This document shows positions 1-64,000 of a DNA stretch of 64,000 bases, in pieces. The stretch covers positions 124,001 to 188,000 of the forward strand of contig BPUI01000001.1 of assembly GCA_019973575.1 (NCBI GenBank). Direction: 5' to 3'. The notes beneath the pieces are model-generated. The model was not told the origin of the DNA and searched no databases. It was given only the letters and a program-made list of their open reading frames with translations. The stretch is from Gemmatimonadetes bacterium T265 (GTDB lineage: Bacteria > Gemmatimonadota > Gemmatimonadetes > Gemmatimonadales > Gemmatimonadaceae). The position numbers and the translations under genes are program-made. Positions within the stretch are counted from its first letter, which is position 1. Each line of letters begins with the position of its first letter.

Positions 1-665
1 GCGGCCGCGCTCCCCGCGAGCACCGCCCCGACAGGCGCGCCGAGCCCTTTCGAGAAGGCGACCATGACCGTGTCGGCGTGGGCGGCGAACGCGGCGGGCT
101 CCGCGTTGGTCGCGACGGCGGCGTTCCAGAGGCGCGCGCCGTCGAGGTGGAACGGCAGCCCGGCCGCGCGTGCGACCGCGGCGATCCCCCCGAGGGCGTC
201 GGGCGTGGTGACGACGCCGCCCGCGCCGTTGTGCGTGTCCTCTGCGCAGACGAGCGAAGCGCGGGGCGCGTGCGGGGACGTCGGGCGGACGGCGGCCGAG
301 AGCGCGGCGGCGTCGAAGACGAGGCGACCGGCGGCGGGGGGGACGGGGCGGATCTGCACGCCCGCGAGCGCGGCGAGCCCCGCGTGCTCCCAATGCACGA
401 GATGCGCGCCGGCGTCGAGCAGCACCTCGGTGCCGCGCTCCGCGAGGAGCCAGACGGCGGCTTGGTTGGCCATCGTGCCGCTCGGGAAGAAGAGCGCGCG
501 CTCCTTGCCGAGCAACTCACACGTTCGCGCTTCGAGGCGGCGGACGGTCGGGTCGCCGTCGAGGACGTCGTCGCCGACCTCCGCGTCGGCCATCGCACGG
601 CGCATCGCCGGGGTGGGACGCGTGACGGTGTCGCTACGCAGGTCGACCAGGTCGGGGTACGTCAT
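1..665 (-). CDS. ltaE: Low-specificity L-threonine aldolase, partial (C-terminus outside window)
   Basis: This PLP enzyme (beta-eliminating lyase fold) cleaves L-threonine or L-allo-threonine to glycine and acetaldehyde in the cytoplasm. Read on the minus strand from the ATG at 663-665, the protein begins MTYPDLVDLRSDTVTRPT, the typical family start, followed by GDDVLDGDPTVRRLE, the FPSGTMANQ substrate/PLP loop, the CAEDTHNGAGG segment, HLDGARLWN with the PLP-contacting Asp, and VAFSKGLGAPVG with the Schiff-base Lys near residue 205. All hallmark motifs are present and in order. About 221 codons are inside the window; the last 110-130 residues expected for the family are cut off by the window edge. 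No clear Shine-Dalgarno sequence precedes the start. A terminator-like hairpin belonging to the gene upstream lies immediately before it. Confidence 0.92.
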   Translation of the reverse strand, partial: MTYPDLVDLRSDTVTRPTPAMRRAMADAEVGDDVLDGDPTVRRLEARTCELLGKERALFFPSGTMANQAAVWLLAERGTEVLLDAGAHLVHWEHAGLAALAGVQIRPVPPAAGRLVFDAAALSAAVRPTSPHAPRASLVCAEDTHNGAGGVVTTPDALGGIAAVARAAGLPFHLDGARLWNAAVATNAEPAAFAAHADTVMVAFSKGLGAPVGAVLAGSAA

Positions 666-670
666 GCCCG

Positions 671-700
671 AAAGCAAAGGGCGCCCACAAGGGGCGCCCC
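671..700 (-). terminator. Rho-independent terminator after the small lipoprotein gene
   Basis: GGGCGCCC at 679-686 pairs with the GGGCGCCC inside 692-699 across a four-base loop. Read on the minus strand the hairpin is followed by a T-rich tract (TTTGCTTT, 671-678). It sits 18 bases after the stop of the lipoprotein gene and just before the threonine aldolase start, so it should separate the two transcripts. Confidence 0.7.
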
Positions 701-717
701 CGCGACGGACACGCGCC

Positions 718-996
718 TTACGGGTTCTTCGGCGGGTTCACCGTCGGCACCTTCACCTCGGTCTTCTTCGTGCCGACCACCGGGCGGTCGACGACGAGCG
801 TGTCCTTCTTGGTGCCGACGACCGGGGTGTTGATCGTGTCGGTCTTGGTCCCGACGGTCGGGGTGGTGACGGTCGTCGTGTTCGTGCCGACGCTCACGGC
901 CGGCGTCTTGACCTGGTACTGCCCGTCGCCGGTCTTGCTGCACGCGCCGAGGACGGTGGCGGCGGCGACGGTCAGGGAAAACGCGAGTTTGCGCAT
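718..996 (-). CDS. Small repeat-containing lipoprotein, function unknown
   Basis: A 92-residue protein with a lipoprotein signal: positive N-terminus (MRKLAFSL), hydrophobic core and the lipobox LGAC with the modified Cys at residue 19, so it is probably anchored to a membrane. The mature part is made of about four imperfect 12-14 residue repeats built on VGTxTTT/VGTKxDT separated by TP or RP (residues 35-85), rich in Val, Thr and Lys, which suggests an extended beta-type repeat. The start is well supported by GGAGG six bases upstream of the ATG. A terminator follows the gene. I do not recognise the family; neighbours give no functional link. Confidence 0.75.
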   Translation of the reverse strand: MRKLAFSLTVAAATVLGACSKTGDGQYQVKTPAVSVGTNTTTVTTPTVGTKTDTINTPVVGTKKDTLVVDRPVVGTKKTEVKVPTVNPPKNP

Positions 997-1103
997 AGAA
1001 AGCCTCCGGGGGCTGGACGGTGGTGATGCCGCTCCCCCGGGCAACCTCCGGGCCAACGGCTCAGTTGCCTTGCGGGCGCGCCACATTCCCGGGTGCTGCG
1101 CGG

Positions 1104-2039
1104 TCAGTCCTCGAGTACCGCCCGCTGCGAGCGCCGCACGTGCCGCAGCTCGAACACCTGCGCGACCTCGCCGCCGAGAATAAAGACGATCGACGCGTAA
1201 TAGACCCAGAACACGACGATCACGAACGCGGCGAGCGTCCCCGTGTAGAGCGACCCCGGGTCGAACGAGCGCACGTAGACGGCGAACACCATCTTCGCCA
1301 CCTCGAGCAGCACGCCCCCCAGGGTCGCGGCGAGGAGCGCGGTCTGCCACCGGATGCGCCGGTTAGGCAACGTCTTGTACAGGCCGAAGAACATCGCCGT
1401 AATGAACGAGAACGCGACCGCGCGCCCGGCCCAGTACTCGAGGCCGCCCATCACGTCCTGCCGGACGCCGAGGTTGATGAGCACGCGCACGCCGGACGAC
1501 GTCGCGAGGCTGAGGTAGGCCGACAGGGCGGAGTAGGCGACGACGAGCACGGTCGAGACGACCGTGACCTGCACGTCGAACACCTTGCCGGCGACGATGC
1601 CGCGTTCCTGGTCGATGTCGAACACCGCGGCGAGCACCGACCGGAGCGAGCCGAAAAGACGCGTCGAGAACCAGACGAACGACACGGCCGACACGAGGCC
1701 GACGCGGCCGCGCGTACGGATCGCGTCGGCGATCACGTCGCGCAGGAGGCCGCTGCCGGAGCTGACGCCGCCGGGCAGCAGCCGGTCGAGCAGCACCGCG
1801 ACCTGCGCCGCCGACGCGTCGGGGGTCTGCCCGAGCACGTACGCCACGCCCGTGATGAGCAGCAGCGCGAACGGCAGGGCCGCGAGCAGGATGTTGAAGG
1901 AGATCCCGCCGGCGAGGAAGAAGATGTCATCCTCGCCGGAGTTGTCCCAGACGCGGCGCGCGTAGTCGCCGAGCGTGCGACGAACGCGGACCCTGAGCGG
2001 CGCCCGCGCCTTCGGTCGGACCGCGGGCGCCGTCGTCAG
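1104..2039 (-). CDS. YihY/BrkB-type inner-membrane protein, start apparently CTG
   Basis: A polytopic membrane protein of the YihY/UPF0761 (once called ribonuclease BN) family, predicted with about six transmembrane helices; the function of the family is not settled. The first canonical in-frame start is the GTG at 1845-1847, but the conserved family N-terminus lies upstream of it: the frame reads tyrosine-rich DYARRVWDN, then DDIFFLAGGISFN and a first transmembrane segment, with no ATG, GTG or TTG between 1848 and 2039. The frame reaches a CTG at 2037-2039 that overlaps the TGA of the upstream gene (CTGA). Starting there gives 311 residues, the usual family length. I therefore place the start at CTG, with uncertainty. 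Later conserved pieces include LVSAVSFVWFSTRLFGSLR and the helix-rich C-terminal half ending in VFELRHVRRSQRAVLED. Confidence 0.8.
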   Translation of the reverse strand: MTTAPAVRPKARAPLRVRVRRTLGDYARRVWDNSGEDDIFFLAGGISFNILLAALPFALLLITGVAYVLGQTPDASAAQVAVLLDRLLPGGVSSGSGLLRDVIADAIRTRGRVGLVSAVSFVWFSTRLFGSLRSVLAAVFDIDQERGIVAGKVFDVQVTVVSTVLVVAYSALSAYLSLATSSGVRVLINLGVRQDVMGGLEYWAGRAVAFSFITAMFFGLYKTLPNRRIRWQTALLAATLGGVLLEVAKMVFAVYVRSFDPGSLYTGTLAAFVIVVFWVYYASIVFILGGEVAQVFELRHVRRSQRAVLED

Positions 2040-2503
2040 CCTTCGAGGCCGTCGTCGTCGAGCGGTTCGTACCCGCCGGGCGCCACGCCGGCGCCGGCCT
2101 GGTAGGCGGCTTTCGTTTCGGCGATGCGGCGTTCGAGGTCGTCGCGCGCCTGGGCGGCCGCGACGCGCCCGGCTTCGACCGCGCGCTGGACCTGCCGCCG
2201 CTTGAGCTCGACCGCGTCGCGCGCGCGGTCCACGCGGTCGACCACGGCGGAACGGGCGCGGTCGATGCGCCCGTTCACCTCGGACGACACGTCGTCGACG
2301 AGCCCCTGCGCGCGGCGGCGGGCGTCGTCGCCGGCGTCCTGCGCGCGGCGCGCGAGCTGGCGGCGCGTGTCACGGCCCGACTGCGGCGCGAGCAGGAGTG
2401 CCGTCGCGGCCCCGAGCCCGAGGCCGAGCAGAAAGGAGCCGAGGCCGGCGCTATGCTTCTCGATGACGACGACGCGCTCGTCGTCGGGGACGTGGTGGCG
2501 CAT
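2036..2503 (-). CDS. YtxH-domain-like membrane-associated protein
   Basis: A 155-residue protein with one transmembrane segment near the N-terminus (about residues 18-40, glycine-rich, LGSFLLGLGLGAATALLLAP) followed by the SGRDTRRQL motif typical of YtxH-like proteins, then a long charged alpha-helical/coiled-coil region full of Arg, Asp and Ala to the C-terminus. Such proteins are small envelope or stress-related factors of unknown mechanism. The ATG at 2501-2503 is chosen because the hydrophobic segment follows at the expected distance; an upstream extension would be Arg/Pro-rich and unlike the family. Its TGA overlaps the proposed CTG start of the YihY-type gene downstream. Confidence 0.75.
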   Translation of the reverse strand: MRHHVPDDERVVVIEKHSAGLGSFLLGLGLGAATALLLAPQSGRDTRRQLARRAQDAGDDARRRAQGLVDDVSSEVNGRIDRARSAVVDRVDRARDAVELKRRQVQRAVEAGRVAAAQARDDLERRIAETKAAYQAGAGVAPGGYEPLDDDGLEG

Positions 2504-2540
2504 GAAGGTCGAGGTGCGAGGCGCGGTCAGCCGGGCGCGG

Positions 2541-4067
<1,527 letters not shown>

Positions 4068-4137
4068 GGCCGAAGAATAACCGATAAGGGGCCGCCGGCG
4101 CGCGCCCGACTCGAAGTAGTTCGGGTGCTACGCCGCG

Positions 4138-4758
4138 CTACGCAGACGGGAAGATCAGCGCACGCGCAACGACGCCCGTTCCGATCCGGATCCCCGCACG
4201 GGCCCACGCCTCTATGACGTCGCCGCCGACGACCATGCCGTCGTCGGGCTCGACTGCAAGCGTGGGTTCTGCGCCGCCGGTGACGACGCAGCGGCGGTGG
4301 GCCGCGGGCCCCGCCGTGGCGGTCATGATCACGACGGCCACGGCGGCGCGTACGGCCGCGGCCGGCGCGCCGGTGCGCGCGCGCGCGGCGTCGCCCCCGA
4401 GCGCGAGCGACCCGCCGCGCGCCCGCACGCCCGGCGCGAGCAGCGCGACGACCTGCTCGGCCGTCTCGCGCACGTCGCACGTGTCACCCGCGGGCGCGCG
4501 TCCGAGCGCGACGAGGGCGCGGACCATCGCGACGACCTCCTCGTGCGACTCGACGGCGGCGGCCGCGAACGGCGCGACGCGTGCCGCGTCGCCGCCCGGC
4601 ACCGCCCGGAGCCGCGCGACTTCGAGGTTCATCGCGACCCCGTTGAGCGCGTTGTTGAGTTCGTGCGTCGCGCGGCGCACGAGCTCTTCGTACGCGAGGT
4701 GCCAGAGTGCGACCAACTCCGGGTCGGCGCCTCCGTGAGCGCCGGCGCCTCCGGCCAC
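4138..4758 (-). CDS. Degenerate histidine-kinase-like protein (DHp domain with eroded ATPase part)
   Basis: About 206 residues if the GTG at 4756-4758 is used. Residues 20-60 form a dimerisation/phosphotransfer helix with the H-box RATHELNNALNG (His at about 32), clearly related to histidine kinases. The remainder should be an HATPase domain but I find no N-box with the usual Asn, no DxGxG and no GxGLGL; only a weak hydrophobic match (AAVRAAVAVVIM) remains. This architecture, DHp plus a non-catalytic ATPase-like domain, is that of phosphotransferases such as ChpT, so a phosphorelay role towards the adjacent sigma-54 regulator is plausible, but that is inference. No transmembrane segment. The start is uncertain: an in-frame CTG overlaps the fba stop (CTGA, 4773-4776) and a TTG lies further down. 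Confidence 0.7.
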   Translation of the reverse strand: MAGGAGAHGGADPELVALWHLAYEELVRRATHELNNALNGVAMNLEVARLRAVPGGDAARVAPFAAAAVESHEEVVAMVRALVALGRAPAGDTCDVRETAEQVVALLAPGVRARGGSLALGGDAARARTGAPAAAVRAAVAVVIMTATAGPAAHRRCVVTGGAEPTLAVEPDDGMVVGGDVIEAWARAGIRIGTGVVARALIFPSA

Positions 4759-4772
4759 GCGCGCCGCCGACG

Positions 4773-6209
4773 TCAGTCGCTCAGGTCCGCGTCGTCCGGC
4801 GCGGCCTCGACGGCCGGCCGGCCGCCGACGGGCAGCTGCCGGTGCAGGTGCGGCGCCTTGACGAACCGATCGACGTACGGCCTGGTGTCGCCGACCGCGA
4901 GCTGCGTGAAGAGGAACGAGAACTTCTCGTCGTACGTCGCCGCCATCTGGGCCTTCACGTCCGCCGGCAGGTCCCACAGCCGGCGCTTGAACGGGCCGAT
5001 CGCCTTCTTGCGCGCCTTGTAGTAGAACTGGTCGTCGGTGTCCGTCGGCTTGCGCTCGTCCTTCGCGTTCGCGTCGAGCCACGCGTAGATCTCCCGCCGG
5101 AGGTCTGCCGGCAGGTGGTCGTACAGCATGTTCTGGAAGTTCGTCGCGAGGTGGATCTCCGCCGTCTCGACCGTCGGGAACTGGTGGAACTCGGAGTCGG
5201 GGAGTGTGGACGCGCCGTGCTGCACCGCGCCGGCCATCCCGTACTCGCGCCGCGCGACCTCGCCGAGGTCGCGGAGCACGTTGAGGTCGAGGTTGACCGC
5301 GGCGATCGAGCCGTCGGCGAGCACGGTGCCGCCGTGCGACGTGCCGCTCTGCACCGAGATCTTCGCGAGCCCCGGCGTCCCCGGCGCGACCTCCGAGAGC
5401 ACCTGGTTGAAGCCCTTCATGTAGGCGTGCAGCTCCTCGGGCGTCGAGTTCTGCGTCCCCACCTCGCCGATCTCGCCGCCTAACGAGATCGTCACCCCGG
5501 CCGGCTGCAGCGACCGGACGTGCCGCGCGAGGTCGACGGCGGTCTCGTAGTTCAGGCGCTGCTGCTCGTCGAGCGACTGGTACGACAGGTCGACGAGCGT
5601 CGACGTGTCGATGTCGATGTTGTAGAAGCCGGCGTGCACGGCCTCGGTCGCGAGCTGCTTCACGCCGTCGACCTCGGTCTTCGGGTCGACGGCGAACTTC
5701 TTCGCGTTGACCTGGAAGTGGTCGCCCTGGATGAAGAGCGGCCCGCGGAACCCCTCGCGCAGCGCCGCCGCGATGAGGACCGAGACGTACTCGGCGGGGC
5801 GCTGGTCGGTGTAGGCGATCTCGGAGCGCGCGATCTCGAGGATGAACGCGCCGGCGTTCATCTTCACCGCGGTGCGGAAGATCGCGCGCGCCGTGTCGTA
5901 CGTGGCCGCGCGCACGTTGATCGCCGGCACCGTGAAGCCGTGCACCTCGCCGCGGCCGCGCGCCAGGTACAACTCGTAGATCGACGCGGGGCGGACGCCG
6001 ACCGCCTGCCCGATCTCCCAGAGGAGCCAGCGCGCATACTCGCGCTCCTGCCCCTCGGCGAACACCGCCGCGCGCACGAGCGGGTCGAGGCGGTCGCTGG
6101 CGAGCACCGACGGGTCCGTGACGGTGACGTGCCCGTCGCGGACCGTGACGGCGCCGGGGAAGTAGTCCGCCTCGGGGGAGGCCGCCTCGGGGGCGATCTG
6201 GGTGGTCAT
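4773..6209 (-). CDS. fba: Class II fructose-bisphosphate aldolase, long form
   Basis: A 478-residue zinc-dependent aldolase that interconverts fructose-1,6-bisphosphate with dihydroxyacetone phosphate and glyceraldehyde-3-phosphate. Recognisable motifs are the zinc-binding QGDHFQVN, SLGGEIGEVGTQNS with the catalytic acidic residues, ISVQSGTSHGG with a zinc His and the phosphate-binding loop, VNLDLNVLRD, and the QHGAST segment. The protein is about 100 residues longer than the usual E. coli-type enzyme, with an N-terminal extension of about 70 residues and a helical C-terminal part (DERKPTDTDDQFYYKARKKAIGPF); this long form is seen in several deep-branching phyla. It could act on tagatose-bisphosphate instead. 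It is followed immediately by the kinase-like gene (GTG 15 bp beyond the stop, or CTGA overlap) and lies downstream of pgi, 90 bp away. Confidence 0.9.
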   Translation of the reverse strand: MTTQIAPEAASPEADYFPGAVTVRDGHVTVTDPSVLASDRLDPLVRAAVFAEGQEREYARWLLWEIGQAVGVRPASIYELYLARGRGEVHGFTVPAINVRAATYDTARAIFRTAVKMNAGAFILEIARSEIAYTDQRPAEYVSVLIAAALREGFRGPLFIQGDHFQVNAKKFAVDPKTEVDGVKQLATEAVHAGFYNIDIDTSTLVDLSYQSLDEQQRLNYETAVDLARHVRSLQPAGVTISLGGEIGEVGTQNSTPEELHAYMKGFNQVLSEVAPGTPGLAKISVQSGTSHGGTVLADGSIAAVNLDLNVLRDLGEVARREYGMAGAVQHGASTLPDSEFHQFPTVETAEIHLATNFQNMLYDHLPADLRREIYAWLDANAKDERKPTDTDDQFYYKARKKAIGPFKRRLWDLPADVKAQMAATYDEKFSFLFTQLAVGDTRPYVDRFVKAPHLHRQLPVGGRPAVEAAPDDADLSD

Positions 6210-6299
6210 GGTTGAAAATGACGAGAGTGAACGCGGGGCCGAACCCGGTCCCGCAATTTCGGCCGATCGTGCGGGCGATGCTAGCCGCGCGGTGCGTTG

Positions 6300-7676
6300 C
6301 TACACGCGCCGCTTCGGGTCGGCCTTCGGCAGCTGTTCGAATTCCGCGCGCGCCTGCTCGAACCCGGGGCGGCCGATCATCCCGTAGGTGAAGTGCTTGC
6401 CGAGCTCCACGCCGGGCTGGTTGAACGCGTCGATGCCGTAGAACTCGCCGGAGTACGCGGTCGCCGCCTCGAGCAGGAACATCAGCCCGCCGACGTGCCA
6501 CGCGTCGACCGCGTCGAGTGTGATCGTCATGTTCGGCCGTCCGCGCGTCGCGAGCGCGCCGGCCGTCGCGCGCCGCTCGACGTCGAGCAGCTCGCCGAGC
6601 GTGTGCCCGGCGAGGTAGGCGAGGTCGGGGACCTCCTTGTACAGGTCGGGGATCCGGCCGCGGTCGGTCCGCCCCTCGACGGCGACGAGGGTGATCGTCT
6701 TGTCGGCCGGCCCTTCCATGAAGAGCTGCACCTGCGCGTGCTGGTCGGTGGTCCCCAGCGCGGGGACGGCGGTCGGGCCGACGTGGGTGCCGTCGGGGCG
6801 GATCTTGCCTAACGATTCGTCCCAGAGCTGCACGAACCAGGCGGCGAAGTCGCGGAGCGGGTCGGCGTAGGGCATGAACACCTGCACCGGCTTGCCGTGC
6901 GCGCTCGCGGCGAGGTACTGGAGCGCGGCGTAGACGCCGCCGGGGTTCGCGGCGAGGTCGGGCGTGTCGCAGCGGCGGCGCATGTCGGCCGCGCCCGCGA
7001 GGAGGCCGGCGACGTCGACGCCGAGCAGCGCGGCGGGGAGCAGGCCGACGGGCGTGAGCACCGAGAAGCGCCCGCCGACGTTGGGCGGGATGTCGAGCGC
7101 GGCGAGGCCCTCCGCCTTCGCGATCGGGCGGAGCGAGCCCTTTTCCGGGTCGGTGACGAACACTAGGTGCTCCTTCGCCCGGTCGCCTAACGCGGCGTCG
7201 AGCGCGGCGCGGACGAGCAGGTACTGCGCCATCGTCTCGGCCGTGCCGCCCGACTTGGAGATCACGAGCACGACCGTGCGCGCGAGGTCCAGGCGGTCGA
7301 GCGTGACCGTGATTGTGTCGGGGTCGACGTTGTCGAGCACGTGCAGCCGCGGGTAGCCGTCGCGCTCGGCGTCGGAGAGCGTGTTCCACGCCGGCGGGCG
7401 GAGCGCGGTGCGGAGCGCGATCGGGCCGAGCGCCGAGCCGCCGATGCCCAGGAGCAGCACGTCGGTGTATCGGCCGCGGGCCTGCTCGGCGAAGGTCGTC
7501 GTCTGCGCGAGGAGGGCCGTGTCTTCGGGCAGGTCGAGGAAGCCGAGCTCGCCGCGGGCGCGCTTGGCCTCGACGGCGGCGTGGGCATCGCGGAACCGGG
7601 CGGTGATCTCCGTCCACTCGGCGTCGGTGACCGAGCCGGGGAGGAACATGTTCGTGTAGTCGAGCGAGATCGACAT
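6300..7676 (-). CDS. pgi: Glucose-6-phosphate isomerase
   Basis: A 458-residue cytoplasmic isomerase of glucose-6-phosphate and fructose-6-phosphate with two SIS domains. Motifs: GIGGSALGP, VISKSGGTAETM (sugar-phosphate loop), GGRFSVLTPVGLLPAAL with the conserved Gly-Gly-Arg, WDESLGKIRPDGTH with the catalytic Glu, GTTDQHAQVQLFMEGP and NQPGVELGK near the C-terminus with the catalytic Lys. The ATG at 7674-7676 starts MSISLDYTN, which fits the family; an upstream in-frame ATG at 7845-7847 would only add translation of a palindromic repeat and is rejected. It reads toward fba, giving a short glycolytic pair. No strong Shine-Dalgarno is visible before the start. Confidence 0.93.
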   Translation of the reverse strand: MSISLDYTNMFLPGSVTDAEWTEITARFRDAHAAVEAKRARGELGFLDLPEDTALLAQTTTFAEQARGRYTDVLLLGIGGSALGPIALRTALRPPAWNTLSDAERDGYPRLHVLDNVDPDTITVTLDRLDLARTVVLVISKSGGTAETMAQYLLVRAALDAALGDRAKEHLVFVTDPEKGSLRPIAKAEGLAALDIPPNVGGRFSVLTPVGLLPAALLGVDVAGLLAGAADMRRRCDTPDLAANPGGVYAALQYLAASAHGKPVQVFMPYADPLRDFAAWFVQLWDESLGKIRPDGTHVGPTAVPALGTTDQHAQVQLFMEGPADKTITLVAVEGRTDRGRIPDLYKEVPDLAYLAGHTLGELLDVERRATAGALATRGRPNMTITLDAVDAWHVGGLMFLLEAATAYSGEFYGIDAFNQPGVELGKHFTYGMIGRPGFEQARAEFEQLPKADPKRRV

Positions 7677-7714
7677 GGCGGCGGAGGTTCGCGTGAATGG
7701 GTTGGGACAGCAGG

Positions 7715-7836
7715 TGTCATCCTGAGCGCAGCGAAGGATCGCCTTCACGACTGACGAATGTCGCAGTCGAGTCGGGTGAGCGGGGTCTCCGGGACAGCGA
7801 TCCTCCGCCTGCGCTGCGCTCCGGCTCAGGATGACA
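7715..7836. repeat. Palindromic dispersed repeat (MITE-like) upstream of pgi
   Basis: The left arm 7715-7740 starts TGTCATCCTGAGCG and ends AAGGATC; the right arm 7799-7836 is its inverted complement, ending GCTCAGGATGACA, with a small expansion inside. The arms enclose about 58 bp of unrelated DNA. The word TCATCCTGAGCG-N-AGCGAAGGATC is a dispersed repeat that I know from many unrelated environmental bacterial genomes; it has no coding capacity. A single-arm relative lies at 14482-14510. Located in the pgi leader, so it may be transcribed and fold as a long hairpin. Confidence 0.8.
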
Positions 7837-7880
7837 TACGGCAGCAAGCGTCGCGCCGAGTTGTCCGCCCCCGCCCCACC

Positions 7881-8657
7881 TCACACCTCGACCACGAGCC
7901 CGTCGTACGCCGGCCGCACGTCGGGCGGCAGTTCGTCCTCGAGGCTCGCGTGCGACGTGTGATGCGTGAGGTGGGTCAGGTAGGTCCGCGCGGCCCCGAC
8001 ACGCCGCGCGGCCTCGACGGCCTCCGAGATGCTCAGGTGCGTCGGGTGCGGGCGGTGGAAGAGGGCGTTGAGCACGAGCACGCGCACGCCGCGCAGGACG
8101 CGGACGGCGTCGTCGGGGAGGACCTTGGCGTCGGTCACGTAGCCTAACGGGCCGATGCGGTAGCCGAAGACGCGCGCGTGCCCGTGCGGCACGACGACGG
8201 GCGTCACCGCCTCGCCCGCGACCTCGGCCGGCACCCAGGGTTCGAGGAGCTTCAGGTGCCCTTCGGGCTTGTAGGTGCCCGGGAGCGCCTTCATCGCGTC
8301 GTCGAAGATGTAGGCGAACTTGCGCACGAGCCCCGCCGCCGTTTCCGCGGACGCGTAGGCGGGCACGGCGCGCCCGGTCGCCGCGCTGAACGCGCGCAGG
8401 TCGTCGATCCCGTGCGTGTGATCCGCGTGGTCGTGCGTGAACAGCACCGCGTCGACCGCACCGACGCCGGCCGCGACGAGCTGCAGGCGCAGTTCGGGCG
8501 GCGTGTCGATGAGGATGCGGCGCCCCGCGTCGGTCTCGACGAGGGCGCCGACCCGCGAGCGGCGGTCGCGCGGGTCGGGCGAGTGGCAGACCGCGCAGCC
8601 GCAGCCGATCTGCGGGATGCCGAAGCTCGTGCCCGTGCCGAGGAAGGTGAGCCGCAC
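7881..8657 (-). CDS. PhnP-like metallo-beta-lactamase-fold phosphodiesterase
   Basis: A 258-residue MBL-fold hydrolase. The N-terminus MRLTFLGTGTSFGIP and the cysteine cluster GCGCAVC (C19, C21, C24) are typical of the PhnP / phosphoribosyl 1,2-cyclic phosphodiesterase branch, where the cysteines bind a structural zinc. The catalytic metal motif THDHADH is at residues 74-80, followed by GIDDLR; further metal ligands are H (PHGHARVFGY region), D (YVTDAK) and the final TYLTHLTHHTSH region. Probably cleaves cyclic phosphodiester or similar small phosphate esters in the cytoplasm. No C-P lyase genes are present, so a phosphonate role is not supported. It lies 22 bp downstream of the pyk stop on the same strand and may be co-transcribed with pyk. 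Confidence 0.87.
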   Translation of the reverse strand: MRLTFLGTGTSFGIPQIGCGCAVCHSPDPRDRRSRVGALVETDAGRRILIDTPPELRLQLVAAGVGAVDAVLFTHDHADHTHGIDDLRAFSAATGRAVPAYASAETAAGLVRKFAYIFDDAMKALPGTYKPEGHLKLLEPWVPAEVAGEAVTPVVVPHGHARVFGYRIGPLGYVTDAKVLPDDAVRVLRGVRVLVLNALFHRPHPTHLSISEAVEAARRVGAARTYLTHLTHHTSHASLEDELPPDVRPAYDGLVVEV

Positions 8658-8679
8658 GCGCCGCGGCGTCCCGCGGTCG

Positions 8680-10152
8680 TTAGGCCGTCGCGCCGGCGGC
8701 CGGGGCCGCGGTCGCGGTCGCGTCGGCCGGGACCGTCTCGACCTTCAGCGTGTTGGTCGTCCCGGGCACGTCGGGCACGCCGGCCGTGACGACGATGCGG
8801 TCGCCCGGGCTCGCGAGCTCGCGCCGCACGGCCGCCCCGATCCCGAGGTCGGCCATCGCCTCGTACGAGTCGACCGCCGCGACGACCTCCGGTACGGCGC
8901 CCCAGACGAGCGCGAGCTGGCGGGCCGTGCGCACGTCGTCGGTGAGCGCGAGGATCGGCACCGGCGGCCGGTGCGCGGCGACGATCCGCGCCGTGAACCC
9001 GCTCTTGGTGAAGACGATGACGAGGGGCGCGCCGAGCTGGCGCGTGGCGGCCACCGTCGCGGCCGCGATCGCCTCCTCGGTCGTCACCGGCGTCCCGCGC
9101 GCGCCGTAAGCGTCGCGCAGCCCCGCGCCGATGATCGGGTGCGTCTCGATCTCCTCGATGATGCGCCGCATCGCCTGCACGGCGAGCCGCGGGTACGCGC
9201 CCGCCGCGGTCTCGGCCGAGAGCATGATCGCGTCGGTGCCGTCGAGGATGGCGTTCGCGACGTCGCTCGCCTCGGCGCGCGTCGGACGCGGGTGCTCGAC
9301 CATCGACTCGAGCATCTGCGTCGCGGTGATCACCGGACGGCCTAACCGCTGCGCGGCGGCGATGATCTGCTTCTGCGCGAGCGGCACGCGCTCGAAGGGG
9401 AGCTCGACGCCGAGGTCGCCGCGCGCGACCATCACGGTGTCCGAGGCGCGGAGGATCTCCTCGATGTTGTCGAGTGCCTGGTCCTTCTCGATCTTCGCGC
9501 AGATCAGCATGCCCTTCGGCACCATCGCGCGCAGCCCGTCGACGTCGGCCGCGCGGCGCACGAAGCTGAGCGCGAGGTACTCGAGGTTCTGCTCGATCGC
9601 GAACGCGACGTCGGCGCGGTCCTTTTCGGTGATCGACGGCGCGGAGACCGACACGCCGGGGAGGTTCATCCCCTTGTTGCTCTTGATCGGGCCGCCGTGC
9701 ACCACGCGCACGCCGACGCGCCGCCCCTGGACGTCGAGGACGACGAGCTCGATCAGGCCGTCGTCGACGAGCACGCGGTCGCCCGCGCGCACGTCGTTCG
9801 CGAGCGCCTCGTAGGTGACCGGGATCTCGTGCCGCGTGAGATCGTGGTCCTCGGACTCGGGGACGAGCGTGAGGCCCTGGCCCGGCTCGACCTGGATCGC
9901 GCTCGCGAGGGCGCCGATGCGGATGCGCGGCCCCTGCAGGTCGCCGAGCACGGCGACGTGGCGGCCCAGGTCGTCGGCGACCTCGCGCACGGTGCGGATG
10001 CGTTCGGCGTGCTGCTCGTGCGTGCCGTGCGAGAAGTTGATGCGGGCGACGTTCAGCCCGGCCTCGATGAGCCCCTGGATCGCGTCGCGCGACGTCGAGG
10101 ACGGGCCGAGGGTGCCGACGATCTTGGTGCGCGGCGTATAGCGAACGGTCAC
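8680..10152 (-). CDS. pyk: Pyruvate kinase
   Basis: A 490-residue glycolytic enzyme transferring phosphate from phosphoenolpyruvate to ADP. Motifs: TKIVGTLGPSS and RINFSHGTHEQH at the N-terminus, LQGPRIRIG, the active-site signature ICAKIEKDQALDNIEEI with the catalytic Lys, VMVARGDLGVELP, TATQMLESM, and the C-terminal domain ending in an Ala/Thr-rich tail. The GTG at 10150-10152 is the start because it directly precedes the conserved RYTPRTKIVGT segment and overlaps the TGA of the upstream membrane-protein gene (GTGA), indicating translational coupling. The minus-strand frame stays open further upstream, but that part is a shadow of the neighbouring genes. Confidence 0.94.
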   Translation of the reverse strand: MTVRYTPRTKIVGTLGPSSTSRDAIQGLIEAGLNVARINFSHGTHEQHAERIRTVREVADDLGRHVAVLGDLQGPRIRIGALASAIQVEPGQGLTLVPESEDHDLTRHEIPVTYEALANDVRAGDRVLVDDGLIELVVLDVQGRRVGVRVVHGGPIKSNKGMNLPGVSVSAPSITEKDRADVAFAIEQNLEYLALSFVRRAADVDGLRAMVPKGMLICAKIEKDQALDNIEEILRASDTVMVARGDLGVELPFERVPLAQKQIIAAAQRLGRPVITATQMLESMVEHPRPTRAEASDVANAILDGTDAIMLSAETAAGAYPRLAVQAMRRIIEEIETHPIIGAGLRDAYGARGTPVTTEEAIAAATVAATRQLGAPLVIVFTKSGFTARIVAAHRPPVPILALTDDVRTARQLALVWGAVPEVVAAVDSYEAMADLGIGAAVRRELASPGDRIVVTAGVPDVPGTTNTLKVETVPADATATAAPAAGATA

Positions 10153-10649
10153 GGCGTCTGGGCGGCGGGGGTGCGCTCGGCAGGGCGCGCGGAGGCGGGT
10201 TCGGACATCTCGGACAAGGTAACGCGGCCGGGCGGGAATGCCGCCCGGCGGAACGCGGTCGCGGCGAGCACGCCGGTCACGCAGGTGGCCGCGGCCCAGG
10301 CGAGCGCGGCGCCGAAGGCGATCGTGCCGAGCGCGAGGCCGATCGCCAGCGCGGACGCGGCGAATCCGTGGACGCCCACGAGTCCGCCGACCGTCGCGAC
10401 GACGAGCGGCGCGTGGCCGGCGGCCACCGGGCGCACGAGCAGCGCGCCCCACGCGAGTGCGGTCGCGAGGGCGCCGGCGCCCGGCGACGTGCCGGGCGCT
10501 GCGTCGATCCGCCGGACGGCGGCGGCGGCAAGCGCCGCGAGCGCGCCGACCACAGCCGGGGCGCTCCATCCGAGCGCGTACGTCGCGGCGACGACGACGA
10601 GCGCGTACCCCAGTAAGTAGGCCGTTCCCCGGGCCGTCGGGCGCGGCAC
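10149..10649 (-). CDS. Small polytopic membrane protein, unknown function
   Basis: A 166-residue Ala/Val/Leu-rich protein with about four to five predicted transmembrane helices (roughly residues 10-27, 30-45, 60-78, 82-105, 112-130) and a short polar C-terminal tail. I recognise no family. It lies three bases downstream of the penicillin acylase gene and its TGA overlaps the pyk GTG start, so it is sandwiched in one transcription unit. The coupling to pyk looks like a consequence of compact packing rather than a functional link. Confidence 0.6.
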   Translation of the reverse strand: MPRPTARGTAYLLGYALVVVAATYALGWSAPAVVGALAALAAAAVRRIDAAPGTSPGAGALATALAWGALLVRPVAAGHAPLVVATVGGLVGVHGFAASALAIGLALGTIAFGAALAWAAATCVTGVLAATAFRRAAFPPGRVTLSEMSEPASARPAERTPAAQTP

Positions 10650-10652
10650 CGG

Positions 10653-13229
10653 TCAGCGGGGGACGAGCGTGAGCGTGCCGGCGACGTCGCCCGCGGACAG
10701 TGCCGTCGGGGTGCGCGGCACGAGGAGCGCGTCGAGCTCGCCGGCGAGCCAGCGCGGGAGCCGGTCGCGGTAGCCGGGATCGAGCGGGTTGCCCGTCTGA
10801 CCGCCGGGGTAGATCCCCCACGCGCGCACGCTGTCGCCCAGCTCGACGACCATGCGCCAGCTTGGCCCCGCGGTGCCCTCCCCCGCCGACGGCCAGAGGG
10901 TATTGGGCCCACCCGGGACGGGGAGGTCGAGCGCCCCGAATGTCGGCACGCGCCCGAGGTGGCGGATGTTGGCGTGCCGCAGACGGCGCCATGTCCAGCC
11001 GCCGGAGTCGGGCGCGCCGTACTTGGCGCGGCAGCTGTCGAGTGCCGCCGCGAGACTCTGGGCGAGGACGTCGTCGCGCGTCTCGCGCGTGGGCGTGGCG
11101 CGCTCGTCCCACCACGGGCTGGCCGAGTCGGCGAGCAGTTCGGCGAGGACGGCGGACGAGGGCGTCACGGCGCGCGGTGGGCGGGTACCCGGGCGCCCGA
11201 ACGGGTCGACGCCGGGCACCGCACGCCCGCCCGGCGGGTCGAGCTCGTCCCACGTGCGCGCGGCGAGCTCGCGCATCGTCCACTCGAAGAGCACGGCGCG
11301 CGTGTTGTCGAGCGTGTAGCGACGGTCCCACGCGCCTAACAGCCCGGCGGCGTCCGCGAGCGTCCGCGCGTCCACGCCCGCGGGGGCGCCGCGGGCGGCG
11401 GCGCGAAGAAAGTACGGGACGAAGCGGTCGGCGCGCGCGCTCCCCGGGTCGCTCTGGAAGCCGCGCATCGCGTCGACCGTGACGCGCGCGTCGGCGCGGA
11501 GGAGGGCGTTGATGCGGAGCGCGCGCCACGGGTCGTAGCCGCCGCCCCAGAAGTCGCCGGCGTTCGGCGACCCCGGGGGGCGCACGTCGACGGGCTGCTG
11601 GTTGGCGGAGGCGAGGTAGCCCTGCGCCGGCGCGAACGCCTGCGGGTAGCGGTCCATGGGCAGGTCGCCGGTCCAGTCGCTCGCGCGCGTGCGGCCGTCG
11701 CGCACGGCGTCGCCGGAGCCGTCGCCGGGGCGGACGGGGAAGCGCCCCGTGGAGCGGATCGCGATCGTGCCGGCGCGGTCGGCGGCGAGCATGTTCTGCG
11801 CGGGCGCGCGGTAGCCGCGGGCCATCGCGTCGAGGAACGCGCGCGCGGTCGTCGCGTGCGCCGCCTCGCGGAACGCGCCGAGCTCGTTCCCGGGCTCGAG
11901 CACGGTCCAGCGCATCGAGAGCCAGCGCGGCGGTTCGTTAGGCGCACCCGGCTCGCGCCGGAGCGGGCCGCGGTGCGTGAAGAGGAGCGTGTCCGCCGCG
12001 ACGAGCGCGCCGGCCGCGGTGCGGTACTCCTCGACGCGCCGCTCGAGTGGCACCCACGCCCCGTCTAGGCGGTAGCGCGTCGGGCGCGCGGGGTCGTCGA
12101 CCTCCTCGGCGTAGAAGTCGACCACGTCGACGCCGGTGTTCGTGAACGTCCACGCGACGTCGCGGTTGAAGCCGATGACGACGCCCGGGATGCCCGGGAT
12201 CGTCACGCCGTAGACGTCGAGCGCGCCCGGCACGACGAGGTGCGCCTCGTACCAGATGCTCGGGAGCGTGAGGTCGAGGTGCGGGTCGCCGGCGAGCAGC
12301 GCGTGGGCGGTCGCGCTCCTCGCGGGGGCGACCGCCCAGTTGTTGCTCGCGAGGTGCGGGCGCTCGTCGGGCGGCGTCGCGCCCGCGCGGCCGGGGAAGA
12401 AGGCGTCGTACGCGGCCGCGACGCGCAGCGCGCCGGCGTCGGGCGCCCCCGGCGGGGGGAGCGGCGCGAAGTCGTCGCGCGGCGCGCCGCTCCCATTCGG
12501 CTGGATGGGCTCGACGATCGGCTCGCGGTCGGGAAAGAGCGCGGCGGCGGCCTGCGCGCCGACCCGCGCCGCGGCCGCCGCGCGGTCGACCTCGCGCGCC
12601 TCGAAGGCGAGCGTCCACCCCATGCGGTTCATGACGTGGAGCGCGTCGACCGCGCGCCAGGGGAGCGGGCGCGTGTTGGTGAGGCGGAACTCGATGGGCA
12701 GGTCGGCCGCGCCTACCGAGCCAGACACGACGGCCGCGACGTACGCGTTCACGCCGGCCGCGTAGGCGTCCAACAGCGCGCGCTCGGCGGCCGGCAGGGC
12801 GCGCAGCTTGGCCTCGGCCGCGCGCGGCAGGCCGAGGCGGCGCATCTCGCGGTCGAGCGGGAGGGCGGCGGGGCCGGCGAGTTCGGTGAGCCGGCCGCCC
12901 GACGCGAGCGCCTGGACGGTGAGCTGGAAGAGCCGGTCGCGGGCGACGACGTAGCCGAGCGCGCGGTACGCGTCGAGCTCGGTGGCCGCGAAGATGTGCG
13001 GGACGTGGCGTCGGTCGTAGACGACGCGCACGCCGCGCCCGAGCCCCGCCACTCGGGCGGTATCGTGCGCGCCGAGCGCGGAGGGCGGGCGGGCTGCCCA
13101 GACGCCGTGCGCCGGGTCGAGGAGCGGGCCGAGCGGCGGCAGCGGGCCGACCCGCCGCGACGCGGCGAGGGCGCCGGCCCCGAGGAGGAGCGCGGCGGCC
13201 GCGGCGCGCGCGGGGGAGGCCGGCGGCAC
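10653..13229 (-). CDS. Penicillin acylase family protein (Ntn hydrolase)
   Basis: An 858-residue secreted or periplasmic amidohydrolase. After an N-terminal hydrophobic segment (about residues 8-24) comes an alpha-chain region with VYDRRHVPHIFA and DAYRALGYVVARDRLFQL, then the autoprocessing site HLASNNWAVAP in which Ser294 should become the N-terminal nucleophile of the beta chain, with the expected LLAGDPHL and IPGIPGVVIGFNRDVAWTFTN segments behind it. Substrates in this family range from beta-lactams to acyl-homoserine lactones and other N-acyl compounds; the sequence alone does not tell which. Start is GTG at 13227-13229. It is followed closely by the membrane-protein gene and pyk. Confidence 0.9.
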   Translation of the reverse strand: MPPASPARAAAAALLLGAGALAASRRVGPLPPLGPLLDPAHGVWAARPPSALGAHDTARVAGLGRGVRVVYDRRHVPHIFAATELDAYRALGYVVARDRLFQLTVQALASGGRLTELAGPAALPLDREMRRLGLPRAAEAKLRALPAAERALLDAYAAGVNAYVAAVVSGSVGAADLPIEFRLTNTRPLPWRAVDALHVMNRMGWTLAFEAREVDRAAAAARVGAQAAAALFPDREPIVEPIQPNGSGAPRDDFAPLPPPGAPDAGALRVAAAYDAFFPGRAGATPPDERPHLASNNWAVAPARSATAHALLAGDPHLDLTLPSIWYEAHLVVPGALDVYGVTIPGIPGVVIGFNRDVAWTFTNTGVDVVDFYAEEVDDPARPTRYRLDGAWVPLERRVEEYRTAAGALVAADTLLFTHRGPLRREPGAPNEPPRWLSMRWTVLEPGNELGAFREAAHATTARAFLDAMARGYRAPAQNMLAADRAGTIAIRSTGRFPVRPGDGSGDAVRDGRTRASDWTGDLPMDRYPQAFAPAQGYLASANQQPVDVRPPGSPNAGDFWGGGYDPWRALRINALLRADARVTVDAMRGFQSDPGSARADRFVPYFLRAAARGAPAGVDARTLADAAGLLGAWDRRYTLDNTRAVLFEWTMRELAARTWDELDPPGGRAVPGVDPFGRPGTRPPRAVTPSSAVLAELLADSASPWWDERATPTRETRDDVLAQSLAAALDSCRAKYGAPDSGGWTWRRLRHANIRHLGRVPTFGALDLPVPGGPNTLWPSAGEGTAGPSWRMVVELGDSVRAWGIYPGGQTGNPLDPGYRDRLPRWLAGELDALLVPRTPTALSAGDVAGTLTLVPR

Positions 13230-13280
13230 GCGCCTAACGCTGTCCCCGCGTCGCGCGGTCGTTCGTCGCGCGGTCGTCCG

Positions 13281-14411
13281 TCACGCCGTCGCCGCGAGCG
13301 CGCCCATGCGCTTCTCGATGTTCGCGAGCAGCCCGTCGAACGACTTCTGGAAGCTCGAGATGCCCTCGGCGAGGAGCTTGTCCGTCACCGGGTTGATGTC
13401 GATCCCGAGCGCGGCGAGATCGGCGAGGTCGCGCTCGGCCTGGTCGACGTCCTTGTCGACCGTGACCGCGGTCTCGCCGTGGTCGCGGAAGGCGTCGATC
13501 GTCGCCGGCGGCAGTGTGTTGACCGTGTCCGGGCCGATGAGCTGCTCGACGTAGAGCACGTCGCGGTAGGCCGGGTTCTTGGTGCCGGTGCTCGCCCAGA
13601 GCGGGCGCTGCACGCCCGCGCCCTTGGCGGCGAGCGCCTCCCAGCGCGGCCCCGAGAACTTCTCCTGGAACAGCTTGTAGGCGAGCTTCGCGTTCGCGAT
13701 CGCGGCCTTGCCGCGGAGCGCGAGCGCGTGCGCGCGGCGGTCCTCCGGGAGCGTCGGCGCGAGCGCGTCGAGGCGCTTGTCGACCTCGGTGTCGACGCGG
13801 CTGACGAAGAAGCTCGCCACGCCGCCGATGCGGTCGATCGGCGCCCCCTTAGCGACGCGCTCCTCGAGCGCGTCGAGGTAGGCGTCGATCACGCGGCGGT
13901 AGGCGTCGAGGCTGAAGAGCAGCGTGACGTTGACGTTCACGCCCTCGGCCAGCAGCGACCGCACGGCGCGCGCCCCGCTCTCGGTCCCCGGCACCTTGAT
14001 CATCACGTTCGGGTGGTCGACGTGCGCCCAGAGGCGCCGGCCCTCCTCGATCGTCGCGTCGGGGTCGTTCGCGACGCCGGGCGAGACCTCGATCGAGACG
14101 AAGCCGTCCCGTCCGCTCGTCGCGTCGTAGACCGGGCGGAAGATCTCGCAGGCGCGCTTGACGTCCTCGACCTCGATCGTCTCGAAGAGCTGCCAGGGCG
14201 TGAGGCCGTGCTTGGCCGCGTGCAGCGACTCGTCGTACGCCTCGCCCTCGGCGAGCGCGTTCTGGAAGATCGTCGGGTTGGAGGTCATCCCGGTCAGCGC
14301 GTCGTTGTCGATGCGCCGCTGGAGCGAGCCGTCCTGGAGGATGCGGCGGTCGATGAAGTCGAGCCAGATCGACTGGCCGGCGGCGTGGAGCTGCTCGAGG
14401 CGGTTCGGCAT
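13281..14411 (-). CDS. tal: Transaldolase
   Basis: A 376-residue transaldolase of the pentose phosphate pathway, transferring dihydroxyacetone units between sedoheptulose-7-phosphate and glyceraldehyde-3-phosphate. Features are GMTSNPTIFQ near residue 41, SIEVSPGVANDPD, NVMIKVPGT with the Schiff-base Lys at residue 139, VNVTLLFSLDAYRRV, and RPLWASTGTKNPAY. Length and motifs match the longer, mycobacterial/cyanobacterial-type Tal rather than the short form. The ATG at 14409-14411 begins MPNRLEQLHAAGQSIWLD, the family start. It sits 51 bp upstream of the penicillin acylase gene on the same strand; the gap carries a 15-bp direct repeat (13250-13279). Confidence 0.93.
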   Translation of the reverse strand: MPNRLEQLHAAGQSIWLDFIDRRILQDGSLQRRIDNDALTGMTSNPTIFQNALAEGEAYDESLHAAKHGLTPWQLFETIEVEDVKRACEIFRPVYDATSGRDGFVSIEVSPGVANDPDATIEEGRRLWAHVDHPNVMIKVPGTESGARAVRSLLAEGVNVNVTLLFSLDAYRRVIDAYLDALEERVAKGAPIDRIGGVASFFVSRVDTEVDKRLDALAPTLPEDRRAHALALRGKAAIANAKLAYKLFQEKFSGPRWEALAAKGAGVQRPLWASTGTKNPAYRDVLYVEQLIGPDTVNTLPPATIDAFRDHGETAVTVDKDVDQAERDLADLAALGIDINPVTDKLLAEGISSFQKSFDGLLANIEKRMGALAATA

Positions 14412-14481
14412 ATGGGGACCCGGGTGCGGGTGGACGGGGGTGAGGAGGCGTCGGGTGCGAGAGAGAAACTTACAATGCAGC

Positions 14482-14510
14482 TGTCGTCCTGAGCGGAGCG
14501 AAGGATCTTC
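14482..14510. repeat. Single-arm copy of the TCNTCCTGAGCG-type dispersed repeat
   Basis: TGTCGTCCTGAGCGGAGCG followed by AAGGATCTTC matches the left arm of the palindromic repeat at 7715-7740 with few differences. Only one arm is present, so this is probably a decayed or half element. It lies between tal and the PQQ-dependent dehydrogenase gene, about 70 bp upstream of the tal start. Confidence 0.7.
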
Positions 14511-14563
14511 CGTGCTCCGGTGACAAACCGCCGCGTTCGCGCCGTGCGCGTTCGCGTCGCGCG

Positions 14564-15931
14564 TCAGCGGCCCGTGTAAACGATCTTCCAGATCCGCCCG
14601 CGCGCGTCGTCGGTCACGTACAGGCCGCCGTCGGGCGCCTGCGCGAGCCCGACGGGGCGGCGCGTCACGCCGCCGTCGCGGAAGCCGTCGGCGAAGGTTT
14701 CGTACCGGCCCGACGGCCGCCCGTTCGCCATCGGTTGGAAGACCACGCGAAAGCCGGCCTGCGGAAGCGGCGCGCGGTTCCACGAGCCGTGGAAGCTGAT
14801 GAACGCCCCGCCGCGGTAGTGGGCCGGGAATTCCGTGCCCGTGTAGAACATCGAGGCCATCGGCGCCCAGTGGCCCGGGTACGCGGCGAGCGGCGCCTTC
14901 TTGGAGGCGCAGCGCCCGACCGTCCGCCCGTCGCCCCCGTATTCGGGCGCGAGCACCAGCTTCTCCTGCATCTGGTCGTAGTAGCAGTACGGCCAGCCGA
15001 AGTCGTCGCCCGCGTTCACCTGCATGAACTCCTCCGCGGGCAGCTCGGCGCTCTGTTCGACCGTGAACTTGGACGGCCAGTTCTGGTAGAGCTGGTCGCG
15101 CCCGTGCTGCGTGGTGTAGATGCGGCCGTCGGCGGGGTTGAGCGTCAGCCCCATCGCGTTGCGGATCCCGGTGGCCCAGCGCGCGGCCGGTGAGAAGCGC
15201 TGTCCGGGCCGGTCGGCCGCGAACCGCCAGACGCCGGCCCGGGTCTGGAGCTCGGTGCACGGGTCGGCGCCGGGCGAGCCGCTCTTCCGGTCCGACTCCT
15301 GGCAGGAGTTGGTTTCCGACCCGACGTTGACGTAGAGCGAGCCGCGGCCGTCGAGCACGATGTTGCGCGCTTCGTGACCGCCGGTCGGGAGGCCGGTCAC
15401 GATCACCTGCCCGGCCCCGGTCGGCCGCAGCTGGCCGCGGGCGGTCGGGTAACGCGTGATCTGGTCGCCCTCGTCGACGTAGACGAACCCGGGCGCCACG
15501 GCGACGCCCGTACCGCCGTGCTCGCCGAAGCCCGCCAGCTCGTCGGATCGACCGTTGCCGTCGCGGTCGCGAAGCGCGAGGACCCCGCCACTGCTCGTCG
15601 CGCCGCGCTCGCTGCCGAACCGCCGCGCGACCTGCAGGGCAACGTAGACGATGCCGTCCGGCGCGACCGCGATGTGCCGGGGACTGCCGACGCTGTCGGC
15701 GAAGATCGTCGCGCAGAAACCCTGCGGGAGCTTGAGGCCGCCGTTGTCGGGCGCGCAAGCCGGGGCGACCGCCGCGGGCGCGTTTGCCGCGAGCGCTTCG
15801 GCCGCGTGCGGGGGCGGCCCGCCGCGGTCGCAGCCGGCGGTCGCCGCGAGTAGCATCACGGCGAGCGCCGCGTGCGGCGCGGCGACCGTTTGGCGTGTCG
15901 CGGGAGAACGGACGATTCGGTGGCAGGACAT
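14564..15931 (-). CDS. PQQ-dependent sugar dehydrogenase-like beta-propeller lipoprotein
   Basis: A 455-residue protein related to soluble glucose/sorbosone dehydrogenases (six-bladed propeller, PQQ cofactor). The N-terminus carries a lipoprotein signal ending LLAATAGC, so it is likely exported and lipid-anchored. Propeller motifs include LPQGFCATIFAD, GSPRHIAVAPDGIVYVAL, GGHEARNIVLDGRGSLYVNVGS, GIRNAMGLTLNPADGRIYTTQHGRDQL, EEFMQVNAGDDFGWPYCYY and GRPVGLAQ-like final blade (RRPVGLAQAPDGGLYVTDD). Four or more cysteines may form disulphides. Many such proteins oxidise aldoses; some do not bind PQQ, and I cannot verify the cofactor residues. The ATG at 15929-15931 is used because it places the signal peptide correctly. 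It is transcribed divergently from the aminotransferase gene. Confidence 0.83.
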   Translation of the reverse strand: MSCHRIVRSPATRQTVAAPHAALAVMLLAATAGCDRGGPPPHAAEALAANAPAAVAPACAPDNGGLKLPQGFCATIFADSVGSPRHIAVAPDGIVYVALQVARRFGSERGATSSGGVLALRDRDGNGRSDELAGFGEHGGTGVAVAPGFVYVDEGDQITRYPTARGQLRPTGAGQVIVTGLPTGGHEARNIVLDGRGSLYVNVGSETNSCQESDRKSGSPGADPCTELQTRAGVWRFAADRPGQRFSPAARWATGIRNAMGLTLNPADGRIYTTQHGRDQLYQNWPSKFTVEQSAELPAEEFMQVNAGDDFGWPYCYYDQMQEKLVLAPEYGGDGRTVGRCASKKAPLAAYPGHWAPMASMFYTGTEFPAHYRGGAFISFHGSWNRAPLPQAGFRVVFQPMANGRPSGRYETFADGFRDGGVTRRPVGLAQAPDGGLYVTDDARGRIWKIVYTGR

Positions 15932-16129
15932 CGACGATGCGGGCGTGAGCGGCGCCGGCCCGTGCCGGCGCGATGTCGTTCGCGCGCGCAAGCCTCACGC
16001 CACGCGAACGTCGCGAGCTTGGGGCGCGCGGTTCCGCGCCCGCGGCGGACCGGACGGGATAGGTTGCGGTGGTTCCCAGGACGCCGTCTTTCAGCTTTCG
16101 CGCCGCCCTCACCCGACTTCCCGTCCCTG

Positions 16130-17314
16130 ATGCCCCCCGCCCCGATCTCGTCGCTCGTCGGCCTTCCGCCTTACGTGTTTTCCGAGCTCGATCGTTTGAA
16201 GGCGGACGCGCGGGCTCGGCTCGCGAGCGACGGGCGGACACTGGTCGACCTCGGCATTGGCAGCCCCGACCAACCCACGCCACCGGCGGTCGTCGAGGCA
16301 GCCCGGACTGCGCTGGCCGACGTCGGGCGCCACGGGTACCCGCCGTTCCGCGGGACGCCAGAGTTCCTCGGTGCCGTGGCCGGCTTTCTCGCGGACCGGT
16401 TCGGCGTGACGCTCGACCCGGCGCGCGAGATCGTCGCGGTGAGCGGGTCCAAGGAGGGCGTCGCGCAGCTGATCCGCGCGTACTGCGGCCCCGGCGACGT
16501 CGCGATCGTGCCCGAGATCTACTACCCCGTCTACGCGCGGGCGGCGCTCCTGCACGGCGCGGAGGTCGCGTACGTGCCGACGCGCGCGCCGTCGTTCCTC
16601 GCCGACTTCGAGGCGATTCCGGAGGCGGTCCTCCGCCGCGCCAAGCTGCTCGTCGTCAACTACCCGAACAACCCGACCGGCGCGACGTGCGACGTCGACT
16701 ACCTCGCGCGCGCGGTCGCGTTCGCGCGTCGGCACAACCTGCTCCTTGTGAGCGACCTCGCGTATAGCGAGCTCACCTACGACGGCTACCGCGCGCCGAG
16801 CGTGTTCGAGGTGCCGGGGGCGCGGGAGGTCGCGGTCGAGCTGCACTCGTGCTCGAAAACGTTCAACATGGCCGGGCTGCGCATCGGCTTCGTCGCCGGG
16901 AATGCGGCCGCGTGCGACGCTCTGCTCGCCTACCGCAGCAACGTCGGCTACGGCACGCCGTGGGTGGCGCAGGCGGCGGGCGCGTACGCGCTCACGCACT
17001 TCCGCGCGCTCACCGCCCCGATCGTGGCCGAGTACCAGGCGCGGCGAAACGCCGTGTATGGCGCACTCGCGGCGGCGGGGTGGCCGGCGACGCCCCCGCG
17101 CGGCGCGATGTACGCCTGGCTCCCGGTGCCCGACGGGTACGACGACTGGGGCTGGGTGCGCGCGGGGATGGACGACGCGGGCGTCGTCGTCACCCCGGGC
17201 GTCGCCTTCGGGCCGGGTGGCGCGGGGTACTTCCGCATGTCGTTCGTGCGCCCCGCGCCGGTACTGGCCGCGGCGGTGGAGCAACTCACCGCCGCGGCCG
17301 GCGCCGGCGTCTGA
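16130..17314 (+). CDS. Class I/II PLP-dependent aminotransferase
   Basis: A 394-residue fold-type I aminotransferase. It contains LGIGSPDQPTPP (residues 41-52), HGYPPFRGTPEF, SGSKEGV, VNYPNNPTGA (177-186), VSDLAYSELTYDG with the PLP Asp, the Schiff-base Lys243 in HSCSKTFNMAGLRIGF, and a final substrate-binding Arg in YFRMSFVRP. The pattern resembles LL-diaminopimelate or alanine/aspartate aminotransferases of the DapL/YfdZ type; the exact substrate is uncertain. The start at ATG 16130 immediately precedes the conserved N-terminus; longer in-frame extensions upstream overlap the divergent promoter region. A DapA-family gene exists elsewhere in the window (58.5 kb), which is compatible with, but not proof of, a lysine-pathway role. 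Confidence 0.88.
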   Translation: MPPAPISSLVGLPPYVFSELDRLKADARARLASDGRTLVDLGIGSPDQPTPPAVVEAARTALADVGRHGYPPFRGTPEFLGAVAGFLADRFGVTLDPAREIVAVSGSKEGVAQLIRAYCGPGDVAIVPEIYYPVYARAALLHGAEVAYVPTRAPSFLADFEAIPEAVLRRAKLLVVNYPNNPTGATCDVDYLARAVAFARRHNLLLVSDLAYSELTYDGYRAPSVFEVPGAREVAVELHSCSKTFNMAGLRIGFVAGNAAACDALLAYRSNVGYGTPWVAQAAGAYALTHFRALTAPIVAEYQARRNAVYGALAAAGWPATPPRGAMYAWLPVPDGYDDWGWVRAGMDDAGVVVTPGVAFGPGGAGYFRMSFVRPAPVLAAAVEQLTAAAGAGV

Positions 17315-17345
17315 CCGGCGGCTAACACGTTCGCCCGGCGACGTG

Positions 17346-17834
17346 TCAGCGCGTCCCGGCGGGCGCGGCCGAGCCCGAGAGCTGGCGGCCCGACGAGCTC
17401 AGCTGGCTGCCGATCTCGCGGAGCGTGGAAGCGACCGCCCCGCTCTGCGTTACCGCCACGCGCGTGGTCTTCTGGCCGAGGCGGCGCAGGATCGCTCCGA
17501 CGCGCGGGCCGTTGACCGTGCTCGCGCTTAGCTCGGTCTGCAGCGCCGCGAGGTCGCCGGAGATGCTGCGGAGCGCCGGGTTGCTGCTCCCCGACAGCTT
17601 GCTCTGAATGCTGCCGACGAGCGAGGCGGCCGCGCTCGGCGCGAGGTTGGTCAGGCCGGCCTTGGCTGCCGTGTTCACGCTGTCGAGCTGGGCGACGAGA
17701 GTCGTGTCGGCGGCACCGGAGCTTGGCGCCGTTCCCGTCGGGCTGCTCCCCGGCGTGGTCGTTTGCGCGTGGACGGAGGCGGCGGTCGCCGTGAGCGCGG
17801 CGGCGGTCGCGAGCAGGCGGAACGAGCGGGGCAT
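17346..17834 (-). CDS. Secreted Ala/Ser-rich protein, unknown function
   Basis: A 162-residue protein with a classical signal peptide (MPRSFRLL, hydrophobic Ala-rich core, cleavage likely after SVHA at about residue 23), then a Thr/Ser/Pro-rich linker and a helical region with regularly spaced leucines and serines (LVAQLDSVNTAAKAGLTNL, LRSISGDLAALQTEL, LREIGSQLSSSGRQL). No Cys, no catalytic motif that I recognise. The gene is convergent with the aminotransferase and lies 107 bp downstream of the glycosyltransferase start region's operon. Likely periplasmic. Confidence 0.65.
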   Translation of the reverse strand: MPRSFRLLATAAALTATAASVHAQTTTPGSSPTGTAPSSGAADTTLVAQLDSVNTAAKAGLTNLAPSAAASLVGSIQSKLSGSSNPALRSISGDLAALQTELSASTVNGPRVGAILRRLGQKTTRVAVTQSGAVASTLREIGSQLSSSGRQLSGSAAPAGTR

Positions 17835-17941
17835 GGGTGGTCCTCGAGAGTGTGGGGCGATGTTGCGACCCCGCGGCAATTCCGCGCGGGCGTGCCCGCA
17901 CAACTCCACGCGTCGCAGCGTCGTTCCAACGCGCCCCGCCG

Positions 17942-19171
17942 CTACGCCGCGGACACGCCCTCTCGCGACGCGCCGGGCAGGAACTTCGCCTCGACCTCGT
18001 ACTCGTTCTCGTTCATGTCGTACAGCGTGAGCATCGTCCGCCCGTCGTCCGTGACGCGCGTCCGCACGCCCTCCGTCGTGATCACGTCCGTGTCGACCGG
18101 GACCGGCGTCCCCGCGCGCGCGACCTGCCGCTCGACCGCGTGCACGACCTCGTCGACCCCGATGAGGTGCATGCACTTCATCCCGTGACCGCAGTGGTGG
18201 CGCTGCCAGCACGGCGAGCACTCGACGGGTGAGTAGAGGTTCTCGTTGCAGCCGTAGCCGGTCGCCTCGGGGATCTCGCGCCCGCCGTAGACGATCACGC
18301 TCCGGCAGTCGACGGCGCGTGCGACGTGCATCAACAGCCCCACCTGGCCGACGAAGGTGATCGAGTTCGCGAGTACCGCCGCCGTCTCACGAATCGAGGT
18401 CTTCCCGCGCAGGTCGATCGTCCCCTCGAGCGGCGGGTCCGAACGCGCGCCGACGTGCACGAACGTGAAGTCGTGCTTGAGCGCGTCGACGACGGCCTGG
18501 AAGCGCTCCGGGAACCACTGCTTCGTCTCCATGTGAGCGCGCGCGGAAAGTCCCGAGCTCTGGATCGCGATCTGGTTGGGCGCGAGCCGTCCGGCCGCGC
18601 GCTCGGCCTCGTCGAGTTCGAGGTAGGGTTTGCGCGCGATCGGGCCGACGATCCCCGCCTTCTCGCACATGGTCGTGATGATGTGACCCGGCGGGCCGAG
18701 GTCGGCGTCGAGCTCCTTGACGTACCGGGCGTAGTGCGGCCGTAGCCGGGTCCACCCGAACGCGTCGAGCCAGCGCAGGTAGTAGATGTCCCACTTCAGC
18801 ACGGCCGCGGGATCCGGGTTGTTGCGATAGAGCTCCGGAGCCTGGGTCATGACGAACGCTCGGCGGTGCCCGCGCCGCGCGAACTCGCGCAGGATGACGG
18901 TCATCATCAGGTCGTCGCCGATGCCGCCGAAGAAGACGAGCACGCCGTCTTCCGGGCGTCCGTACTTGCGCCGTGCGTCGAGGAACGATCGCCCCCTCGC
19001 GGCCGTTCGGAGGTTCTCCGCGTTCGGGACGTAACGCCCGACCGCGCGCGCGTACTGTCCGGCAACGGTAAGCATGCCCCGCGCCCCGCCGTCCTGGACG
19101 ACGCGGCGGAGCGTACCGAGCTTGCGCCGGACGAGCGTGAGACCGGGCGCGGGCATGGGAGCGGGCGGCAT
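17942..19171 (-). CDS. Glycosyltransferase family 9-like (heptosyltransferase-like)
   Basis: A 409-residue cytoplasmic protein with the GT-B features of the ADP-heptose:LPS heptosyltransferase superfamily: an N-terminal domain with VLVFFGGIGDDLMMTVILREFARRGHR (the IGD-type loop near residue 80), and a C-terminal domain with FTFVHVGARSDPPLEGTIDLRG, ETAAVLANSITFVGQVGLLMHVARAVDCRSVIVYGG resembling the donor-binding site. A cysteine-rich stretch CSPCWQRHHCGHGMKC follows, a feature found in several GT9-like proteins, possibly metal binding. It probably acts on envelope polysaccharide. The GT2 gene on the other strand, 240 bp away, begins divergently, so both may share a regulatory region. Confidence 0.82.
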   Translation of the reverse strand: MPPAPMPAPGLTLVRRKLGTLRRVVQDGGARGMLTVAGQYARAVGRYVPNAENLRTAARGRSFLDARRKYGRPEDGVLVFFGGIGDDLMMTVILREFARRGHRRAFVMTQAPELYRNNPDPAAVLKWDIYYLRWLDAFGWTRLRPHYARYVKELDADLGPPGHIITTMCEKAGIVGPIARKPYLELDEAERAAGRLAPNQIAIQSSGLSARAHMETKQWFPERFQAVVDALKHDFTFVHVGARSDPPLEGTIDLRGKTSIRETAAVLANSITFVGQVGLLMHVARAVDCRSVIVYGGREIPEATGYGCNENLYSPVECSPCWQRHHCGHGMKCMHLIGVDEVVHAVERQVARAGTPVPVDTDVITTEGVRTRVTDDGRTMLTLYDMNENEYEVEAKFLPGASREGVSAA

Positions 19172-19411
19172 AGCGGCGGGCAGTGTGACGGGGGTTCCCG
19201 AACCGGCGGCGCGGCGCGGGTACGTGGAAAGATTTACGCGTGAAACGGTTGCGGTCGGAAGCTATACGGCCGGAAAATTCGTTGTGGACGCGCGTCGTGC
19301 CGACGGGTCGTGGTCGTTCCCCGCCTCACTCCTCGCGTTCTCCCTTCCCTCGTCGCCCGCTCGCGCCGACCCGCGCGCGCGTCGCCACTGTTCTCCGTAC
19401 GGGATCGTCGC

Positions 19412-20374
19412 ATGCCCTCTGACCACACCTCCGTCAGCCCCGTCACCGTCGTCATCCCGACGTACGGCCGCGCGCAATACCTCCTGGCCGCGGTGGACTC
19501 CGTGCTCTCGCAGACCCGCCCGCCGCGTGAGGTCATCGTCGTCGACGACGGCTCCCCGGACGACACGGGGGCCCGCGTGGCGCCCCTCGTCCGCGAGGGG
19601 CGCATCCGATACATCCGGCGCGAAAACGGCGGGATGGCGGTCGCGCGAAACACCGGCGCGGCCGCGGCGACGAGCGAGTACCTGCTGTTCCTCGACGACG
19701 ACGACCTGCTCGTGCCGTTCGCCCTCGAGTGGATGGTGCCCGAGCTCGAAGCGCACCCCGAGGCCGGGTTGGTCGCGGGCGGCGCGGTCCTCTTCCGGGG
19801 TGACGAGGTGCCGGCGGTCGTCGACGACCCGTCGCCGTCTGAGCTGATGGAGCTGACCGGGTGCTTGCAGCTGAACCCGTTACGCTCGTCGGGGCAGGTG
19901 CTCATGCGCCGGAGCGCGTTCGAAGCGCTCGGCGGCTGGCAGAACCGGTACCCGGGAGTGCAGGACTGGGACCTCTGGCTGCGGCTTCTGAAGCGCGGCC
20001 CCGGCCGCGTCACGCATCGCCCCGCGATGGCGTACCGGCTGCACGACTCCAACATGTCGCGCGACACGGCGCGCATGTACCGGTCGAGCCTCGCCGTCGC
20101 GCGGGCGCATCTCGGTGCGCTCCCGCCGGATCGGCGCGCCGTCGTCGGCCGCTACACGTATACGCGGCTGCGACGGCACCACGAGGCGCGGCTGGTCACG
20201 ATGACGGCGCACGCGGTGCGAAGCCGGCGGTGGACGCGTGCGCTCAGCGCGGCAAGCACGTGGGGGATGGCGTGGGGTGCCGATGTCGCGGGGCGGGTGG
20301 CGCTCAAGGCACACCTGGCGCGCCGCGGGCGCTGGTCCCTGCCGCACGATGACCCGATGCGCCGGTGGTGGTAG
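19412..20374 (+). CDS. Glycosyltransferase family 2
   Basis: A 320-residue GT-A glycosyltransferase. The N-terminal domain shows VTVVIPTYGRAQYL, EVIVVDDGSPDDT, ENGGMAVARNTGAA, and the metal/nucleotide-sugar motif LFLDDDD (around residue 95), followed by GGWQNRYPGVQDWDLWLRLLKRG, the usual acceptor-side ED/QDWDL motif. No transmembrane segment is evident; the C-terminal 80 residues are Arg-rich and helical, perhaps for membrane association. It probably transfers a sugar to an envelope polysaccharide or lipid, together with the divergent GT9-like gene. ATG at 19412-19414 is used; the in-frame extension upstream is not conserved-looking. Confidence 0.9.
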   Translation: MPSDHTSVSPVTVVIPTYGRAQYLLAAVDSVLSQTRPPREVIVVDDGSPDDTGARVAPLVREGRIRYIRRENGGMAVARNTGAAAATSEYLLFLDDDDLLVPFALEWMVPELEAHPEAGLVAGGAVLFRGDEVPAVVDDPSPSELMELTGCLQLNPLRSSGQVLMRRSAFEALGGWQNRYPGVQDWDLWLRLLKRGPGRVTHRPAMAYRLHDSNMSRDTARMYRSSLAVARAHLGALPPDRRAVVGRYTYTRLRRHHEARLVTMTAHAVRSRRWTRALSAASTWGMAWGADVAGRVALKAHLARRGRWSLPHDDPMRRWW

Positions 20375-20447
20375 ACGTCGCAGGTAGTCGTTACAGGCGG
20401 TACGTACGAGCGCGACCTACCGCCAGGTAAGCCCATCGCACCGAGAA

Positions 20448-20490
20448 CGACGGCGGGCCGGAGATCGTCGTGATCCCCGGCCCGCCGTCG
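20448..20490. terminator. Perfect 14-bp stem between convergent genes, likely bidirectional terminator
   Basis: Bases 20448-20461 (CGACGGCGGGCCGG) pair perfectly with 20477-20490 over a 15-base loop. It lies between the stop of the GT2 gene (plus strand) and the stop of the ribonucleotide reductase gene (minus strand). There is no T-run on either side, so it would be a strong hairpin without a typical uridine tail. Confidence 0.6.
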
Positions 20491-20537
20491 TCCGGGCGCC
20501 GCGTTGGCGGCGTCCCGGGCGAACTCCCGCGGTCAGC

Positions 20538-23123
20538 TCAGCCGCACTCGCTGAAGCCGCAGACGTGGCACTTCACGCACCCTTCCGCGAACTCCAACTG
20601 GCTGCCGCAGTCCGGGCACGTGCCCATGAACACCTCGCTCGGCGTGTAGGCGCCCATCGGGTCGGTCTGCGCGTTCACCTGCGTGTTGAGCATGTTCCCG
20701 CCGCCCGCCCCGACCGGCGCCGACGCGGTGCTCGGCACGGCCGGCAGCGACGTGGCCGGGGTCTGCAGCAGGTCCTGCTGCACGCCCTGGTGCTTGTCGC
20801 GCCACCACTCTTCGAGCGCGATGCCGACGGCGTCGGGCATCGAGAGCACCTTGTTCGGCCCGAGCCCGACCGCGCGGTCCGACGAGATGCCGCGCAGCTG
20901 GCGCACGATCTCGGGGAGCGCGATGCCGGAGCGCAAGGCGAGGGAGACCATGCGGCCTAACGCCTCCGCGTCGGCCATCGCCGAGCCGCCGGCCTTGCCG
21001 AGCGAGATGAAGACGTCGAACGCGTTGCCGCGGTCGTCCTCGGAGATGTGGACGAACATCGTGCCGAGCGGCGTCTCCTTGCGCATCGACGTCGAGCGGA
21101 GCTTGTCGGGGCGCGCGCGCTTCGTGCGCCGCTGCAGGTTCTCCGCCTCGGCCTCGTAGAGCGCCTTCTTCGTGCGCTCGAGCTCCGCGTTCACCTCGGC
21201 CAGGGTGCCCTGCAGCTCGCCGAGCTGGCGCTTCAGTACCGGATCCGGGGCGGTCGGGCCGCCGGCGGGGGCGGCCGCCTCGGCCTTCGTGCCGTCGGCC
21301 TTCGCCTCGGGCTTCTTGTCGCGCTCTTTCGCGGCCTGCTCGGTCGCGCCCGTCGAGAGCACCTGCCCGTCGCGCGAGCCGTCGCGGTAGACTGTGACGC
21401 CCTTACAGTTCAGCTCGTAGGCGAGCTCGTAGATCGCGCGCACGTCGTCGATCGTCGCGGTGTGCGCGAAATTCGTCGTCTTGCTGATCGCCGAATCGCA
21501 GTGCTGCTGGAAGGCGGCCTGCATGCGGACGTGCCACTCGGGCGCGATGTTGTTCGCGGTCACGAAGACGCGCTGCCACCTGGCGGGCACCTCGGGGTGC
21601 TGGACCGTGCCGGTCTTCGCGATGCGCTCCATCAGCGCGTCGGAGTACCAGCCCTCCTGCTTCGCGATCGCGACGAAGTCCTCGTTCACGTCGGGCATCA
21701 TCACGCCCGCCTGGTTGCGCATGAAGGCGACCGCGAAGAGCGGCTCGAGCCCCGACGAGCAGCCGGCGATGATCGAGATCGTGCCCGTGGGCGCGACGGT
21801 CGTGACGTTGCAGTTGCGGAGGAGCTGCATCGGGCGGACGCGGTTGCCGATCGCGTCGCGCGCGCAGGTCGCGTCCGGGCCCCAGATCGAGCGCGCCCAC
21901 TCGGGGAACGGCCCGCGCTCGTTGGCGAGGCGCTCGCTCTCCTTCTTGCTCTCGACGTCGAGGAACTCCATCACGCGGCGGCCCATCTCGACGCCGTCGG
22001 GCGTGTCGTAGGCGATGCCCATCTTGATGAGCCCGTCGGCGAAGCCCATGACGCCCAAGCCGATCCGGCGGATCCGCTTGGAGAGCGCGTCGATCTCGGG
22101 GAGCGGGTACTTGTTGACGTCGATGATGTTGTCGAGGAAGTGCGTCGACGTGCGGATGTCGCGCCCGTACGCCTCCCAGTCCATCTGCCCGTCCTTGACG
22201 TAGTACCCGACGTTGACCGAGCCGAGGTTGCAGACGTCGTAGGGGAGCAGCGGCTGCTCGCCGCACGGGTTGGTCGCCTCGTAGGCGCCGAGGTGCGGGA
22301 CGGGGTTGTACTTGTTGGCCGCGTCGACGAAGAACACCCCCGGCTCGCCGGTGCGCCACGCGCCGAGGACCATCTTGTCCCACACCGTGCGCGCGTCGAG
22401 CTGGCCCGTGACCTCCTTCGTCACCGGGTTGACGAGGTCGTACGCGGTGCCGGCCTTGACCGCCTCCATGAACGTCTCGGTGATCGCCACCGAGATGTTG
22501 AAGTTGGTCACCTGCGTGAGGTCCTCCTTGCAGGTGATGAATTCCATCACGTCGGGGTGGTCGACGCGGAGGATGCCCATGTTCGCGCCGCGACGCGTGC
22601 CGCCCTGCTTCACGGCGTCGGTCGACGCGTCGTAGAGCTTCATGAAGCTGACGGGGCCGCTCGCCACTCCGGTGGTGCTGCGCACCATCGAGCCCTTGGG
22701 GCGCAGGCGGCTGAAGCCGAAGCCCGTGCCGCCGCCGCTCTGGTGGATGAGCGCCATCGAGCGGAGCGTGTCGTAGATGCCCGTCTGCCCGTTGGAGAGG
22801 GCGTCGTCGACGGGGAGCACGAAGCACGCGGAGAGCTGGCCTAACGGGCGCCCGGCGTTCATCAGCGTCGGCGAGTTGGGCTCGAACCGGCGCTGCGTCA
22901 TGAGGGCGTAGAACTCCTCGGCGAGCGCCTGGACCTGCGCGTCGCTCGCGCCGTAGCGGCGGTCCGCCTCGGCGACGACGGTGGCCACGCGCCAGAACAT
23001 GTCCTCGGGCGTCTCGGTGGATTTGCCCTGGGCGTCGCGCACGAGATAGCGCTTCTCGAGCACGATCCGGGCGTTCGGCGACAGCTCGGCGGGGACGGTC
23101 GGCGGCGTGGGGGACAGCGGCAT
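20538..23123 (-). CDS. nrdJ: Adenosylcobalamin-dependent (class II) ribonucleoside-diphosphate reductase
   Basis: An 861-residue enzyme that reduces ribonucleotides to deoxyribonucleotides using adenosylcobalamin as radical source. Motifs: FEPNSPTLMNAGR and LSACFVLPVDD, the finger-loop segment ATNPCGEQPLLPYDVCNLGS with the active-site Cys/Glu, GVMGFADGLIKMGIAYD, and PTGTISIIAGCSSGLEPLFA. After the barrel there is an Ala/Lys-rich linker and a coiled-coil of about 45 residues, then a domain (MFVHISEDDRGNAFDVFISLGKAG) seen in NrdJ proteins, and a C-terminal cysteine cluster TCPDCG...CVKCHVCGFSECG that likely shuttles electrons and/or binds zinc. The ATG at 23121-23123 has AGGAG ten bases upstream; an earlier GTG is less likely. 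No B12 riboswitch or NrdR box was recognised upstream. No class I (NrdAB) genes are in the window. Confidence 0.95.
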   Translation of the reverse strand: MPLSPTPPTVPAELSPNARIVLEKRYLVRDAQGKSTETPEDMFWRVATVVAEADRRYGASDAQVQALAEEFYALMTQRRFEPNSPTLMNAGRPLGQLSACFVLPVDDALSNGQTGIYDTLRSMALIHQSGGGTGFGFSRLRPKGSMVRSTTGVASGPVSFMKLYDASTDAVKQGGTRRGANMGILRVDHPDVMEFITCKEDLTQVTNFNISVAITETFMEAVKAGTAYDLVNPVTKEVTGQLDARTVWDKMVLGAWRTGEPGVFFVDAANKYNPVPHLGAYEATNPCGEQPLLPYDVCNLGSVNVGYYVKDGQMDWEAYGRDIRTSTHFLDNIIDVNKYPLPEIDALSKRIRRIGLGVMGFADGLIKMGIAYDTPDGVEMGRRVMEFLDVESKKESERLANERGPFPEWARSIWGPDATCARDAIGNRVRPMQLLRNCNVTTVAPTGTISIIAGCSSGLEPLFAVAFMRNQAGVMMPDVNEDFVAIAKQEGWYSDALMERIAKTGTVQHPEVPARWQRVFVTANNIAPEWHVRMQAAFQQHCDSAISKTTNFAHTATIDDVRAIYELAYELNCKGVTVYRDGSRDGQVLSTGATEQAAKERDKKPEAKADGTKAEAAAPAGGPTAPDPVLKRQLGELQGTLAEVNAELERTKKALYEAEAENLQRRTKRARPDKLRSTSMRKETPLGTMFVHISEDDRGNAFDVFISLGKAGGSAMADAEALGRMVSLALRSGIALPEIVRQLRGISSDRAVGLGPNKVLSMPDAVGIALEEWWRDKHQGVQQDLLQTPATSLPAVPSTASAPVGAGGGNMLNTQVNAQTDPMGAYTPSEVFMGTCPDCGSQLEFAEGCVKCHVCGFSECG

Positions 23124-23810
23124 ATAGGCGGCTCTCCTACAGGTGGCGCGTCGGCGCGCCGGGGTGCGCGCGGACGGTGACAATGGGCGAACGGGCCGGC
23201 CAGGGGCCGGCGGTGGACGGGGCTGCGACGGGATCGGTCGTGCGGGCGTCGGGGCTACGAGCGCGCCGCGGCGTCGGGCCGCCGCGGCAGGCAGACGGGG
23301 AGTACGCGCGGTAGGGTCAGGGGAGGGGCGACGAACCTACCTTGGCTTGCTCGCAGCCACAACCCACCCGCGACGGACGCATACGTTCGGCACATTGTTC
23401 CGTGCTCCTGTCTCTTGGAGTGGACGACAGAACCGTGCGTCAGTTCGGCGTACCATCGGATATGCTGTTGTCCTGTAACAATTTAGTCGATATCACTTCG
23501 TGCCGTTTCGGCCAGAACTGACCAAGAAGCCAGTTCTTGTGCCACCGTGTGAGCGATCGACGGCCAGAATCACTTGCCTGCTTTCACGACTACGCATCGC
23601 GCGTGCCGTGGCTTACCTCGGTCCCGTGATCCGGGTCGTGGTGATTCTGACTCGGTCGCGCCGCGCGGGCGGCGGCGTGGGGCGCTCCGCGCGCTCAGCG
23701 ACGTACGGCCCATGGATCGTCGCGAGGGCGGGTGATGGGTGGGCCGCGACGTCGACGCGCACTCCGGCCCCACGCCGCCGCCCGCGCAATACGACGGCTG
23801 AGAGAGCGCC
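23124..23810. other. Non-coding 0.7-kb gap with an AT-richer island
   Basis: No gene is supported here. Bases 23341-23660 are much less GC-rich (about 55% by eye, with 23461-23520 near 45%) than the surrounding DNA. Open frames in it have no family resemblance and unsuitable composition. It contains a short inverted repeat (AGAACTG at 23514-23520 with CAGTTCT at 23531-23537). It must hold the nrdJ promoter, because nrdJ is read leftwards from 23123, and the 3' end of the amidase transcript on its right. Confidence 0.5.
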
Positions 23811-25814
23811 TTACCGGCGGGGGAGGTCGCGAAAGTAGTTCTCGAGTCCGTCGACGATCGCGCGCGCGTACCGCTCGCGCCCCTCGGGCGTGCGCATCGC
23901 CGCCTCCTGCTCGGGGACCATGAGGAACAGCCCTTCGGTGAGCGCCTCGGGCACCCACGGCGGCCGCGCGACCGCGAGGTTCTGGTAGTGGATGCCCAAG
24001 TCGCGCAGGCCGAGCCGGCGGACGAGTTGGGCCTGGAGCGCGCGCGCGAGCGGCTCGGCGTGCTGGTGGAAGAAGAGCGTGCTCGAGCCGTGCGCCGTGA
24101 ACGGGTTGACGCCGTCGGGGAGCGCGTTGAGGTGCACGCTGACGAAGGCGTGCGCGTTCGCGCGCCGGGCGACGATCGGGCGGTCGGCGAGACCGACCGG
24201 ATCGGCGGTCGTGCGCGTGAGGATCACGGTCGCCCCGCGCGCGCGCAGCAGTTCGGCGACGCGCTGCCCGACGGGGAGCACCGCGACGGGCTCCCACAGG
24301 CCGGTGGGCCCCGTCGCGCCGCCCGGCGGGTGGCCGGGGTCGACGACGATCGTGAGGCCGGCGAGCGGCCGCGCGGAGTCGACCGCCGGCGGGCGCCGGA
24401 CGCGCACGACGAGGGCGTTCCGCGCGGCGTCCCAGAGCACGAGGTAGCCGTACGGGTCGTGTGCGAGGCGCGCCGTTAGGCGCACGCGGTCGTCGGCCTC
24501 CTGCTCCCAGACGATCTGCCGCACGAGCGAGTCGGTCGCGGTCCCCTCGAGCCGGAAGATCTCGGGCGAGAGGGTCACGCCGTGCAGCACGAGGTCGAGG
24601 TCGCGCCCGCGCTCGAACACCTCGTACGGCGGGCGGTCGCCGACCGGCAGCACGACGTCGACCCAGTCGCGGGCGGGGACGACGCGGGCCGCGCTCACCA
24701 CGCGGCGCGGCGGCGCGTAGCCGTCGGGGAGCGGCAGCGCCGCGTCCGCGTCGACCCAGGCCTGCAGCCGCGCGTCGAGGCGCACGCGCGCCATCCCGCC
24801 CATGACCGCCGTCCGCTCGACGACGGTCCCGGGGAGCAGGAAGTAGCGATAGGTCCCGTCGGGCGTCGGCCGGCCGATCACGACGCGGTCCGTGTCGGGG
24901 ACGGCGCTCGGCCGGCCGAGCTGGACGTAACTGCGCACGCCCGGCGCGCCGAGGAGTTCGACACGCGCGGGCGTCAGACGGACGGTGTCGGCCCCGCGCG
25001 CGACGACGACGCGCGCGCGTGGTCCAGCCGCCGCGAGCCGCGCGGCGGCGACGTCGGTGGCCCAGAGCACGGACGCGTCGGCGCCCCCAGCCGCGCGACC
25101 CTGTGCGGACGCGACGTCGACGAGGGGGACCCGCGCGACACGCGAGGGGCTAAGGACCCGCGAGGCGCCCCCATCGTCCGCTGGGGCCGAATCGGTCGCT
25201 GGGGCCGGCGCGTCGCCCGACGGAAGCTCGAGCCAGACGCGTGCGTCGCGTGAGGCCCGGACGGCCACGCGCACGGCCTCGTCGGCGGGAACGCGCGTGC
25301 GGACGTCGGGAATCACGCTCCCGCTATCGACGAGACGCAGACCCGGCGTGACGGCGCGCGGCGTCGCGACGCGGACCGCGACCGTGCGGCGCGCCTCCTC
25401 GCCGGCGCGCGTGGCGACGAGATCGTACCGCGGCGCGGACGCGGGCGGCGTCGGGAGGTAGGCGAGAAAGGCCCCGTTCGGCGCGACAGGCACCGGCGTT
25501 CCATTGACGGTCAGCGTCGCCGCTCCGCTTCCGACCGCACCGAAGACGAACGTCGAGTCGCGTGGGACGAGCTGGTTCGGCGTGGGCGAGACGACGCGTA
25601 CGTCGAGTGCGCCGTCCACCCGGGACACCGGCGGGAGGCCGGTCCCCGGATCAGTCGCGTCGGCCGTGATGGCGCGCACCGGCGCGGGCGCCGACGGCGG
25701 GGTGCCGGGCGCCGACGCGCAGGCCGCCGCCCCGGCGAGGACGCCGGCCGCCCGAACGCCCGTCGCGACGACGTAGGACCCGCGCGTGCCGGGTCGCGAA
25801 AGGCGGGACGACAT
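23811..25814 (-). CDS. N-acetylmuramoyl-L-alanine amidase (Amidase_3) with long N-terminal extension
   Basis: A 667-residue exported cell-wall hydrolase. An N-terminal signal (hydrophobic stretch about residues 14-31 ending near a Cys, possibly a lipoprotein) is followed by about 400 residues of beta-rich, Val/Pro/Asp-rich domains, including an FVFGAVGSGAATLTVNG piece like Ig/AMIN-type folds. The C-terminal 230 residues form a zinc amidase: IVVDPGHPPGG with a zinc His, a Glu in GLWEP, VSVHLNAL with the second zinc His, and the late catalytic Glu region EALTEGLFLMVPEQEA. It should cleave the amide between MurNAc and L-Ala in peptidoglycan. It stands alone but the murQ-anmK-nagZ recycling operon is 1.4 kb away beyond the PP2C gene. 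Confidence 0.87.
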   Translation of the reverse strand: MSSRLSRPGTRGSYVVATGVRAAGVLAGAAACASAPGTPPSAPAPVRAITADATDPGTGLPPVSRVDGALDVRVVSPTPNQLVPRDSTFVFGAVGSGAATLTVNGTPVPVAPNGAFLAYLPTPPASAPRYDLVATRAGEEARRTVAVRVATPRAVTPGLRLVDSGSVIPDVRTRVPADEAVRVAVRASRDARVWLELPSGDAPAPATDSAPADDGGASRVLSPSRVARVPLVDVASAQGRAAGGADASVLWATDVAAARLAAAGPRARVVVARGADTVRLTPARVELLGAPGVRSYVQLGRPSAVPDTDRVVIGRPTPDGTYRYFLLPGTVVERTAVMGGMARVRLDARLQAWVDADAALPLPDGYAPPRRVVSAARVVPARDWVDVVLPVGDRPPYEVFERGRDLDLVLHGVTLSPEIFRLEGTATDSLVRQIVWEQEADDRVRLTARLAHDPYGYLVLWDAARNALVVRVRRPPAVDSARPLAGLTIVVDPGHPPGGATGPTGLWEPVAVLPVGQRVAELLRARGATVILTRTTADPVGLADRPIVARRANAHAFVSVHLNALPDGVNPFTAHGSSTLFFHQHAEPLARALQAQLVRRLGLRDLGIHYQNLAVARPPWVPEALTEGLFLMVPEQEAAMRTPEGRERYARAIVDGLENYFRDLPRR

Positions 25815-25943
25815 GGCGGACAAGGTAGCCGACCGGGAAATCGGGGCGTAACTTCGCGCGGTCATGCCCCTCCCCTCGCGCGCAACCTCGGCGAACGTCC
25901 TGCGTAGGGCGTGCGTGTTCCCCAACGGCCTGGGGTCGTGCGG

Positions 25944-27125
25944 ATGACGGCCCAGCACGCGGCGACGTCGCGGGCGCGCATCAGCGCGCTCACCGACGTC
26001 GGACGTACCCGCGAGCACAACGAGGACGCGTTCCTCGTCGCCGACTTCGCCGTGCCAGAGCCGTTGGAATTCCCGGCGCTGCCGAACGTGGCCGAGGGCG
26101 GGCCGCCGTCGGAGCGCACGTGCGACCTCTCGGGCGCGGGCGTCCTGTTGCTCGTCGCCGACGGGCTCGGGGGTGCGGCGGCCGGCGAGGTCGCCAGTCA
26201 TCTCGCGGCTCGCGTCGTTCATGAGTCGTTCCGCCGCGCGCTCGGCGCCCACGACCAGGCTGCCGGCGGCCCCCCGCGCGACCCGCTCGCCATCGCCGCC
26301 GCGCTCCGCGACGCGGTGCTCGCCGCCAACACCGCCGTCCACCGACTCGGCGCCGAGCGCCCGGAGCTACACGGGATGGCTTCGACGATCACCGCGGCGT
26401 ACCTGCGGGACGACGGCATCACCGTCGCCCAAGTTGGAGACAGTCGCGCCTACGTCGTGCGCGGCGCCGAAGCGCGTCAGATCACGAAGGATCAGTCGCT
26501 CGTCCAGCGACTCGTCGACGCCGGGGAGATGACCCCCGAGCAGGCCGAGACGAGCATGCGGCGGAACATCATTCTCCAGGCGCTCGGTCCGGAGACCTCC
26601 GTCCGCGTCGACCTCACGCGCCAGACGCTCTGCCGCGGCGACCTCGTCCTGCTCTGCAGCGACGGGCTGTCGGGCCAGCTGCGCGGGGGCGAACTCGGCA
26701 CCCTCGTCGCGCGCACGCCGGATCCGGGCGCGCTGTGCGCGGCGCTCGTCGCGGCGGCCAACGCGTCGGGCGGGCCGGACAACATCACCGTCGTCGCGGC
26801 GCGCGTCTCGGGCGACGCGTTCGCGGCCGCGCCCGGCGACAACGACGGCGGCGGGGCGAGCGACTGCGAGGACGTCGCACCGCACCGTATGTCGCTGGAG
26901 CCGATCACGGACGAGATCGTCGTCCTCCCGGAGCGCGGGTTGGCGACGACCGACGAAACGCCCGTGCCGACGCCGCCGGCCGCGGTCAAGCCGTCGCGCG
27001 TCGCGGCCGGGGTGTCCCGTGGAGAAGTCGCCGAGCGGCGCGGGCGGGTGCGCGGGGTCTACGCGCTGCTCGCGGCCGCCGCGGCCGCGGTCGCGGCGTG
27101 GACCTGGTGGTCGTTCGTGCGGTGA
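25944..27125 (+). CDS. PP2C-type Ser/Thr protein phosphatase with C-terminal membrane anchor
   Basis: A 393-residue PPM-family phosphatase needing two divalent metals. Motifs in order: TDVGRTREHNEDAFLV (metal and phosphate residues), LLLVADGLGGAAAGEVAS, GMASTITAAYL, ITVAQVGDSRAYVVR, the flap segment with QITKDQSLVQRLVDAGEMTPEQA, LVLLCSDGLSGQL and GGPDNITVVAARV. A Pro/Thr/Val-rich linker and a single transmembrane helix (AAAAAAVAAWTWWSFV) end the protein, so the catalytic domain is likely cytoplasmic and tethered. It would oppose Ser/Thr kinases such as the one at 45.8-46.8 kb. ATG 25944 is preferred over the upstream GTG. It is divergent from the amidase gene. Confidence 0.92.
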   Translation: MTAQHAATSRARISALTDVGRTREHNEDAFLVADFAVPEPLEFPALPNVAEGGPPSERTCDLSGAGVLLLVADGLGGAAAGEVASHLAARVVHESFRRALGAHDQAAGGPPRDPLAIAAALRDAVLAANTAVHRLGAERPELHGMASTITAAYLRDDGITVAQVGDSRAYVVRGAEARQITKDQSLVQRLVDAGEMTPEQAETSMRRNIILQALGPETSVRVDLTRQTLCRGDLVLLCSDGLSGQLRGGELGTLVARTPDPGALCAALVAAANASGGPDNITVVAARVSGDAFAAAPGDNDGGGASDCEDVAPHRMSLEPITDEIVVLPERGLATTDETPVPTPPAAVKPSRVAAGVSRGEVAERRGRVRGVYALLAAAAAAVAAWTWWSFVR

Positions 27126-27197
27126 TTGGCGTCGTGAGATGACGGGCGCGCGACGAGAGCGATTCGCGCTTGCGTCGAGCGCTTCGTCACACACGCG

Positions 27198-28709
27198 CTA
27201 CTTGCTTTCGACTGTCGCCCCCGCCCGCCGCGCCGTGAGCCAGCGCGCCGCGGCCTGCTGCATCGCGCGGTCGCCCGACCACGCGCAGAGCGCCGGGACG
27301 CCGAGGTCGACCACCGCGCGCGGGGGCGCGAAGTGCACGACCGTGACGGCGCGCCCCGCGACGCGCGCGCGTGCCGCCGCGTCCTGCACCCGTCCGAGCG
27401 TGCGGTCGTCGTAGGGCGGATGCCCCGATCGAACGCGCTCGCCGCCGTAGAGGGCGACGAAGAGCGGCACGTCCGGCCCGAACGCGGCGTCGTCCCCGCC
27501 GCGCACGTCCACCCCGGCGGTCGCGAGGGTGTCGGCGAACTCGTCGCGGCGCGGCGACGGGGCGCTGCGCGTGGTATTCGGGTCGCCCACGTCGGCCGTC
27601 GTGCCGTCGACGACGAGCACGGCCGCGGCGGGGGCGAGGGGCGCGGGTTCGCCGCGGACGACGTGCACGACGCGTTCGGCGAGCTGGCCGCCCCACGTCG
27701 CGTCGGCCGCGGCTGGGCGACGCCAGTCGTTAGGCGGCGCGGCCCACTGCGCCCAGCGCAGCCGACGTCGTACGCTCTGCTGTACGCGCACCGGGTCGAG
27801 CACGTGGGCGGCGAGCGCGCGCTCGAGGGCGGCCGCGACCGCGCCCACGTCGCCCGGCGCGAGCACGACGTCGCACCCCGCGCCGACGGCACGCACCGCG
27901 GCCTCGCCCTCGTCGCCGCCGGCCGGCACGAGCACGCCCGGCATGTCGAGCGCGTCGGAGACGACGAGGCCGTCGTAGCGCAGCTGCTGCCGCAGCAGCC
28001 AGGTGAGGATCTCGCGCGAGAGCGTGGCCGGCTGTCCGCTCGGATCGAGCGCGGGGTAGGCGACGTGCGCGGTCATGATCGACGCCACGTTGGCCGCGAA
28101 CGCGGCGCGGAACGGGGCGAGGTCCTGCGCGTGCAGCACGTCGCGCGGGGCGTCGACCGTCGCGGTCGTGACGTGCGGGTCTGCGCGCGTGCGCCCGAGG
28201 CCGGGGAAGTGTTTCGCGCACGCGAGCACGCCTTCGGCCTGGCACGCCTCGATCCACGCGGCCGCGAGCCGCGCGACGCGCGCCGGGTCCGCGCCGAGCG
28301 TGCGCGCGCCGAGCACCGGGTTGTCGGGCTCGACGTCGAGGTCGCAGACCGGGGCGAGGTTCCAGTTCACGCCGAGCGTGCGGGCCTCGCGCGCGGTGAG
28401 GCGCGCGGCGCGGCGGAGCGCCTCGACGTCGTCGAGCCAGGCGAGCGCGCCGAGCGGCGGGAGCCCCGTCGCGCCCGCGAACTGCTGCCCCGCCCCGCGC
28501 TCGAGGTCAGCGCCGAGCAGGAGCGGCGTGCGCGAGCGCTGCTGCAGCTCCTTCGTGAGCGCGCGCACCGCGTCCTGCTCGCCGCCGGAGAGCAGGAAGC
28601 CGCCGACCCCGAGCGCGAGCGCGGCGTCGAGCCGCGGACGCGCCGCCTCGAAGCGGCCGTCGGCGTCGGCGACGAGCGTGGGGACGAGCAGCTGGGCGAC
28701 GGACGACAC
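27198..28709 (-). CDS. nagZ: Glycoside hydrolase family 3 beta-N-acetylglucosaminidase (NagZ-like)
   Basis: A 503-residue GH3 protein. The first 340 residues are the catalytic barrel with LLLGADLERGAGQQF, VNWNLAPVCDLDVEP, the NagZ/GH3 signature AKHFPGLGRTRADPH, MTAHVAYPALD and VVSDALDMPGV containing the nucleophile Asp. An extra C-terminal domain of about 150 residues follows, as in two-domain NagZ enzymes. It should remove GlcNAc from GlcNAc-anhydroMurNAc muropeptides. It is third in the murQ-anmK-nagZ run, which strongly supports murein recycling. The GTG at 28707-28709 fits the family start; an in-frame CTG overlapping the anmK stop (CTGA, 28775-28778) is an alternative. Confidence 0.88.
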   Translation of the reverse strand: MSSVAQLLVPTLVADADGRFEAARPRLDAALALGVGGFLLSGGEQDAVRALTKELQQRSRTPLLLGADLERGAGQQFAGATGLPPLGALAWLDDVEALRRAARLTAREARTLGVNWNLAPVCDLDVEPDNPVLGARTLGADPARVARLAAAWIEACQAEGVLACAKHFPGLGRTRADPHVTTATVDAPRDVLHAQDLAPFRAAFAANVASIMTAHVAYPALDPSGQPATLSREILTWLLRQQLRYDGLVVSDALDMPGVLVPAGGDEGEAAVRAVGAGCDVVLAPGDVGAVAAALERALAAHVLDPVRVQQSVRRRLRWAQWAAPPNDWRRPAAADATWGGQLAERVVHVVRGEPAPLAPAAAVLVVDGTTADVGDPNTTRSAPSPRRDEFADTLATAGVDVRGGDDAAFGPDVPLFVALYGGERVRSGHPPYDDRTLGRVQDAAARARVAGRAVTVVHFAPPRAVVDLGVPALCAWSGDRAMQQAAARWLTARRAGATVESK

Positions 28710-28774
28710 GAAAGCGGGCGGAGGGCGAACGCGGGACGCGGTAGTGTTAGGCGGGCGCGGCGACGCGCACGTGA

Positions 28775-29971
28775 TCAGGCGGGCGTGAGCGCGCCGAGCA
28801 CGCGCGCCCCCCGCGCGCCGGTCGCGGCGGGGACGTTCCCCGGCAGGCGCGCGAGGTGAAGATAGCCGAGCAGCGCGAACGCGACCGCCTCTTTGGCCTC
28901 GCCGTCGAAGAACGCGTCGGCGAAGCCCCGCACGCGGATGGGTAGGCCCGCGCGCGCCAGCTCCGCCGTGACCGAGGCCACGAGCGCCGGGTTTCGCGCG
29001 CCGCCGCCGGAGAGCAGCACTTCCGTCGTCGGCTCCGGGACGAAGCGCCGGTACGCGTCGGCGAGCGAGCCGGCGGTCAGGAGCACCGCCGTCGCGACAA
29101 CGTCCTCGTCGCGTCCTCGCGGGTCGGCGGCGGCGCACCCCGCGCGCAGGCGGTCGGCGTACGCGACGCCAAACAGCTCGCGCCCGGTGCTCTTGGGCGG
29201 CGGCGCCGCGAAGTACGGCTCGGTCAACAGCGCGTCGACGACGGCGCGGTTCGGCGTCCCCGCCGCGGCGAGCCGGCCGTCGACGTCGTACGCGAGCGCC
29301 GGGCGGAGCGCGCGCACGACCGCGTCGACCACCGCGACTCCGGGTCCCGTGTCGAACGCCCGCACGGCGCGCAGGTCGGGCGCGGCGCCGTCGGCGGCGC
29401 GCGGCGGCACGACCGTGACGTTCCCGATCCCGCCGAGGTTTTGTAGCAGCCGCCATTCGTCGCCGGCAAACAGCAACGCGTCGGCGATGGGCACGAGTGG
29501 CGCGCCCTGCCCGCCCGCCGCGACGTCGCGCGTCCGAAAGTCGCTCACGACGTCGACGCCGAGCCGCTCGGCGATGGCGCTCGCGTCGCCGCTCTGCCAG
29601 GTCGAGTGCCCGGGCTCGTGCCACAGCGTCTGGCCGTGCGACGCGACCGCGCGGACCGACGCGCGCGCCACCCCCGCGTCGGCCAACAGCGCGGCCGCGG
29701 CGTCGGCGAACCACCCGCCGAGGTCTGCCGCGAGGCGGCAGTAGTCGCGGGCCGACCCGCCCTGCATCGCGTCGAGCAGGCGCGCGCGCTGCGCCGGCGT
29801 GTACGGGCGCTGCACGAAGCCGAGCAGGTCGACGCCCGTCGGGAAGCCCCGCGGGGCATCGTCGTCGGCAAAGACGAAGCGGACCGCCGCCGCGCTGACG
29901 CCGTCGCAGGACGTGCCCGACATCAGGCCGACGTAGACGTCCCGCCCGGCGGCCGTGGCGCCCTCGGTCAT
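28775..29971 (-). CDS. anmK: Anhydro-N-acetylmuramic acid kinase
   Basis: A 398-residue ASKHA-fold kinase that opens and phosphorylates 1,6-anhydro-MurNAc to MurNAc-6-phosphate. Conserved pieces are VGLMSGTSCDGVSAA (ATP and sugar binding), ASHGQTLWHEPG, SGDASAIAERLGVDVVSDFRTRDVAAGGQGAPLVP with the catalytic Asp, LQNLGGIGNVTVVP, AFDTGPGVAVVDAVV, and LLSGGGARNPAL. The ATG at 29969-29971 overlaps the TGA of murQ (ATGA), so translation is coupled. Product and substrate link directly to murQ (next step) and nagZ (previous step). Confidence 0.95.
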   Translation of the reverse strand: MTEGATAAGRDVYVGLMSGTSCDGVSAAAVRFVFADDDAPRGFPTGVDLLGFVQRPYTPAQRARLLDAMQGGSARDYCRLAADLGGWFADAAAALLADAGVARASVRAVASHGQTLWHEPGHSTWQSGDASAIAERLGVDVVSDFRTRDVAAGGQGAPLVPIADALLFAGDEWRLLQNLGGIGNVTVVPPRAADGAAPDLRAVRAFDTGPGVAVVDAVVRALRPALAYDVDGRLAAAGTPNRAVVDALLTEPYFAAPPPKSTGRELFGVAYADRLRAGCAAADPRGRDEDVVATAVLLTAGSLADAYRRFVPEPTTEVLLSGGGARNPALVASVTAELARAGLPIRVRGFADAFFDGEAKEAVAFALLGYLHLARLPGNVPAATGARGARVLGALTPA

Positions 29972-30891
29972 TCGACGGCGACCGGCGGCGGCGCGGCGCC
30001 CGTCGCCCGGCGGATCGCGCCGCCCGATGCGGCGAGCGCGACCTCGGCGCCGGCTGCGTCCGTCCCGAGCGCGTGCATGACGATGGCCGTCTTGACGCGC
30101 CCCCCCGCGTCGGCGAGCAGCGCGCGCGCCTCGTCCCGCCCGACCCCGCACACGTCGACGACGATCCGCTCGGCCCGGTCGACGAGCTTCGCGTTCGTCG
30201 CGCGCAGATCGACCATCAGGTTCCCGTAGGTCTTGCCGAGGCGGATCATCGCCCCGGTTGTGAGCGTGTTGAGGATGAGCTTGGTCGCCGTCCCGGCCTT
30301 GAGCCGTGTCGAACCGGTGAGCACCTCGGGCCCGGTGCGGGCGACGATGACGTGGTCGGCGACGGCGAGCATCTCGGGCCGCGGGGGCGAGCACGCGACG
30401 ATGCCCGTGACGGCACCGACCTCGCGCCCGCGCGCGAGGGCACCGCGGACGTACGGCGTCGTGCCGCTCGCCGCGATGCCGACGAGTACGTCGCCGCCCC
30501 GCACGCCGCGCGCGTCGACGTCGCGCGCGCCGCCCGCGGGCGAGTCCTCCGCGCCTTCCTGCGCGCGGAACATCGCGGCTTCGCCGCCGGCCATCATCCC
30601 CTGCACGAGGTCGAAATCGACCCCGAACGTCGGCGGACACTCGCTCGCGTCGAGCACGCCGAGCCGGCCCGAGCTCCCCGCGCCGATGTAAAAGAGTCGG
30701 TGCCCAGCGCGGAACGCGCCTTCGACCGCGACGAGCAGCGCGGCGATGCGCTCGCGCTCGGCCGCGACGGCCGCGGCGACAATGCCATCTTCCGCGTTCA
30801 TCGCGTCGACAATCTCGAGCGGCGAGGCGAGGTCGATGTCTGCGGTGCGCGGGTTGCGCTGCTCGGTCGGGCGGAGGTCGCGGGCGCTCAC
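29968..30891 (-). CDS. murQ: N-acetylmuramic acid 6-phosphate etherase
   Basis: A 307-residue SIS-domain lyase that cleaves the lactyl ether of MurNAc-6-phosphate to GlcNAc-6-phosphate and D-lactate. Motifs: TEQRNPRTADID at the N-terminus, FYIGAGSSGRLGVLDASECPPTFG, the helix with the catalytic Glu in AQEGAEDS, VGIAASGTTPYVRGAL, GPEVLTGSTRLKAGTATKLILN and the C-terminal UBA-like helical region ending in GTDAAGAEVALAASGGAIRRA. First gene of the murQ-anmK-nagZ operon, starting with an ATG at 30889-30891, 114 bp from the divergent ggt gene. Confidence 0.95.
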   Translation of the reverse strand: MSARDLRPTEQRNPRTADIDLASPLEIVDAMNAEDGIVAAAVAAERERIAALLVAVEGAFRAGHRLFYIGAGSSGRLGVLDASECPPTFGVDFDLVQGMMAGGEAAMFRAQEGAEDSPAGGARDVDARGVRGGDVLVGIAASGTTPYVRGALARGREVGAVTGIVACSPPRPEMLAVADHVIVARTGPEVLTGSTRLKAGTATKLILNTLTTGAMIRLGKTYGNLMVDLRATNAKLVDRAERIVVDVCGVGRDEARALLADAGGRVKTAIVMHALGTDAAGAEVALAASGGAIRRATGAAPPPVAVE

Positions 30892-31005
30892 GCAGGTGGT
30901 CCGGGAGGGGCGTCGGGCGCGGCTAAGTTACCAGTCGTCCGCGGCCCCGCACACCCCGACGTTCGGCGCGCTGTGGGCGGCCGCCCTCCTCTCGACCGTC
31001 CTGCC

Positions 31006-32784
31006 ATGATCCGCCGCCTCCTTCCCCTGCTCGCGGTCTCGCTCGCCGCTGCGGCGCTCGACGTCGGCCGCGCCGCGGCGCAGGCCACGACCACACTCGC
31101 GGCGCCCGCCCGGCGACTTCCGCCCCGGCGCCCCGCGACGTTTCCGGCCGCGTGGCAGTTCAAGGCCGGCGACACGGCGACGACCGCGGCACACGGGATG
31201 ATCGCGAGCAACAGCGCGCTCGCGAGCGCGGCCGGCGTCGAGATCCTCCGCCGCGGCGGGAACGCGGTCGACGCGGCGGTCGCGACGGGGTTCGCGCTCG
31301 CGGTCGCTTACCCCGTCGCGGGGAACATCGGCGGTGGAGGATTCACGGTCATTCACTTCGCCGACGGGCGCTCCGCGGCGCTGGACTTCCGCGAGACGGC
31401 GCCTGCAGCCGCGACGCACGACATGTATCTCGACTCGACCGGCGCGCCGACGGACAAGAGTCGCGTCGGGTATCTCGCGGTCGGGGTGCCGGGTTCGGTC
31501 GCGGGGCTCACGGCCGCGGTCCGGCGCTACGGGCGGCTGCCGCTCGCGGCGGTGATGGCGCCGGCGATCCGGCTGGCCGAACGCGGCTTCCCAGTGGACA
31601 GCGCGATGTGGCGGTCGCTGGCGAGCGACAGCACCAAGCTCGCGCGGTACGCCGCGGGCTCGCCGTTCATGCCCGGCGGACGCCCGATCGCGGTCGGCAC
31701 CCTCCTGCGCCAGCCGGAGCTCGCGCGCACGCTGCGGCGCATCGCGCGCGGCGGCGCGGCCGGCTTCTACCGCGGCGAGACGGCCGCCCTGCTGGGCGAG
31801 GACATGCGGCGCAACGGCGGCCTGGTCACCCCCGTCGACCTCGCCAACTACCGCCCGATCTGGCGCGCGCCGCTCCGCACGACCTACCGCGGCTACACGG
31901 TGTTAGGCATGCCGCCGGTGTCGAGCGGCGGCACGACGTCGTTCGAGATTCTTCACATGCTCGAAGCGTACACGCACGAGCGGGGCGACACGCTCCCGAC
32001 GTTCGGCGGCGCGGCGTACGCGCACCTCATCGCGGAGGCCGAGCGCCGCGCGTTCGTCGACCGGAACAGCAAGCTCTGCGATCCGACGTTCTGTAAGCCG
32101 CCGGTCGCGGAGCTGACGAGCAAGGCCTACGCGCGCCGCCTCGCCGCGACGATCGACCCCGCGCGCGCGACGCCGACGACGAGCGTGTCGACGCTTCCCG
32201 ACCGCACGCACACCACGCACTACGCGGTGGTCGACCGCGCGGGCAACGCCGTCAGCACGACGACGACGCTCAACCTCGGCTACGGCTCGGGCGTGTACGT
32301 GCGCGGCGCGGGGTTCTTTCTCAACGACGAGATGGACGACCTCGCGGCCGCGCCGGGCAAGCCGAACGCGTTCGGCCTGATCGAGGGCGAGCAGAACGCC
32401 GTCCAGCCGGGCAAGCGGCCGCTCTCGTCGATGACGCCGAGCGTGGTGCTCGACCGCGCGGGCCGCACGCTGCTCGTCGTCGGCGCGGCGGGCGGGCCGA
32501 CGATCATCTCCGGGACGACGCAGGTGATCGTCGACGTGCTCGACCACCGCATGTCGCTCGCGGACGCGATGCGCGCGCCGCGGCTGCACCACCAGGCGCT
32601 GCCCGACACGCTCGTCTACGAAGCGGGCGGGCTCACGGACGCGGCCGTGGACTCGCTGCGCGCGATGGGCCACGGCGTGCGCGCGCAGCGGCGCATGGTG
32701 AACGTGAACGCGGTAATGCGCGTGCCGGGCGGCTGGGCGGGGGTGAGCGAGCCGCGCGCGACCGGGGCGGCGGTGGGGTATTGA
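31006..32784 (+). CDS. ggt: Gamma-glutamyltransferase
   Basis: A 592-residue periplasmic Ntn hydrolase that transfers or hydrolyses the gamma-glutamyl group of glutathione and related peptides. A signal peptide (residues 1-26, ending GRAAAQ) precedes the large subunit with HGMIASNSALASAAGVEILRRGGNAVDAAVATGFAL, GGGGFTVIHF and LDFRETAP (gamma-glutamyl-binding Arg). The autocleavage site is in PDRTHTTHYAVVD, where the conserved Thr becomes the catalytic N-terminus of the small subunit; GYGSGVYVRGAGFFLNDEMDD, RPLSSMTPSVV and GGPTIISGTTQVI follow. It may degrade gamma-glutamyl peptides and is divergent to the murein-recycling operon. Confidence 0.94.
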   Translation: MIRRLLPLLAVSLAAAALDVGRAAAQATTTLAAPARRLPPRRPATFPAAWQFKAGDTATTAAHGMIASNSALASAAGVEILRRGGNAVDAAVATGFALAVAYPVAGNIGGGGFTVIHFADGRSAALDFRETAPAAATHDMYLDSTGAPTDKSRVGYLAVGVPGSVAGLTAAVRRYGRLPLAAVMAPAIRLAERGFPVDSAMWRSLASDSTKLARYAAGSPFMPGGRPIAVGTLLRQPELARTLRRIARGGAAGFYRGETAALLGEDMRRNGGLVTPVDLANYRPIWRAPLRTTYRGYTVLGMPPVSSGGTTSFEILHMLEAYTHERGDTLPTFGGAAYAHLIAEAERRAFVDRNSKLCDPTFCKPPVAELTSKAYARRLAATIDPARATPTTSVSTLPDRTHTTHYAVVDRAGNAVSTTTTLNLGYGSGVYVRGAGFFLNDEMDDLAAAPGKPNAFGLIEGEQNAVQPGKRPLSSMTPSVVLDRAGRTLLVVGAAGGPTIISGTTQVIVDVLDHRMSLADAMRAPRLHHQALPDTLVYEAGGLTDAAVDSLRAMGHGVRAQRRMVNVNAVMRVPGGWAGVSEPRATGAAVGY

Positions 32785-32916
32785 AGGGACGAAGGGGAGT
32801 CCTAACGAGACGAACGGAGAGCGCCGAACCGCCTTTGTTGTCGTTCCTTGGGACGACGGTGTGTGTGATTTTCCGGGACGACGAGGCGCCTAACGCGTTC
32901 TCCGCCCGTCGCCCGC

Positions 32917-33879
32917 TCAGATCCCCGGGTCGGTCGTCCCGCCCGCGCGCGCGAGCCGGACCTGCACCCCGTCGGTGAGCCGCACGTGCATCGAGGCGCC
33001 GCTGTTCAGGCAGCCCTCGTAGCGCGCCGTCGCGGACGCGACGCCCGCGCCCGCCGCCGTCCCCGCCGCGGCGCCGATGATTGTGCCCTTCGCGCCGCCG
33101 CCGATGATGCGGCCGAGGATCGCGCCCGCGACCGCGCCGCCGATGACCTTTTGCGGGTCCTTGCTCGCGCCGCCGTTCTTAACGCGCGTGACGTCGGCGC
33201 TTTCGGTCGTCGCCGAGACCGCGTACGTGTGGCCGCCGTAGCTGAGCGACACGACGCGGAGGCCGAGGTTTATCGCGTCGTTCGCGCTGCCGCTGCCACT
33301 GACGCTCGTCACCTCGACGTTCGCCGTCGCGCCGGCGGGGATCGTCGCGCCGTTGCTCCCCGACACGGCGTCCGACACGGAGGCCGTGAAGTGGTCGCCG
33401 ACGCTCGTGTTGTTCGTACACACGCTGCGGTTGGACGCGAGGAGCAGCGTCGTCCCGGCGGGGATCGTGCCGACGCCGCCGCGCTCGGCGTTGTTCGGCG
33501 CGGGACGCGTGCCCGCGGCCGAGTCGGGCGCGGCGGCGGGGTTGGTGCGCCGCGGGGCCGACGAGCTGGACGCGGTGCGCGCCGGGCGCTCGCGGATCAC
33601 CTCGCGGATCACCTCTCGGCGGGGTGCCGGCGCGGGGGCAGGGGCGGGCGCGGCGGTCGCGGGGGGCGGCGTGGCCGGCACGTCCTGGAGCTGCGGCTGC
33701 GCCGCGGGCTGCTGGTTGGCGAGCGAGAGGTCGCGCGCGAGCGCCGTGTCCTGGTTGAGCGCCGCGTCGTTCTGGCGACCCTTGTCGCCGCTACTGCACG
33801 CCCCGAGGGCGAACGCGCCGGCCGTCGCGGCGAGCGCGGCGCCGCGGAGGGCGAACCGGCGGGAGGTATATTGCGACAT
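32917..33879 (-). CDS. Glycine-zipper lipoprotein, unknown function
   Basis: A 320-residue exported protein. It has an N-terminal signal with lipobox ALGAC (Cys about residue 28), a long disordered Ala/Pro/Gln segment with a tandem REVIREVIRERP stretch, a beta-rich central domain (GTIPAGTTLLLASNRSVCTNNTSVGDHFTA, ATIPAGATANVEVTSVSGSG) and, near residues 245-285, a glycine zipper (GGAVAGAILGRIIGGG, GAAAGTAAGAG) of the kind that packs in the outer membrane. Two to three Cys in the mature part. Envelope location is likely; no enzyme motif is seen. Divergent from the ABC transporter gene. Confidence 0.75.
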   Translation of the reverse strand: MSQYTSRRFALRGAALAATAGAFALGACSSGDKGRQNDAALNQDTALARDLSLANQQPAAQPQLQDVPATPPPATAAPAPAPAPAPRREVIREVIRERPARTASSSSAPRRTNPAAAPDSAAGTRPAPNNAERGGVGTIPAGTTLLLASNRSVCTNNTSVGDHFTASVSDAVSGSNGATIPAGATANVEVTSVSGSGSANDAINLGLRVVSLSYGGHTYAVSATTESADVTRVKNGGASKDPQKVIGGAVAGAILGRIIGGGAKGTIIGAAAGTAAGAGVASATARYEGCLNSGASMHVRLTDGVQVRLARAGGTTDPGI

Positions 33880-34041
33880 GGGGCAGATCCTGGGTGGTGG
33901 AAGGTGGCGGCGACGTCAGGCGCGCGTCCTGGAGGACACGCACGACCGGGGCGCACCCGCTGCGCCCCACGTCGGAGTACCCGCCGCGCGCCGGCGGGTG
34001 CCGACCGCCGTGCCGGCGTCTTCACAGAGCGCGACCGCCCG

Positions 34042-36039
34042 ATGACGAACGCGGCCGACGTGCGCGCAAAGCGGGTGCCAGCCGCGGTCACGCTCCGCCG
34101 GCTGGTGCCCTTTCTCCGCCCGTATTTCGGGCGCCTCACGTGGGGCTTGGTGCTCGTCGTGGTCGGCGCCGGGTTCGGCAGCGTCATCCCGTGGATCCTC
34201 CGGGTGGCAATCGACGGCCTGGGGTCTGGCGCGCCGCCGAGCCGCACGTGGCTCCTGGTTGGGGGGATGCTCGCCGCGGCGCTCGTGGGCGGCGCGATCC
34301 GCTACGGGATGCGCGAGATCCTGAACGGGGTGAGCCGCCTCGTCGAGACCGACCTCCGCGACGCGGTGTTCACGCACCTGCTCACGCTCGACGCCGGCAC
34401 GGCCGCGCGCTGGCGTACGGGCGAGCTGATGGCCCGCCTGACGAACGACCTGAGTGCGGTGCGCATGGCCGCGGGCCCGGCGATCATGTACCTCGTCAAC
34501 ACCGTCGCGGGCGCCGGGTTCTCGCTCTACTTCATGCTGCGCATCGACGCGCGCCTCACCGGGCTCGCGCTGCTGCCGATGGTCGGGCTGCCGTTCGTGA
34601 TGGTCCGGCTCGGGCGGCTCGTGCACGACCGCTTCGAGGCCGTGCAGGAGCACTTCGGCGCGCTCACGACGCGCGTGCAGGAGAACCTGGCGGGCACGCG
34701 CGTCGTCCGCGCCTACCGGCAGGAGCGCGCCGAGGGGGAGCGCTTCGACCGCGACAACGCGGAGTACGCGCGGCGGAACGTCGCGCTCGCACGCCTCAAC
34801 GGCATCATGAACCCGGCATTCGGCCTGCTCGCCGGCGCGGGCGCGGCGGTCGTGCTCGGCGTCGGCGGCACGCTCGTGCTGCGGGGGACGATCTCGGTCG
34901 GCTCCTTCGTCGCGTTCGGGCTCTATCTGGCGATGCTGACCTGGCCGCTCATCGCGCTCGGCTGGACGACGAACCTCTTCCAGCGCGGCGCGGCGAGCAT
35001 GGCGCGCATCAACGAGCTGCTCGACGCGCGGCCCGCGCTCGCCGCGCCGGCGCGTCCGCGCGCGCTCCCGGCCGCGGCGGCGGGGCGCGCGCTGGAGTTC
35101 CGCGGCGTCTCGTTCCACTACCCGCGCGCCGCCGACGCGACCGACCCGGTCCGCTGGGTCCTCCGCGACGTCTCGTTCTCGGTGCCCGCGGGCGCGACGT
35201 TCGGCATCGTCGGCCCGGTCGGCAGCGGCAAGAGCACCCTGCTCGACCTCGTCCCGCGCCTGTACGACCCGCAGGAGGGCGAGATCCTGCTCGACGGCGT
35301 GCCGATCCGGAAGCTCTCGCTCGACGCCCTCCGGCGCGAGATCGGCGCCGTGCCGCAGGAGAGCCTGCTCTTCTCCGAAACGATCGGGGCCAACATCCGC
35401 TACGGCACCGACGCGGCGACCGACGGCGCGACCGCCGCGCCGCCGGCCGCGCCTAACGAGGGCGGCGTGGCCCCGCGTCTCGAGGAGGCGACGGCCGGCG
35501 CGGCCGAGCCGACCGCGCACGACCTCGTCGTCTGGGCGGCCGACATCGCCGACCTGACGACGACGGTGGTCGACTTCCCGGGCGGCTTCGAGACGCTCCT
35601 CGGCGAGCGCGGCGTGAACCTGTCGGGCGGGCAGAAGCAGCGAGCCGCGATCGCCCGCGCGCTCGCGCGCCGCCCCGCCGTCGTGCTGCTCGACGACGCG
35701 CTCTCCGCGGTCGACACGCAGACCGAGGCGGCGATCCTGCGCGGGTTGCGCACCGCGCTCGCGGGGCGTACGACGCTCATCACGACGCACCGCGTGAGTG
35801 CGGTGCGCGACGCGGCGTGGATCCTCGTTCTCGACGAGGGGCGCGTCGTCGAGCAGGGCACGCACGACGAGCTGCTCGCGCGCGGCGGGCGCTACGCGGC
35901 GCTCGCGCGTCGTCAGCAGCTCGAGGCCGAGGTGGACGAGGCGCCGACGGACGGCGCGCGTAACGATCCGGCCGCGCCGGCGGCGGACGGCGACAGTGCC
36001 CCCGCGCGCGCCGTGGCCGGCGCGGGGGCCGGGGCGTAG
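34042..36039 (+). CDS. ABC exporter half-transporter (permease-ATPase fusion)
   Basis: A 665-residue type IV ABC transporter half-unit (MsbA/MdlB type). Residues 20-310 hold six predicted transmembrane helices (e.g. LTWGLVLVVVGAGFGSVIPWIL, PAFGLLAGAGAAVVLGVGGTLVL). The nucleotide-binding domain has Walker A GPVGSGKS, Q-loop AVPQES, signature LSGGQKQRAAIARAL, Walker B AVVLLDDALSAVD and an H-loop THR (ITTHRVS). The D of the catalytic Walker B position is followed by D instead of the usual E (LLDDA). Between Q-loop and signature there is an unusual acidic, Ala-rich insertion of about 35 residues (DAATDGATAAPPAA...EEATAGAAEPTA). Substrate unknown; lipid or drug export is usual. It is followed after 9 bp by the kinase gene, a probable operon. 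Confidence 0.9.
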   Translation: MTNAADVRAKRVPAAVTLRRLVPFLRPYFGRLTWGLVLVVVGAGFGSVIPWILRVAIDGLGSGAPPSRTWLLVGGMLAAALVGGAIRYGMREILNGVSRLVETDLRDAVFTHLLTLDAGTAARWRTGELMARLTNDLSAVRMAAGPAIMYLVNTVAGAGFSLYFMLRIDARLTGLALLPMVGLPFVMVRLGRLVHDRFEAVQEHFGALTTRVQENLAGTRVVRAYRQERAEGERFDRDNAEYARRNVALARLNGIMNPAFGLLAGAGAAVVLGVGGTLVLRGTISVGSFVAFGLYLAMLTWPLIALGWTTNLFQRGAASMARINELLDARPALAAPARPRALPAAAAGRALEFRGVSFHYPRAADATDPVRWVLRDVSFSVPAGATFGIVGPVGSGKSTLLDLVPRLYDPQEGEILLDGVPIRKLSLDALRREIGAVPQESLLFSETIGANIRYGTDAATDGATAAPPAAPNEGGVAPRLEEATAGAAEPTAHDLVVWAADIADLTTTVVDFPGGFETLLGERGVNLSGGQKQRAAIARALARRPAVVLLDDALSAVDTQTEAAILRGLRTALAGRTTLITTHRVSAVRDAAWILVLDEGRVVEQGTHDELLARGGRYAALARRQQLEAEVDEAPTDGARNDPAAPAADGDSAPARAVAGAGAGA

Positions 36040-36048
36040 GTTAGCGAC

Positions 36049-36951
36049 ATGCTGCGATCCCTCGCCCCCGCGCCTCACGCGCCGCTCACCCCGCACGGCG
36101 GACCGGACGCGGGCGCCGGTTCGGACGCCGACCTGCTCGAGGTGCGGCTCGGGGCACTCGAGGCGCAGACCGGCGAGGCCACGCGCCTGATCGCGGAGCT
36201 GCAGGCGCGCGACCGGCTCAAGACGCAGTTCCTCGCCAACATCTCGCACGACCTCCGCACGCCGCTCACCGCGATCATCACACACGCCGAGATCCTCGGC
36301 GACGGGATGCTCGGAGAGCTCACCGAGCGGCAGCACGCGAGCGTGAACGGGATCATCAAGGGCGGCCGTCAGCTGCTGGCGATGGTCGGCGACATCCTCA
36401 CCTACGCGCGCGGCGCGGCGGACCAACTCGCCCTCGCGCCGACGACGTTCGCGTTCGCACCGGTGGTCGACCAGCTGCTCGCGCTCAACGCGCCGGTGGC
36501 CGAACGGAAGCACGTCGTGGCGGCGGCCGAACTCGCGCCCGACCTGCCGCCGGTCACGGCGGACCGGGAGAAGCTCTCGCACGTGCTCAACAACCTCTTC
36601 GGCAACGCGGTGCACTTCACCGGGCTCGCCGGCGGCGGGCGCGTGTGGGTGCGCGCGGCGGTCGAGGGCGAGGGGGACGCGCGCGCGCTGCACGTCGAGG
36701 TCGCGGACACGGGGATCGGCATCGCGCCGGAGCACCACGAACTCGTCTTCCGCGAGTTCGCGCAGGTGGACGCGTCGACCTCGCGGCGGCACCACGGCAC
36801 GGGGCTCGGGCTCGCGATCGCGCGCAACCTCGTCGAGCTGCACGGCGGGCGGATCTGGGTCGAGAGCGCGCTCGGGGAGGGCGCGCGCTTCCACTTCACG
36901 ATCCCGCAGCCCCCCGCGACGCCCGCGGCCGCTCCGCCGCCGGCGCCGTGA
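36049..36951 (+). CDS. Soluble sensor histidine kinase
   Basis: A 300-residue cytoplasmic kinase without transmembrane segment or recognisable sensor domain. A Pro/Gly-rich N-terminus and a coiled-coil (residues 28-60) lead into the HisKA domain FLANISHDLRTPLTA with phosphoacceptor His67, then an HATPase domain with N-box LSHVLNNLFGNAVHFT, G1 VADTGIGI, F-box VFREFAQVD and G2 GTGLGLAIARNLVELHGG. All catalytic boxes are intact. Its stop overlaps the GTG of the receiver gene (GTGA), so the pair is made together. The coiled coil suggests input by a partner protein. Confidence 0.93.
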   Translation: MLRSLAPAPHAPLTPHGGPDAGAGSDADLLEVRLGALEAQTGEATRLIAELQARDRLKTQFLANISHDLRTPLTAIITHAEILGDGMLGELTERQHASVNGIIKGGRQLLAMVGDILTYARGAADQLALAPTTFAFAPVVDQLLALNAPVAERKHVVAAAELAPDLPPVTADREKLSHVLNNLFGNAVHFTGLAGGGRVWVRAAVEGEGDARALHVEVADTGIGIAPEHHELVFREFAQVDASTSRRHHGTGLGLAIARNLVELHGGRIWVESALGEGARFHFTIPQPPATPAAAPPPAP

Positions 36952-37325
36952 CGGCGCGCCGGCCGACGGTGCTGATCGTCGACGACAGCGCGCTCGTCGC
37001 GGACGCGTTAGGCGTGCTCCTCGAGGCGAGCGGCTACGCGACCGGCGGCGCGACGACGGTCGCGGACGCGATCACGGCGCTGCGGAACGAGCGGTACGAC
37101 GCGATGCTCCTCGACCTCACCTTGCCGGACGGCGACGGGCTTGAGGTCCTTGGCGGGGCGGAAGAGGCCGGTGTGCGGGCCCCGCCCACGTTGGCGCTGA
37201 CGGGGCACGACGACCCCGAGACCGTCGCGCGGTGCCGGGAGGCGGGGTGCGTGGCGGTGCTCGTCAAGCCGGTGAGGAGGATCGCGCTGTTGGGGGCGCT
37301 GCAGGCCGCGGGAGTCGCACCGTAA
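36948..37325 (+). CDS. Single-domain response regulator
   Basis: A 125-residue receiver with no output domain. Acidic pair D12/D13 (LIVDDS), phosphoacceptor D56 (MLLDLTLP), the Thr in LALTGHDD and the Lys in VLVKPV are all present. It starts at GTG 36948-36950, overlapping the TGA of the kinase gene. Probably phosphorylated by that kinase and acting through protein-protein contacts or in a phosphorelay. Transcribed with the ABC exporter and kinase. Confidence 0.92.
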   Translation: MTARRPTVLIVDDSALVADALGVLLEASGYATGGATTVADAITALRNERYDAMLLDLTLPDGDGLEVLGGAEEAGVRAPPTLALTGHDDPETVARCREAGCVAVLVKPVRRIALLGALQAAGVAP

Positions 37326-37613
37326 CGCCGTTTTCGTCGCGCTTTTTATAGGGCTAGGAAGGGCGGGGCAAGACCTACGGCGCCCGTGACGCGGGGCGAC
37401 AGCGGCGGCCGGGTCGGGCACGGCCGAGGACCGGCCCTATCCCCGTCGTGGCGTCAGCCGCTCGTCCCGTCCCGTGGCTCCGCCCCAGTCCTCTGCCCCG
37501 CCCGGTCCGGAACCGCCCCAACGACCTCCCCACGAGCGCCCACCTGGTACGCCCGCCCACCCACGCCCTACCCGTCGCTCTCCCCGCCCCGAACTACCCG
37601 CGACGACCCGCCG
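37326..37613. other. Intergenic region between convergent genes
   Basis: 288 bp between the receiver stop and the ccdA stop. It begins with a T-rich stretch (GCTTTTTATA at about 37338-37350) that might end the plus-strand transcript, but I cannot draw a strong hairpin before it. The rest is C-rich on the plus strand; the open frames there have Pro/Arg-rich, non-protein-like composition. I see no supported gene. Confidence 0.4.
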
Positions 37614-38339
37614 CTATAACCGTGTCCTGACCGCCTCGGGGGTCCACCCCTGCACCACCACCCCGATCCGCGCGACCGTCCCCGTCAGCATCAACACGCC
37701 GACGACGACGAGCAGCGCCCCCGAGAGCCGCGTCACGAGCCCGAGCCTCGCCCTCATCCGGCCGAAGAGCGCGAGGAATCGCTCGAGCGCCACCGCCGCG
37801 AGCACGAACGGAATCGCGAGCCCGAGCGAGTAGGCCGCGAGCAGCAGCACCCCCCTCCCGAGGTCCGGGGACGCGAGGTTGTACGTCAGCACCGCGCCGA
37901 GCACCGGCCCGATGCACGGCGTCCACCCCGCGCCGAACGCGACGCCGACGAGGAGCGTGCCGAAGTAGCCGGCCGGCTTGTCGGCGAGGTGCACGCGCCG
38001 CTCGCGGAGGAGCGCCCCCGGCGTGAACGCGCCGAGCAGGAACAGCCCGAGCAGCACGACGAGCACGCCGCCCGCGCGGGCGATCACGTCGCGGTAGGCG
38101 GCGAGGAGCCGGCCTAACGTCGTCGCCCCCGCGCCGAGCGCGACGAAGATCAGCGAGAACCCGGCGACGAAGAGCAGCGCGTGCAGCAGGGCCGCGCGGC
38201 GCGAGCGCCCGAGGTCGTCGAGCGTGAGCCCCGTGATGAACGTGACGTAGCTCGGCACGAGCGGGAGCACGCACGGAGACAGGAAGCTGAGCAGCCCCGC
38301 GCCGAAGGCGACGGCGAGGCCGACCGTGGGGGCGGGCAC
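37614..38339 (-). CDS. ccdA: CcdA-type thiol-disulfide transmembrane electron carrier
   Basis: A 241-residue membrane protein with six predicted helices, belonging to the DsbD transmembrane-domain/CcdA family, which passes electrons from cytoplasmic thioredoxin across the membrane, often for cytochrome c maturation. The two redox cysteines are in FLSPCVLPLVPSYV (helix 1) and GAGWTPCIGPVLGAVL (helix 4). No thioredoxin-like partner such as ResA/CcmG is adjacent. It follows the small protein gene by 6 bp and the AraC regulator, so the three are likely co-transcribed. Confidence 0.92.
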   Translation of the reverse strand: MPAPTVGLAVAFGAGLLSFLSPCVLPLVPSYVTFITGLTLDDLGRSRRAALLHALLFVAGFSLIFVALGAGATTLGRLLAAYRDVIARAGGVLVVLLGLFLLGAFTPGALLRERRVHLADKPAGYFGTLLVGVAFGAGWTPCIGPVLGAVLTYNLASPDLGRGVLLLAAYSLGLAIPFVLAAVALERFLALFGRMRARLGLVTRLSGALLVVVGVLMLTGTVARIGVVVQGWTPEAVRTRL

Positions 38340-38345
38340 GGCGGC

Positions 38346-38834
38346 CTAACGAGAGGCCGGCGGCCCGGCGAGCAGGTCGGGCGGCCCGGGCGGCGCCGCG
38401 AGCCCGCGCAGCGCCGCCGCGTCGAGGCGCACCGCGTCGGCCGCGTCGTTCGCGCGGCGGCCCACGCCCCGCACCACGGCGTCCACCGTGAGGAGCGGCG
38501 CGTCGGCCTCCTCGCGCACGGCGACGTCCCAGCGGCCGCGCTCCGGGCCCTTGAGCGCGAGGCGGTAGCGCGCGACGTAGACCGTGTGCCGGCCGCGGTG
38601 CGCGGGCGCCTCAGTCGCATCTTCGGCCGCCGCAGCGGGCGTCGCCGCGAGCACCGCGACCCCACTCTCCACCCCGCCCTGCCGCATCGGCGCGAACACG
38701 TGCGCCTCGACCACGCGATCCGCCGGGACCCGCGCGAGGGCGTCGCGCAGGAACCGCTCGCGCACGTCGGCCGCGGTCCGCGCGGCGAGCGGGTCGGGCG
38801 CGCGGGCCGGGGGCGGGGGGGTCGCGACGGGCAT
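38346..38834 (-). CDS. Hypothetical protein translationally coupled to an AraC regulator
   Basis: A 162-residue Ala/Arg-rich soluble protein starting MPVATPPPPARAPD. The middle contains HVFAPMRQGGVESGVAVLAA and TVYVARYRLALKGPERGRWDVAVREEADAPLLTVDAVVRGVGRRAND, a beta-hairpin-like pattern. No signal peptide or known motif. Its ATG (38832-38834) overlaps the TGA of the AraC gene (TGATG), and the ccdA start lies 6 bp after its TAG stop. That context supports a real gene but gives no function. Confidence 0.65.
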   Translation of the reverse strand: MPVATPPPPARAPDPLAARTAADVRERFLRDALARVPADRVVEAHVFAPMRQGGVESGVAVLAATPAAAAEDATEAPAHRGRHTVYVARYRLALKGPERGRWDVAVREEADAPLLTVDAVVRGVGRRANDAADAVRLDAAALRGLAAPPGPPDLLAGPPASR

Positions 38835-39880
38835 CACGGAAAGGTGCCGCGACCGGCCGCGCCCGACAACGGGCCCGACGACGGCGCGGTGCGCCGGACG
38901 ACCCGCCGCCGCACCGCGCCCGGCGACGCCCCCACGCGGCGGCGGAACGCGTGGCTGAACGCCGCCTCCGAGCGGTAGCCGAGCCGCGCGGCGACCTCGC
39001 CCACCGTCGCGCCCTCGTCCGCGAGCCACCCCTCGGCGCGGTGCATCCGCCAGTCGGCGAGGTAGCCCAACGGCGGCCGGCCGACGAGCGCGGCGAACCG
39101 CGCCGCGAAGCGCGACCGCGACATCGCCACCTCGCGCGCGAGCCCGGCCACGGTCCAGTCCCGCTCGGGGTGCGCGTGGAGGAGCGCGAGCGCGCGCGCG
39201 ACCGCCGGGTCGCGGAGCGCGCCGACCCAGCCACCCGCGCCGGCCGGTGCGTCGGCCAGGTGCGCGCGGATCGCGTGCACGAAGAGCACGTCGCTCAGAC
39301 GCGCCAGCACCACGTCGGCGCCCGGCCGCCCCGATGCCGCCTCACACGCCACGGCCGCGAGGTGGGTGGGGAGCCACGGGCCGAGTGGGCCGCCGTCCGC
39401 GCGCCCCGGCGTGCCGCGCACGACCAGCACCTCGGGGAGCGCGGCGATCGCCGGGTGCGGTCGGCGACCCGCGAAGCGGAAGCTCCCGCAGACGTAGCCC
39501 GCCGCGACCGGGTCCTCGCCCGCACGACCGCTACCTAACGCAACCGGGCGGCCGCCGCCCGCGCCCGCGACCACCTCGTCCACGCCCACCGGCCGGCAGC
39601 CGCGGGCGCCCGAGGGCCCGGGCGGCGCGCCGAGCACGTGGGCGCGGCCGTGCGGGACGATGGCGAAGTCGTTTGCGGAGAGCGCGTGGACCTCCTCGTC
39701 CGCGCCGTCCGTGGCGTCGAGCCGCAGCTCGCACGTCCCCTCGGTAACGACGTGGAACGCCGCCCCTTCCACGCGCCGCGGGTAGCGCACCGCCCACGCC
39801 CCGCGCGCCTCGAACCGGCAGTACACGCTCCCTTCGACCCGCAGGTCGTGGAGCACGGAGGAGAGCACGTCCACGGGCAT
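38834..39880 (-). CDS. AraC-family transcriptional regulator with cupin-type sensor domain
   Basis: A 348-residue regulator. The N-terminal domain (about residues 10-210) is a cupin_6-type ligand-binding domain with VEGAAFHVVTEGTCELRLD and ALSANDFAIVPHGRAHVLG; the C-terminal 100 residues form the double helix-turn-helix: PERDWTVAGLAREVAMSRSRFAARFAALVGRPPLGYLADWRMHRAEGWL and VGEVAARLGYRSEAAFSHAFRRRVGASPGAVRR. Such regulators commonly control a divergent oxidoreductase gene; the NmrA-type gene starts 132 bp away on the other strand and is the likely target. I could not identify a convincing operator by eye. Confidence 0.92.
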   Translation of the reverse strand: MPVDVLSSVLHDLRVEGSVYCRFEARGAWAVRYPRRVEGAAFHVVTEGTCELRLDATDGADEEVHALSANDFAIVPHGRAHVLGAPPGPSGARGCRPVGVDEVVAGAGGGRPVALGSGRAGEDPVAAGYVCGSFRFAGRRPHPAIAALPEVLVVRGTPGRADGGPLGPWLPTHLAAVACEAASGRPGADVVLARLSDVLFVHAIRAHLADAPAGAGGWVGALRDPAVARALALLHAHPERDWTVAGLAREVAMSRSRFAARFAALVGRPPLGYLADWRMHRAEGWLADEGATVGEVAARLGYRSEAAFSHAFRRRVGASPGAVRRRVVRRTAPSSGPLSGAAGRGTFP

Positions 39881-40012
39881 CGGCAGCTGAGTTGGGACGC
39901 TCGCACAAGAATTGGCGACGGTTCAGCACAGACCGTCCCACGACGGCAACCTAGCTTGCGCTCAGTTCGGGCGCGCGGGGCGCGCCGTGCCACCCTCCAA
40001 CACGTCCTGATC

Positions 40013-40927
40013 ATGCCGACCATCCTCGTCACCACCCCGACCGGCCATATCGGCTCACGCATCGTCACGCAGTTGCTCGACGCGGGCGCGACTGTCCGCG
40101 TGTTCCTCCGCGACCCCGCGCGCCTCGACCCTGCGGTGCGCGACCGCGTCGACGCCCGCACCGGCACGCTCGAGGACGCGGCCGCGCTCGCCGACGCGAT
40201 GCGCGGCGCCGACGCGGCCTTCCTGCTCGTGCCGCCCAACATGCAGGCCGCGGACTGGCGCGCGTTCATCCGGAACGTCGGTCGCACGATGGCCGAGGCC
40301 GCCCGGCAGGCCGGACTGCGCCGCGCGGTCTTCGTCTCCTCGATCGGCGCCCACCTGCCGAACCTGGGCCCCGTCTCCGGGGCCGGCGAGGTCGAAGGAA
40401 TCCTGCGCCCCGCGATCCCGGACCTCGTGATCCTCCGCCCTGGCTACTTCTTCGAGAACACGCTCGCGGCATTAGGCACGGTCGCCGGCACCGGGCAGAC
40501 GTTCGGCGTCGGCGACGGCGACCTGGCGTTCCCGCAGGTGGCCACCCGCGACATCGGCGACGTCGCCGCGCGCTGGCTCCTCGACGGGTCGTGGACCGGG
40601 CAGCGCACGGTGGGGATCCACGGCCCCCGCGACCTCTCGAGCGACGAGCAGGCCGAGCTCATCGGCCAGGCACTCGGCCGCCCGGTGCGCTACACGCAGG
40701 TGCCCGTCGAGGCGATCAAGCAGGCGATGGCGGGCTTCGGGATGAGCCCGAGCGTGGTGGAGAACTACGGCGAGATGGTCACGGGTTTCGCCGCGAGCCG
40801 CTACGAACACCCGGGCGAGCCGCGTACCGCCGAGACCACCACACCCACCGAGTTCGGCGCGTGGGCGCGTGAGGTGCTGCGGCCGGCGTTCGAGGGAGCG
40901 GCCGGACAGGTGCCCGCGCACGCCTGA
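40013..40927 (+). CDS. NmrA-like NAD(P)-binding oxidoreductase
   Basis: A 304-residue atypical short-chain dehydrogenase. The Rossmann start TILVTTPTGHIGSRIVTQLLDAGATVRVFLRD fits the NmrA/SDR_a5 group (TxxTGxxG-type NADP binding). Other segments are DAAFLLVPPNM, RRAVFVSSIGAHLPN, LRPGYFFENTL, FPQVATRDIGDVAARWL and YTQVPVEAIKQAM. The catalytic Tyr-Lys pair of classical SDRs is not evident, as expected for the family. Cytoplasmic; substrate unknown, with quinone or redox sensing usual. Divergent from the AraC regulator. Confidence 0.88.
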   Translation: MPTILVTTPTGHIGSRIVTQLLDAGATVRVFLRDPARLDPAVRDRVDARTGTLEDAAALADAMRGADAAFLLVPPNMQAADWRAFIRNVGRTMAEAARQAGLRRAVFVSSIGAHLPNLGPVSGAGEVEGILRPAIPDLVILRPGYFFENTLAALGTVAGTGQTFGVGDGDLAFPQVATRDIGDVAARWLLDGSWTGQRTVGIHGPRDLSSDEQAELIGQALGRPVRYTQVPVEAIKQAMAGFGMSPSVVENYGEMVTGFAASRYEHPGEPRTAETTTPTEFGAWAREVLRPAFEGAAGQVPAHA

Positions 40928-40972
40928 GTGTACGTCGGCGGGACGCGAACGACCGGGCATCGGTCTCGTCCG

Positions 40973-43384
40973 CTACATCAGCGACACCGGATCCCGGTCG
41001 ACCGCGACCCGCAGCCCGTCCCGCTTCGGCACGTCGAAGCGCGCGGCGAAGTACCGCAGCGCGCGCGTCATCGCCCCCGCGTCCGGGGTGCGCACGAGGA
41101 AGTGCCACCGCCACCGCTGCTTGATGCGCTCCACCGGACACGGGGCCGGCCCGACGACGGCGACACGGCCCGCCGCGTCGCCGCCGAACCGCGCCGCGAG
41201 CGCGCGCAGCCAGTCGGCGGCCTGGTCCGCGCACGCGGCGACCGGCTTCTCCGCCGTCCCGCTCACGACGACGTTCGCGAGCCGCACGGTCGGCGGGTAG
41301 GGCGGGTCGCGCCGGCCGCCTAACTCCTCGCGCACGAAGCCCGCGTAGTCGTGCGCGAGCGCGCAGCGCACCGCGTGGTGGTCGGGCACGCGCGTCTGGA
41401 TCAGCACCTCACCCCCCTTCGGGCCGCGCCCCGCGCGCCCGGCGACCTGGCTCAGCAGCTGGAAGCAGCGCTCCGAGGCGCGGAAGTCGGGGAGGTTGAT
41501 CCCCGTGTCGGCGTCGATCACGCCGACCAGCGTGACGTTCGGGAAGTCGAGCCCCTTCGCGATCATCTGCGTGCCTAACAGCACGTCCACCTCGCCCCGC
41601 CCCACCCGGTCGAGGATCTCGGCGTGCGCCCACTTCCCGCTCGTCGTGTCGACGTCCATGCGCGCGACGCGCGCCGCGGGCCACCGCTCGGCGAGCAGCC
41701 GCTCGACCTGCTGCGTGCCGAGCCCGCGCTGGCGGAGCGTGGCGCCGCGGCAGCGCGCGCAGCGCTCGCGCGGCGGCTCGTGGTGCTGGCAGTAGTGACA
41801 GACCAGGCGCTCGGGGGCGCGGTGGTAGGTGAGCGAGATGCTGCAGTCCGGGCAGGTCGCGACGTCGCCGCACTCCTTGCACTGCACGAACGCGGAGTAG
41901 CCGCGGCGGTTGAGGAGGAGGATGCTCTGCTCGCCGCGCTCGAGCCGCGCGTCGAGGGCCGTCGCGAGCGGCATGGAAATGACACCGGCGAGCGGATCCG
42001 CCGGGGCGAGCGCGCGCCCCGCGGCCTGCGCCTTCGCCTCCGCCCGCAGGTCGACCACGGCCACCCGGGGCAGCCGCGCGCCGCCCGCGCGGTCGGGGAG
42101 CGTGAGCAGCCGGTACTTGCCCCGCCGCGCGTTCTCCCAGCTCTCCAGGCTCGGCGTCGCCGTGCCTAACACGACGACCGCGCCGGCCATCCGCGCGCGC
42201 ACGACCGCGACCTCGCGCGCGTGGTAGCGCGGGCTCTCGCCCTGCTTGTAGCTCGCCTCGTGCTCCTCGTCGACGACCACCGCGCCGAGGTCGTCGAGCG
42301 GCGCGAACACCGCCGAGCGCGCGCCGACCGCGATGCGCTTGTCGCCGCGGCGGAGCGCGCGCCACGCGTCGTAGCGCTCGCCGTCCGAGAGCGCCGAGTG
42401 CAGCACCGCGACTGTGTCGCCGAACGCTGCGCGGAAGCGGTCGACCGTCTGCGGCGTGAGCGCGATCTCGGGCACGAGCACGATCGCCGTCTTGCCCCGC
42501 TCGCGCACCACGTGTTCGAGCAGCTCGATGTAGACGAGCGTCTTCCCACTCCCGGTCACGCCGTGGAGCAGGAACGTCTCGCCCGGCGCGCCCGCGGCCA
42601 TCGCGGCGACGGCCGCCGCTTGGGCCGCGCTCGGCGTGTGGTGCGCGCGTGCCGCCGCGGTGCGCGCGGCGAACGGGTCGCGGTCGACCGCCTCGTCGGC
42701 GACCGCGGCGAACCCGCGCGCGACGAGCCCCTTGAGCACCGACGGCGAAAATCTCAGGTGCTCGAGCAGGTGCGCGACCCCCGCGCGCCCGCCCACGCTT
42801 TCCAGCAACTCGTAGAGCGCGCGCTGCTGCGGCGCGCGGGCGAACACGCGGTCGCGGTGCAGGAGCGAGTCGACCCGGCGCGAGAGCGTCACGACGCGCC
42901 GCGTGCGCGCCGCCGGCTCCGGGTGCGCCGCACCCGTGAGCAGCGCCGGGAGCGCCGAGCGCAGCGCGACGCCTAATGGAACGGCGTAGTAGCCGGCGAC
43001 CCAGCGGCAGAGGTCGAGCACGGCCGGCGTGACCGCGGGCTCCGCGTCCGGCACGTCGGCGAGCGGCTTCGGCACGACCGCGCGCCCGCCGCGGCCGACG
43101 AGGGTCGCCGGGTCGCCCGGGCCGAGGTAGATGCCGACCTCCTTCCCCGTGCGCAGCGGGACGACGACGCGCTGCCCCGGCACGAGGTCGTGGCGAAGGT
43201 CGGGAGGCACCGCATACGTCCACGTGCGGAAGAGCGGCAGCGGCAGCGCGACCTCGGCCAGCGCCGGATCCCGCGCCGGCGCGCGCGCCGCCGTCGGCGT
43301 GCGGACTGGCGCGCCGGCGGCTAGCGCTCCGGCGGGTAGCGCGCCGGCGGGCGGCGCGCCGCGGGTGGCGGGGGACGGCGTCAT
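40973..43384 (-). CDS. priA: Primosomal protein N' (replication restart helicase)
   Basis: An 803-residue superfamily 2 DNA helicase that reloads the replisome at stalled forks. After a low-complexity Ala/Pro/Gly N-terminus (residues 1-40, with PAGALPAGALAAGAP) comes the 3'-DNA-binding domain (LPLPLFRTWTYAVP, GQRVVVPLRTGKEVGIYLG), then Walker A GVTGSGKT (275-282), VVVDEEHEASYKQ (Walker B DEEH), LGTATPSLES, and the cysteine-rich zinc-binding insertion with CKECGDVATCPDCS and CHYCQ...CARC (eight Cys). Helicase motifs V/VI are GTQMIAKGLDFPNV and QVAGRAGRG. All catalytic residues are intact. A GTG or ATG further into the low-complexity N-terminus could be the real start. Confidence 0.95.
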   Translation of the reverse strand: MTPSPATRGAPPAGALPAGALAAGAPVRTPTAARAPARDPALAEVALPLPLFRTWTYAVPPDLRHDLVPGQRVVVPLRTGKEVGIYLGPGDPATLVGRGGRAVVPKPLADVPDAEPAVTPAVLDLCRWVAGYYAVPLGVALRSALPALLTGAAHPEPAARTRRVVTLSRRVDSLLHRDRVFARAPQQRALYELLESVGGRAGVAHLLEHLRFSPSVLKGLVARGFAAVADEAVDRDPFAARTAAARAHHTPSAAQAAAVAAMAAGAPGETFLLHGVTGSGKTLVYIELLEHVVRERGKTAIVLVPEIALTPQTVDRFRAAFGDTVAVLHSALSDGERYDAWRALRRGDKRIAVGARSAVFAPLDDLGAVVVDEEHEASYKQGESPRYHAREVAVVRARMAGAVVVLGTATPSLESWENARRGKYRLLTLPDRAGGARLPRVAVVDLRAEAKAQAAGRALAPADPLAGVISMPLATALDARLERGEQSILLLNRRGYSAFVQCKECGDVATCPDCSISLTYHRAPERLVCHYCQHHEPPRERCARCRGATLRQRGLGTQQVERLLAERWPAARVARMDVDTTSGKWAHAEILDRVGRGEVDVLLGTQMIAKGLDFPNVTLVGVIDADTGINLPDFRASERCFQLLSQVAGRAGRGPKGGEVLIQTRVPDHHAVRCALAHDYAGFVREELGGRRDPPYPPTVRLANVVVSGTAEKPVAACADQAADWLRALAARFGGDAAGRVAVVGPAPCPVERIKQRWRWHFLVRTPDAGAMTRALRYFAARFDVPKRDGLRVAVDRDPVSLM

Positions 43385-43467
43385 GCGGACAAGGTCGGTA
43401 ACGTCGAACGTTAACCGTTCCCCCGGCGCCCGGCCCGGCCCGGCCCGAGCGGTCGCCCGGCCGCGGA

Positions 43468-44721
43468 TTATCGGTTCGGCTTCGTGCCCTCGCGCTGCAC
43501 GGGGCCCTGCGCGTCGTCGTGCGGGTCATCGTCCGGCTTGCCGTCGCCGAGCGCCGTCGGGTCGGCCACGCGTGGGCGCGCGCGCGGCGGCGTCGACCCG
43601 CGCACGACGCCTTCGCGCCACGCGCCGAGCCGCGAGCCCCGCGTCTTGTTGCTCGCGTCCATCGGGTCGCCGTGCTCCGGGCGGAGCGCGCGGTCCGACG
43701 ACCACGGCGCCTCGGGCGCCATCGTCAGCGTCGCGAGCGCGAGCAGCACCTCGTCATACTGGACGCGCGCGGCGACGAAGTCCGCCCACGCCTGCTCGGG
43801 GTCCACGCCGACTTCGAGCCCCTCGTGCTGCAGCCGCTCGTACACCGCGTCGAACTCCGGACGGCGGACGCTGATCGGCCCCGCGGGGTCGGGGTGCTCC
43901 TCGTAGGGGATCTCGAAGAAGTCCGCGATCCGGCGGAGGGCGAAGACCCCCGCGCGCAGGGTCATGCGCTCCTGCGCCGACGCGCCCCGCCGCAGTACGG
44001 CGCCGATGAGCGCCACGGAGTCGAGCACCGCGCCGGCCGCCGTCACCCACGACCGCTGCGGCTGCGGCGAGCGGAAAAAAATGAGCGCCGCGAGCGACGT
44101 GTGGCTCTCTTCCAGCTCGACGAACCATTGCTGCCAGTCCGCCCAGTACGCGTCGAGCCCGTCGAAGCCGCCGATCTCGTGCACGCGCACGAGCAGTTCG
44201 CCCGCGCTCGGCGGCGACCCCGCGCGGATCTCGAGCAGCGTGACCGCCGCCTCGCGGCGCGAGAACGCCGAATACATCGCCGGCAGGTACGAGACGAGGA
44301 GCGCGACGAGCGTGAGCCCGATCCCGGCCTCGGTGAACGCGGCGAGGATCGCCCCCCAGCCGTCCGGCTTCTCGAAGCCGAGCGTCAACAGCGACGAGCC
44401 GCTCTCGACGAACGCACGCCCGATCGACATTCCGAGCGCCCAGAAGACGCCCGCGTAGCCGACGCCGATCAGCATCCCCCACGCGACCACGAGGCTGAGC
44501 GTCGCGACCGGAGCGAAGAGCGCCATCACCCGGTCGCGCTGCGCGAACTCGCGCGTCCACCGCAGGCGTACGTCGAAGATGACGCGGACAATCTGGAACA
44601 CGACGCGCGCGACCGGGTCGCGCGCGCTCCGGGGCAGCACGAACGTGCGCACCGCGGACCGGAGAATGGCCGCGACGAGCAGCAGGCCGGCGACGGCCAC
44701 GACGATGCGAACGACGATCAT
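43468..44721 (-). CDS. Membrane protein resembling a two-helix potassium channel, with large cytoplasmic domain
   Basis: A 417-residue protein. Residues 1-20 form a first membrane segment, then a loop with basic residues, a second helix (FAPVATLSLVVAWGMLIGVGYAGVFW), a re-entrant-like segment FVESGSSLLTLGFEKPDGWG and another helix (AGIGLTLVALLVSYLPAMYSAF). The SSLLTLGF stretch sits where an Ion_trans_2 channel has its pore loop, although it lacks the full TVGYG selectivity filter. A large soluble domain (residues 165-340) and a charged, disordered tail follow. I call it channel-like by pattern only. It is 83 bp upstream of priA and 43 bp downstream of the epimerase gene. Confidence 0.65.
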   Translation of the reverse strand: MIVVRIVVAVAGLLLVAAILRSAVRTFVLPRSARDPVARVVFQIVRVIFDVRLRWTREFAQRDRVMALFAPVATLSLVVAWGMLIGVGYAGVFWALGMSIGRAFVESGSSLLTLGFEKPDGWGAILAAFTEAGIGLTLVALLVSYLPAMYSAFSRREAAVTLLEIRAGSPPSAGELLVRVHEIGGFDGLDAYWADWQQWFVELEESHTSLAALIFFRSPQPQRSWVTAAGAVLDSVALIGAVLRRGASAQERMTLRAGVFALRRIADFFEIPYEEHPDPAGPISVRRPEFDAVYERLQHEGLEVGVDPEQAWADFVAARVQYDEVLLALATLTMAPEAPWSSDRALRPEHGDPMDASNKTRGSRLGAWREGVVRGSTPPRARPRVADPTALGDGKPDDDPHDDAQGPVQREGTKPNR

Positions 44722-44764
44722 CCCGGTCGAACGCTCTACGCTCGGGGCCGGTGCCCGCGCGCGG

Positions 44765-45823
44765 TCAGCGCGCCCGCACGCCGAGCCCCGGCGCGTCGGG
44801 GAGGCGCACGACGCCGCCGTCGATCGTCGCGCCCACGTACGGGTCGTGGGCCAGGAGCGCCGCGCCGTCGAGGTCCGCGGCGTCGAGCAACGGCGCGAGG
44901 TGTGCGGCCGCGGTGATCCCGAGCGACGTCTCGATCATGCAGCCGCACATCACGAGCAGCCCGTGCGCCCGCGCCGTCGCGATCATCGCCACCGCCTCGC
45001 GTAGGCCGCCGCACTTCGCGAGCTTGAGATTGATTCCGTCGACCGCGCCCGCCGCGGCGAGTCGCGCGACGTCCGCCGCGTCGACGCACGACTCGTCCGC
45101 GACCACCGGGAGTGCGCCGCGCTCGCGCACGAAGCGGAGCCCGTCGACGTCGCCCGCCGGGACGGGCTGCTCGAGGAACTCGACGCCGAGGTCGGCGAGG
45201 AGCGCGCTCATGCGCACGGCCGTCTTCGGCGACCACGCCGCGTTCGCGTCGACGCGCAGCACCTTGTCCGGCTCGAGCGCGCGCACGCGGCGCATCGTCG
45301 CCGCGTCGCGCTCCGGGCCGGCCGCGTTCCCGAGCTTCACCTTCAGGACCGGGTACGTTGCCGCCTGCGTTAGGCGGCGCTCGAGCTCCGCATCGTCGGC
45401 CGCGAGTCCGATCGTGAAGCTCGAGGCGGGCGCGCGCGCCGGGTCGAGTCCGAGCATCCGGTAGAGCGGCACGCCGAGCCGCTTCGCCGCGAGGTCGTGC
45501 AGCGCGACCGACACGGCGGTCCGCGCCGCCCCGTTCTGGCGCAGGGCGGCGCGCATGCGCTGCTCGGCGTCGTCCAGGTGCCACGGGTCGCACCCGTCGA
45601 GCGCCCGTTCGAGCCGCGGCAGCGCGCCGGCCACGCTCTCCGGTGTCTCGCCGTAGAACCGGCTCGGCGCCGCCTCGCCCCACCCCTCGGCCCCGTCGCG
45701 CGCGTCGCGCACGCGGACGGTGACCGTCGGGTACTCGCTCGCCCCGCCGCGCGCGATGACGAACGGCAGCGCGGTGCGCACGGGGGCGAACGTGTGGGTG
45801 ATGGAGAGTGCGGGCGTGCTCAC
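44765..45823 (-). CDS. Dipeptide epimerase (L-Ala-D/L-Glu epimerase type), enolase superfamily
   Basis: A 352-residue enolase-superfamily enzyme of the muconate-lactonising subgroup. It has the catalytic KxK in VLKVKLG, metal ligands in LRVDANAAW (Asp), VEFLEQPV (Glu) and VVADESC (Asp), a second catalytic Lys in INLKLAKCGGL, and the C-terminal MCGCMIETSLGITAAAHLA loop that in YcjG/YkfB-type epimerases surrounds the dipeptide. Its likely role is converting L-Ala-D-Glu from murein into L-Ala-L-Glu, matching the murein recycling genes at 27-31 kb, though other dipeptides are possible. The GTG at 45821-45823 overlaps the kinase stop (GTGA). Confidence 0.85.
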   Translation of the reverse strand: MSTPALSITHTFAPVRTALPFVIARGGASEYPTVTVRVRDARDGAEGWGEAAPSRFYGETPESVAGALPRLERALDGCDPWHLDDAEQRMRAALRQNGAARTAVSVALHDLAAKRLGVPLYRMLGLDPARAPASSFTIGLAADDAELERRLTQAATYPVLKVKLGNAAGPERDAATMRRVRALEPDKVLRVDANAAWSPKTAVRMSALLADLGVEFLEQPVPAGDVDGLRFVRERGALPVVADESCVDAADVARLAAAGAVDGINLKLAKCGGLREAVAMIATARAHGLLVMCGCMIETSLGITAAAHLAPLLDAADLDGAALLAHDPYVGATIDGGVVRLPDAPGLGVRAR

Positions 45824-46836
45824 GGCGCAGCCGGGTTGGTCGGGCGCCGCGGCCGCCACGCGAGGCGCAGCTCCGGCGCGCCGCGTTCGACGAGGAAGCC
45901 GACGAGCGCGTCCGCGAGGTCGCCGGCGCGTTGGTAGCGGTCGTCGGCGCTCTTGGCGAGCGTGCGCATGATGATCGCGGCGAGCGCGGGCGGTACGTCG
46001 GGCGCCGCGGCCTCGACCGGCACCGGCGCCTCGTGCACGTGCTTGTAGCCGACCTGGTACGGGTCGGGCGCGTCGAACGGCGGCGCGCCGGCGAGCGCCT
46101 CGTACAGCACCACGCCTAACGCGTAGACGTCGCTCCGCCCGTCGAGCACGCGCCCCATCGCCTGCTCGGGGCTCATGTAGTGCGGCGTGCCCATCGCGCG
46201 CCCGGTCGCGGTCATCCGCGCGTGGAAGCGCGCGCTCGCGATCCCGAAGTCGGTCACGACCGCGTACCCGTCCTCGTCGAACAGCACGTTGTCGGGCTTC
46301 ACGTCGCGGTGCACGACGCCGCGGCGGTGCGCGTAGTCGAGCCCGCGCGCGGCCTGCGCCGCGGCGGCCGCCGCCTGCTCGGGGCTCAGCCGCCGCCCGC
46401 GCGCCGTCGCGTCGGCGAGCGAGCCGCCGCCGAAGTAGGGCATGACGAGGAACTCGACCGCGCCCCCCTCGCCGCCCGCGGTCGCGTAGTCGAGGATCGG
46501 GCAGACGTGCGGGTGCTGCAGCCGCGCCGCCGACTCGGCCTCGCGGCGGAAGCGGGTGCGCATCTCCGGGTCGCGCGCGAGGTGCGGGTGGAGCACCTTG
46601 AGCGCGAGCGGCGTGTCGAGCAGGGCGTGGCGCGCGCGGTACACGGTCGCCATCCCCCCGCCGCCGAGCCGCCCCTCGACGGCGTAGCGGCCGCCCGCAG
46701 CGCGGCGCAGCGCGGCGAGGTCGGGGTCCGGCGGCTCGGCCGCGGCGGGGGGCGGCAGCTCGGGGAGGAGTGCGCCGCAGCGCACGCAGCGCGGCGAGGC
46801 CGCGCGGTTCCAGGTGCCGCAGTCGGGGCAGAACAC
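45820..46836 (-). CDS. Ser/Thr protein kinase with N-terminal zinc ribbon
   Basis: A 338-residue Hanks-type kinase. It opens with a zinc ribbon, Cys 3, 6, 17 and 20 (CPDCG, CVRCG). The kinase domain has the glycine loop GRLGGGGMATV (56-66), Lys80 in LALKVLHPH, HRDVKPDN with catalytic Asp178, DFG (196-198), GTPHYMSPEQA in the activation/P+1 region and SDVYALGVVLYEALAG. All catalytic residues are intact. Unlike most bacterial PknB-type kinases it has no transmembrane helix or PASTA/sensor domain, so it is soluble and may be directed by the ribbon. It lies 18 bp after the GvpL/F-like gene and overlaps the epimerase start. Confidence 0.93.
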   Translation of the reverse strand: MFCPDCGTWNRAASPRCVRCGALLPELPPPAAAEPPDPDLAALRRAAGGRYAVEGRLGGGGMATVYRARHALLDTPLALKVLHPHLARDPEMRTRFRREAESAARLQHPHVCPILDYATAGGEGGAVEFLVMPYFGGGSLADATARGRRLSPEQAAAAAAQAARGLDYAHRRGVVHRDVKPDNVLFDEDGYAVVTDFGIASARFHARMTATGRAMGTPHYMSPEQAMGRVLDGRSDVYALGVVLYEALAGAPPFDAPDPYQVGYKHVHEAPVPVEAAAPDVPPALAAIIMRTLAKSADDRYQRAGDLADALVGFLVERGAPELRLAWRPRRPTNPAAP

Positions 46837-46854
46837 GGGGCGCCGGTCGCGGTG

Positions 46855-47631
46855 TTAGGCGCCGAGTTCGAGCCGCACGAAGTCGTACGGCGGCCACGGG
46901 CCCGTGAGCGCGAGCCGGAGGTCGGGGCGCGCGTCCTGCTCGCGCGCGACCGCGCCCGCGAACACGCCCCAGTGCGCGCGCTCGACGAGGAACGCGGCCC
47001 GCGCGGCCGGCTCGGCGGCCGCCTCCCCCACGTCGGCCTCCGGGGCGCCGGGTGGGGCGGTTGCCGGCGCCGCCTCGCGCTCCTCGTCGCGCAGCACGAG
47101 AAGGGCGACCGCCTCGCGCCGGAGCGCGCGCAGCACTTCGGTGAGCGGCGCGGCCGCGGGCGCGCCCGGCAGGGCCGGCGCCACGGCGCGCTCCGCGTGC
47201 ACCCGCGCCTCCACCCGGTCCTCGACGTAGCGCAGCGCCTCGGCCAGCGCGCCCGCGTGCAGTTCGAGCCAGGCGGCGACCGCCGCGCGCGAGCGGAAGA
47301 GCGTCCCCGCCGGCGCGGGCAGAATCGCGCGCTCCGCAAAGAGCGTCGCGACGACGGTGTGCGTCGCCTCGAGGTCCGCCGCGCTCGGCGCCGCCTCGAC
47401 GAACGGCGCCGGCGCGACCGCGGCGACGAGGTCACGCACGCGCAGCAGCTCGACGGCCGCGAGGCCGGCTGGCGTGCCGATCCGCCGCCCCGCGCCGCGC
47501 CGCACGCTTTCGCCCGCGCCGTGGTTCGGCGCCGGGTCGCCGTGCCCGGCGGACAGCACGCCGTACAGGCGCACACCGGTCTCGGGCTCGCGCGCGTGCG
47601 AGACGCGCGCGTGCGGAGCGCGCGGCGTCAC
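46855..47631 (-). CDS. Orphan GvpL/GvpF-family protein
   Basis: A 258-residue protein matching the gas-vesicle GvpL/GvpF family: an N-terminal TGVRLYGVL strand, LRVRDLVAAVAPAPF, then ATHTVVATLFAERAILPAPAGTLFRS (family pattern H..vl..l....vlPlrfGT.f.s), ALRYVEDRVEARVHAER, a helical middle with charged residues, and the hallmark C-terminus LTGPWPPYDFV. Those two segments, in the right order and spacing, are the basis of the call. No other gvp gene (GvpA, N, K, G, J) is in the window, so gas vesicles are not implied here. The GTG at 47629-47631 overlaps the methyltransferase stop (GTGA) and the kinase gene follows at 18 bp. Confidence 0.82.
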   Translation of the reverse strand: MTPRAPHARVSHAREPETGVRLYGVLSAGHGDPAPNHGAGESVRRGAGRRIGTPAGLAAVELLRVRDLVAAVAPAPFVEAAPSAADLEATHTVVATLFAERAILPAPAGTLFRSRAAVAAWLELHAGALAEALRYVEDRVEARVHAERAVAPALPGAPAAAPLTEVLRALRREAVALLVLRDEEREAAPATAPPGAPEADVGEAAAEPAARAAFLVERAHWGVFAGAVAREQDARPDLRLALTGPWPPYDFVRLELGA

Positions 47632-48473
47632 GCCTCGCCCCCGCGCGCCGGCTTGCGCTCGCCGCCGCGCGCGTGCGGCCATTTCACGCCGCGCACGACC
47701 TGGAAGCCGAGCGCGCGCTCGCGGGCCAGCTCGCGGAGGAGCATCTCCTCCCGCTCGACCGCCTCGCGCGCCCCGCGCCAGCCCCAGCGCCGCCACGCGT
47801 GCGCCATGATCTGCGCCTTCTGCTGCCAGGTGAGCTGCGGCGCCTCGTCGGCCGCGGCGCCGTCGTCCCCCGCGTCGGTCCAGTCCTGCACCTGCAGGTC
47901 GACGACGCCCGCGTCGCGCAGCATCTGCTTCCACTCGACGAGCAGCCGCGGCCGCATGCCGAGCCGCTCGACGAGCAGCCCGCGCGCCTCGGGCGAGAGC
48001 TCCGAGCTCCACGTCAGCTGCAGCAGCACCACCGCGCCGAGCGGCTTCGTCACGCGCACCAGCTCGGCCACCGCCCGCGCGGCGTGCGCCGCGGCCGCGA
48101 GCACCGGCTCGCCGACGGCCGCGTCGAACACGCCCGTCTCGTGCGGCAGGTCGTCGAGCGCCGCCTGCTGGTAGCTGAGCGGAAGCGGCGCCCCGCGCTC
48201 GGCCCGGGCGCGCGCGCGCGCGTCGGCCGCGTCGATCCGGTCGGCGTCGGGGTCCACGCCCGAGACCGCCGCGCCCGTGCGCTGGGCGAGCCACTCGCAG
48301 CTCGTGCCATCGCCGCACCCCGAGACGAGCACCTCCTGCCCGCGCTCGACGCCTAACAAGCTCGCCACCTCGCGGTAGAGCGCCTCGCCGCTCGAACGCC
48401 AGCGCCCGAAGACGAGCTCCTGGACGAGGCGGAAGACCGCCGGCGCGGGGGCGGCCGACTGCGGGTCCGTCAC
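47628..48473 (-). CDS. Class I SAM-dependent methyltransferase
   Basis: A 281-residue Rossmann-fold methyltransferase. Motif I VLVSGCGDGTSCEW (SAM-binding glycine loop), an acidic residue in SGVDPDADRI (motif post I), ALDDLPHETGVFDAAVGEPVLAAA (motif II) and ELVRVTKPLGAVVLLQLTW (motif III) are present. The C-terminal 100 residues, helix-rich with LTWQQKAQIMAHAWRRWGWRGA, may bind the substrate. Small molecule, lipid or protein acceptor cannot be told apart. Its TGA overlaps the GvpL/F gene start, tying the two together, and it lies 25 bp after the deacylase gene. Confidence 0.85.
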   Translation of the reverse strand: MTDPQSAAPAPAVFRLVQELVFGRWRSSGEALYREVASLLGVERGQEVLVSGCGDGTSCEWLAQRTGAAVSGVDPDADRIDAADARARARAERGAPLPLSYQQAALDDLPHETGVFDAAVGEPVLAAAAHAARAVAELVRVTKPLGAVVLLQLTWSSELSPEARGLLVERLGMRPRLLVEWKQMLRDAGVVDLQVQDWTDAGDDGAAADEAPQLTWQQKAQIMAHAWRRWGWRGAREAVEREEMLLRELARERALGFQVVRGVKWPHARGGERKPARGGEA

Positions 48474-48498
48474 GGGCGGGCGCCCCGGCGCGGCGCGC

Positions 48499-49497
48499 TC
48501 AGAGCAGCGCCCGCAGGTGCGCGGCCGCGGCCTCGCCGAGCCGCTCGGGCGCGTAGCCGCCCTCGAGCACGCTCACGAGGCGCCCGCCCGCGAGCGCGTC
48601 GGCCCGCGCGCGCGTCTGCCGCGTCAGCGCGTCGGCGTCCTCGATCTCGAGCGTGAAGCCGCCTAACGGGTCGCCGGCGAGCGAGTCGAACCCGGCCGAG
48701 ACGACGACGAGGTCGGGCGCCCAGCCGGTCGTGGCGGCGTCGACGGCGCGCGTGAACGCGTCGACGTAGCGCGCGCGGGCGAGGCCGGGCGGGAGCGGCA
48801 CGTTCCACACGCTCGCGTGCGGCCCGCGGTCCTCGGCCGCCCCCGTCCCCGGGTACCACGGCCACTGGTGCATGCTCACGAAACGCACGTCCGGCTCGTG
48901 CTGGACCAGCGCCTGCGTACCGTTGCCGTGGTGCACGTCCCAGTCGACGACCAGCACGCGCCCGGCGCCGTGGCGCGCGCGGGCGTAGAGCGCGGCGAGC
49001 GCCGCGTTGCCGAACAGGCAGAACCCCATCCCCGACGCGCGGAGCGCGTGGTGCCCGGGCGGGCGCACGGCGACGAAGCTCCGCCGCGGGCCGCCGTCCG
49101 GGGCGAACGCGAGGTCGACCGCATCGAGCGCGCCGCCCGCGCCCGCGGCGGCCGCGGCCCACGACCCGGCGCTCACCCGCGTGTCGGCGTCGAGCGCCCC
49201 GCCCCCCGCCTCGGCCAGCGTCCGCACGCCCGCGACGTACGCCGGGTCGTGCGCGACCGCGAGTTCGTCCGGCGTCGCGTGGCGCGCCTCGCGGTGCGCG
49301 ACGCGCGTGAACAGGTCGACGTCGCGCCCGACCGCGCGGAGCACCGCGCGCAGACGGCCCGTGTGCTCCGGGTGGTTCCAGCCGGTGTCGTGCAGGCCGC
49401 AGTCGGCGCTCGAGATGAACGCGACGCCCGGCGCGTCCGGCGGCCCCGCGCCCGCACCCGCCGACGGGTCCGGGCCCGCGATCCGTCGGTCGATCAC
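48499..49497 (-). CDS. Histone-deacetylase-family (arginase fold) zinc deacylase
   Basis: A 332-residue HDAC/AcuC/acetylpolyamine-amidohydrolase family enzyme. Landmarks are NHPEHTGRLRAV near residue 41-52, VRPPGHHA with the catalytic His pair (149-150), FCLFGNAALAA, DWDVHHGNGTQ with zinc ligands D187 and H189, SAGFDSLAGDPLGGF with the third zinc ligand D276, and LEGGYAPERL carrying a conserved Gly-Gly-Tyr. All catalytic residues appear intact. It would remove acyl groups from lysine side chains or polyamines. It begins with a GTG overlapping the TGA of the ubiquitin-like-fold gene upstream (GTGA, 49494-49497). Confidence 0.92.
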   Translation of the reverse strand: MIDRRIAGPDPSAGAGAGPPDAPGVAFISSADCGLHDTGWNHPEHTGRLRAVLRAVGRDVDLFTRVAHREARHATPDELAVAHDPAYVAGVRTLAEAGGGALDADTRVSAGSWAAAAAGAGGALDAVDLAFAPDGGPRRSFVAVRPPGHHALRASGMGFCLFGNAALAALYARARHGAGRVLVVDWDVHHGNGTQALVQHEPDVRFVSMHQWPWYPGTGAAEDRGPHASVWNVPLPPGLARARYVDAFTRAVDAATTGWAPDLVVVSAGFDSLAGDPLGGFTLEIEDADALTRQTRARADALAGGRLVSVLEGGYAPERLGEAAAAHLRALL

Positions 49498-49991
49498 CGC
49501 ACGGCGCGCCGGCGCCGGTGTGTGACGAGGAAGATGGAGCCGTCGAGCGCGCCGGCCGCCGCGAGCGACGCGCGCTCGTCGGGGACGACCGCCCCGTTCA
49601 GCTTCACGACGTAGTCGTCGACGGCGGCCGTCCCCGACAGCAGCACGCCTAACGCGGCCCGCTTCACCGCGGCCACCGGCGTCGCCGACGACGCGTCGAG
49701 CCGCACCACGTCCCACACCTCGGGCACCTCGACGCGGACGGTCCAGCGCGGGCCGGCGTCGCCCGCCCCGACGACGAGCGTCCCGGCGCGCGCGCGCAGC
49801 TCCGAGACGACCGGGCGCGCGGCCGGCGGCAGCGTGTACGCGTCGTCGTCGTCCCGCGGACGCCCGGGCGCGACCGCCGGGACCGCGCTCCCCGCCGGGT
49901 CGTCCGCGCGCCCGTGCGCCGGCGCCCCCGCGGACTCGGCGGCCAGGGACCCGTCGGGCCTGAGCGCGACCAGCGGCGTCACGTCGCTCAC
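49494..49991 (-). CDS. Protein with a C-terminal ubiquitin-like (beta-grasp) pattern
   Basis: A 165-residue soluble protein. The first 70 residues are Pro/Asp/Ala-rich and probably disordered. The last about 90 read as a beta-grasp pattern: RWTVRVEVPEVWDVVRLDASSATPVAAVKRAAL (strand, strand, helix), DDYVVKLNGAVVPDERASLAAAGALDGSIFLVTHRR, closely mimicking ubiquitin-like folds (YukD/EsaB or ThiS/MoaD size class). The C-terminus is RRRRAVR, not Gly-Gly, so classical conjugation or sulphur carrying is not supported. The assignment is by pattern only. GTG start overlaps the upstream stop and its own TGA overlaps the deacylase start, two GTGA junctions. Confidence 0.6.
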   Translation of the reverse strand: MSDVTPLVALRPDGSLAAESAGAPAHGRADDPAGSAVPAVAPGRPRDDDDAYTLPPAARPVVSELRARAGTLVVGAGDAGPRWTVRVEVPEVWDVVRLDASSATPVAAVKRAALGVLLSGTAAVDDYVVKLNGAVVPDERASLAAAGALDGSIFLVTHRRRRAVR

Positions 49992-50407
49992 GCCGGCGAC
50001 CCTCCGACGCGCGCGGCCGCGGCCGTCGCGGGCGCAGGGGGCGGCGCGACGCTCGCCCCACCGGGCGGCGCGGCGTCCGGCGAGACCGGGTCCGCCGTCG
50101 CCGGCAGCTCCTCGACCGGTGCGGCCTCGGGTGCCGGCGGCAGCGTGCCGAGGAAGCGCGCGACCTGCGCGTCGAACAGGTAACTCGACCCCGAGACGCG
50201 CGTGCCACGCGGGTCCGCCGTCACGCCGACGATCACCTCTTCCCCGCCCTGCCCGCGCATGCTGACGTACGTCGGGCCTTCCTTCTCCGGGTACGCGTTG
50301 TAGATGCCCGGGCGCGTCGAGAAAAAGCGTTTCGCCTCGGCCAGCACCTCGGCCGGCGCGAGCGTGGTGACGGTGTCCTGCAGCGTGCGGCCGTATTGGT
50401 GATTCAT
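49988..50407 (-). CDS. Hypothetical protein, first gene of the 50.4-44.8 kb operon
   Basis: A 139-residue soluble protein: residues 1-85 form a small alpha/beta unit (TLAPAEVLAEAKRFFSTRPGIYNAYPEKEGPTYVSMRG, EEVIVGVTADPRGTRVSGSSYLFDAQVARFLGTL) that looks like a compact domain with repeated beta strands, followed by a Pro/Ala-rich disordered tail. No signal peptide. I do not know the family. It starts with an ATG at 50405-50407 and its TGA overlaps the GTG of the ubiquitin-like-fold gene, so the two proteins probably work in the same process. Confidence 0.65.
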   Translation of the reverse strand: MNHQYGRTLQDTVTTLAPAEVLAEAKRFFSTRPGIYNAYPEKEGPTYVSMRGQGGEEVIVGVTADPRGTRVSGSSYLFDAQVARFLGTLPPAPEAAPVEELPATADPVSPDAAPPGGASVAPPPAPATAAAARVGGSPA

Positions 50408-50525
50408 GCGCGGGCGGCGGGTCGGGGCGCGCGGGACCGCGGGCCGTCGCCAAAGCTACACGGCCACGGCCCGCCGTTGCGAGCCGCGGCGCACCGTGGG
50501 ACGCGCGCGCACGTGCCTTTCGTCT

Positions 50526-51083
50526 CTATGGGAGTCCCATCGTGTGGTGCGACATGACCACGTCCACCGCGAACTGCAGCGTGAAGAGCACCCCCAACAT
50601 CCCCCACGCGAGCCCCGCGTCCCACCACACCTGACCACGCGTCGGTCCGGCCGGCGCGAACGCCGGCAGCGAGCGCCGCCACAGGACCCAGCCCGCGAAC
50701 GCGATGCCCGACTCGAGGAGGAAGTCACGCGTGGCGTGCCCGTACCACCCCAGTCCCACGTCGACCGGGCCGCCCGGCCAGGTCGGTTTGTAGCCGGTCA
50801 GGTAGTCCGCCGCCCAGTGCGACACGCACGCCAGCGCCGCAAGTGCCCCGCCGCGCCAGCTGCGCGTGATCCGGGCCCCGATCAGCCCCGCACCAAGCGC
50901 GCCGAGTCCGACGAGCGGGAAGCCGTGCGGACTCCACCCCGCGTCGGCCGTACGGTTGCTCGCGAGCTGGAGCAGGGCGTCTCCCCAGTCGGGGAGCTGC
51001 GACGCGACCACCAGCAGCCAGAGCGGCGGGGCCGACCGCGCCCCGCGCAGCCCGAGGGCGATCCCGACGTGTCCGACGTACAC
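50526..51083 (-). CDS. DUF457-like membrane protein (putative metal-dependent hydrolase)
   Basis: A 185-residue protein with about four hydrophobic segments. It begins VGHVGIALGLRG, has SQLPDWGDALLQL with acidic residues D32/D35 and LACVSHWAADYLTG with a His, and ends near VDVVMSHHTMGLP; the G-H...D...D...H pattern is that of YdjM/DUF457-type inner membrane proteins. Its start is a GTG (51081-51083) seven bases after the small ORF's stop. The function of these proteins is unclear. Confidence 0.72.
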   Translation of the reverse strand: MYVGHVGIALGLRGARSAPPLWLLVVASQLPDWGDALLQLASNRTADAGWSPHGFPLVGLGALGAGLIGARITRSWRGGALAALACVSHWAADYLTGYKPTWPGGPVDVGLGWYGHATRDFLLESGIAFAGWVLWRRSLPAFAPAGPTRGQVWWDAGLAWGMLGVLFTLQFAVDVVMSHHTMGLP

Positions 51084-51089
51084 GCGCGT

Positions 51090-51269
51090 CTACGCCGCGG
51101 GTCGCGACGCGGTCCGCGGCGCCGCCGCGTCGCGCTCGCGCGCCGCGGGGCGCGCGCGGCGGACGCGCCGCACGACCGCGTCGACCACCACGGAGACGAC
51201 GGCCGGCGCCGCGAGGGCCGCGGTCAGCGCCGCGTCTTGCATCCGGAACTGCGCGTACGGGAGCAGCAC
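51090..51269 (-). CDS. Small single-helix membrane protein (possible)
   Basis: A 59-residue frame starting at GTG 51267-51269, five bases after the TAG of the upstream gene, and ending at TAG 51090-51092, seven bases before the DUF457-like start. It has one predicted transmembrane helix (ALTAALAAPAVVSVVVDAVV) followed by an Arg-rich cytoplasmic-type tail. The exact packing between two genes on the same strand is the main support; there is no family match that I know. Confidence 0.42.
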   Translation of the reverse strand: MLLPYAQFRMQDAALTAALAAPAVVSVVVDAVVRRVRRARPAARERDAAAPRTASRPAA

Positions 51270-51273
51270 GGCC

Positions 51274-52755
51274 CTACTCCAGCGCGCGCGTCAGTGCCGC
51301 CGCGAGCGGCCCCGGGTCGACCGTCGGGCGCGAGGCCGGCCCTGGCCCGAACCACGCCGACACGAGCCACCGCCCCGCGCGCGGGTTGCGCCACCAGTCC
51401 TCGTCGAACCGCTCGCGCAGTTCGGCCGCGAGCGCGCCGGCCAACAAGGCCCCGCGCAACCGGTCGCCGACCGCGAACGGCGGGTCGACGTCGGCCATCG
51501 CCTCGCCCGGGTTGGGCGCGACCCCGAGCGCGGCCCGCGTCCGGTCGACGTAGACCGCGTCGACGTCGCCTAACGCGACCTCGTCGCCGTACGCCGCGGC
51601 GGACACGGCCGCACGCGCCGCGGCGGCGCGCACCGCCGCGAGCTCGCGGAACGCGGCCGCACGCGCCGCACGCTCCAGCGCCGCCCCGGACAGGCCGGCG
51701 TAGCGGCGCAGCCAGCCGCGCTCGCGCAGCAGCGTCGCGACCAGCGCGCCGCTCGCCAGCGCGGCCAGCGCGCCCGCCTGCCAGCGCGTCTCGAACGGCA
51801 GCCCGGGGTCGGCGTGCGCGCGGTGCAGCGCCTGCCCGAGCGCGTCGAGGTAGACGCGCGCCGCGTCCGGCGCGGTACTCGGCCGCGTGAGCACGTACAC
51901 CTCGCCCGGGACGCGCACCGCGAGGGCGCGCGCGGGCTCGCCGTACGGCGCGCCGAACAGCCCCGCGCGCACGCGGCCGCCGGCGTCGGGGTCGATCCCC
52001 ATCGCCGCGAGCTGCGTGCGCGCCATCGCGGCCAGCCCGCTCCCGCGGACCGCGGCCGCATCGTCGCCGGCCGCGAGCACCGCCGGCAGGTCCTCGCCCC
52101 GCAGCTCGCGCACGGGGAGTCCGAGCCTCCGCCGCGCCCGCTCCGCGAGCGAGTCGCCCCACGCCGCGTCCGTGAGGGCGACCCACGCCGCGCCGAGCGC
52201 CGCGCGCGCGGCGGGCGCCTCGCCCGTGAGGCGGCCGAACGTGTCGTCGAAGCCGGCCGCGACGCCGAGCGCCTCGACCGCGGCGCACGTGCGGGCGACG
52301 CGCTCGCGGGCGAGCGGCGCGAGCGCCTCCGCCGCCACGCGCGCCCGCGCGTCGCCTAACGCGCGCCGCGTGGCCGCGTCGCCCGCGAGCGTCGACAGCC
52401 GCGCGCCGAGGTCGCCCCACGCCACCGTCGGCCCGCCCGGCACCCGGACGGCCGCCCGCCGCCGCCAGTCGTGCAGCCGCGCCGCGTAGGGCGCGACCGC
52501 CGCCCGCACGCGCGCCGCGGCCACCCACGTCGCGAGCGCGCGCGCCCCGCCGGCCGCGGGCTCGGGGACGACGTCGAGCGCGACCGCGAGCGCGTCGGCG
52601 CTCTCGATCAGCGGCCAGCGCCCGGACACCGCGTCGAAGCGCGGCGCGTCGCCCGAGCCCCGCGTCGCGGCGGCGAGCCGGGCCGTCCCCCACGCCGCCG
52701 CGCACGCCTCCGCGGCCGCGCGCACCGCGTCGGCCGTCAACTCCGCCATCGCCAT
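51274..52755 (-). CDS. M3-family peptidase homologue that has lost its catalytic site
   Basis: A 493-residue, helix-rich Ala/Arg protein. The region DALGQALHRAHADPGLPFETRW aligns by pattern with the M3 metallopeptidase active-site stretch (HExGHALHxxHxxPxLPFE), but HE is replaced by DA and the second His by Gln; downstream the zinc-ligand Glu region reads LASGALVA where TEG is expected. The C-terminal segment DEDWWRNPRAGRWL resembles the end of the family. It is therefore most likely non-catalytic. A second frame of equal length overlaps here but has Arg/Gly-biased shadow composition and is rejected. It is 34 bp downstream of glyS. Confidence 0.65.
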   Translation of the reverse strand: MAMAELTADAVRAAAEACAAAWGTARLAAATRGSGDAPRFDAVSGRWPLIESADALAVALDVVPEPAAGGARALATWVAAARVRAAVAPYAARLHDWRRRAAVRVPGGPTVAWGDLGARLSTLAGDAATRRALGDARARVAAEALAPLARERVARTCAAVEALGVAAGFDDTFGRLTGEAPAARAALGAAWVALTDAAWGDSLAERARRRLGLPVRELRGEDLPAVLAAGDDAAAVRGSGLAAMARTQLAAMGIDPDAGGRVRAGLFGAPYGEPARALAVRVPGEVYVLTRPSTAPDAARVYLDALGQALHRAHADPGLPFETRWQAGALAALASGALVATLLRERGWLRRYAGLSGAALERAARAAAFRELAAVRAAAARAAVSAAAYGDEVALGDVDAVYVDRTRAALGVAPNPGEAMADVDPPFAVGDRLRGALLAGALAAELRERFDEDWWRNPRAGRWLVSAWFGPGPASRPTVDPGPLAAALTRALE

Positions 52756-52789
52756 CGTCCCGCCCCGGCGAGTGCCCCGACGCGCCGCG

Positions 52790-54148
52790 TCAGGCCGCGA
52801 GCCGCTCCGCGATCACGCCACGCACCCGGTCCGCGGCGACGCGGTCCTGCGCGAGCGTGTCGCGGTCGCGCACGGTGACCGTCCCGTCCTCGAGCGTCCG
52901 CCCGTCGACGGTCACGCAGAACGGCGTCCCGACCTCGTCCTGCCGCCGGTACCGGCGCCCGATCGCCCCCGAGTCGTCGTAGAACACCGGCACGTCGCGC
53001 CGCAGCTCGTCGGCGAGCCGGTGCGCGAACTCGGGCATCCCGTCCTTCTTCACGAGCGGGAAGACGCCCGCCTTGGTCGGCGCGAGCGCGGGGTGCAGCC
53101 CCAACACGACCCGCCCCTCGGCCTCGCCCGGGACGTCTTCTTCGCGGTACGCGTTCACGAGCGCCGCGAGCGTCACGCGGTCCGCGCCGACGCTCGTCTC
53201 GACCACGTACGGCACGTAGCGGCGGTTCGCGACCTGGTCGAAGTACTCGAGCTTCTTCCCCGAGTACTCCTGGTGTCGCGAGAGGTCGAAGTCGCCGCGG
53301 TGGTGCACGCCCTCGATCTCCTGGAAGCCGAGCGTGCCGCCGAAGTCGAACTGGACGTCGAACGCCGCGCGCGCGTAGTGCGCGAGCTCCTCGGGCGTGT
53401 GCCGGTGGAAGTGGAGCCGCCCCTCGCTCAGGCCTAACGACAGCATCCACTGCATGCGCTCCGCCTTCCAGTACTCGAACCACGCCATGTGGTCCGACTC
53501 CGGGTCGACGAAGAACTGCATCTCCATCTGCTCGAACTCGCGCGTCCGGAACGTGAAGTTCCCGGGGGTGATCTCGTTGCGGAACGCCTTCCCGATCTGC
53601 GCGATCCCGAAGGGGACCTTCTGCCGCGTGCTCTGCTGCACGTTGAGGAAGTTCACGTAGATCCCCTGCGCCGTCTCCGGGCGCAGGTAGACCACCGCCG
53701 CTGAATCCTCGAGCGGCCCCATGAACGTCTTGAACATGAGGTTGAACTGCCGCGGCGCGGTGAGCTCGCACTGCTCGAACTCGCCCGGGTGCCGGCTCGG
53801 CTTCCGCGGGCAGCGCGCGTCCTCGAGCTTGTCGGCGCGGAAGCGCCCCTTGCACGCCTTACAATCGACGAGCGGATCGACGAACCCCGCCACGTGCCCG
53901 CTCGCCTCCCACACGCGCGGGTGCATGAGGATCGCCGCGTCGAGCCCCTCGACGTCGTCGCGCATGCGGACCATGCTCTGCCACCAACGGTCCTTGACGT
54001 TCTTCTTCAGCTCGACGCCTAGCGGGCCGTAGTCCCAGACCGAGCCCGTCCCGCCGTAGATCTCGGAGGACTGGAAGATGAACCCGCGCCGCTTGCAGAG
54101 CGACACGAGCTTGTCCATGACGTCGGGCTGGGTGCTGGCGGGGGGCAT
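52790..54148 (-). CDS. glyS: Glycyl-tRNA synthetase (single-chain, alpha2 type)
   Basis: A 452-residue class II aminoacyl-tRNA synthetase. Residues near the N-terminus show [35 protein letters not shown], then [11 protein letters not shown], the motif 2 region [13 protein letters not shown]...[10 protein letters not shown] and [16 protein letters not shown], and C-terminal domain segments ([17 protein letters not shown]). A cysteine pair CKACKGRF is present. The ATG at 54146-54148 is chosen since it precedes the conserved core; an upstream GTG and an inner ATG at 54116-54118 are possible. The upstream leader holds the 14-bp repeat array. No T-box features were recognised. Confidence 0.94.
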
Positions 54149-54228
54149 GACGGCTTGATGGGTCACGAGAGCGGTGACCCGGTAAGGTAGGGGGGATGGG
54201 CGGTGGGCCAAGGGCCGGGGGCGGCTAC

Positions 54229-54419
54229 GCTGTTGATCGCGCGCTGTTGATCGCGCGCTGTTGGTACGGCGCTGTTAATGCCGCGCTGTTGGTGGAACGC
54301 TGTTGATCCGGCGGCCCGCGCCGGCCGGCGGCAGCGCCGCCCTGACAGCGTTCCACCAACAGCGCCCTTCCAACAGCGCCCTTCCAACAGCGCCACACCA
54401 ACCGCGCGGCATCAACCGC
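54229..54419. repeat. Symmetric array of 14-bp units, six direct plus six inverted
   Basis: On the left arm GCTGTT (then usually GAT or GGT) recurs at 54229, 54243, 54257, 54271, 54285 and 54299, exactly 14 bp apart; on the right arm the inverted core AACAGC/AACCGC ends at 54349, 54363, 54377, 54391, 54405 and 54419, again exactly 14 bp apart. The array is symmetric about 54324, where the DNA is a GC-rich palindromic stretch (CCGGCCGG, 54321-54328). The fifth units (54285-54298 and 54350-54363) are exact inverted copies and, with flanks, make a perfect 21-bp stem (54283-54303 with 54345-54365) around a 41-bp loop. It lies between the YpdA-like gene and glyS, in no reading frame (14 is not a multiple of 3). 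Confidence 0.9.
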
Positions 54420-54446
54420 GCCCCACGCGCCCTGCCGTGCGACGCT

Positions 54447-55559
54447 CTACCGCCCGCCCACCGCCGAACTCAGCTCGGGCATCGGCACGTAGGTCGGCAG
54501 CGACACCCCCGTCAGGTGCCGCGCGACGAGCGCCCCGTGGTCCCGCCCGTTCTCGATGAAGATCCGGTTCGCGTTGTACCCCGACGCGATCACGCCCGCG
54601 ATGTACACGCCCGGCACGCTCGTCTCCATCGTCGCCGGGTCGTGCGACGGGATCCCGGTCTCGGGGTCGAGCGGGACGCCGAGCTGCTGCAACAGGCCGC
54701 TGTTCGGCAGGAACCCGGTCGTGAGGTAGACCAGCTTCGCCGGCACCACGCGCTCCTCGACGGGCAGCCCCGCGGCGAGCGCGTGCGCCGGGTCGCCGCG
54801 CTCGCTCACCATCACGCGCACGGACTCGGGCTCGATCGCCGTCACCCGCGCGTTCCACACGCCGCGGATCTGCCCCTCGCGGAGGCGCGCGCTCACGTCG
54901 GGCAGCACCCACGGCTTGATGTTCGGATCGAGCCCCGGTCCGAAGTGCACCATCGTCACCCGCGCCGCGGCCCGGTACAGCTCGAGCGCGGCGTCGACCG
55001 CCGAGTTCCCGCCGCCGACGACGACGACCTCCTGCTGGAACCCGTAGTGCCCCTCGTCGAAGTAGTGCGACACGTTCGGCAGATCCTCGCCCGGCACGCC
55101 GAGCCGGCTCGGCGTGCCGAAGTACCCGGTCGCGACGACGACCGAGCCCGCGCGCCACGCGTGCTCCACCCCGGTCGCCGTGCGCGAGCGGACGGCGAAC
55201 CGCGCGTCGTCCTCGTCGGACGGGTCTAACGCCGCGACCGAGACGACCTCTTCGTACTGGCGCACGTCGAGCTCGCAGTAGGCGGTGACCGTGCGGTAGT
55301 AAGCGAGCGCGTCGCGGCGGGTCGGCTTCTCGCCCGCGATCGGGAACGGCACGCCGCCGATCGCGATGCGTTCGGCGGTCGAAAAGAAGTTCATGTACGG
55401 CGGGTACGACGCGACCCCGCTCACCAGGCAGCCCCGGTCGAGCACGACGGCGCGCAGCCCCGCGCGCCCGCAGGCGATCGCCGCCGCGAGGCCGCACGGC
55501 CCCGCGCCGACGATGAGAACGTCCACACTATCTCCGCCCACGTCATGTCCTCCCGACAC
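54447..55559 (-). CDS. ypdA: YpdA-family FAD/NAD(P)-dependent disulfide reductase
   Basis: A 370-residue flavoprotein of the thioredoxin-reductase-like group called YpdA (putative bacillithiol disulfide reductase). FAD-binding VLIVGAGPCGLAAAIACGRAG (residues 14-34), VVATGYFGTPSRLGVPGEDL and VVVVGGGNSAVDAALELYRA (NADPH-binding) are clear, and the C-terminal VYIAGVIASGYNANRIFIENGR segment is characteristic. A single Cys sits in VGAGPCG rather than a CxxC pair, as is typical for YpdA. No bacillithiol synthesis gene (BshA/B/C) is in the window. It follows purA by 19 bp. Confidence 0.87.
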   Translation of the reverse strand: MSGGHDVGGDSVDVLIVGAGPCGLAAAIACGRAGLRAVVLDRGCLVSGVASYPPYMNFFSTAERIAIGGVPFPIAGEKPTRRDALAYYRTVTAYCELDVRQYEEVVSVAALDPSDEDDARFAVRSRTATGVEHAWRAGSVVVATGYFGTPSRLGVPGEDLPNVSHYFDEGHYGFQQEVVVVGGGNSAVDAALELYRAAARVTMVHFGPGLDPNIKPWVLPDVSARLREGQIRGVWNARVTAIEPESVRVMVSERGDPAHALAAGLPVEERVVPAKLVYLTTGFLPNSGLLQQLGVPLDPETGIPSHDPATMETSVPGVYIAGVIASGYNANRIFIENGRDHGALVARHLTGVSLPTYVPMPELSSAVGGR

Positions 55560-55578
55560 TCAGCCTCCGGGGCTGCCG

Positions 55579-56907
55579 TTACCGCGTCGCCCCGACACCC
55601 GCTCCCGCGTCGTCCAACGCGATGATCTGGTCTCGGCGGGTCCCCACGCTGACGTACGCGATCGGCGCCTCGACCAGTTCCTGTACCCGGTCGAGGTAGG
55701 CGCGTGCCTCGCTCGGCAGGTCGCCGAGCGTGCGCGCGCCACCGGTCTCGCGCCGCCATCCGGGGAACCACTCGTACCTGGGCACCGCGCGTTCCAGCGC
55801 GACCAGATCGCCCGGAAACTCCGTGTGCAGCTCGCCGTCCACGTCGTATCCGGTGCAGAGCGCGATGCGGTCGAGCGTGTCCAGCACGTCGAGCTTGGTC
55901 ACCGCGAACCCCGTCAGCCCGTTCACGCGTGTCGCGTACCGCGCGACGACCGCGTCGAACCAGCCGCAGCGCCGCGCACGTCCCGTCGTCGCCCCGAACT
56001 CGTTCCCGAGCCGCCGCACCTCCTCGCCGAGCGCCCCGGCGATCTCGGTCGGCAGCGGGCCGTTGCCGACGCGCGTCGTGTAGGCCTTCACGACGCCGAG
56101 CACCGCGTCGATCGCGGTCGGTGCGATGCCGACGCCGACCGACGCGCCGCCGCTCGTCGTCGAACTCGACGTCACGAACGGGTACGTCCCGTGGTCGACG
56201 TCGAGCAGCGACCCCTGCGCGCCTTCGAGCAGCACCGCGGCGCCGCTCCGGATCGCGCGGTGCACGGCGAGCCCGACGTCCTCCGCGAGGGGCAGCAGCC
56301 GCGGCGCGAGGCGCTCGAGCAGCGACATCGTCTCGTCGACGTCGACGCGGCGCGGGCCGCCGCCGGCCGCGAGTTGCCCCTTGGCAAGCTGCCCCGCCGC
56401 GTGCTCCACGCCCTTTTCGACGAGCGCGCGCAGCCGGTCCGGGTGCCGCAGGTCGAGCACCCGCACGCCGCGCCGCGCGACCTTGTCCTCGTACGCGGGC
56501 CCGATCCCGCGCCCGGTCGTCCCGATCGCCCGGCTCGCCGCGCTCTCCGCGTCGACGAGCTTGTGATAGGGGAGCACGAGATGCGCGCGCTCGCTCACGT
56601 ACAGCCGCCCTTCGACGTCGACGCCGTCGTCGACCAGCTCGTCGATCTCGTGGAAGAGCGTGTCGGGGTCGAGCACGACGCCGTTCCCGATCGCGCAGCG
56701 CACGCCGGGGTGCAGGATCCCGCTCGGGATCTGGTGCAGGACGAACGACGCCTCGCCGATGTGCACCGTGTGCCCCGCGTTCGCGCCGCCCTGGTACCGC
56801 ACCACCCAGTCGGCCCGCTCCGCGAGCACGTCGACGAGCTTCCCCTTCCCCTCATCGCCCCACTGCGCGCCGACGACGACGAGCGTGCGCGTCGAGGAAT
56901 CGAACAT
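55579..56907 (-). CDS. purA: Adenylosuccinate synthetase
   Basis: A 442-residue GTP-dependent ligase converting IMP and aspartate to adenylosuccinate, first committed step to AMP. VVVGAQWGDEGKGKLVD (P-loop with catalytic Asp), QGGANAGHTV, GTTGRGIGPAYEDK, LLEGAQGSLLDVDHGTYPFVTSS, RRCGWFDAVVARYA and TKLDVLDTLD are all present. The ATG at 56905-56907 starts MFDSSTRTLVVVG; an upstream in-frame start at 56955 is unlikely. It is the first gene of a purA-ypdA unit, preceded by the terminator of the M28 peptidase gene. Confidence 0.95.
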   Translation of the reverse strand: MFDSSTRTLVVVGAQWGDEGKGKLVDVLAERADWVVRYQGGANAGHTVHIGEASFVLHQIPSGILHPGVRCAIGNGVVLDPDTLFHEIDELVDDGVDVEGRLYVSERAHLVLPYHKLVDAESAASRAIGTTGRGIGPAYEDKVARRGVRVLDLRHPDRLRALVEKGVEHAAGQLAKGQLAAGGGPRRVDVDETMSLLERLAPRLLPLAEDVGLAVHRAIRSGAAVLLEGAQGSLLDVDHGTYPFVTSSSTTSGGASVGVGIAPTAIDAVLGVVKAYTTRVGNGPLPTEIAGALGEEVRRLGNEFGATTGRARRCGWFDAVVARYATRVNGLTGFAVTKLDVLDTLDRIALCTGYDVDGELHTEFPGDLVALERAVPRYEWFPGWRRETGGARTLGDLPSEARAYLDRVQELVEAPIAYVSVGTRRDQIIALDDAGAGVGATR

Positions 56908-56960
56908 GTCCCGTGCCCCTCTCTCGGTCTCGCCCGCGGGTCGGGCCCCGGGCATGGCTG

Positions 56961-56993
56961 AAACGCAAAAACGCCCCGGCGGGTCCGGGGCGT
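56961..56993 (-). terminator. Rho-independent terminator after the M28 peptidase gene
   Basis: ACGCCCCGG (56971-56979) pairs perfectly with CCGGGGCGT (56985-56993) over a five-base loop. On the minus strand the hairpin is followed by TTTTGCGTTT (56961-56970). It lies 66 bp past the M28 stop codon and 54 bp before the purA start, so it separates the two transcription units. Confidence 0.8.
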
Positions 56994-57058
56994 GGGCGTA
57001 ATCTAGCGGGACCCGGCGCTCGGCACTGCCGTTCCGTCGGGTTCCTGCCGCACCGCCC

Positions 57059-58210
57059 TCACCGCATCGCCCGCGCGAGCCCGGCCAGCAGCTCGGCCGC
57101 GGCGTGAATCCCGTCCCCCCGCAAATTCGCCAGCGTATCGCGCCGCGTGTGCACCCGCGCGAGGGTCGCCCACGTTCCCCTGCTTACCGTCACCGCCTCC
57201 CACCCCGCCGCCGCGAGCGCGACGGCGTCGACGAGGAGCCCCGGCGGGATCCGCCGCACGCGAACGCCCCCGCCCGCCGCGGCGAGCGCGCGCGCCGCGC
57301 CGGACGTTAGGCGCGCGCCGCGGAGCACCGTGAGCGGCCCCGCATCGTCCACGCCGTCGCAGTTGAGCGCGACGCCGGGCGCCCGCCCCGCCGCGCGCCA
57401 CCGCGCGGCCCACGCGCGCGCGCCGGCGAGTCCCAACTCCTCCGCGCTCGTCAGCAACACGCCCACGCGCACCCCGTCGCGCGCGAGCGCGGCGGCCGCC
57501 GCCAGCACCGCCGCGACCCCCGACGCGTTGTCCAGCGCGCCGTCCGACCGCGCGCCCACGGTCGTGAGCGCGACCGGCACCGCCGCGGCGACGCCTAACG
57601 CGCCGAGCGTCGTCCAGGCCCGACGCCCCGCGCGGGGCCGGCCCGTCGCGGCCGCGGCCCCCGCGAGCGCCGCCGTCGCGGCGCCGGCCGCGAGCGTGCC
57701 GACCACGCCGCCGACCCGCAGCGCCATCGGCACCGGCTGCGACTTCGAGTCGAGGTGCGCGACGAGCCACACCCGCACCCCGCGCCCGGGCGGGCCCCCG
57801 TCGTCGGCCGCGGGCCCGCCGCGCGGCACGGCGACGAGGTTCACCCCCTCGCGCGCGCCCAACCGGCGCCCGAGCACCCCCGCGCGCGCGGCCCACGCGC
57901 CCGCCGCGCCTAACACGGCGCCCCCGCCCGCGACCGCGGCCAGCGCGACGCGCGGCCGCCCCGCGCGCCCGGCCGCCGCCGCCGCGCCGAGCGTGAGCGC
58001 GGCCCAGACGCCGGCCGCGGGCGTCCCGTAGCGACCCGGCACGTCGCTGTAGCGGAACGGCACCTCGTGCACCGCGTACCCCGCGGCGCGCAGCGCGCCG
58101 GCCGCGTACCGCCGCGCGGCGGCCTCCGCCGCGCCGCCCGCCGGCCGCGGCGCGCGGCCGAGGGCGCGCAGGTGTGTCGCGCCGGCCGCCGCGTCCACGG
58201 CGGCGGTCAC
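57059..58210 (-). CDS. M28-family peptidase with membrane segments
   Basis: A 383-residue protein with a helix-rich N-terminal part and a hydrophobic middle (about residues 165-230), plus the zinc aminopeptidase residues VWLVAHLDSKSQ (zinc His/Asp), GALDNASGVAAVLAAA (bridging Asp), LLTSAEELGLAGARAW (catalytic and metal Glu) and a late VHTRRDTLANL (metal His). The VWxxAHxD variant replaces the usual GxHxD, but the rest is intact. Likely cleaves short peptides at the membrane. Start is GTG at 58208-58210, overlapping the TGA of the small gene upstream (GTGA). Confidence 0.82.
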   Translation of the reverse strand: MTAAVDAAAGATHLRALGRAPRPAGGAAEAAARRYAAGALRAAGYAVHEVPFRYSDVPGRYGTPAAGVWAALTLGAAAAAGRAGRPRVALAAVAGGGAVLGAAGAWAARAGVLGRRLGAREGVNLVAVPRGGPAADDGGPPGRGVRVWLVAHLDSKSQPVPMALRVGGVVGTLAAGAATAALAGAAAATGRPRAGRRAWTTLGALGVAAAVPVALTTVGARSDGALDNASGVAAVLAAAAALARDGVRVGVLLTSAEELGLAGARAWAARWRAAGRAPGVALNCDGVDDAGPLTVLRGARLTSGAARALAAAGGGVRVRRIPPGLLVDAVALAAAGWEAVTVSRGTWATLARVHTRRDTLANLRGDGIHAAAELLAGLARAMR

Positions 58211-58458
58211 GCGGCCCCGCCCTGATTCGGGAAGCCGGCCCGCACGCGGCGGCCGGGCGTGGTGTGCACGGGTTCGCGCCGGTCCGCCTTACCTGGCGCC
58301 GAGGCGGCGAGGACCACGCCGCGGTCGGCGGTGTTCCCACCCGCCGCGTCGCGACGGTTCGACGCGAGCACGAAGTCGCCGATCCGGCGGTCTAACGGTT
58401 CGGCATCGCTCCACCGCCCTCGCCCGACCGCGGCGACCGCACGCGCGCGACGCGTCAC
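58207..58458 (-). CDS. Small hypothetical protein flanked by GTGA junctions
   Basis: An 83-residue Arg/Ala/Asp-rich polypeptide: RARAVAAVGRGRWSD, then ERRIGDF-like RIGDFVLASNRRDAAGGNTADRG and a Pro/Arg tail. It starts at GTG 58456-58458, overlapping the dapA stop, and its TGA overlaps the GTG of the M28 gene. These two four-base overlaps, on both sides, make it a probable real gene. No family, membrane segment or motif is evident. Confidence 0.55.
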   Translation of the reverse strand: MTRRARAVAAVGRGRWSDAEPLDRRIGDFVLASNRRDAAGGNTADRGVVLAASAPGKADRREPVHTTPGRRVRAGFPNQGGAA

Positions 58459-59360
58459 GCGACTCCGCAGACCGCGACCCCCGCCGCCGCGAGCCGCTCC
58501 GCGATGACGTCCCGCTCCGCGTCCGTACACGGCAGCAGCGGCGCACGCGGCGCCGCACCCGCGAGTCCGACCAAGTCGAGCGCGCACTTGAGCCCCGCGG
58601 GCCCGTACGCCGCGACCACGTCGCGCCCGAGCGGCGTGAGTCGGTCCTGTGCCGCCCGCGTCGCCTCGGCGTCCCCACGCGCGTGTGCCTCGACGACCGG
58701 CAGCACGACACCCGGCGCGAACAGCGCCGCCGCGAGGATCCCGCCGCTCACGCCGAGCGCGAGCGCGGTCGCGAACGTCCCCGCGTGCCCCGTGAGCACG
58801 CGGAACGTCGGCCCCTGGCTCGCGAGGTAGCGTTCGAGCATCGGCAGGTCGCCCGCGCTGTCCTTCATCCCCGCCACGTTGGGATGCGCCGCCAGCTCGG
58901 CGACCAGCTCCGGCGACAGGGCGAAGTGCGCGTAGACCGGGATGTTGTAGAGGAGTACCGGCAGCGGACTCGCGTCGGCCACCACGGTGTAGTGAGCCCG
59001 TAACGCGTCGTCATCCATCCGCCGCGCGTAGTAGTGCGGGGCGACGACGAGCACCCCGTCCGCCCCGGCCCGCGCCGCGTCTCGCGCGCGCCGCACCGTC
59101 CCGCGCGTGCTCTCGCCGCCCACGCCGGCGATCACGGTGCCGTCCGCCCCGAGTTCGTCGCGCGCCCACTCCGCAAGCCGTACCCGCTCGTCGTCCTCCA
59201 ACAACGCCGCTTCACCGCTCGAGCCGGCCGTCACGACGCCGGCGAGGCCCGCCGCGCGGTGCGCGCGCACGTTGCGCCGGAATGCGTCGGCGTCGAGCGC
59301 CCCGTCGGCGTCGAACGGGGTCACGGCCGGCGCGTAGACGCCGGTGAGGGAGAGCGACAT
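58455..59360 (-). CDS. Dihydrodipicolinate synthase family aldolase
   Basis: A 301-residue class I aldolase with the DapA/NAL fold. APAVTPFDADGALD, VTAGSSGEAALLEDDERVRL (pyruvate carboxylate-binding, GSSGE instead of the DapA GTTGE), YYARRMDDDALRAHY, LLYNIPVYAHFALSP with the catalytic Tyr and GMKDSAGDLPMLERYL with the Schiff-base Lys are present. The GSSGE and NIPVYA features are closer to 4-hydroxy-2-oxoglutarate/keto-sugar-acid aldolases than to authentic DapA, so the pathway is uncertain. ATG at 59358-59360. The gene is 67 bp downstream of pilT. Confidence 0.85.
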   Translation of the reverse strand: MSLSLTGVYAPAVTPFDADGALDADAFRRNVRAHRAAGLAGVVTAGSSGEAALLEDDERVRLAEWARDELGADGTVIAGVGGESTRGTVRRARDAARAGADGVLVVAPHYYARRMDDDALRAHYTVVADASPLPVLLYNIPVYAHFALSPELVAELAAHPNVAGMKDSAGDLPMLERYLASQGPTFRVLTGHAGTFATALALGVSGGILAAALFAPGVVLPVVEAHARGDAEATRAAQDRLTPLGRDVVAAYGPAGLKCALDLVGLAGAAPRAPLLPCTDAERDVIAERLAAAGVAVCGVA

Positions 59361-59427
59361 GAACCGCGCGCGTGCGAGCCGTGGCCGCCGCCCCGCGGCG
59401 GCGCGGGCCCGGACTACGCGACGGCCG

Positions 59428-60636
59428 TCAGCCGTGCAAGAAGTCGAACGCGCCGGCGGCGGGCAAGCCGGCGACCGACGGTGCCCCCGCGCCCGCGACG
59501 ACCGGAGCGGCCGCAGGCGCGACGACCCCCGACGGGGTCGGCCCCGACACCGCGCCCCCCGCCGCGGGCACACCCGCCGCGTGCAGCATCCGGAACTGCA
59601 GCGCGAAGTCGGCCGGCCGCGTCGCCGCGGCGAGCGCGACGTCGTACGCCACCGCGCCGCCGCGCACGAGCTCCGCCAGGTGCTGGTCGAACGTCTGCAT
59701 CCCGTACTGCTGCCCCTCCTCGATCAACTCGCGCACTTCGCCCACGCGCCCTTCCACGACGAGGTCGCGGATTGCCGGCGTGACGACCATGATCTCCGCG
59801 GCGACGACGCGCCCCTTCCCCGACGCGCGCGGCAGGAGCCGCTGCGACACGACCGCGTGCAGCGACTCCGCGAGCCGCATCCGCACCACCGCCTGCTCGG
59901 CCGCCGCGAACATCGCCACCGTGCGCAGCACCGTGCTCTGCGCGTCCGGCGTGTGCAGGGTCGACAGCAGCAGGTGCCCCGTCTCGGCTGCCTTGAGCGC
60001 CGTGTCCACCGTCTCCGCGTCGCGCATCTCACCGATGAGGATCACGTCCGGGTCCTGCCGCAGCGCGGCCCGCAGCCCCGAGCGGAAGCTCTCCGTATCG
60101 ACGCCCACCTCGCGCTGCGTCACGCTCCCCTTGAGGTCCGCGTGCAGGAACTCCACCGGGTTCTCGAGCGTGAGGATGTGCTTCTCGCAGCGCGCGTTCA
60201 CGTGCCGGATCATCGCCGCGAGCGTGCTCGACTTCCCCGAGCCGGTTACACCCGTCACGAGCACCATCCCACGCTCCGCCTCGGCGATCCGCGCCACCGA
60301 CGCCGGCAGGCCTAACACGTCGAGCGTCGGGACTTCGTGCGGAATGAGCCGGAGCACCGCCGAGAACGCACCGCGCTGCCGCATGATGTTGACGCGGAAC
60401 CGCCCCACCCCCGCCACCGCGTACGCACAGTCGTAGTCGGTGAGCGCGTCGAGCGTCGCGCGCTCCGCCTCACCCGGCAGCAGCCGCTGCGCGATGGACC
60501 GCGTCTGCTCCGCCGTGAGCGGCTGGCGCGTCAGCGGCACGAGGCGCCCGTCGACGCGGGCGCGGAGCACGTCGCCCGCCTTGACGTGGAGGTCGGACGC
60601 GCCCCGCTCGACGGCGGCGCGGAGGATGGCGTCCAT
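59428..60636 (-). CDS. pilT: Type IV pilus retraction ATPase (PilT-like)
   Basis: A 402-residue hexameric secretion ATPase. It starts MDAILRAAVERGASDLHVKAG, has Walker A GVTGSGKS (129-136), an Asp box LTLENPVEFLH, Walker B LIGEMRD (200-206), and a His box LSTLHTPDAQ, and the retraction-type C-terminal part QRLLPRASGKGRVVAAEIM. The tail of about 50 residues is Ala/Pro/Gly-rich and ends AGAFDFLHG. Other pilus genes are not in the window. The start follows the 2-hydroxyacid dehydrogenase stop by four bases, so they share a transcript. Confidence 0.93.
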   Translation of the reverse strand: MDAILRAAVERGASDLHVKAGDVLRARVDGRLVPLTRQPLTAEQTRSIAQRLLPGEAERATLDALTDYDCAYAVAGVGRFRVNIMRQRGAFSAVLRLIPHEVPTLDVLGLPASVARIAEAERGMVLVTGVTGSGKSSTLAAMIRHVNARCEKHILTLENPVEFLHADLKGSVTQREVGVDTESFRSGLRAALRQDPDVILIGEMRDAETVDTALKAAETGHLLLSTLHTPDAQSTVLRTVAMFAAAEQAVVRMRLAESLHAVVSQRLLPRASGKGRVVAAEIMVVTPAIRDLVVEGRVGEVRELIEEGQQYGMQTFDQHLAELVRGGAVAYDVALAAATRPADFALQFRMLHAAGVPAAGGAVSGPTPSGVVAPAAAPVVAGAGAPSVAGLPAAGAFDFLHG

Positions 60637-60640
60637 GAGC

Positions 60641-61714
60641 TCAGTACCCGGCCTCGAGGTCGACGACGTTCCGGAGCGGCGCGCCGCGGTCCCAGCGCGT
60701 CCAGTTGTCGAGAAAGAGCGGCAGCATGCGCGACCAGAACCGCCCCGGCGACGTCGCCGACACGTGCGGCGTGATCAGCACGTTCGCCAATCCCCACAGC
60801 GGGCTGGCGGCCGGCAACGGCTCCTCGGCGAAGACGTCCAGCACCGCCCCGCGCAACCGGCCCGCGCCGAGCGCCTCGGTTAGTGCGGGCTCGTCGACGA
60901 GCGAGCCACGACCGGCGTTCGCGACGATCGCGCCCGTGGGCAGCAACCCGATCCGTCGCCGATCGAGCAGCCCGCGGGTCGCTGCCGTCGCCGGTGCCGC
61001 GAGCACGAGCACGTCCGCCTCGCCGAGCACCGCGTCGAGGGCGTCGGCCGCGACCACGCGCGCGAACCCGGGCGGCGCTCCCCCGCTCGCGTCCCGCCGC
61101 ACGCCGACGCACGTCGCGCCGAACGCGGCACACCGCGCGGCCACCGCCGCGCCGATCCCGCGCACGCCGACGATGACGACGCGGCACTCGCCCAGCTCGC
61201 GCGGTCGCGCGTCGCGTCCGCCCTCGCGCGGCTGCACCCACGGGGCCCGGTCCCACGTCGCGGCGCGCTGCTGCGCCACGGCCACGTCGAAGCCGCGCAG
61301 GAAGTGCAGGACGCCCCCGACGACGTGTTCGGCAATCGGGATCGCCATCACGCCGGCCGCGTTGGTGAGCTTGATGTCGCGGGCCGCGAGCGCGGCGCGG
61401 GGAAGCGATCCCACGCCGGCCGCGGCACTCTGCACCCACCGCAGCACCGGCGCCGTGTCGAGCAGCGCCTCGGAGATCCCGAACCCGAAGTAGACCTCCG
61501 CCTCGCGAACCGCCGCCGCGAGTTCCGGCGCGACCGACACGCCGCCGTCACCGTCGGAGATCGCCGGCGTCGCCACGATCTCGACGGACCACCCCGCCGG
61601 TGCCGCGTCGCGCAAGCGGTCGGCCGACTCTTCGTCGAGCGCCCAGCGCCGCGCCCGCGCGTTCAGGTCCACGACGAGCCGCCGTCCCGCGCGCGCGGGA
61701 GGCACGCGCGTCAT
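60641..61714 (-). CDS. D-2-hydroxyacid dehydrogenase family protein
   Basis: A 357-residue NAD(P)-dependent oxidoreductase. WVQSAAAGVGSLP, LTNAAGVMAIPIAEHVVGGVL, VVIVGVRGIGAAVAARCAAFG (Rossmann glycine motif), NAGRGSLVDEPALTEALGAGRLRGAVLDVFAEEPLP and NVLITPHVSATSPGRFW with the catalytic His are typical. A polar insert (RDARPRELGEC) precedes the Rossmann motif. Acts on 2-keto acids with unknown specificity. It starts 3 bases after the zinc-ribbon gene's stop. Confidence 0.88.
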   Translation of the reverse strand: MTRVPPARAGRRLVVDLNARARRWALDEESADRLRDAAPAGWSVEIVATPAISDGDGGVSVAPELAAAVREAEVYFGFGISEALLDTAPVLRWVQSAAAGVGSLPRAALAARDIKLTNAAGVMAIPIAEHVVGGVLHFLRGFDVAVAQQRAATWDRAPWVQPREGGRDARPRELGECRVVIVGVRGIGAAVAARCAAFGATCVGVRRDASGGAPPGFARVVAADALDAVLGEADVLVLAAPATAATRGLLDRRRIGLLPTGAIVANAGRGSLVDEPALTEALGAGRLRGAVLDVFAEEPLPAASPLWGLANVLITPHVSATSPGRFWSRMLPLFLDNWTRWDRGAPLRNVVDLEAGY

Positions 61715-61717
61715 CTG

Positions 61718-62179
61718 CTACTTCATGTCGAGATCGCGTACCTCTTCGGGCGCCGTCTGCGGCGACGAGTCCCCGTACGCTTCGCTGCGCGCGACCTCCT
61801 CCATCTGCGCGATGTTCGCCTCGTCGCGGCGCGTCGGCGTATCAAACGCGCGGAACACCGAACTCCCGCAGACCTGGCACTTCATCGCCGCCGGGACCTC
61901 GCCGCGGAAGAACTGCTCCGCCCCGCACGTCACGCACACCATCGTCGTGACCGAGGCCATCACAGGATTCGCCATCTGCCGCCGCAGCGCATCGCCGCTC
62001 GCCTCCCTCTCCAGCCGACGGTCGGCCCGCTCGTCGCCCGAGTGATCGCCGCGCCGAGTCTGCTCGTCCGACGAATCGGGCTCGTGGCGCCCGCCGGCCG
62101 CGCCGCGCGCCGGCTTGTGCGTCTCTTCCGCGCGCTGCGGGGTGAGCGTGCTCTCATTGTCCTTCGGCAAATCCGCCAT
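61718..62179 (-). CDS. Zinc-ribbon protein with disordered N-terminus
   Basis: A 153-residue soluble protein. The first 65 residues are charged and disordered (TPQRAEETHKPARG..., Asp/Glu/Arg-rich), then a compact zinc ribbon with VCVTCGAEQFF and MKCQVCGSSVF (two CxxC pairs about 19 apart), and an acidic tail. It resembles small zinc-ribbon regulators or RNA-polymerase-associated factors, but I cannot name the family. It heads the run leading to the 2-hydroxyacid dehydrogenase, pilT and dapA-family genes. Confidence 0.75.
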   Translation of the reverse strand: MADLPKDNESTLTPQRAEETHKPARGAAGGRHEPDSSDEQTRRGDHSGDERADRRLEREASGDALRRQMANPVMASVTTMVCVTCGAEQFFRGEVPAAMKCQVCGSSVFRAFDTPTRRDEANIAQMEEVARSEAYGDSSPQTAPEEVRDLDMK

Positions 62180-62239
62180 GCGTAGCTCCGGTTCGAGTGC
62201 GTCGTGAGGCCCACGCGGCGTGCAAGAGGCGTGCGCCGC

Positions 62240-62334
62240 CCGTCACCCCCGCGAAAGCGGGGGTCCACCCGTCCGAACTGAGGAAGCCTGCCCTCTTGCG
62301 ACGGAAGGATGGGCCCCCGCTTTCGCGGGGCGAC
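62240..62334. repeat. Dispersed palindromic repeat (CCCGCGAAAGCGGG type) beside trpS
   Basis: The left part around 62240-62267 reads CACCCCCGCGAAAGCGGGGG and the right part around 62311-62331 reads CCCCCGCTTTCGCGGGG, inverted copies, with about 45 bp between them. Each arm is itself a palindrome (CCCCGCGAAAGCGGGG). I know this kind of arm as a dispersed repeat in many bacterial genomes. The right arm runs up to the trpS stop codon, so it may serve as a terminator for trpS. Confidence 0.75.
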
Positions 62335-63321
62335 TTACCGCAGCCCCATCGCCGTTCGCACCTCACCCATCGTCTCCCGCGCGATCCCGCGGCAGCGCTC
62401 GGCGCCCTCGTCGAGCGCGTCGGTCACCAGCCCCGGGTCCGCCCGCAGCGCAGCCGCGCGCCCGCGGATCGGGACGAGTTCCTGCTCCATGTGCTCGAAC
62501 AGCGCCTGCTTGCACGCGATGCACCCCCAGCCCGCGGTGCGGCACTTCTCCGCCACCTCGTCGACGACGGGCGCCGGAGAAAACGCCTTGTGCAGGTGGT
62601 AGATGTTGCACACCTCGGGCGTCCCCGGGTCCGTCTTGCGCACGCGCGCCGGGTCGGTCACCGCAGGGCGCAGCTTCTCCCAGATCGCATCCGACGACTC
62701 CATCAGCCCGATCGTGTTGCCCATCGACTTCGACATCTTCGCCTGCCCGTCGAGCCCCATGATGCGCCGCGTGGGCGTGAGCAAGGGCTTGGGCTCGGGG
62801 AAGTAGGGCCGGTCCTCGGGGGCGAAGCGCGTGTTCCACTTCCGCGCGATCTCGCGTGAGAGCTCGAGGTGCTGCACCTGGTCCTCCCCGACCGGCACCG
62901 CATCTGCGCGGTAGAGCAGGATGTCCGCGGCCTGAAGCACCGGGTACGTCAGGATCCCGACAACCACACTTTCCTGCCGCGACGCCTTGTCCTTGTATTG
63001 CGTCTGGCGCTCCAACTCGCCGAGTGGCGTGAGCGTGTTGAACACCCAGGCCAGCTCGGTATGTTCGGGCACGGCGCTCTGGCGATACAGCGTCGCGCGC
63101 GCCGGATCGATCCCCGCCGCGAGCAGCGACAAGGCCATCTCGAACGTGCGACGCCGGAGCGCGTCGGGGTCGTAGCTCCCGGTCAACGCGTGGTAGTCGA
63201 CGATGCAGAAGATCGCGCCGGCGTGCTCCCGCTGCAGCCGCACCCAGTTCTGCACCGCGCCGAGGTAGTTCCCGATGTGCAGTTCGCCCGACGGCTGGAT
63301 CCCGCTGTAGATCTGTGACAT
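62335..63321 (-). CDS. trpS: Tryptophanyl-tRNA synthetase
   Basis: A 328-residue class I aminoacyl-tRNA synthetase. HIGN in GELHIGNYLGAVQNWV (residues 15-18), the KMSKS loop in KMSKSMGNTIGL (near residue 195), FCIVDYHALTG, VGILTYPVLQAADILLYRADAVPVGEDQVQHLEL and the family's anticodon-binding helical end are present. Start ATG 63319-63321, 55 bp from the divergent inositol monophosphatase gene. Its stop lies at the edge of a dispersed repeat. Confidence 0.95.
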   Translation of the reverse strand: MSQIYSGIQPSGELHIGNYLGAVQNWVRLQREHAGAIFCIVDYHALTGSYDPDALRRRTFEMALSLLAAGIDPARATLYRQSAVPEHTELAWVFNTLTPLGELERQTQYKDKASRQESVVVGILTYPVLQAADILLYRADAVPVGEDQVQHLELSREIARKWNTRFAPEDRPYFPEPKPLLTPTRRIMGLDGQAKMSKSMGNTIGLMESSDAIWEKLRPAVTDPARVRKTDPGTPEVCNIYHLHKAFSPAPVVDEVAEKCRTAGWGCIACKQALFEHMEQELVPIRGRAAALRADPGLVTDALDEGAERCRGIARETMGEVRTAMGLR

Positions 63322-63376
63322 GCGCGCAAGCTACAAGGGCGTTCCACCCGCGCCCGAGCGCCCCTACGATCCCCCA

Positions 63377-64000
63377 ATGCCGACCACGTCCGCCGATCCT
63401 CCCGCGACGCTCGACCTCGTCGCCCTCGACCGCCTGATGCGCCACGCCGCCGCGCGCGCCGCGGCGTTCATCGCCGATCGCGCCGCGACGCGCGGCACGC
63501 TGACGTGGGAACACAAAGGCCCCGCCGACTTCGTGAGCGAGGTCGACGTCGGCGCCGAACAGCGCATCCGCGAGGCCCTGCTCGTCGCCTACCCCGACGC
63601 GCATTTCGTCGGCGAGGAGTCCTACGATCCTTCGGCGGGGCTCGGCCCCGGCCTCGGTTTCGTCGCCGACCCGCTGGACGGTACGACCAACTTCCTGCAC
63701 GGCTTTCCGTGGTACGCCGTCTCGATCGGCGCCACCTTCGCCGGCACCCCAATCGCGGGCGTCGTCCACAACGCCGCCACGGGCGAAGTCTTCTCCGCCA
63801 CGCACGGCGGCGGCGCGGTCCGCCGCACCCGCCCGGACGCCGCCCCCGAGCCGATCGCGGTCTCCAGCACGGCCGACCCCGCGCGCGCCCTCATTGGCAC
63901 CGGCTTCCCCTTCAAGAACCACGAAGAGATTCCCGCCTACAGCCGCCAGTTCGCCGTGGTCACCCGCGCCACCGCGGGCATCCGCCGCGCCGGCTCCGCC
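63377..64000 (+). CDS. Inositol monophosphatase family protein, partial (C-terminus outside window)
   Basis: About 208 residues of a Mg-dependent phosphatase are present; the usual 260-270 would run beyond the window. The metal-binding motifs are FVGEESYDP and VADPLDGTTNFLHGFPWYAVSIG, with KGPADFVSEVDVGAEQRI upstream. It probably hydrolyses inositol-1-phosphate or a related sugar phosphate (SuhB-like). The start ATG at 63377 precedes the conserved region by a normal distance. The remainder of the gene and its second metal cluster lie outside the sequence. Confidence 0.9.
   Translation, partial: MPTTSADPPATLDLVALDRLMRHAAARAAAFIADRAATRGTLTWEHKGPADFVSEVDVGAEQRIREALLVAYPDAHFVGEESYDPSAGLGPGLGFVADPLDGTTNFLHGFPWYAVSIGATFAGTPIAGVVHNAATGEVFSATHGGGAVRRTRPDAAPEPIAVSSTADPARALIGTGFPFKNHEEIPAYSRQFAVVTRATAGIRRAGSA

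Follow-up and report, generated by a model that had tools for sequence, protein, structure and literature searches.

A dispersed 14-bp-pitch repeat with facing arms at gene 3' ends in the Gemmatimonadaceae: one plan, a different word in each genus

Introduction

Upstream of the glycyl-tRNA synthetase gene (glyS) of Gemmatimonadetes bacterium T265, the word GCTGTT recurs at a fixed spacing and is then faced by inverted copies of itself. A preliminary description of this locus suggested that the word is under selection and considered, among other possibilities, a transcription attenuator of glyS, a transposition signal and a protein-binding array. Does the array belong to glyS, or to something wider, and what in it is being kept? 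We addressed these questions starting from the window, i.e. the whole 64-kb stretch of DNA that was analysed, and extending the analysis to its genome (G000; 5.63 Mb in six contigs, of which C1 represents 2.99 Mb) and to other Gemmatimonadaceae.

Results

The array upstream of glyS

The array is intergenic. It takes up the space between two minus-strand genes, an oxidoreductase gene that stops at 54447 and glyS, which starts at 54148. Its parts and neighbours are the following.

52790..54148, minus strand: glyS, glycyl-tRNA synthetase, with class II core and anticodon-binding domains; start 80 bp from the array
54229..54312, plus strand: left arm, six 14-bp units (GCTGTTGATCGCGC twice, GCTGTTGGTACGGC, GCTGTTAATGCCGC, GCTGTTGGTGGAAC, GCTGTTGATCCGGC)
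54283..54303, plus strand: left side of a 21-bp perfect stem, pairing with 54345-54365; read from the sequence and from folds
54313..54343, no strand: centre between the arms, GGCCCGCGCCGGCCGGCGGCAGCGCCGCCCT
54344..54419, minus strand: right arm, six inverted 14-bp units in the register of the left arm
54344-54349, minus strand: innermost unit of the right arm, a GCTGTC variant
54345..54365, minus strand: right side of the 21-bp perfect stem; read from the sequence and from folds
54358, 54372 and 54386, minus strand: exact GCTGTT in the right arm (AACAGC as read)
54400 and 54414, minus strand: two outer GCGGTT variants of the right arm
54447..55526, minus strand: pyridine nucleotide-disulphide oxidoreductase (Pyr_redox_3) gene; stop codon 27 bp from the array

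The array had been described as six units facing six inverted ones. This is exact for the left arm, where all six GCTGTT words (at 54229, 54243, 54257, 54271, 54285 and 54299) follow a pitch of exactly 14 bp, whereas in the right arm, which keeps the register, three of the six are exact and three carry one substitution. Likewise, the 21-bp stem said to be perfect and central is indeed perfect but not central, its two sides being separated by 41 nt. The window contains seven matches to GCTGTTN8GCTGTT, every one within this array, compared with 0.00 in 100 dinucleotide shuffles. The 14-bp period and the inverted arms bear out the initial view that this is neither a coding repeat nor a CRISPR, which would have long direct repeats and unique 25-40-bp spacers.

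The predicted RNA folds of both strands are far more stable than those of shuffled sequences (-150.5 kcal/mol, z -9.5, and -161 kcal/mol, z -9.4, for the opposite strand), and a further predicted fold reached a z-score of -13.6. A scan for intrinsic terminators (a GC-rich stem followed by a T run) gave no match at the array, and none of the Rfam 15 families scored above its gathering score there. As the stop codon of the oxidoreductase gene lies only 27 bp away, the array can be viewed as a 3'-end element of that gene.

Dispersal in the T265 genome

The glyS-upstream array is one of about 22 in its genome, where GCTGTTN8GCTGTT yields 110 pairs and 65 triples (controls 0 for both). All triples, and all pairs among the matches listed, are carried by contig C1; these same triples and listed pairs place no array on contigs C2-C6. 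The arrays share a plan made of GCTGTTGRTNNNNC units, a G+C-rich centre and inverted units, only a few of them having a single clear arm. A centre similar to that of the glyS-upstream array, GGCCCGAGCCGGCCGGGGGCAGCGCC, is also present in other copies from the same genome (L038, L043, L046). Core identity is 0.99 for the innermost unit, 0.78 for the fifth and 0.54 for the sixth, and reaches background beyond. Outside the arrays, the word is not enriched (48 observed, 45 expected).

On C1, the asymmetric G+C-rich centre points the same way in most copies (L038, L039, L043, L046, L064) and is reversed in L057; a tie between this orientation and gene direction or replication arm was sought and not found. 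One Mutator-family transposase gene (L049:2690-3964) has its end 77 bp away from an array with a single arm.

The same plan with other words

A search for the unit in the genome and in related species, as advised in the preliminary description, was thus positive within the genome and negative in relatives: neither 58 relatives nor 178 family genomes contain arrays of the GCTGTT word, apart from simple one-directional or 7-bp repeats, and a GTDB scan for it returned simple tandem repeats only. Absence from close relatives, together with the lack of a transcript effect, had been put forward as the sign of a chance or neutral repeat; such absence is not decisive here, because relatives display the same architecture with a different word and at different loci.

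A single chance match exposed in genome G020 an inverted 14-bp array built on the word GCGTCGA (190 triples; controls 0). A pattern not tied to a particular word, GGCGC at 14-bp intervals, then picked up G016 and G107; since its controls were not zero and it also returned scattered simple repeats, only strong cases were used. Genome G016, taken as Gemmatirosa kalamazoonensis KBS708 (PMC3974934; contigs of 5,311,527, 1,106,233, 1,040,503 and 20,952 bp), contains about 48 arrays following the plan of the GCTGTT arrays with the word GGCGCTG, typically with four units per arm (8 x 14 = 112 bp); CGGCGCTGN6 gives 171 pairs and 79 triples (controls 0). These arrays are mostly chromosomal, the two megaplasmids carrying four of them. 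A length of exactly 112 bp, with two four-unit arms around a CGCG centre, is found in 19 elements, and among 22 elements with an intact centre core conservation is 1.00, 0.92, 0.91 and 0.85 for units 1 to 4 and 0.41 for unit 5. Abundant 14-bp arrays with the word GGCGCGAGC occur in G107; there and in parts of G020 the homogenised arrays are longer and in many cases stop at a contig break, and facing arms can be read at L031 and L225. Hence, the Gemmatimonadaceae harbour a dispersed element whose plan is retained while its word is different in each genus.

In some G020 copies only, the arms end at a central T-tailed hairpin resembling a terminator (L136, L141). The contigs break at these hairpins, so that assemblies probably under-count such elements. 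Two other kinds of repeats were encountered: intergenic 7-bp tandem repeats (GGCTATT/GGCTGTT) in a relative, G006 (L032-L036), a separate class sharing GCTGTT by chance or distant kinship, and a one-directional 14-bp tandem repeat, CAACAGCGTGTGCT, devoid of a facing arm in G086 (L155/L116), another Gemmatimonadetes genome. Candidate words of G033 and G118, which came from control columns, were rejected as perfect 7-bp or 14-bp simple repeats.

Placement at gene ends

The arrays are located at the 3' ends of genes and are depleted from promoter (divergent) regions. A gene 3' end adjoins 46 of the 48 Gemmatirosa arrays; 19 of the 48 lie between convergent genes (baseline 13/119, p 3e-7) and only 2 between divergent ones (baseline 33/119, p 3e-5). 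The same trend, though weaker, is visible in G000, with 3/24 arrays in divergent (p 0.035) and 6/24 in convergent gaps (p 0.039). Gene starts are approximate in these comparisons, the genes having been called with a home-made codon-usage caller. Gemmatirosa stop codons usually fall 3-13 bp off the array or within it, and 27 of 61 occupy phase 6 of the 14-bp unit and 9 of 61 phase 3, which indicates that the TGA is part of the repeat unit; the unit holds the stop codon in over half of the genes next to an array. Adjacent stops in G000 are mostly 14-48 bp away.

The flanking genes are of many kinds (argG, rhomboid, permease, GGDEF, MFS and others). An array of 15 units separates argG from argH in G000, and consequently an array can be intercistronic within a co-directional pair; in Gemmatirosa argG and argH overlap and the array follows argH. 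About one array position (L041/L232) seems common to the two genomes, which means that positions turn over. With only tens of genes per genome bearing an array, the element is not a general terminator.

What is conserved within the arrays

Each unit consists of a conserved core of 7-8 bp and a variable spacer of 6-7 bp. Neighbouring units have spacers that resemble each other no more than do spacers of different elements (p 0.07-0.79), and unit duplication was accordingly rejected as the source of the arrays in G000 and Gemmatirosa. Facing spacers within an element match as random pairs do, the innermost pair being less alike. Core conservation may in part reflect ascertainment; yet the Gemmatirosa arm that was unused for detection retains 86% core identity, compared with 38% in controls. 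The persistence of core and pitch next to near-random spacers points to old elements whose word and pitch are under selection rather than to recent copying, in agreement with the selection on the word proposed at the outset.

The fold depends on the spacers in a particular manner. Shuffling them within units weakened it in 22 of 22 elements, by a mean of 11.5 kcal/mol, while redrawing them from the common vocabulary had little effect (14/22 elements, 4.2 kcal/mol). Tests for co-evolution of the arms (swapped arms, facing spacers, core pairs) were negative or weak: own arms folded slightly better than swapped ones (p 0.14 and 0.035), and compensation in core pairs is rare, with 21 one-sided variants and 1 two-sided in Gemmatirosa, and 13 and 3, respectively, in G000. 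Taken together, the shuffling, redrawing and swapping results indicate that the hairpin is supported by the common word and spacer vocabulary and not by pair-by-pair co-evolution.

Mobility and chromosome position

No match to a Y1 transposase (PF01797, RAYT) was detected in G000, G016, G020 and G107, while 30 of 179 family genomes have one. A RAYT was therefore rejected as the mobiliser in these four array-rich genomes. No record with arrays was retrieved from phage and plasmid collections, and no target-site duplication was seen by eye. The idea of a transposition signal found no backing in the transposase search or in these collections.

More arrays than expected lie in the dnaA-proximal half of the chromosome (17/22 on C1 of G000 and 24/33 on C2 of G016; pooled p 2e-4), assuming that dnaA marks the origin and that C1 is a circular chromosome; dnaA was used since noise in the GC skew of C1 prevented the origin from being located that way. 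Of the results, this bias alone bears on the possible replication signal proposed at the outset. G000 encodes two 358-aa DnaA-domain proteins with identical scores (C1:2142084 and C4:5853), apparently a duplicated gene.

Discussion

A model for the gene-end arrays

We tentatively favour, at slightly short of an even chance, a model in which the array is a transcribed gene-end hairpin that functions like a REP element. The array would be transcribed as the 3' end or as an intercistronic part of the upstream mRNA, and the transcript would fold into one long hairpin through pairing between the cores of opposite arms. Like the REP elements of enterobacteria, such a hairpin would arrest 3'-to-5' exonucleases and curb read-through, from either side where genes converge. 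A common word combined with a weakly matching spacer vocabulary would enable the arms to pair without requiring a perfect, and unstable, DNA palindrome, and the imperfect pairing of spacers would also avoid offering RNase III a perfect duplex. The poor match of facing spacers, the small gain of own over swapped arms and the rarity of compensated core changes count against the model. Pairing by itself, moreover, needs no identical word in each unit, which argues against a hairpin-only view; the common word may be read by a protein as well.

This last point leads to an alternative that we consider rather unlikely but worth weighing, namely that the array acts as double-stranded DNA, with a sequence-specific protein bound at the cores and the facing arms forming a dyad. 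Three 14-bp units would span 42 bp, or four helical turns, and the bound protein would block or stop transcription at gene ends or organise the chromosome, the word drifting between genera along with the protein. The conservation of core and pitch among adjacent and facing spacers as different as random ones, the use of one word throughout all units and copies, the existence of one-armed arrays (L037, L243), the bias toward dnaA in two genomes and the lack of over-representation of the word outside arrays are all consistent with it. On the other hand, no candidate protein has been identified, DNA binding alone predicts neither the tight placement at 3' ends nor a pairing-friendly spacer vocabulary, and the origin bias may merely reflect gene content. 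A broader version, on which we place a little less weight, is a family-wide system wherein a protein of fast-changing specificity reads a 7-8-bp word at 14-bp pitch in dyad arrays at gene ends; if so, each genus would control its transcript ends or its chromosome organisation with its own word-protein pair.

About as doubtful, if not slightly more so, is a dispersed repeat that is selfish or neutral, either MITE-like or generated by slippage and template switching, and that builds up at gene ends, where insertions are tolerated. Array positions are mostly unshared between G000 and Gemmatirosa, gene ends are the usual tolerant sites, and the G020 and G107 arrays appear homogenised. Nevertheless, such a repeat fits poorly with cores that stay intact beside near-random spacers and with adjacent units no more alike than units across elements, as well as with the negative results for a Y1 transposase, for phage or plasmid copies and for target-site duplications. 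As for an attenuator or riboregulator specific to glyS, the foldability of an array located 80 bp upstream of the glyS start is in its favour, but arrays follow some 20 unrelated genes, no Rfam family matches and the stop of the upstream gene lies nearer to the array than glyS does; we therefore regard this reading as very improbable.

Comparison with known systems

REP-type elements are extragenic, occupy mostly convergent or co-directional gaps and usually lie within about 20 bp of the 3' end of an ORF (PMC3733652), and REP hairpins stabilise RNA 3' ends (PMC13289151). The 14-bp-pitch elements resemble REP, REPIN and BIME elements in being dispersed extragenic palindromes at gene 3' ends that are rare between divergent genes. 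REPs, however, are single hairpins of 20-40 bp with a GTAG or CGTC tag, the GTAG families being associated with RAYT transposases, whereas the present elements measure 100-230 bp and contain 8-15 tandem units in two facing arms with a genus-specific word. Neither tag is present at the ends of aligned array copies. Lacking the tag, the size and the transposase, the element is not classed as a REP; at most it works like one.

ERIC and other long palindromic extragenic elements are comparable in overall length and imperfect palindromy, but ERIC is one conserved sequence without an internal 14-bp period or random spacers. Paired uptake sequences (DUS/USS) are inverted copies of a species-specific word that lie downstream of genes and act as terminators. 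The arrays are similar in presenting inverted copies of a genus-specific word downstream of genes; the uptake-sequence reading was rejected on the grounds that the word is not over-represented outside arrays (the 48 occurrences against 45 expected given above). Finally, STRRs are intergenic heptanucleotide repeats such as the TAACTGA arrays of Beggiatoaceae (PMC4679880). They share with our arrays the short intergenic direct repeats and the species-specific words, and 14 equals 2 x 7. Yet STRRs are mostly one-directional, unlike the present arrays, which have facing arms, are located at gene ends and conserve only the first half of the 14-bp unit.

No earlier description of such an element was found in the literature searched (open-access full text), and the 14-bp-pitch, facing-arm element of gene ends is apparently undescribed. 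Gemmatirosa kalamazoonensis is cultured and its genome is complete, making the main questions directly testable. What appears to be new is the plan, in which the pitch is fixed at 14 bp, the arms face each other, the spacers are random and the word varies with the genus. It offers a comparison series on how bacteria of 74% G+C protect or terminate their transcripts without T-tract terminators, and on how repeat families swap their word yet keep their architecture.
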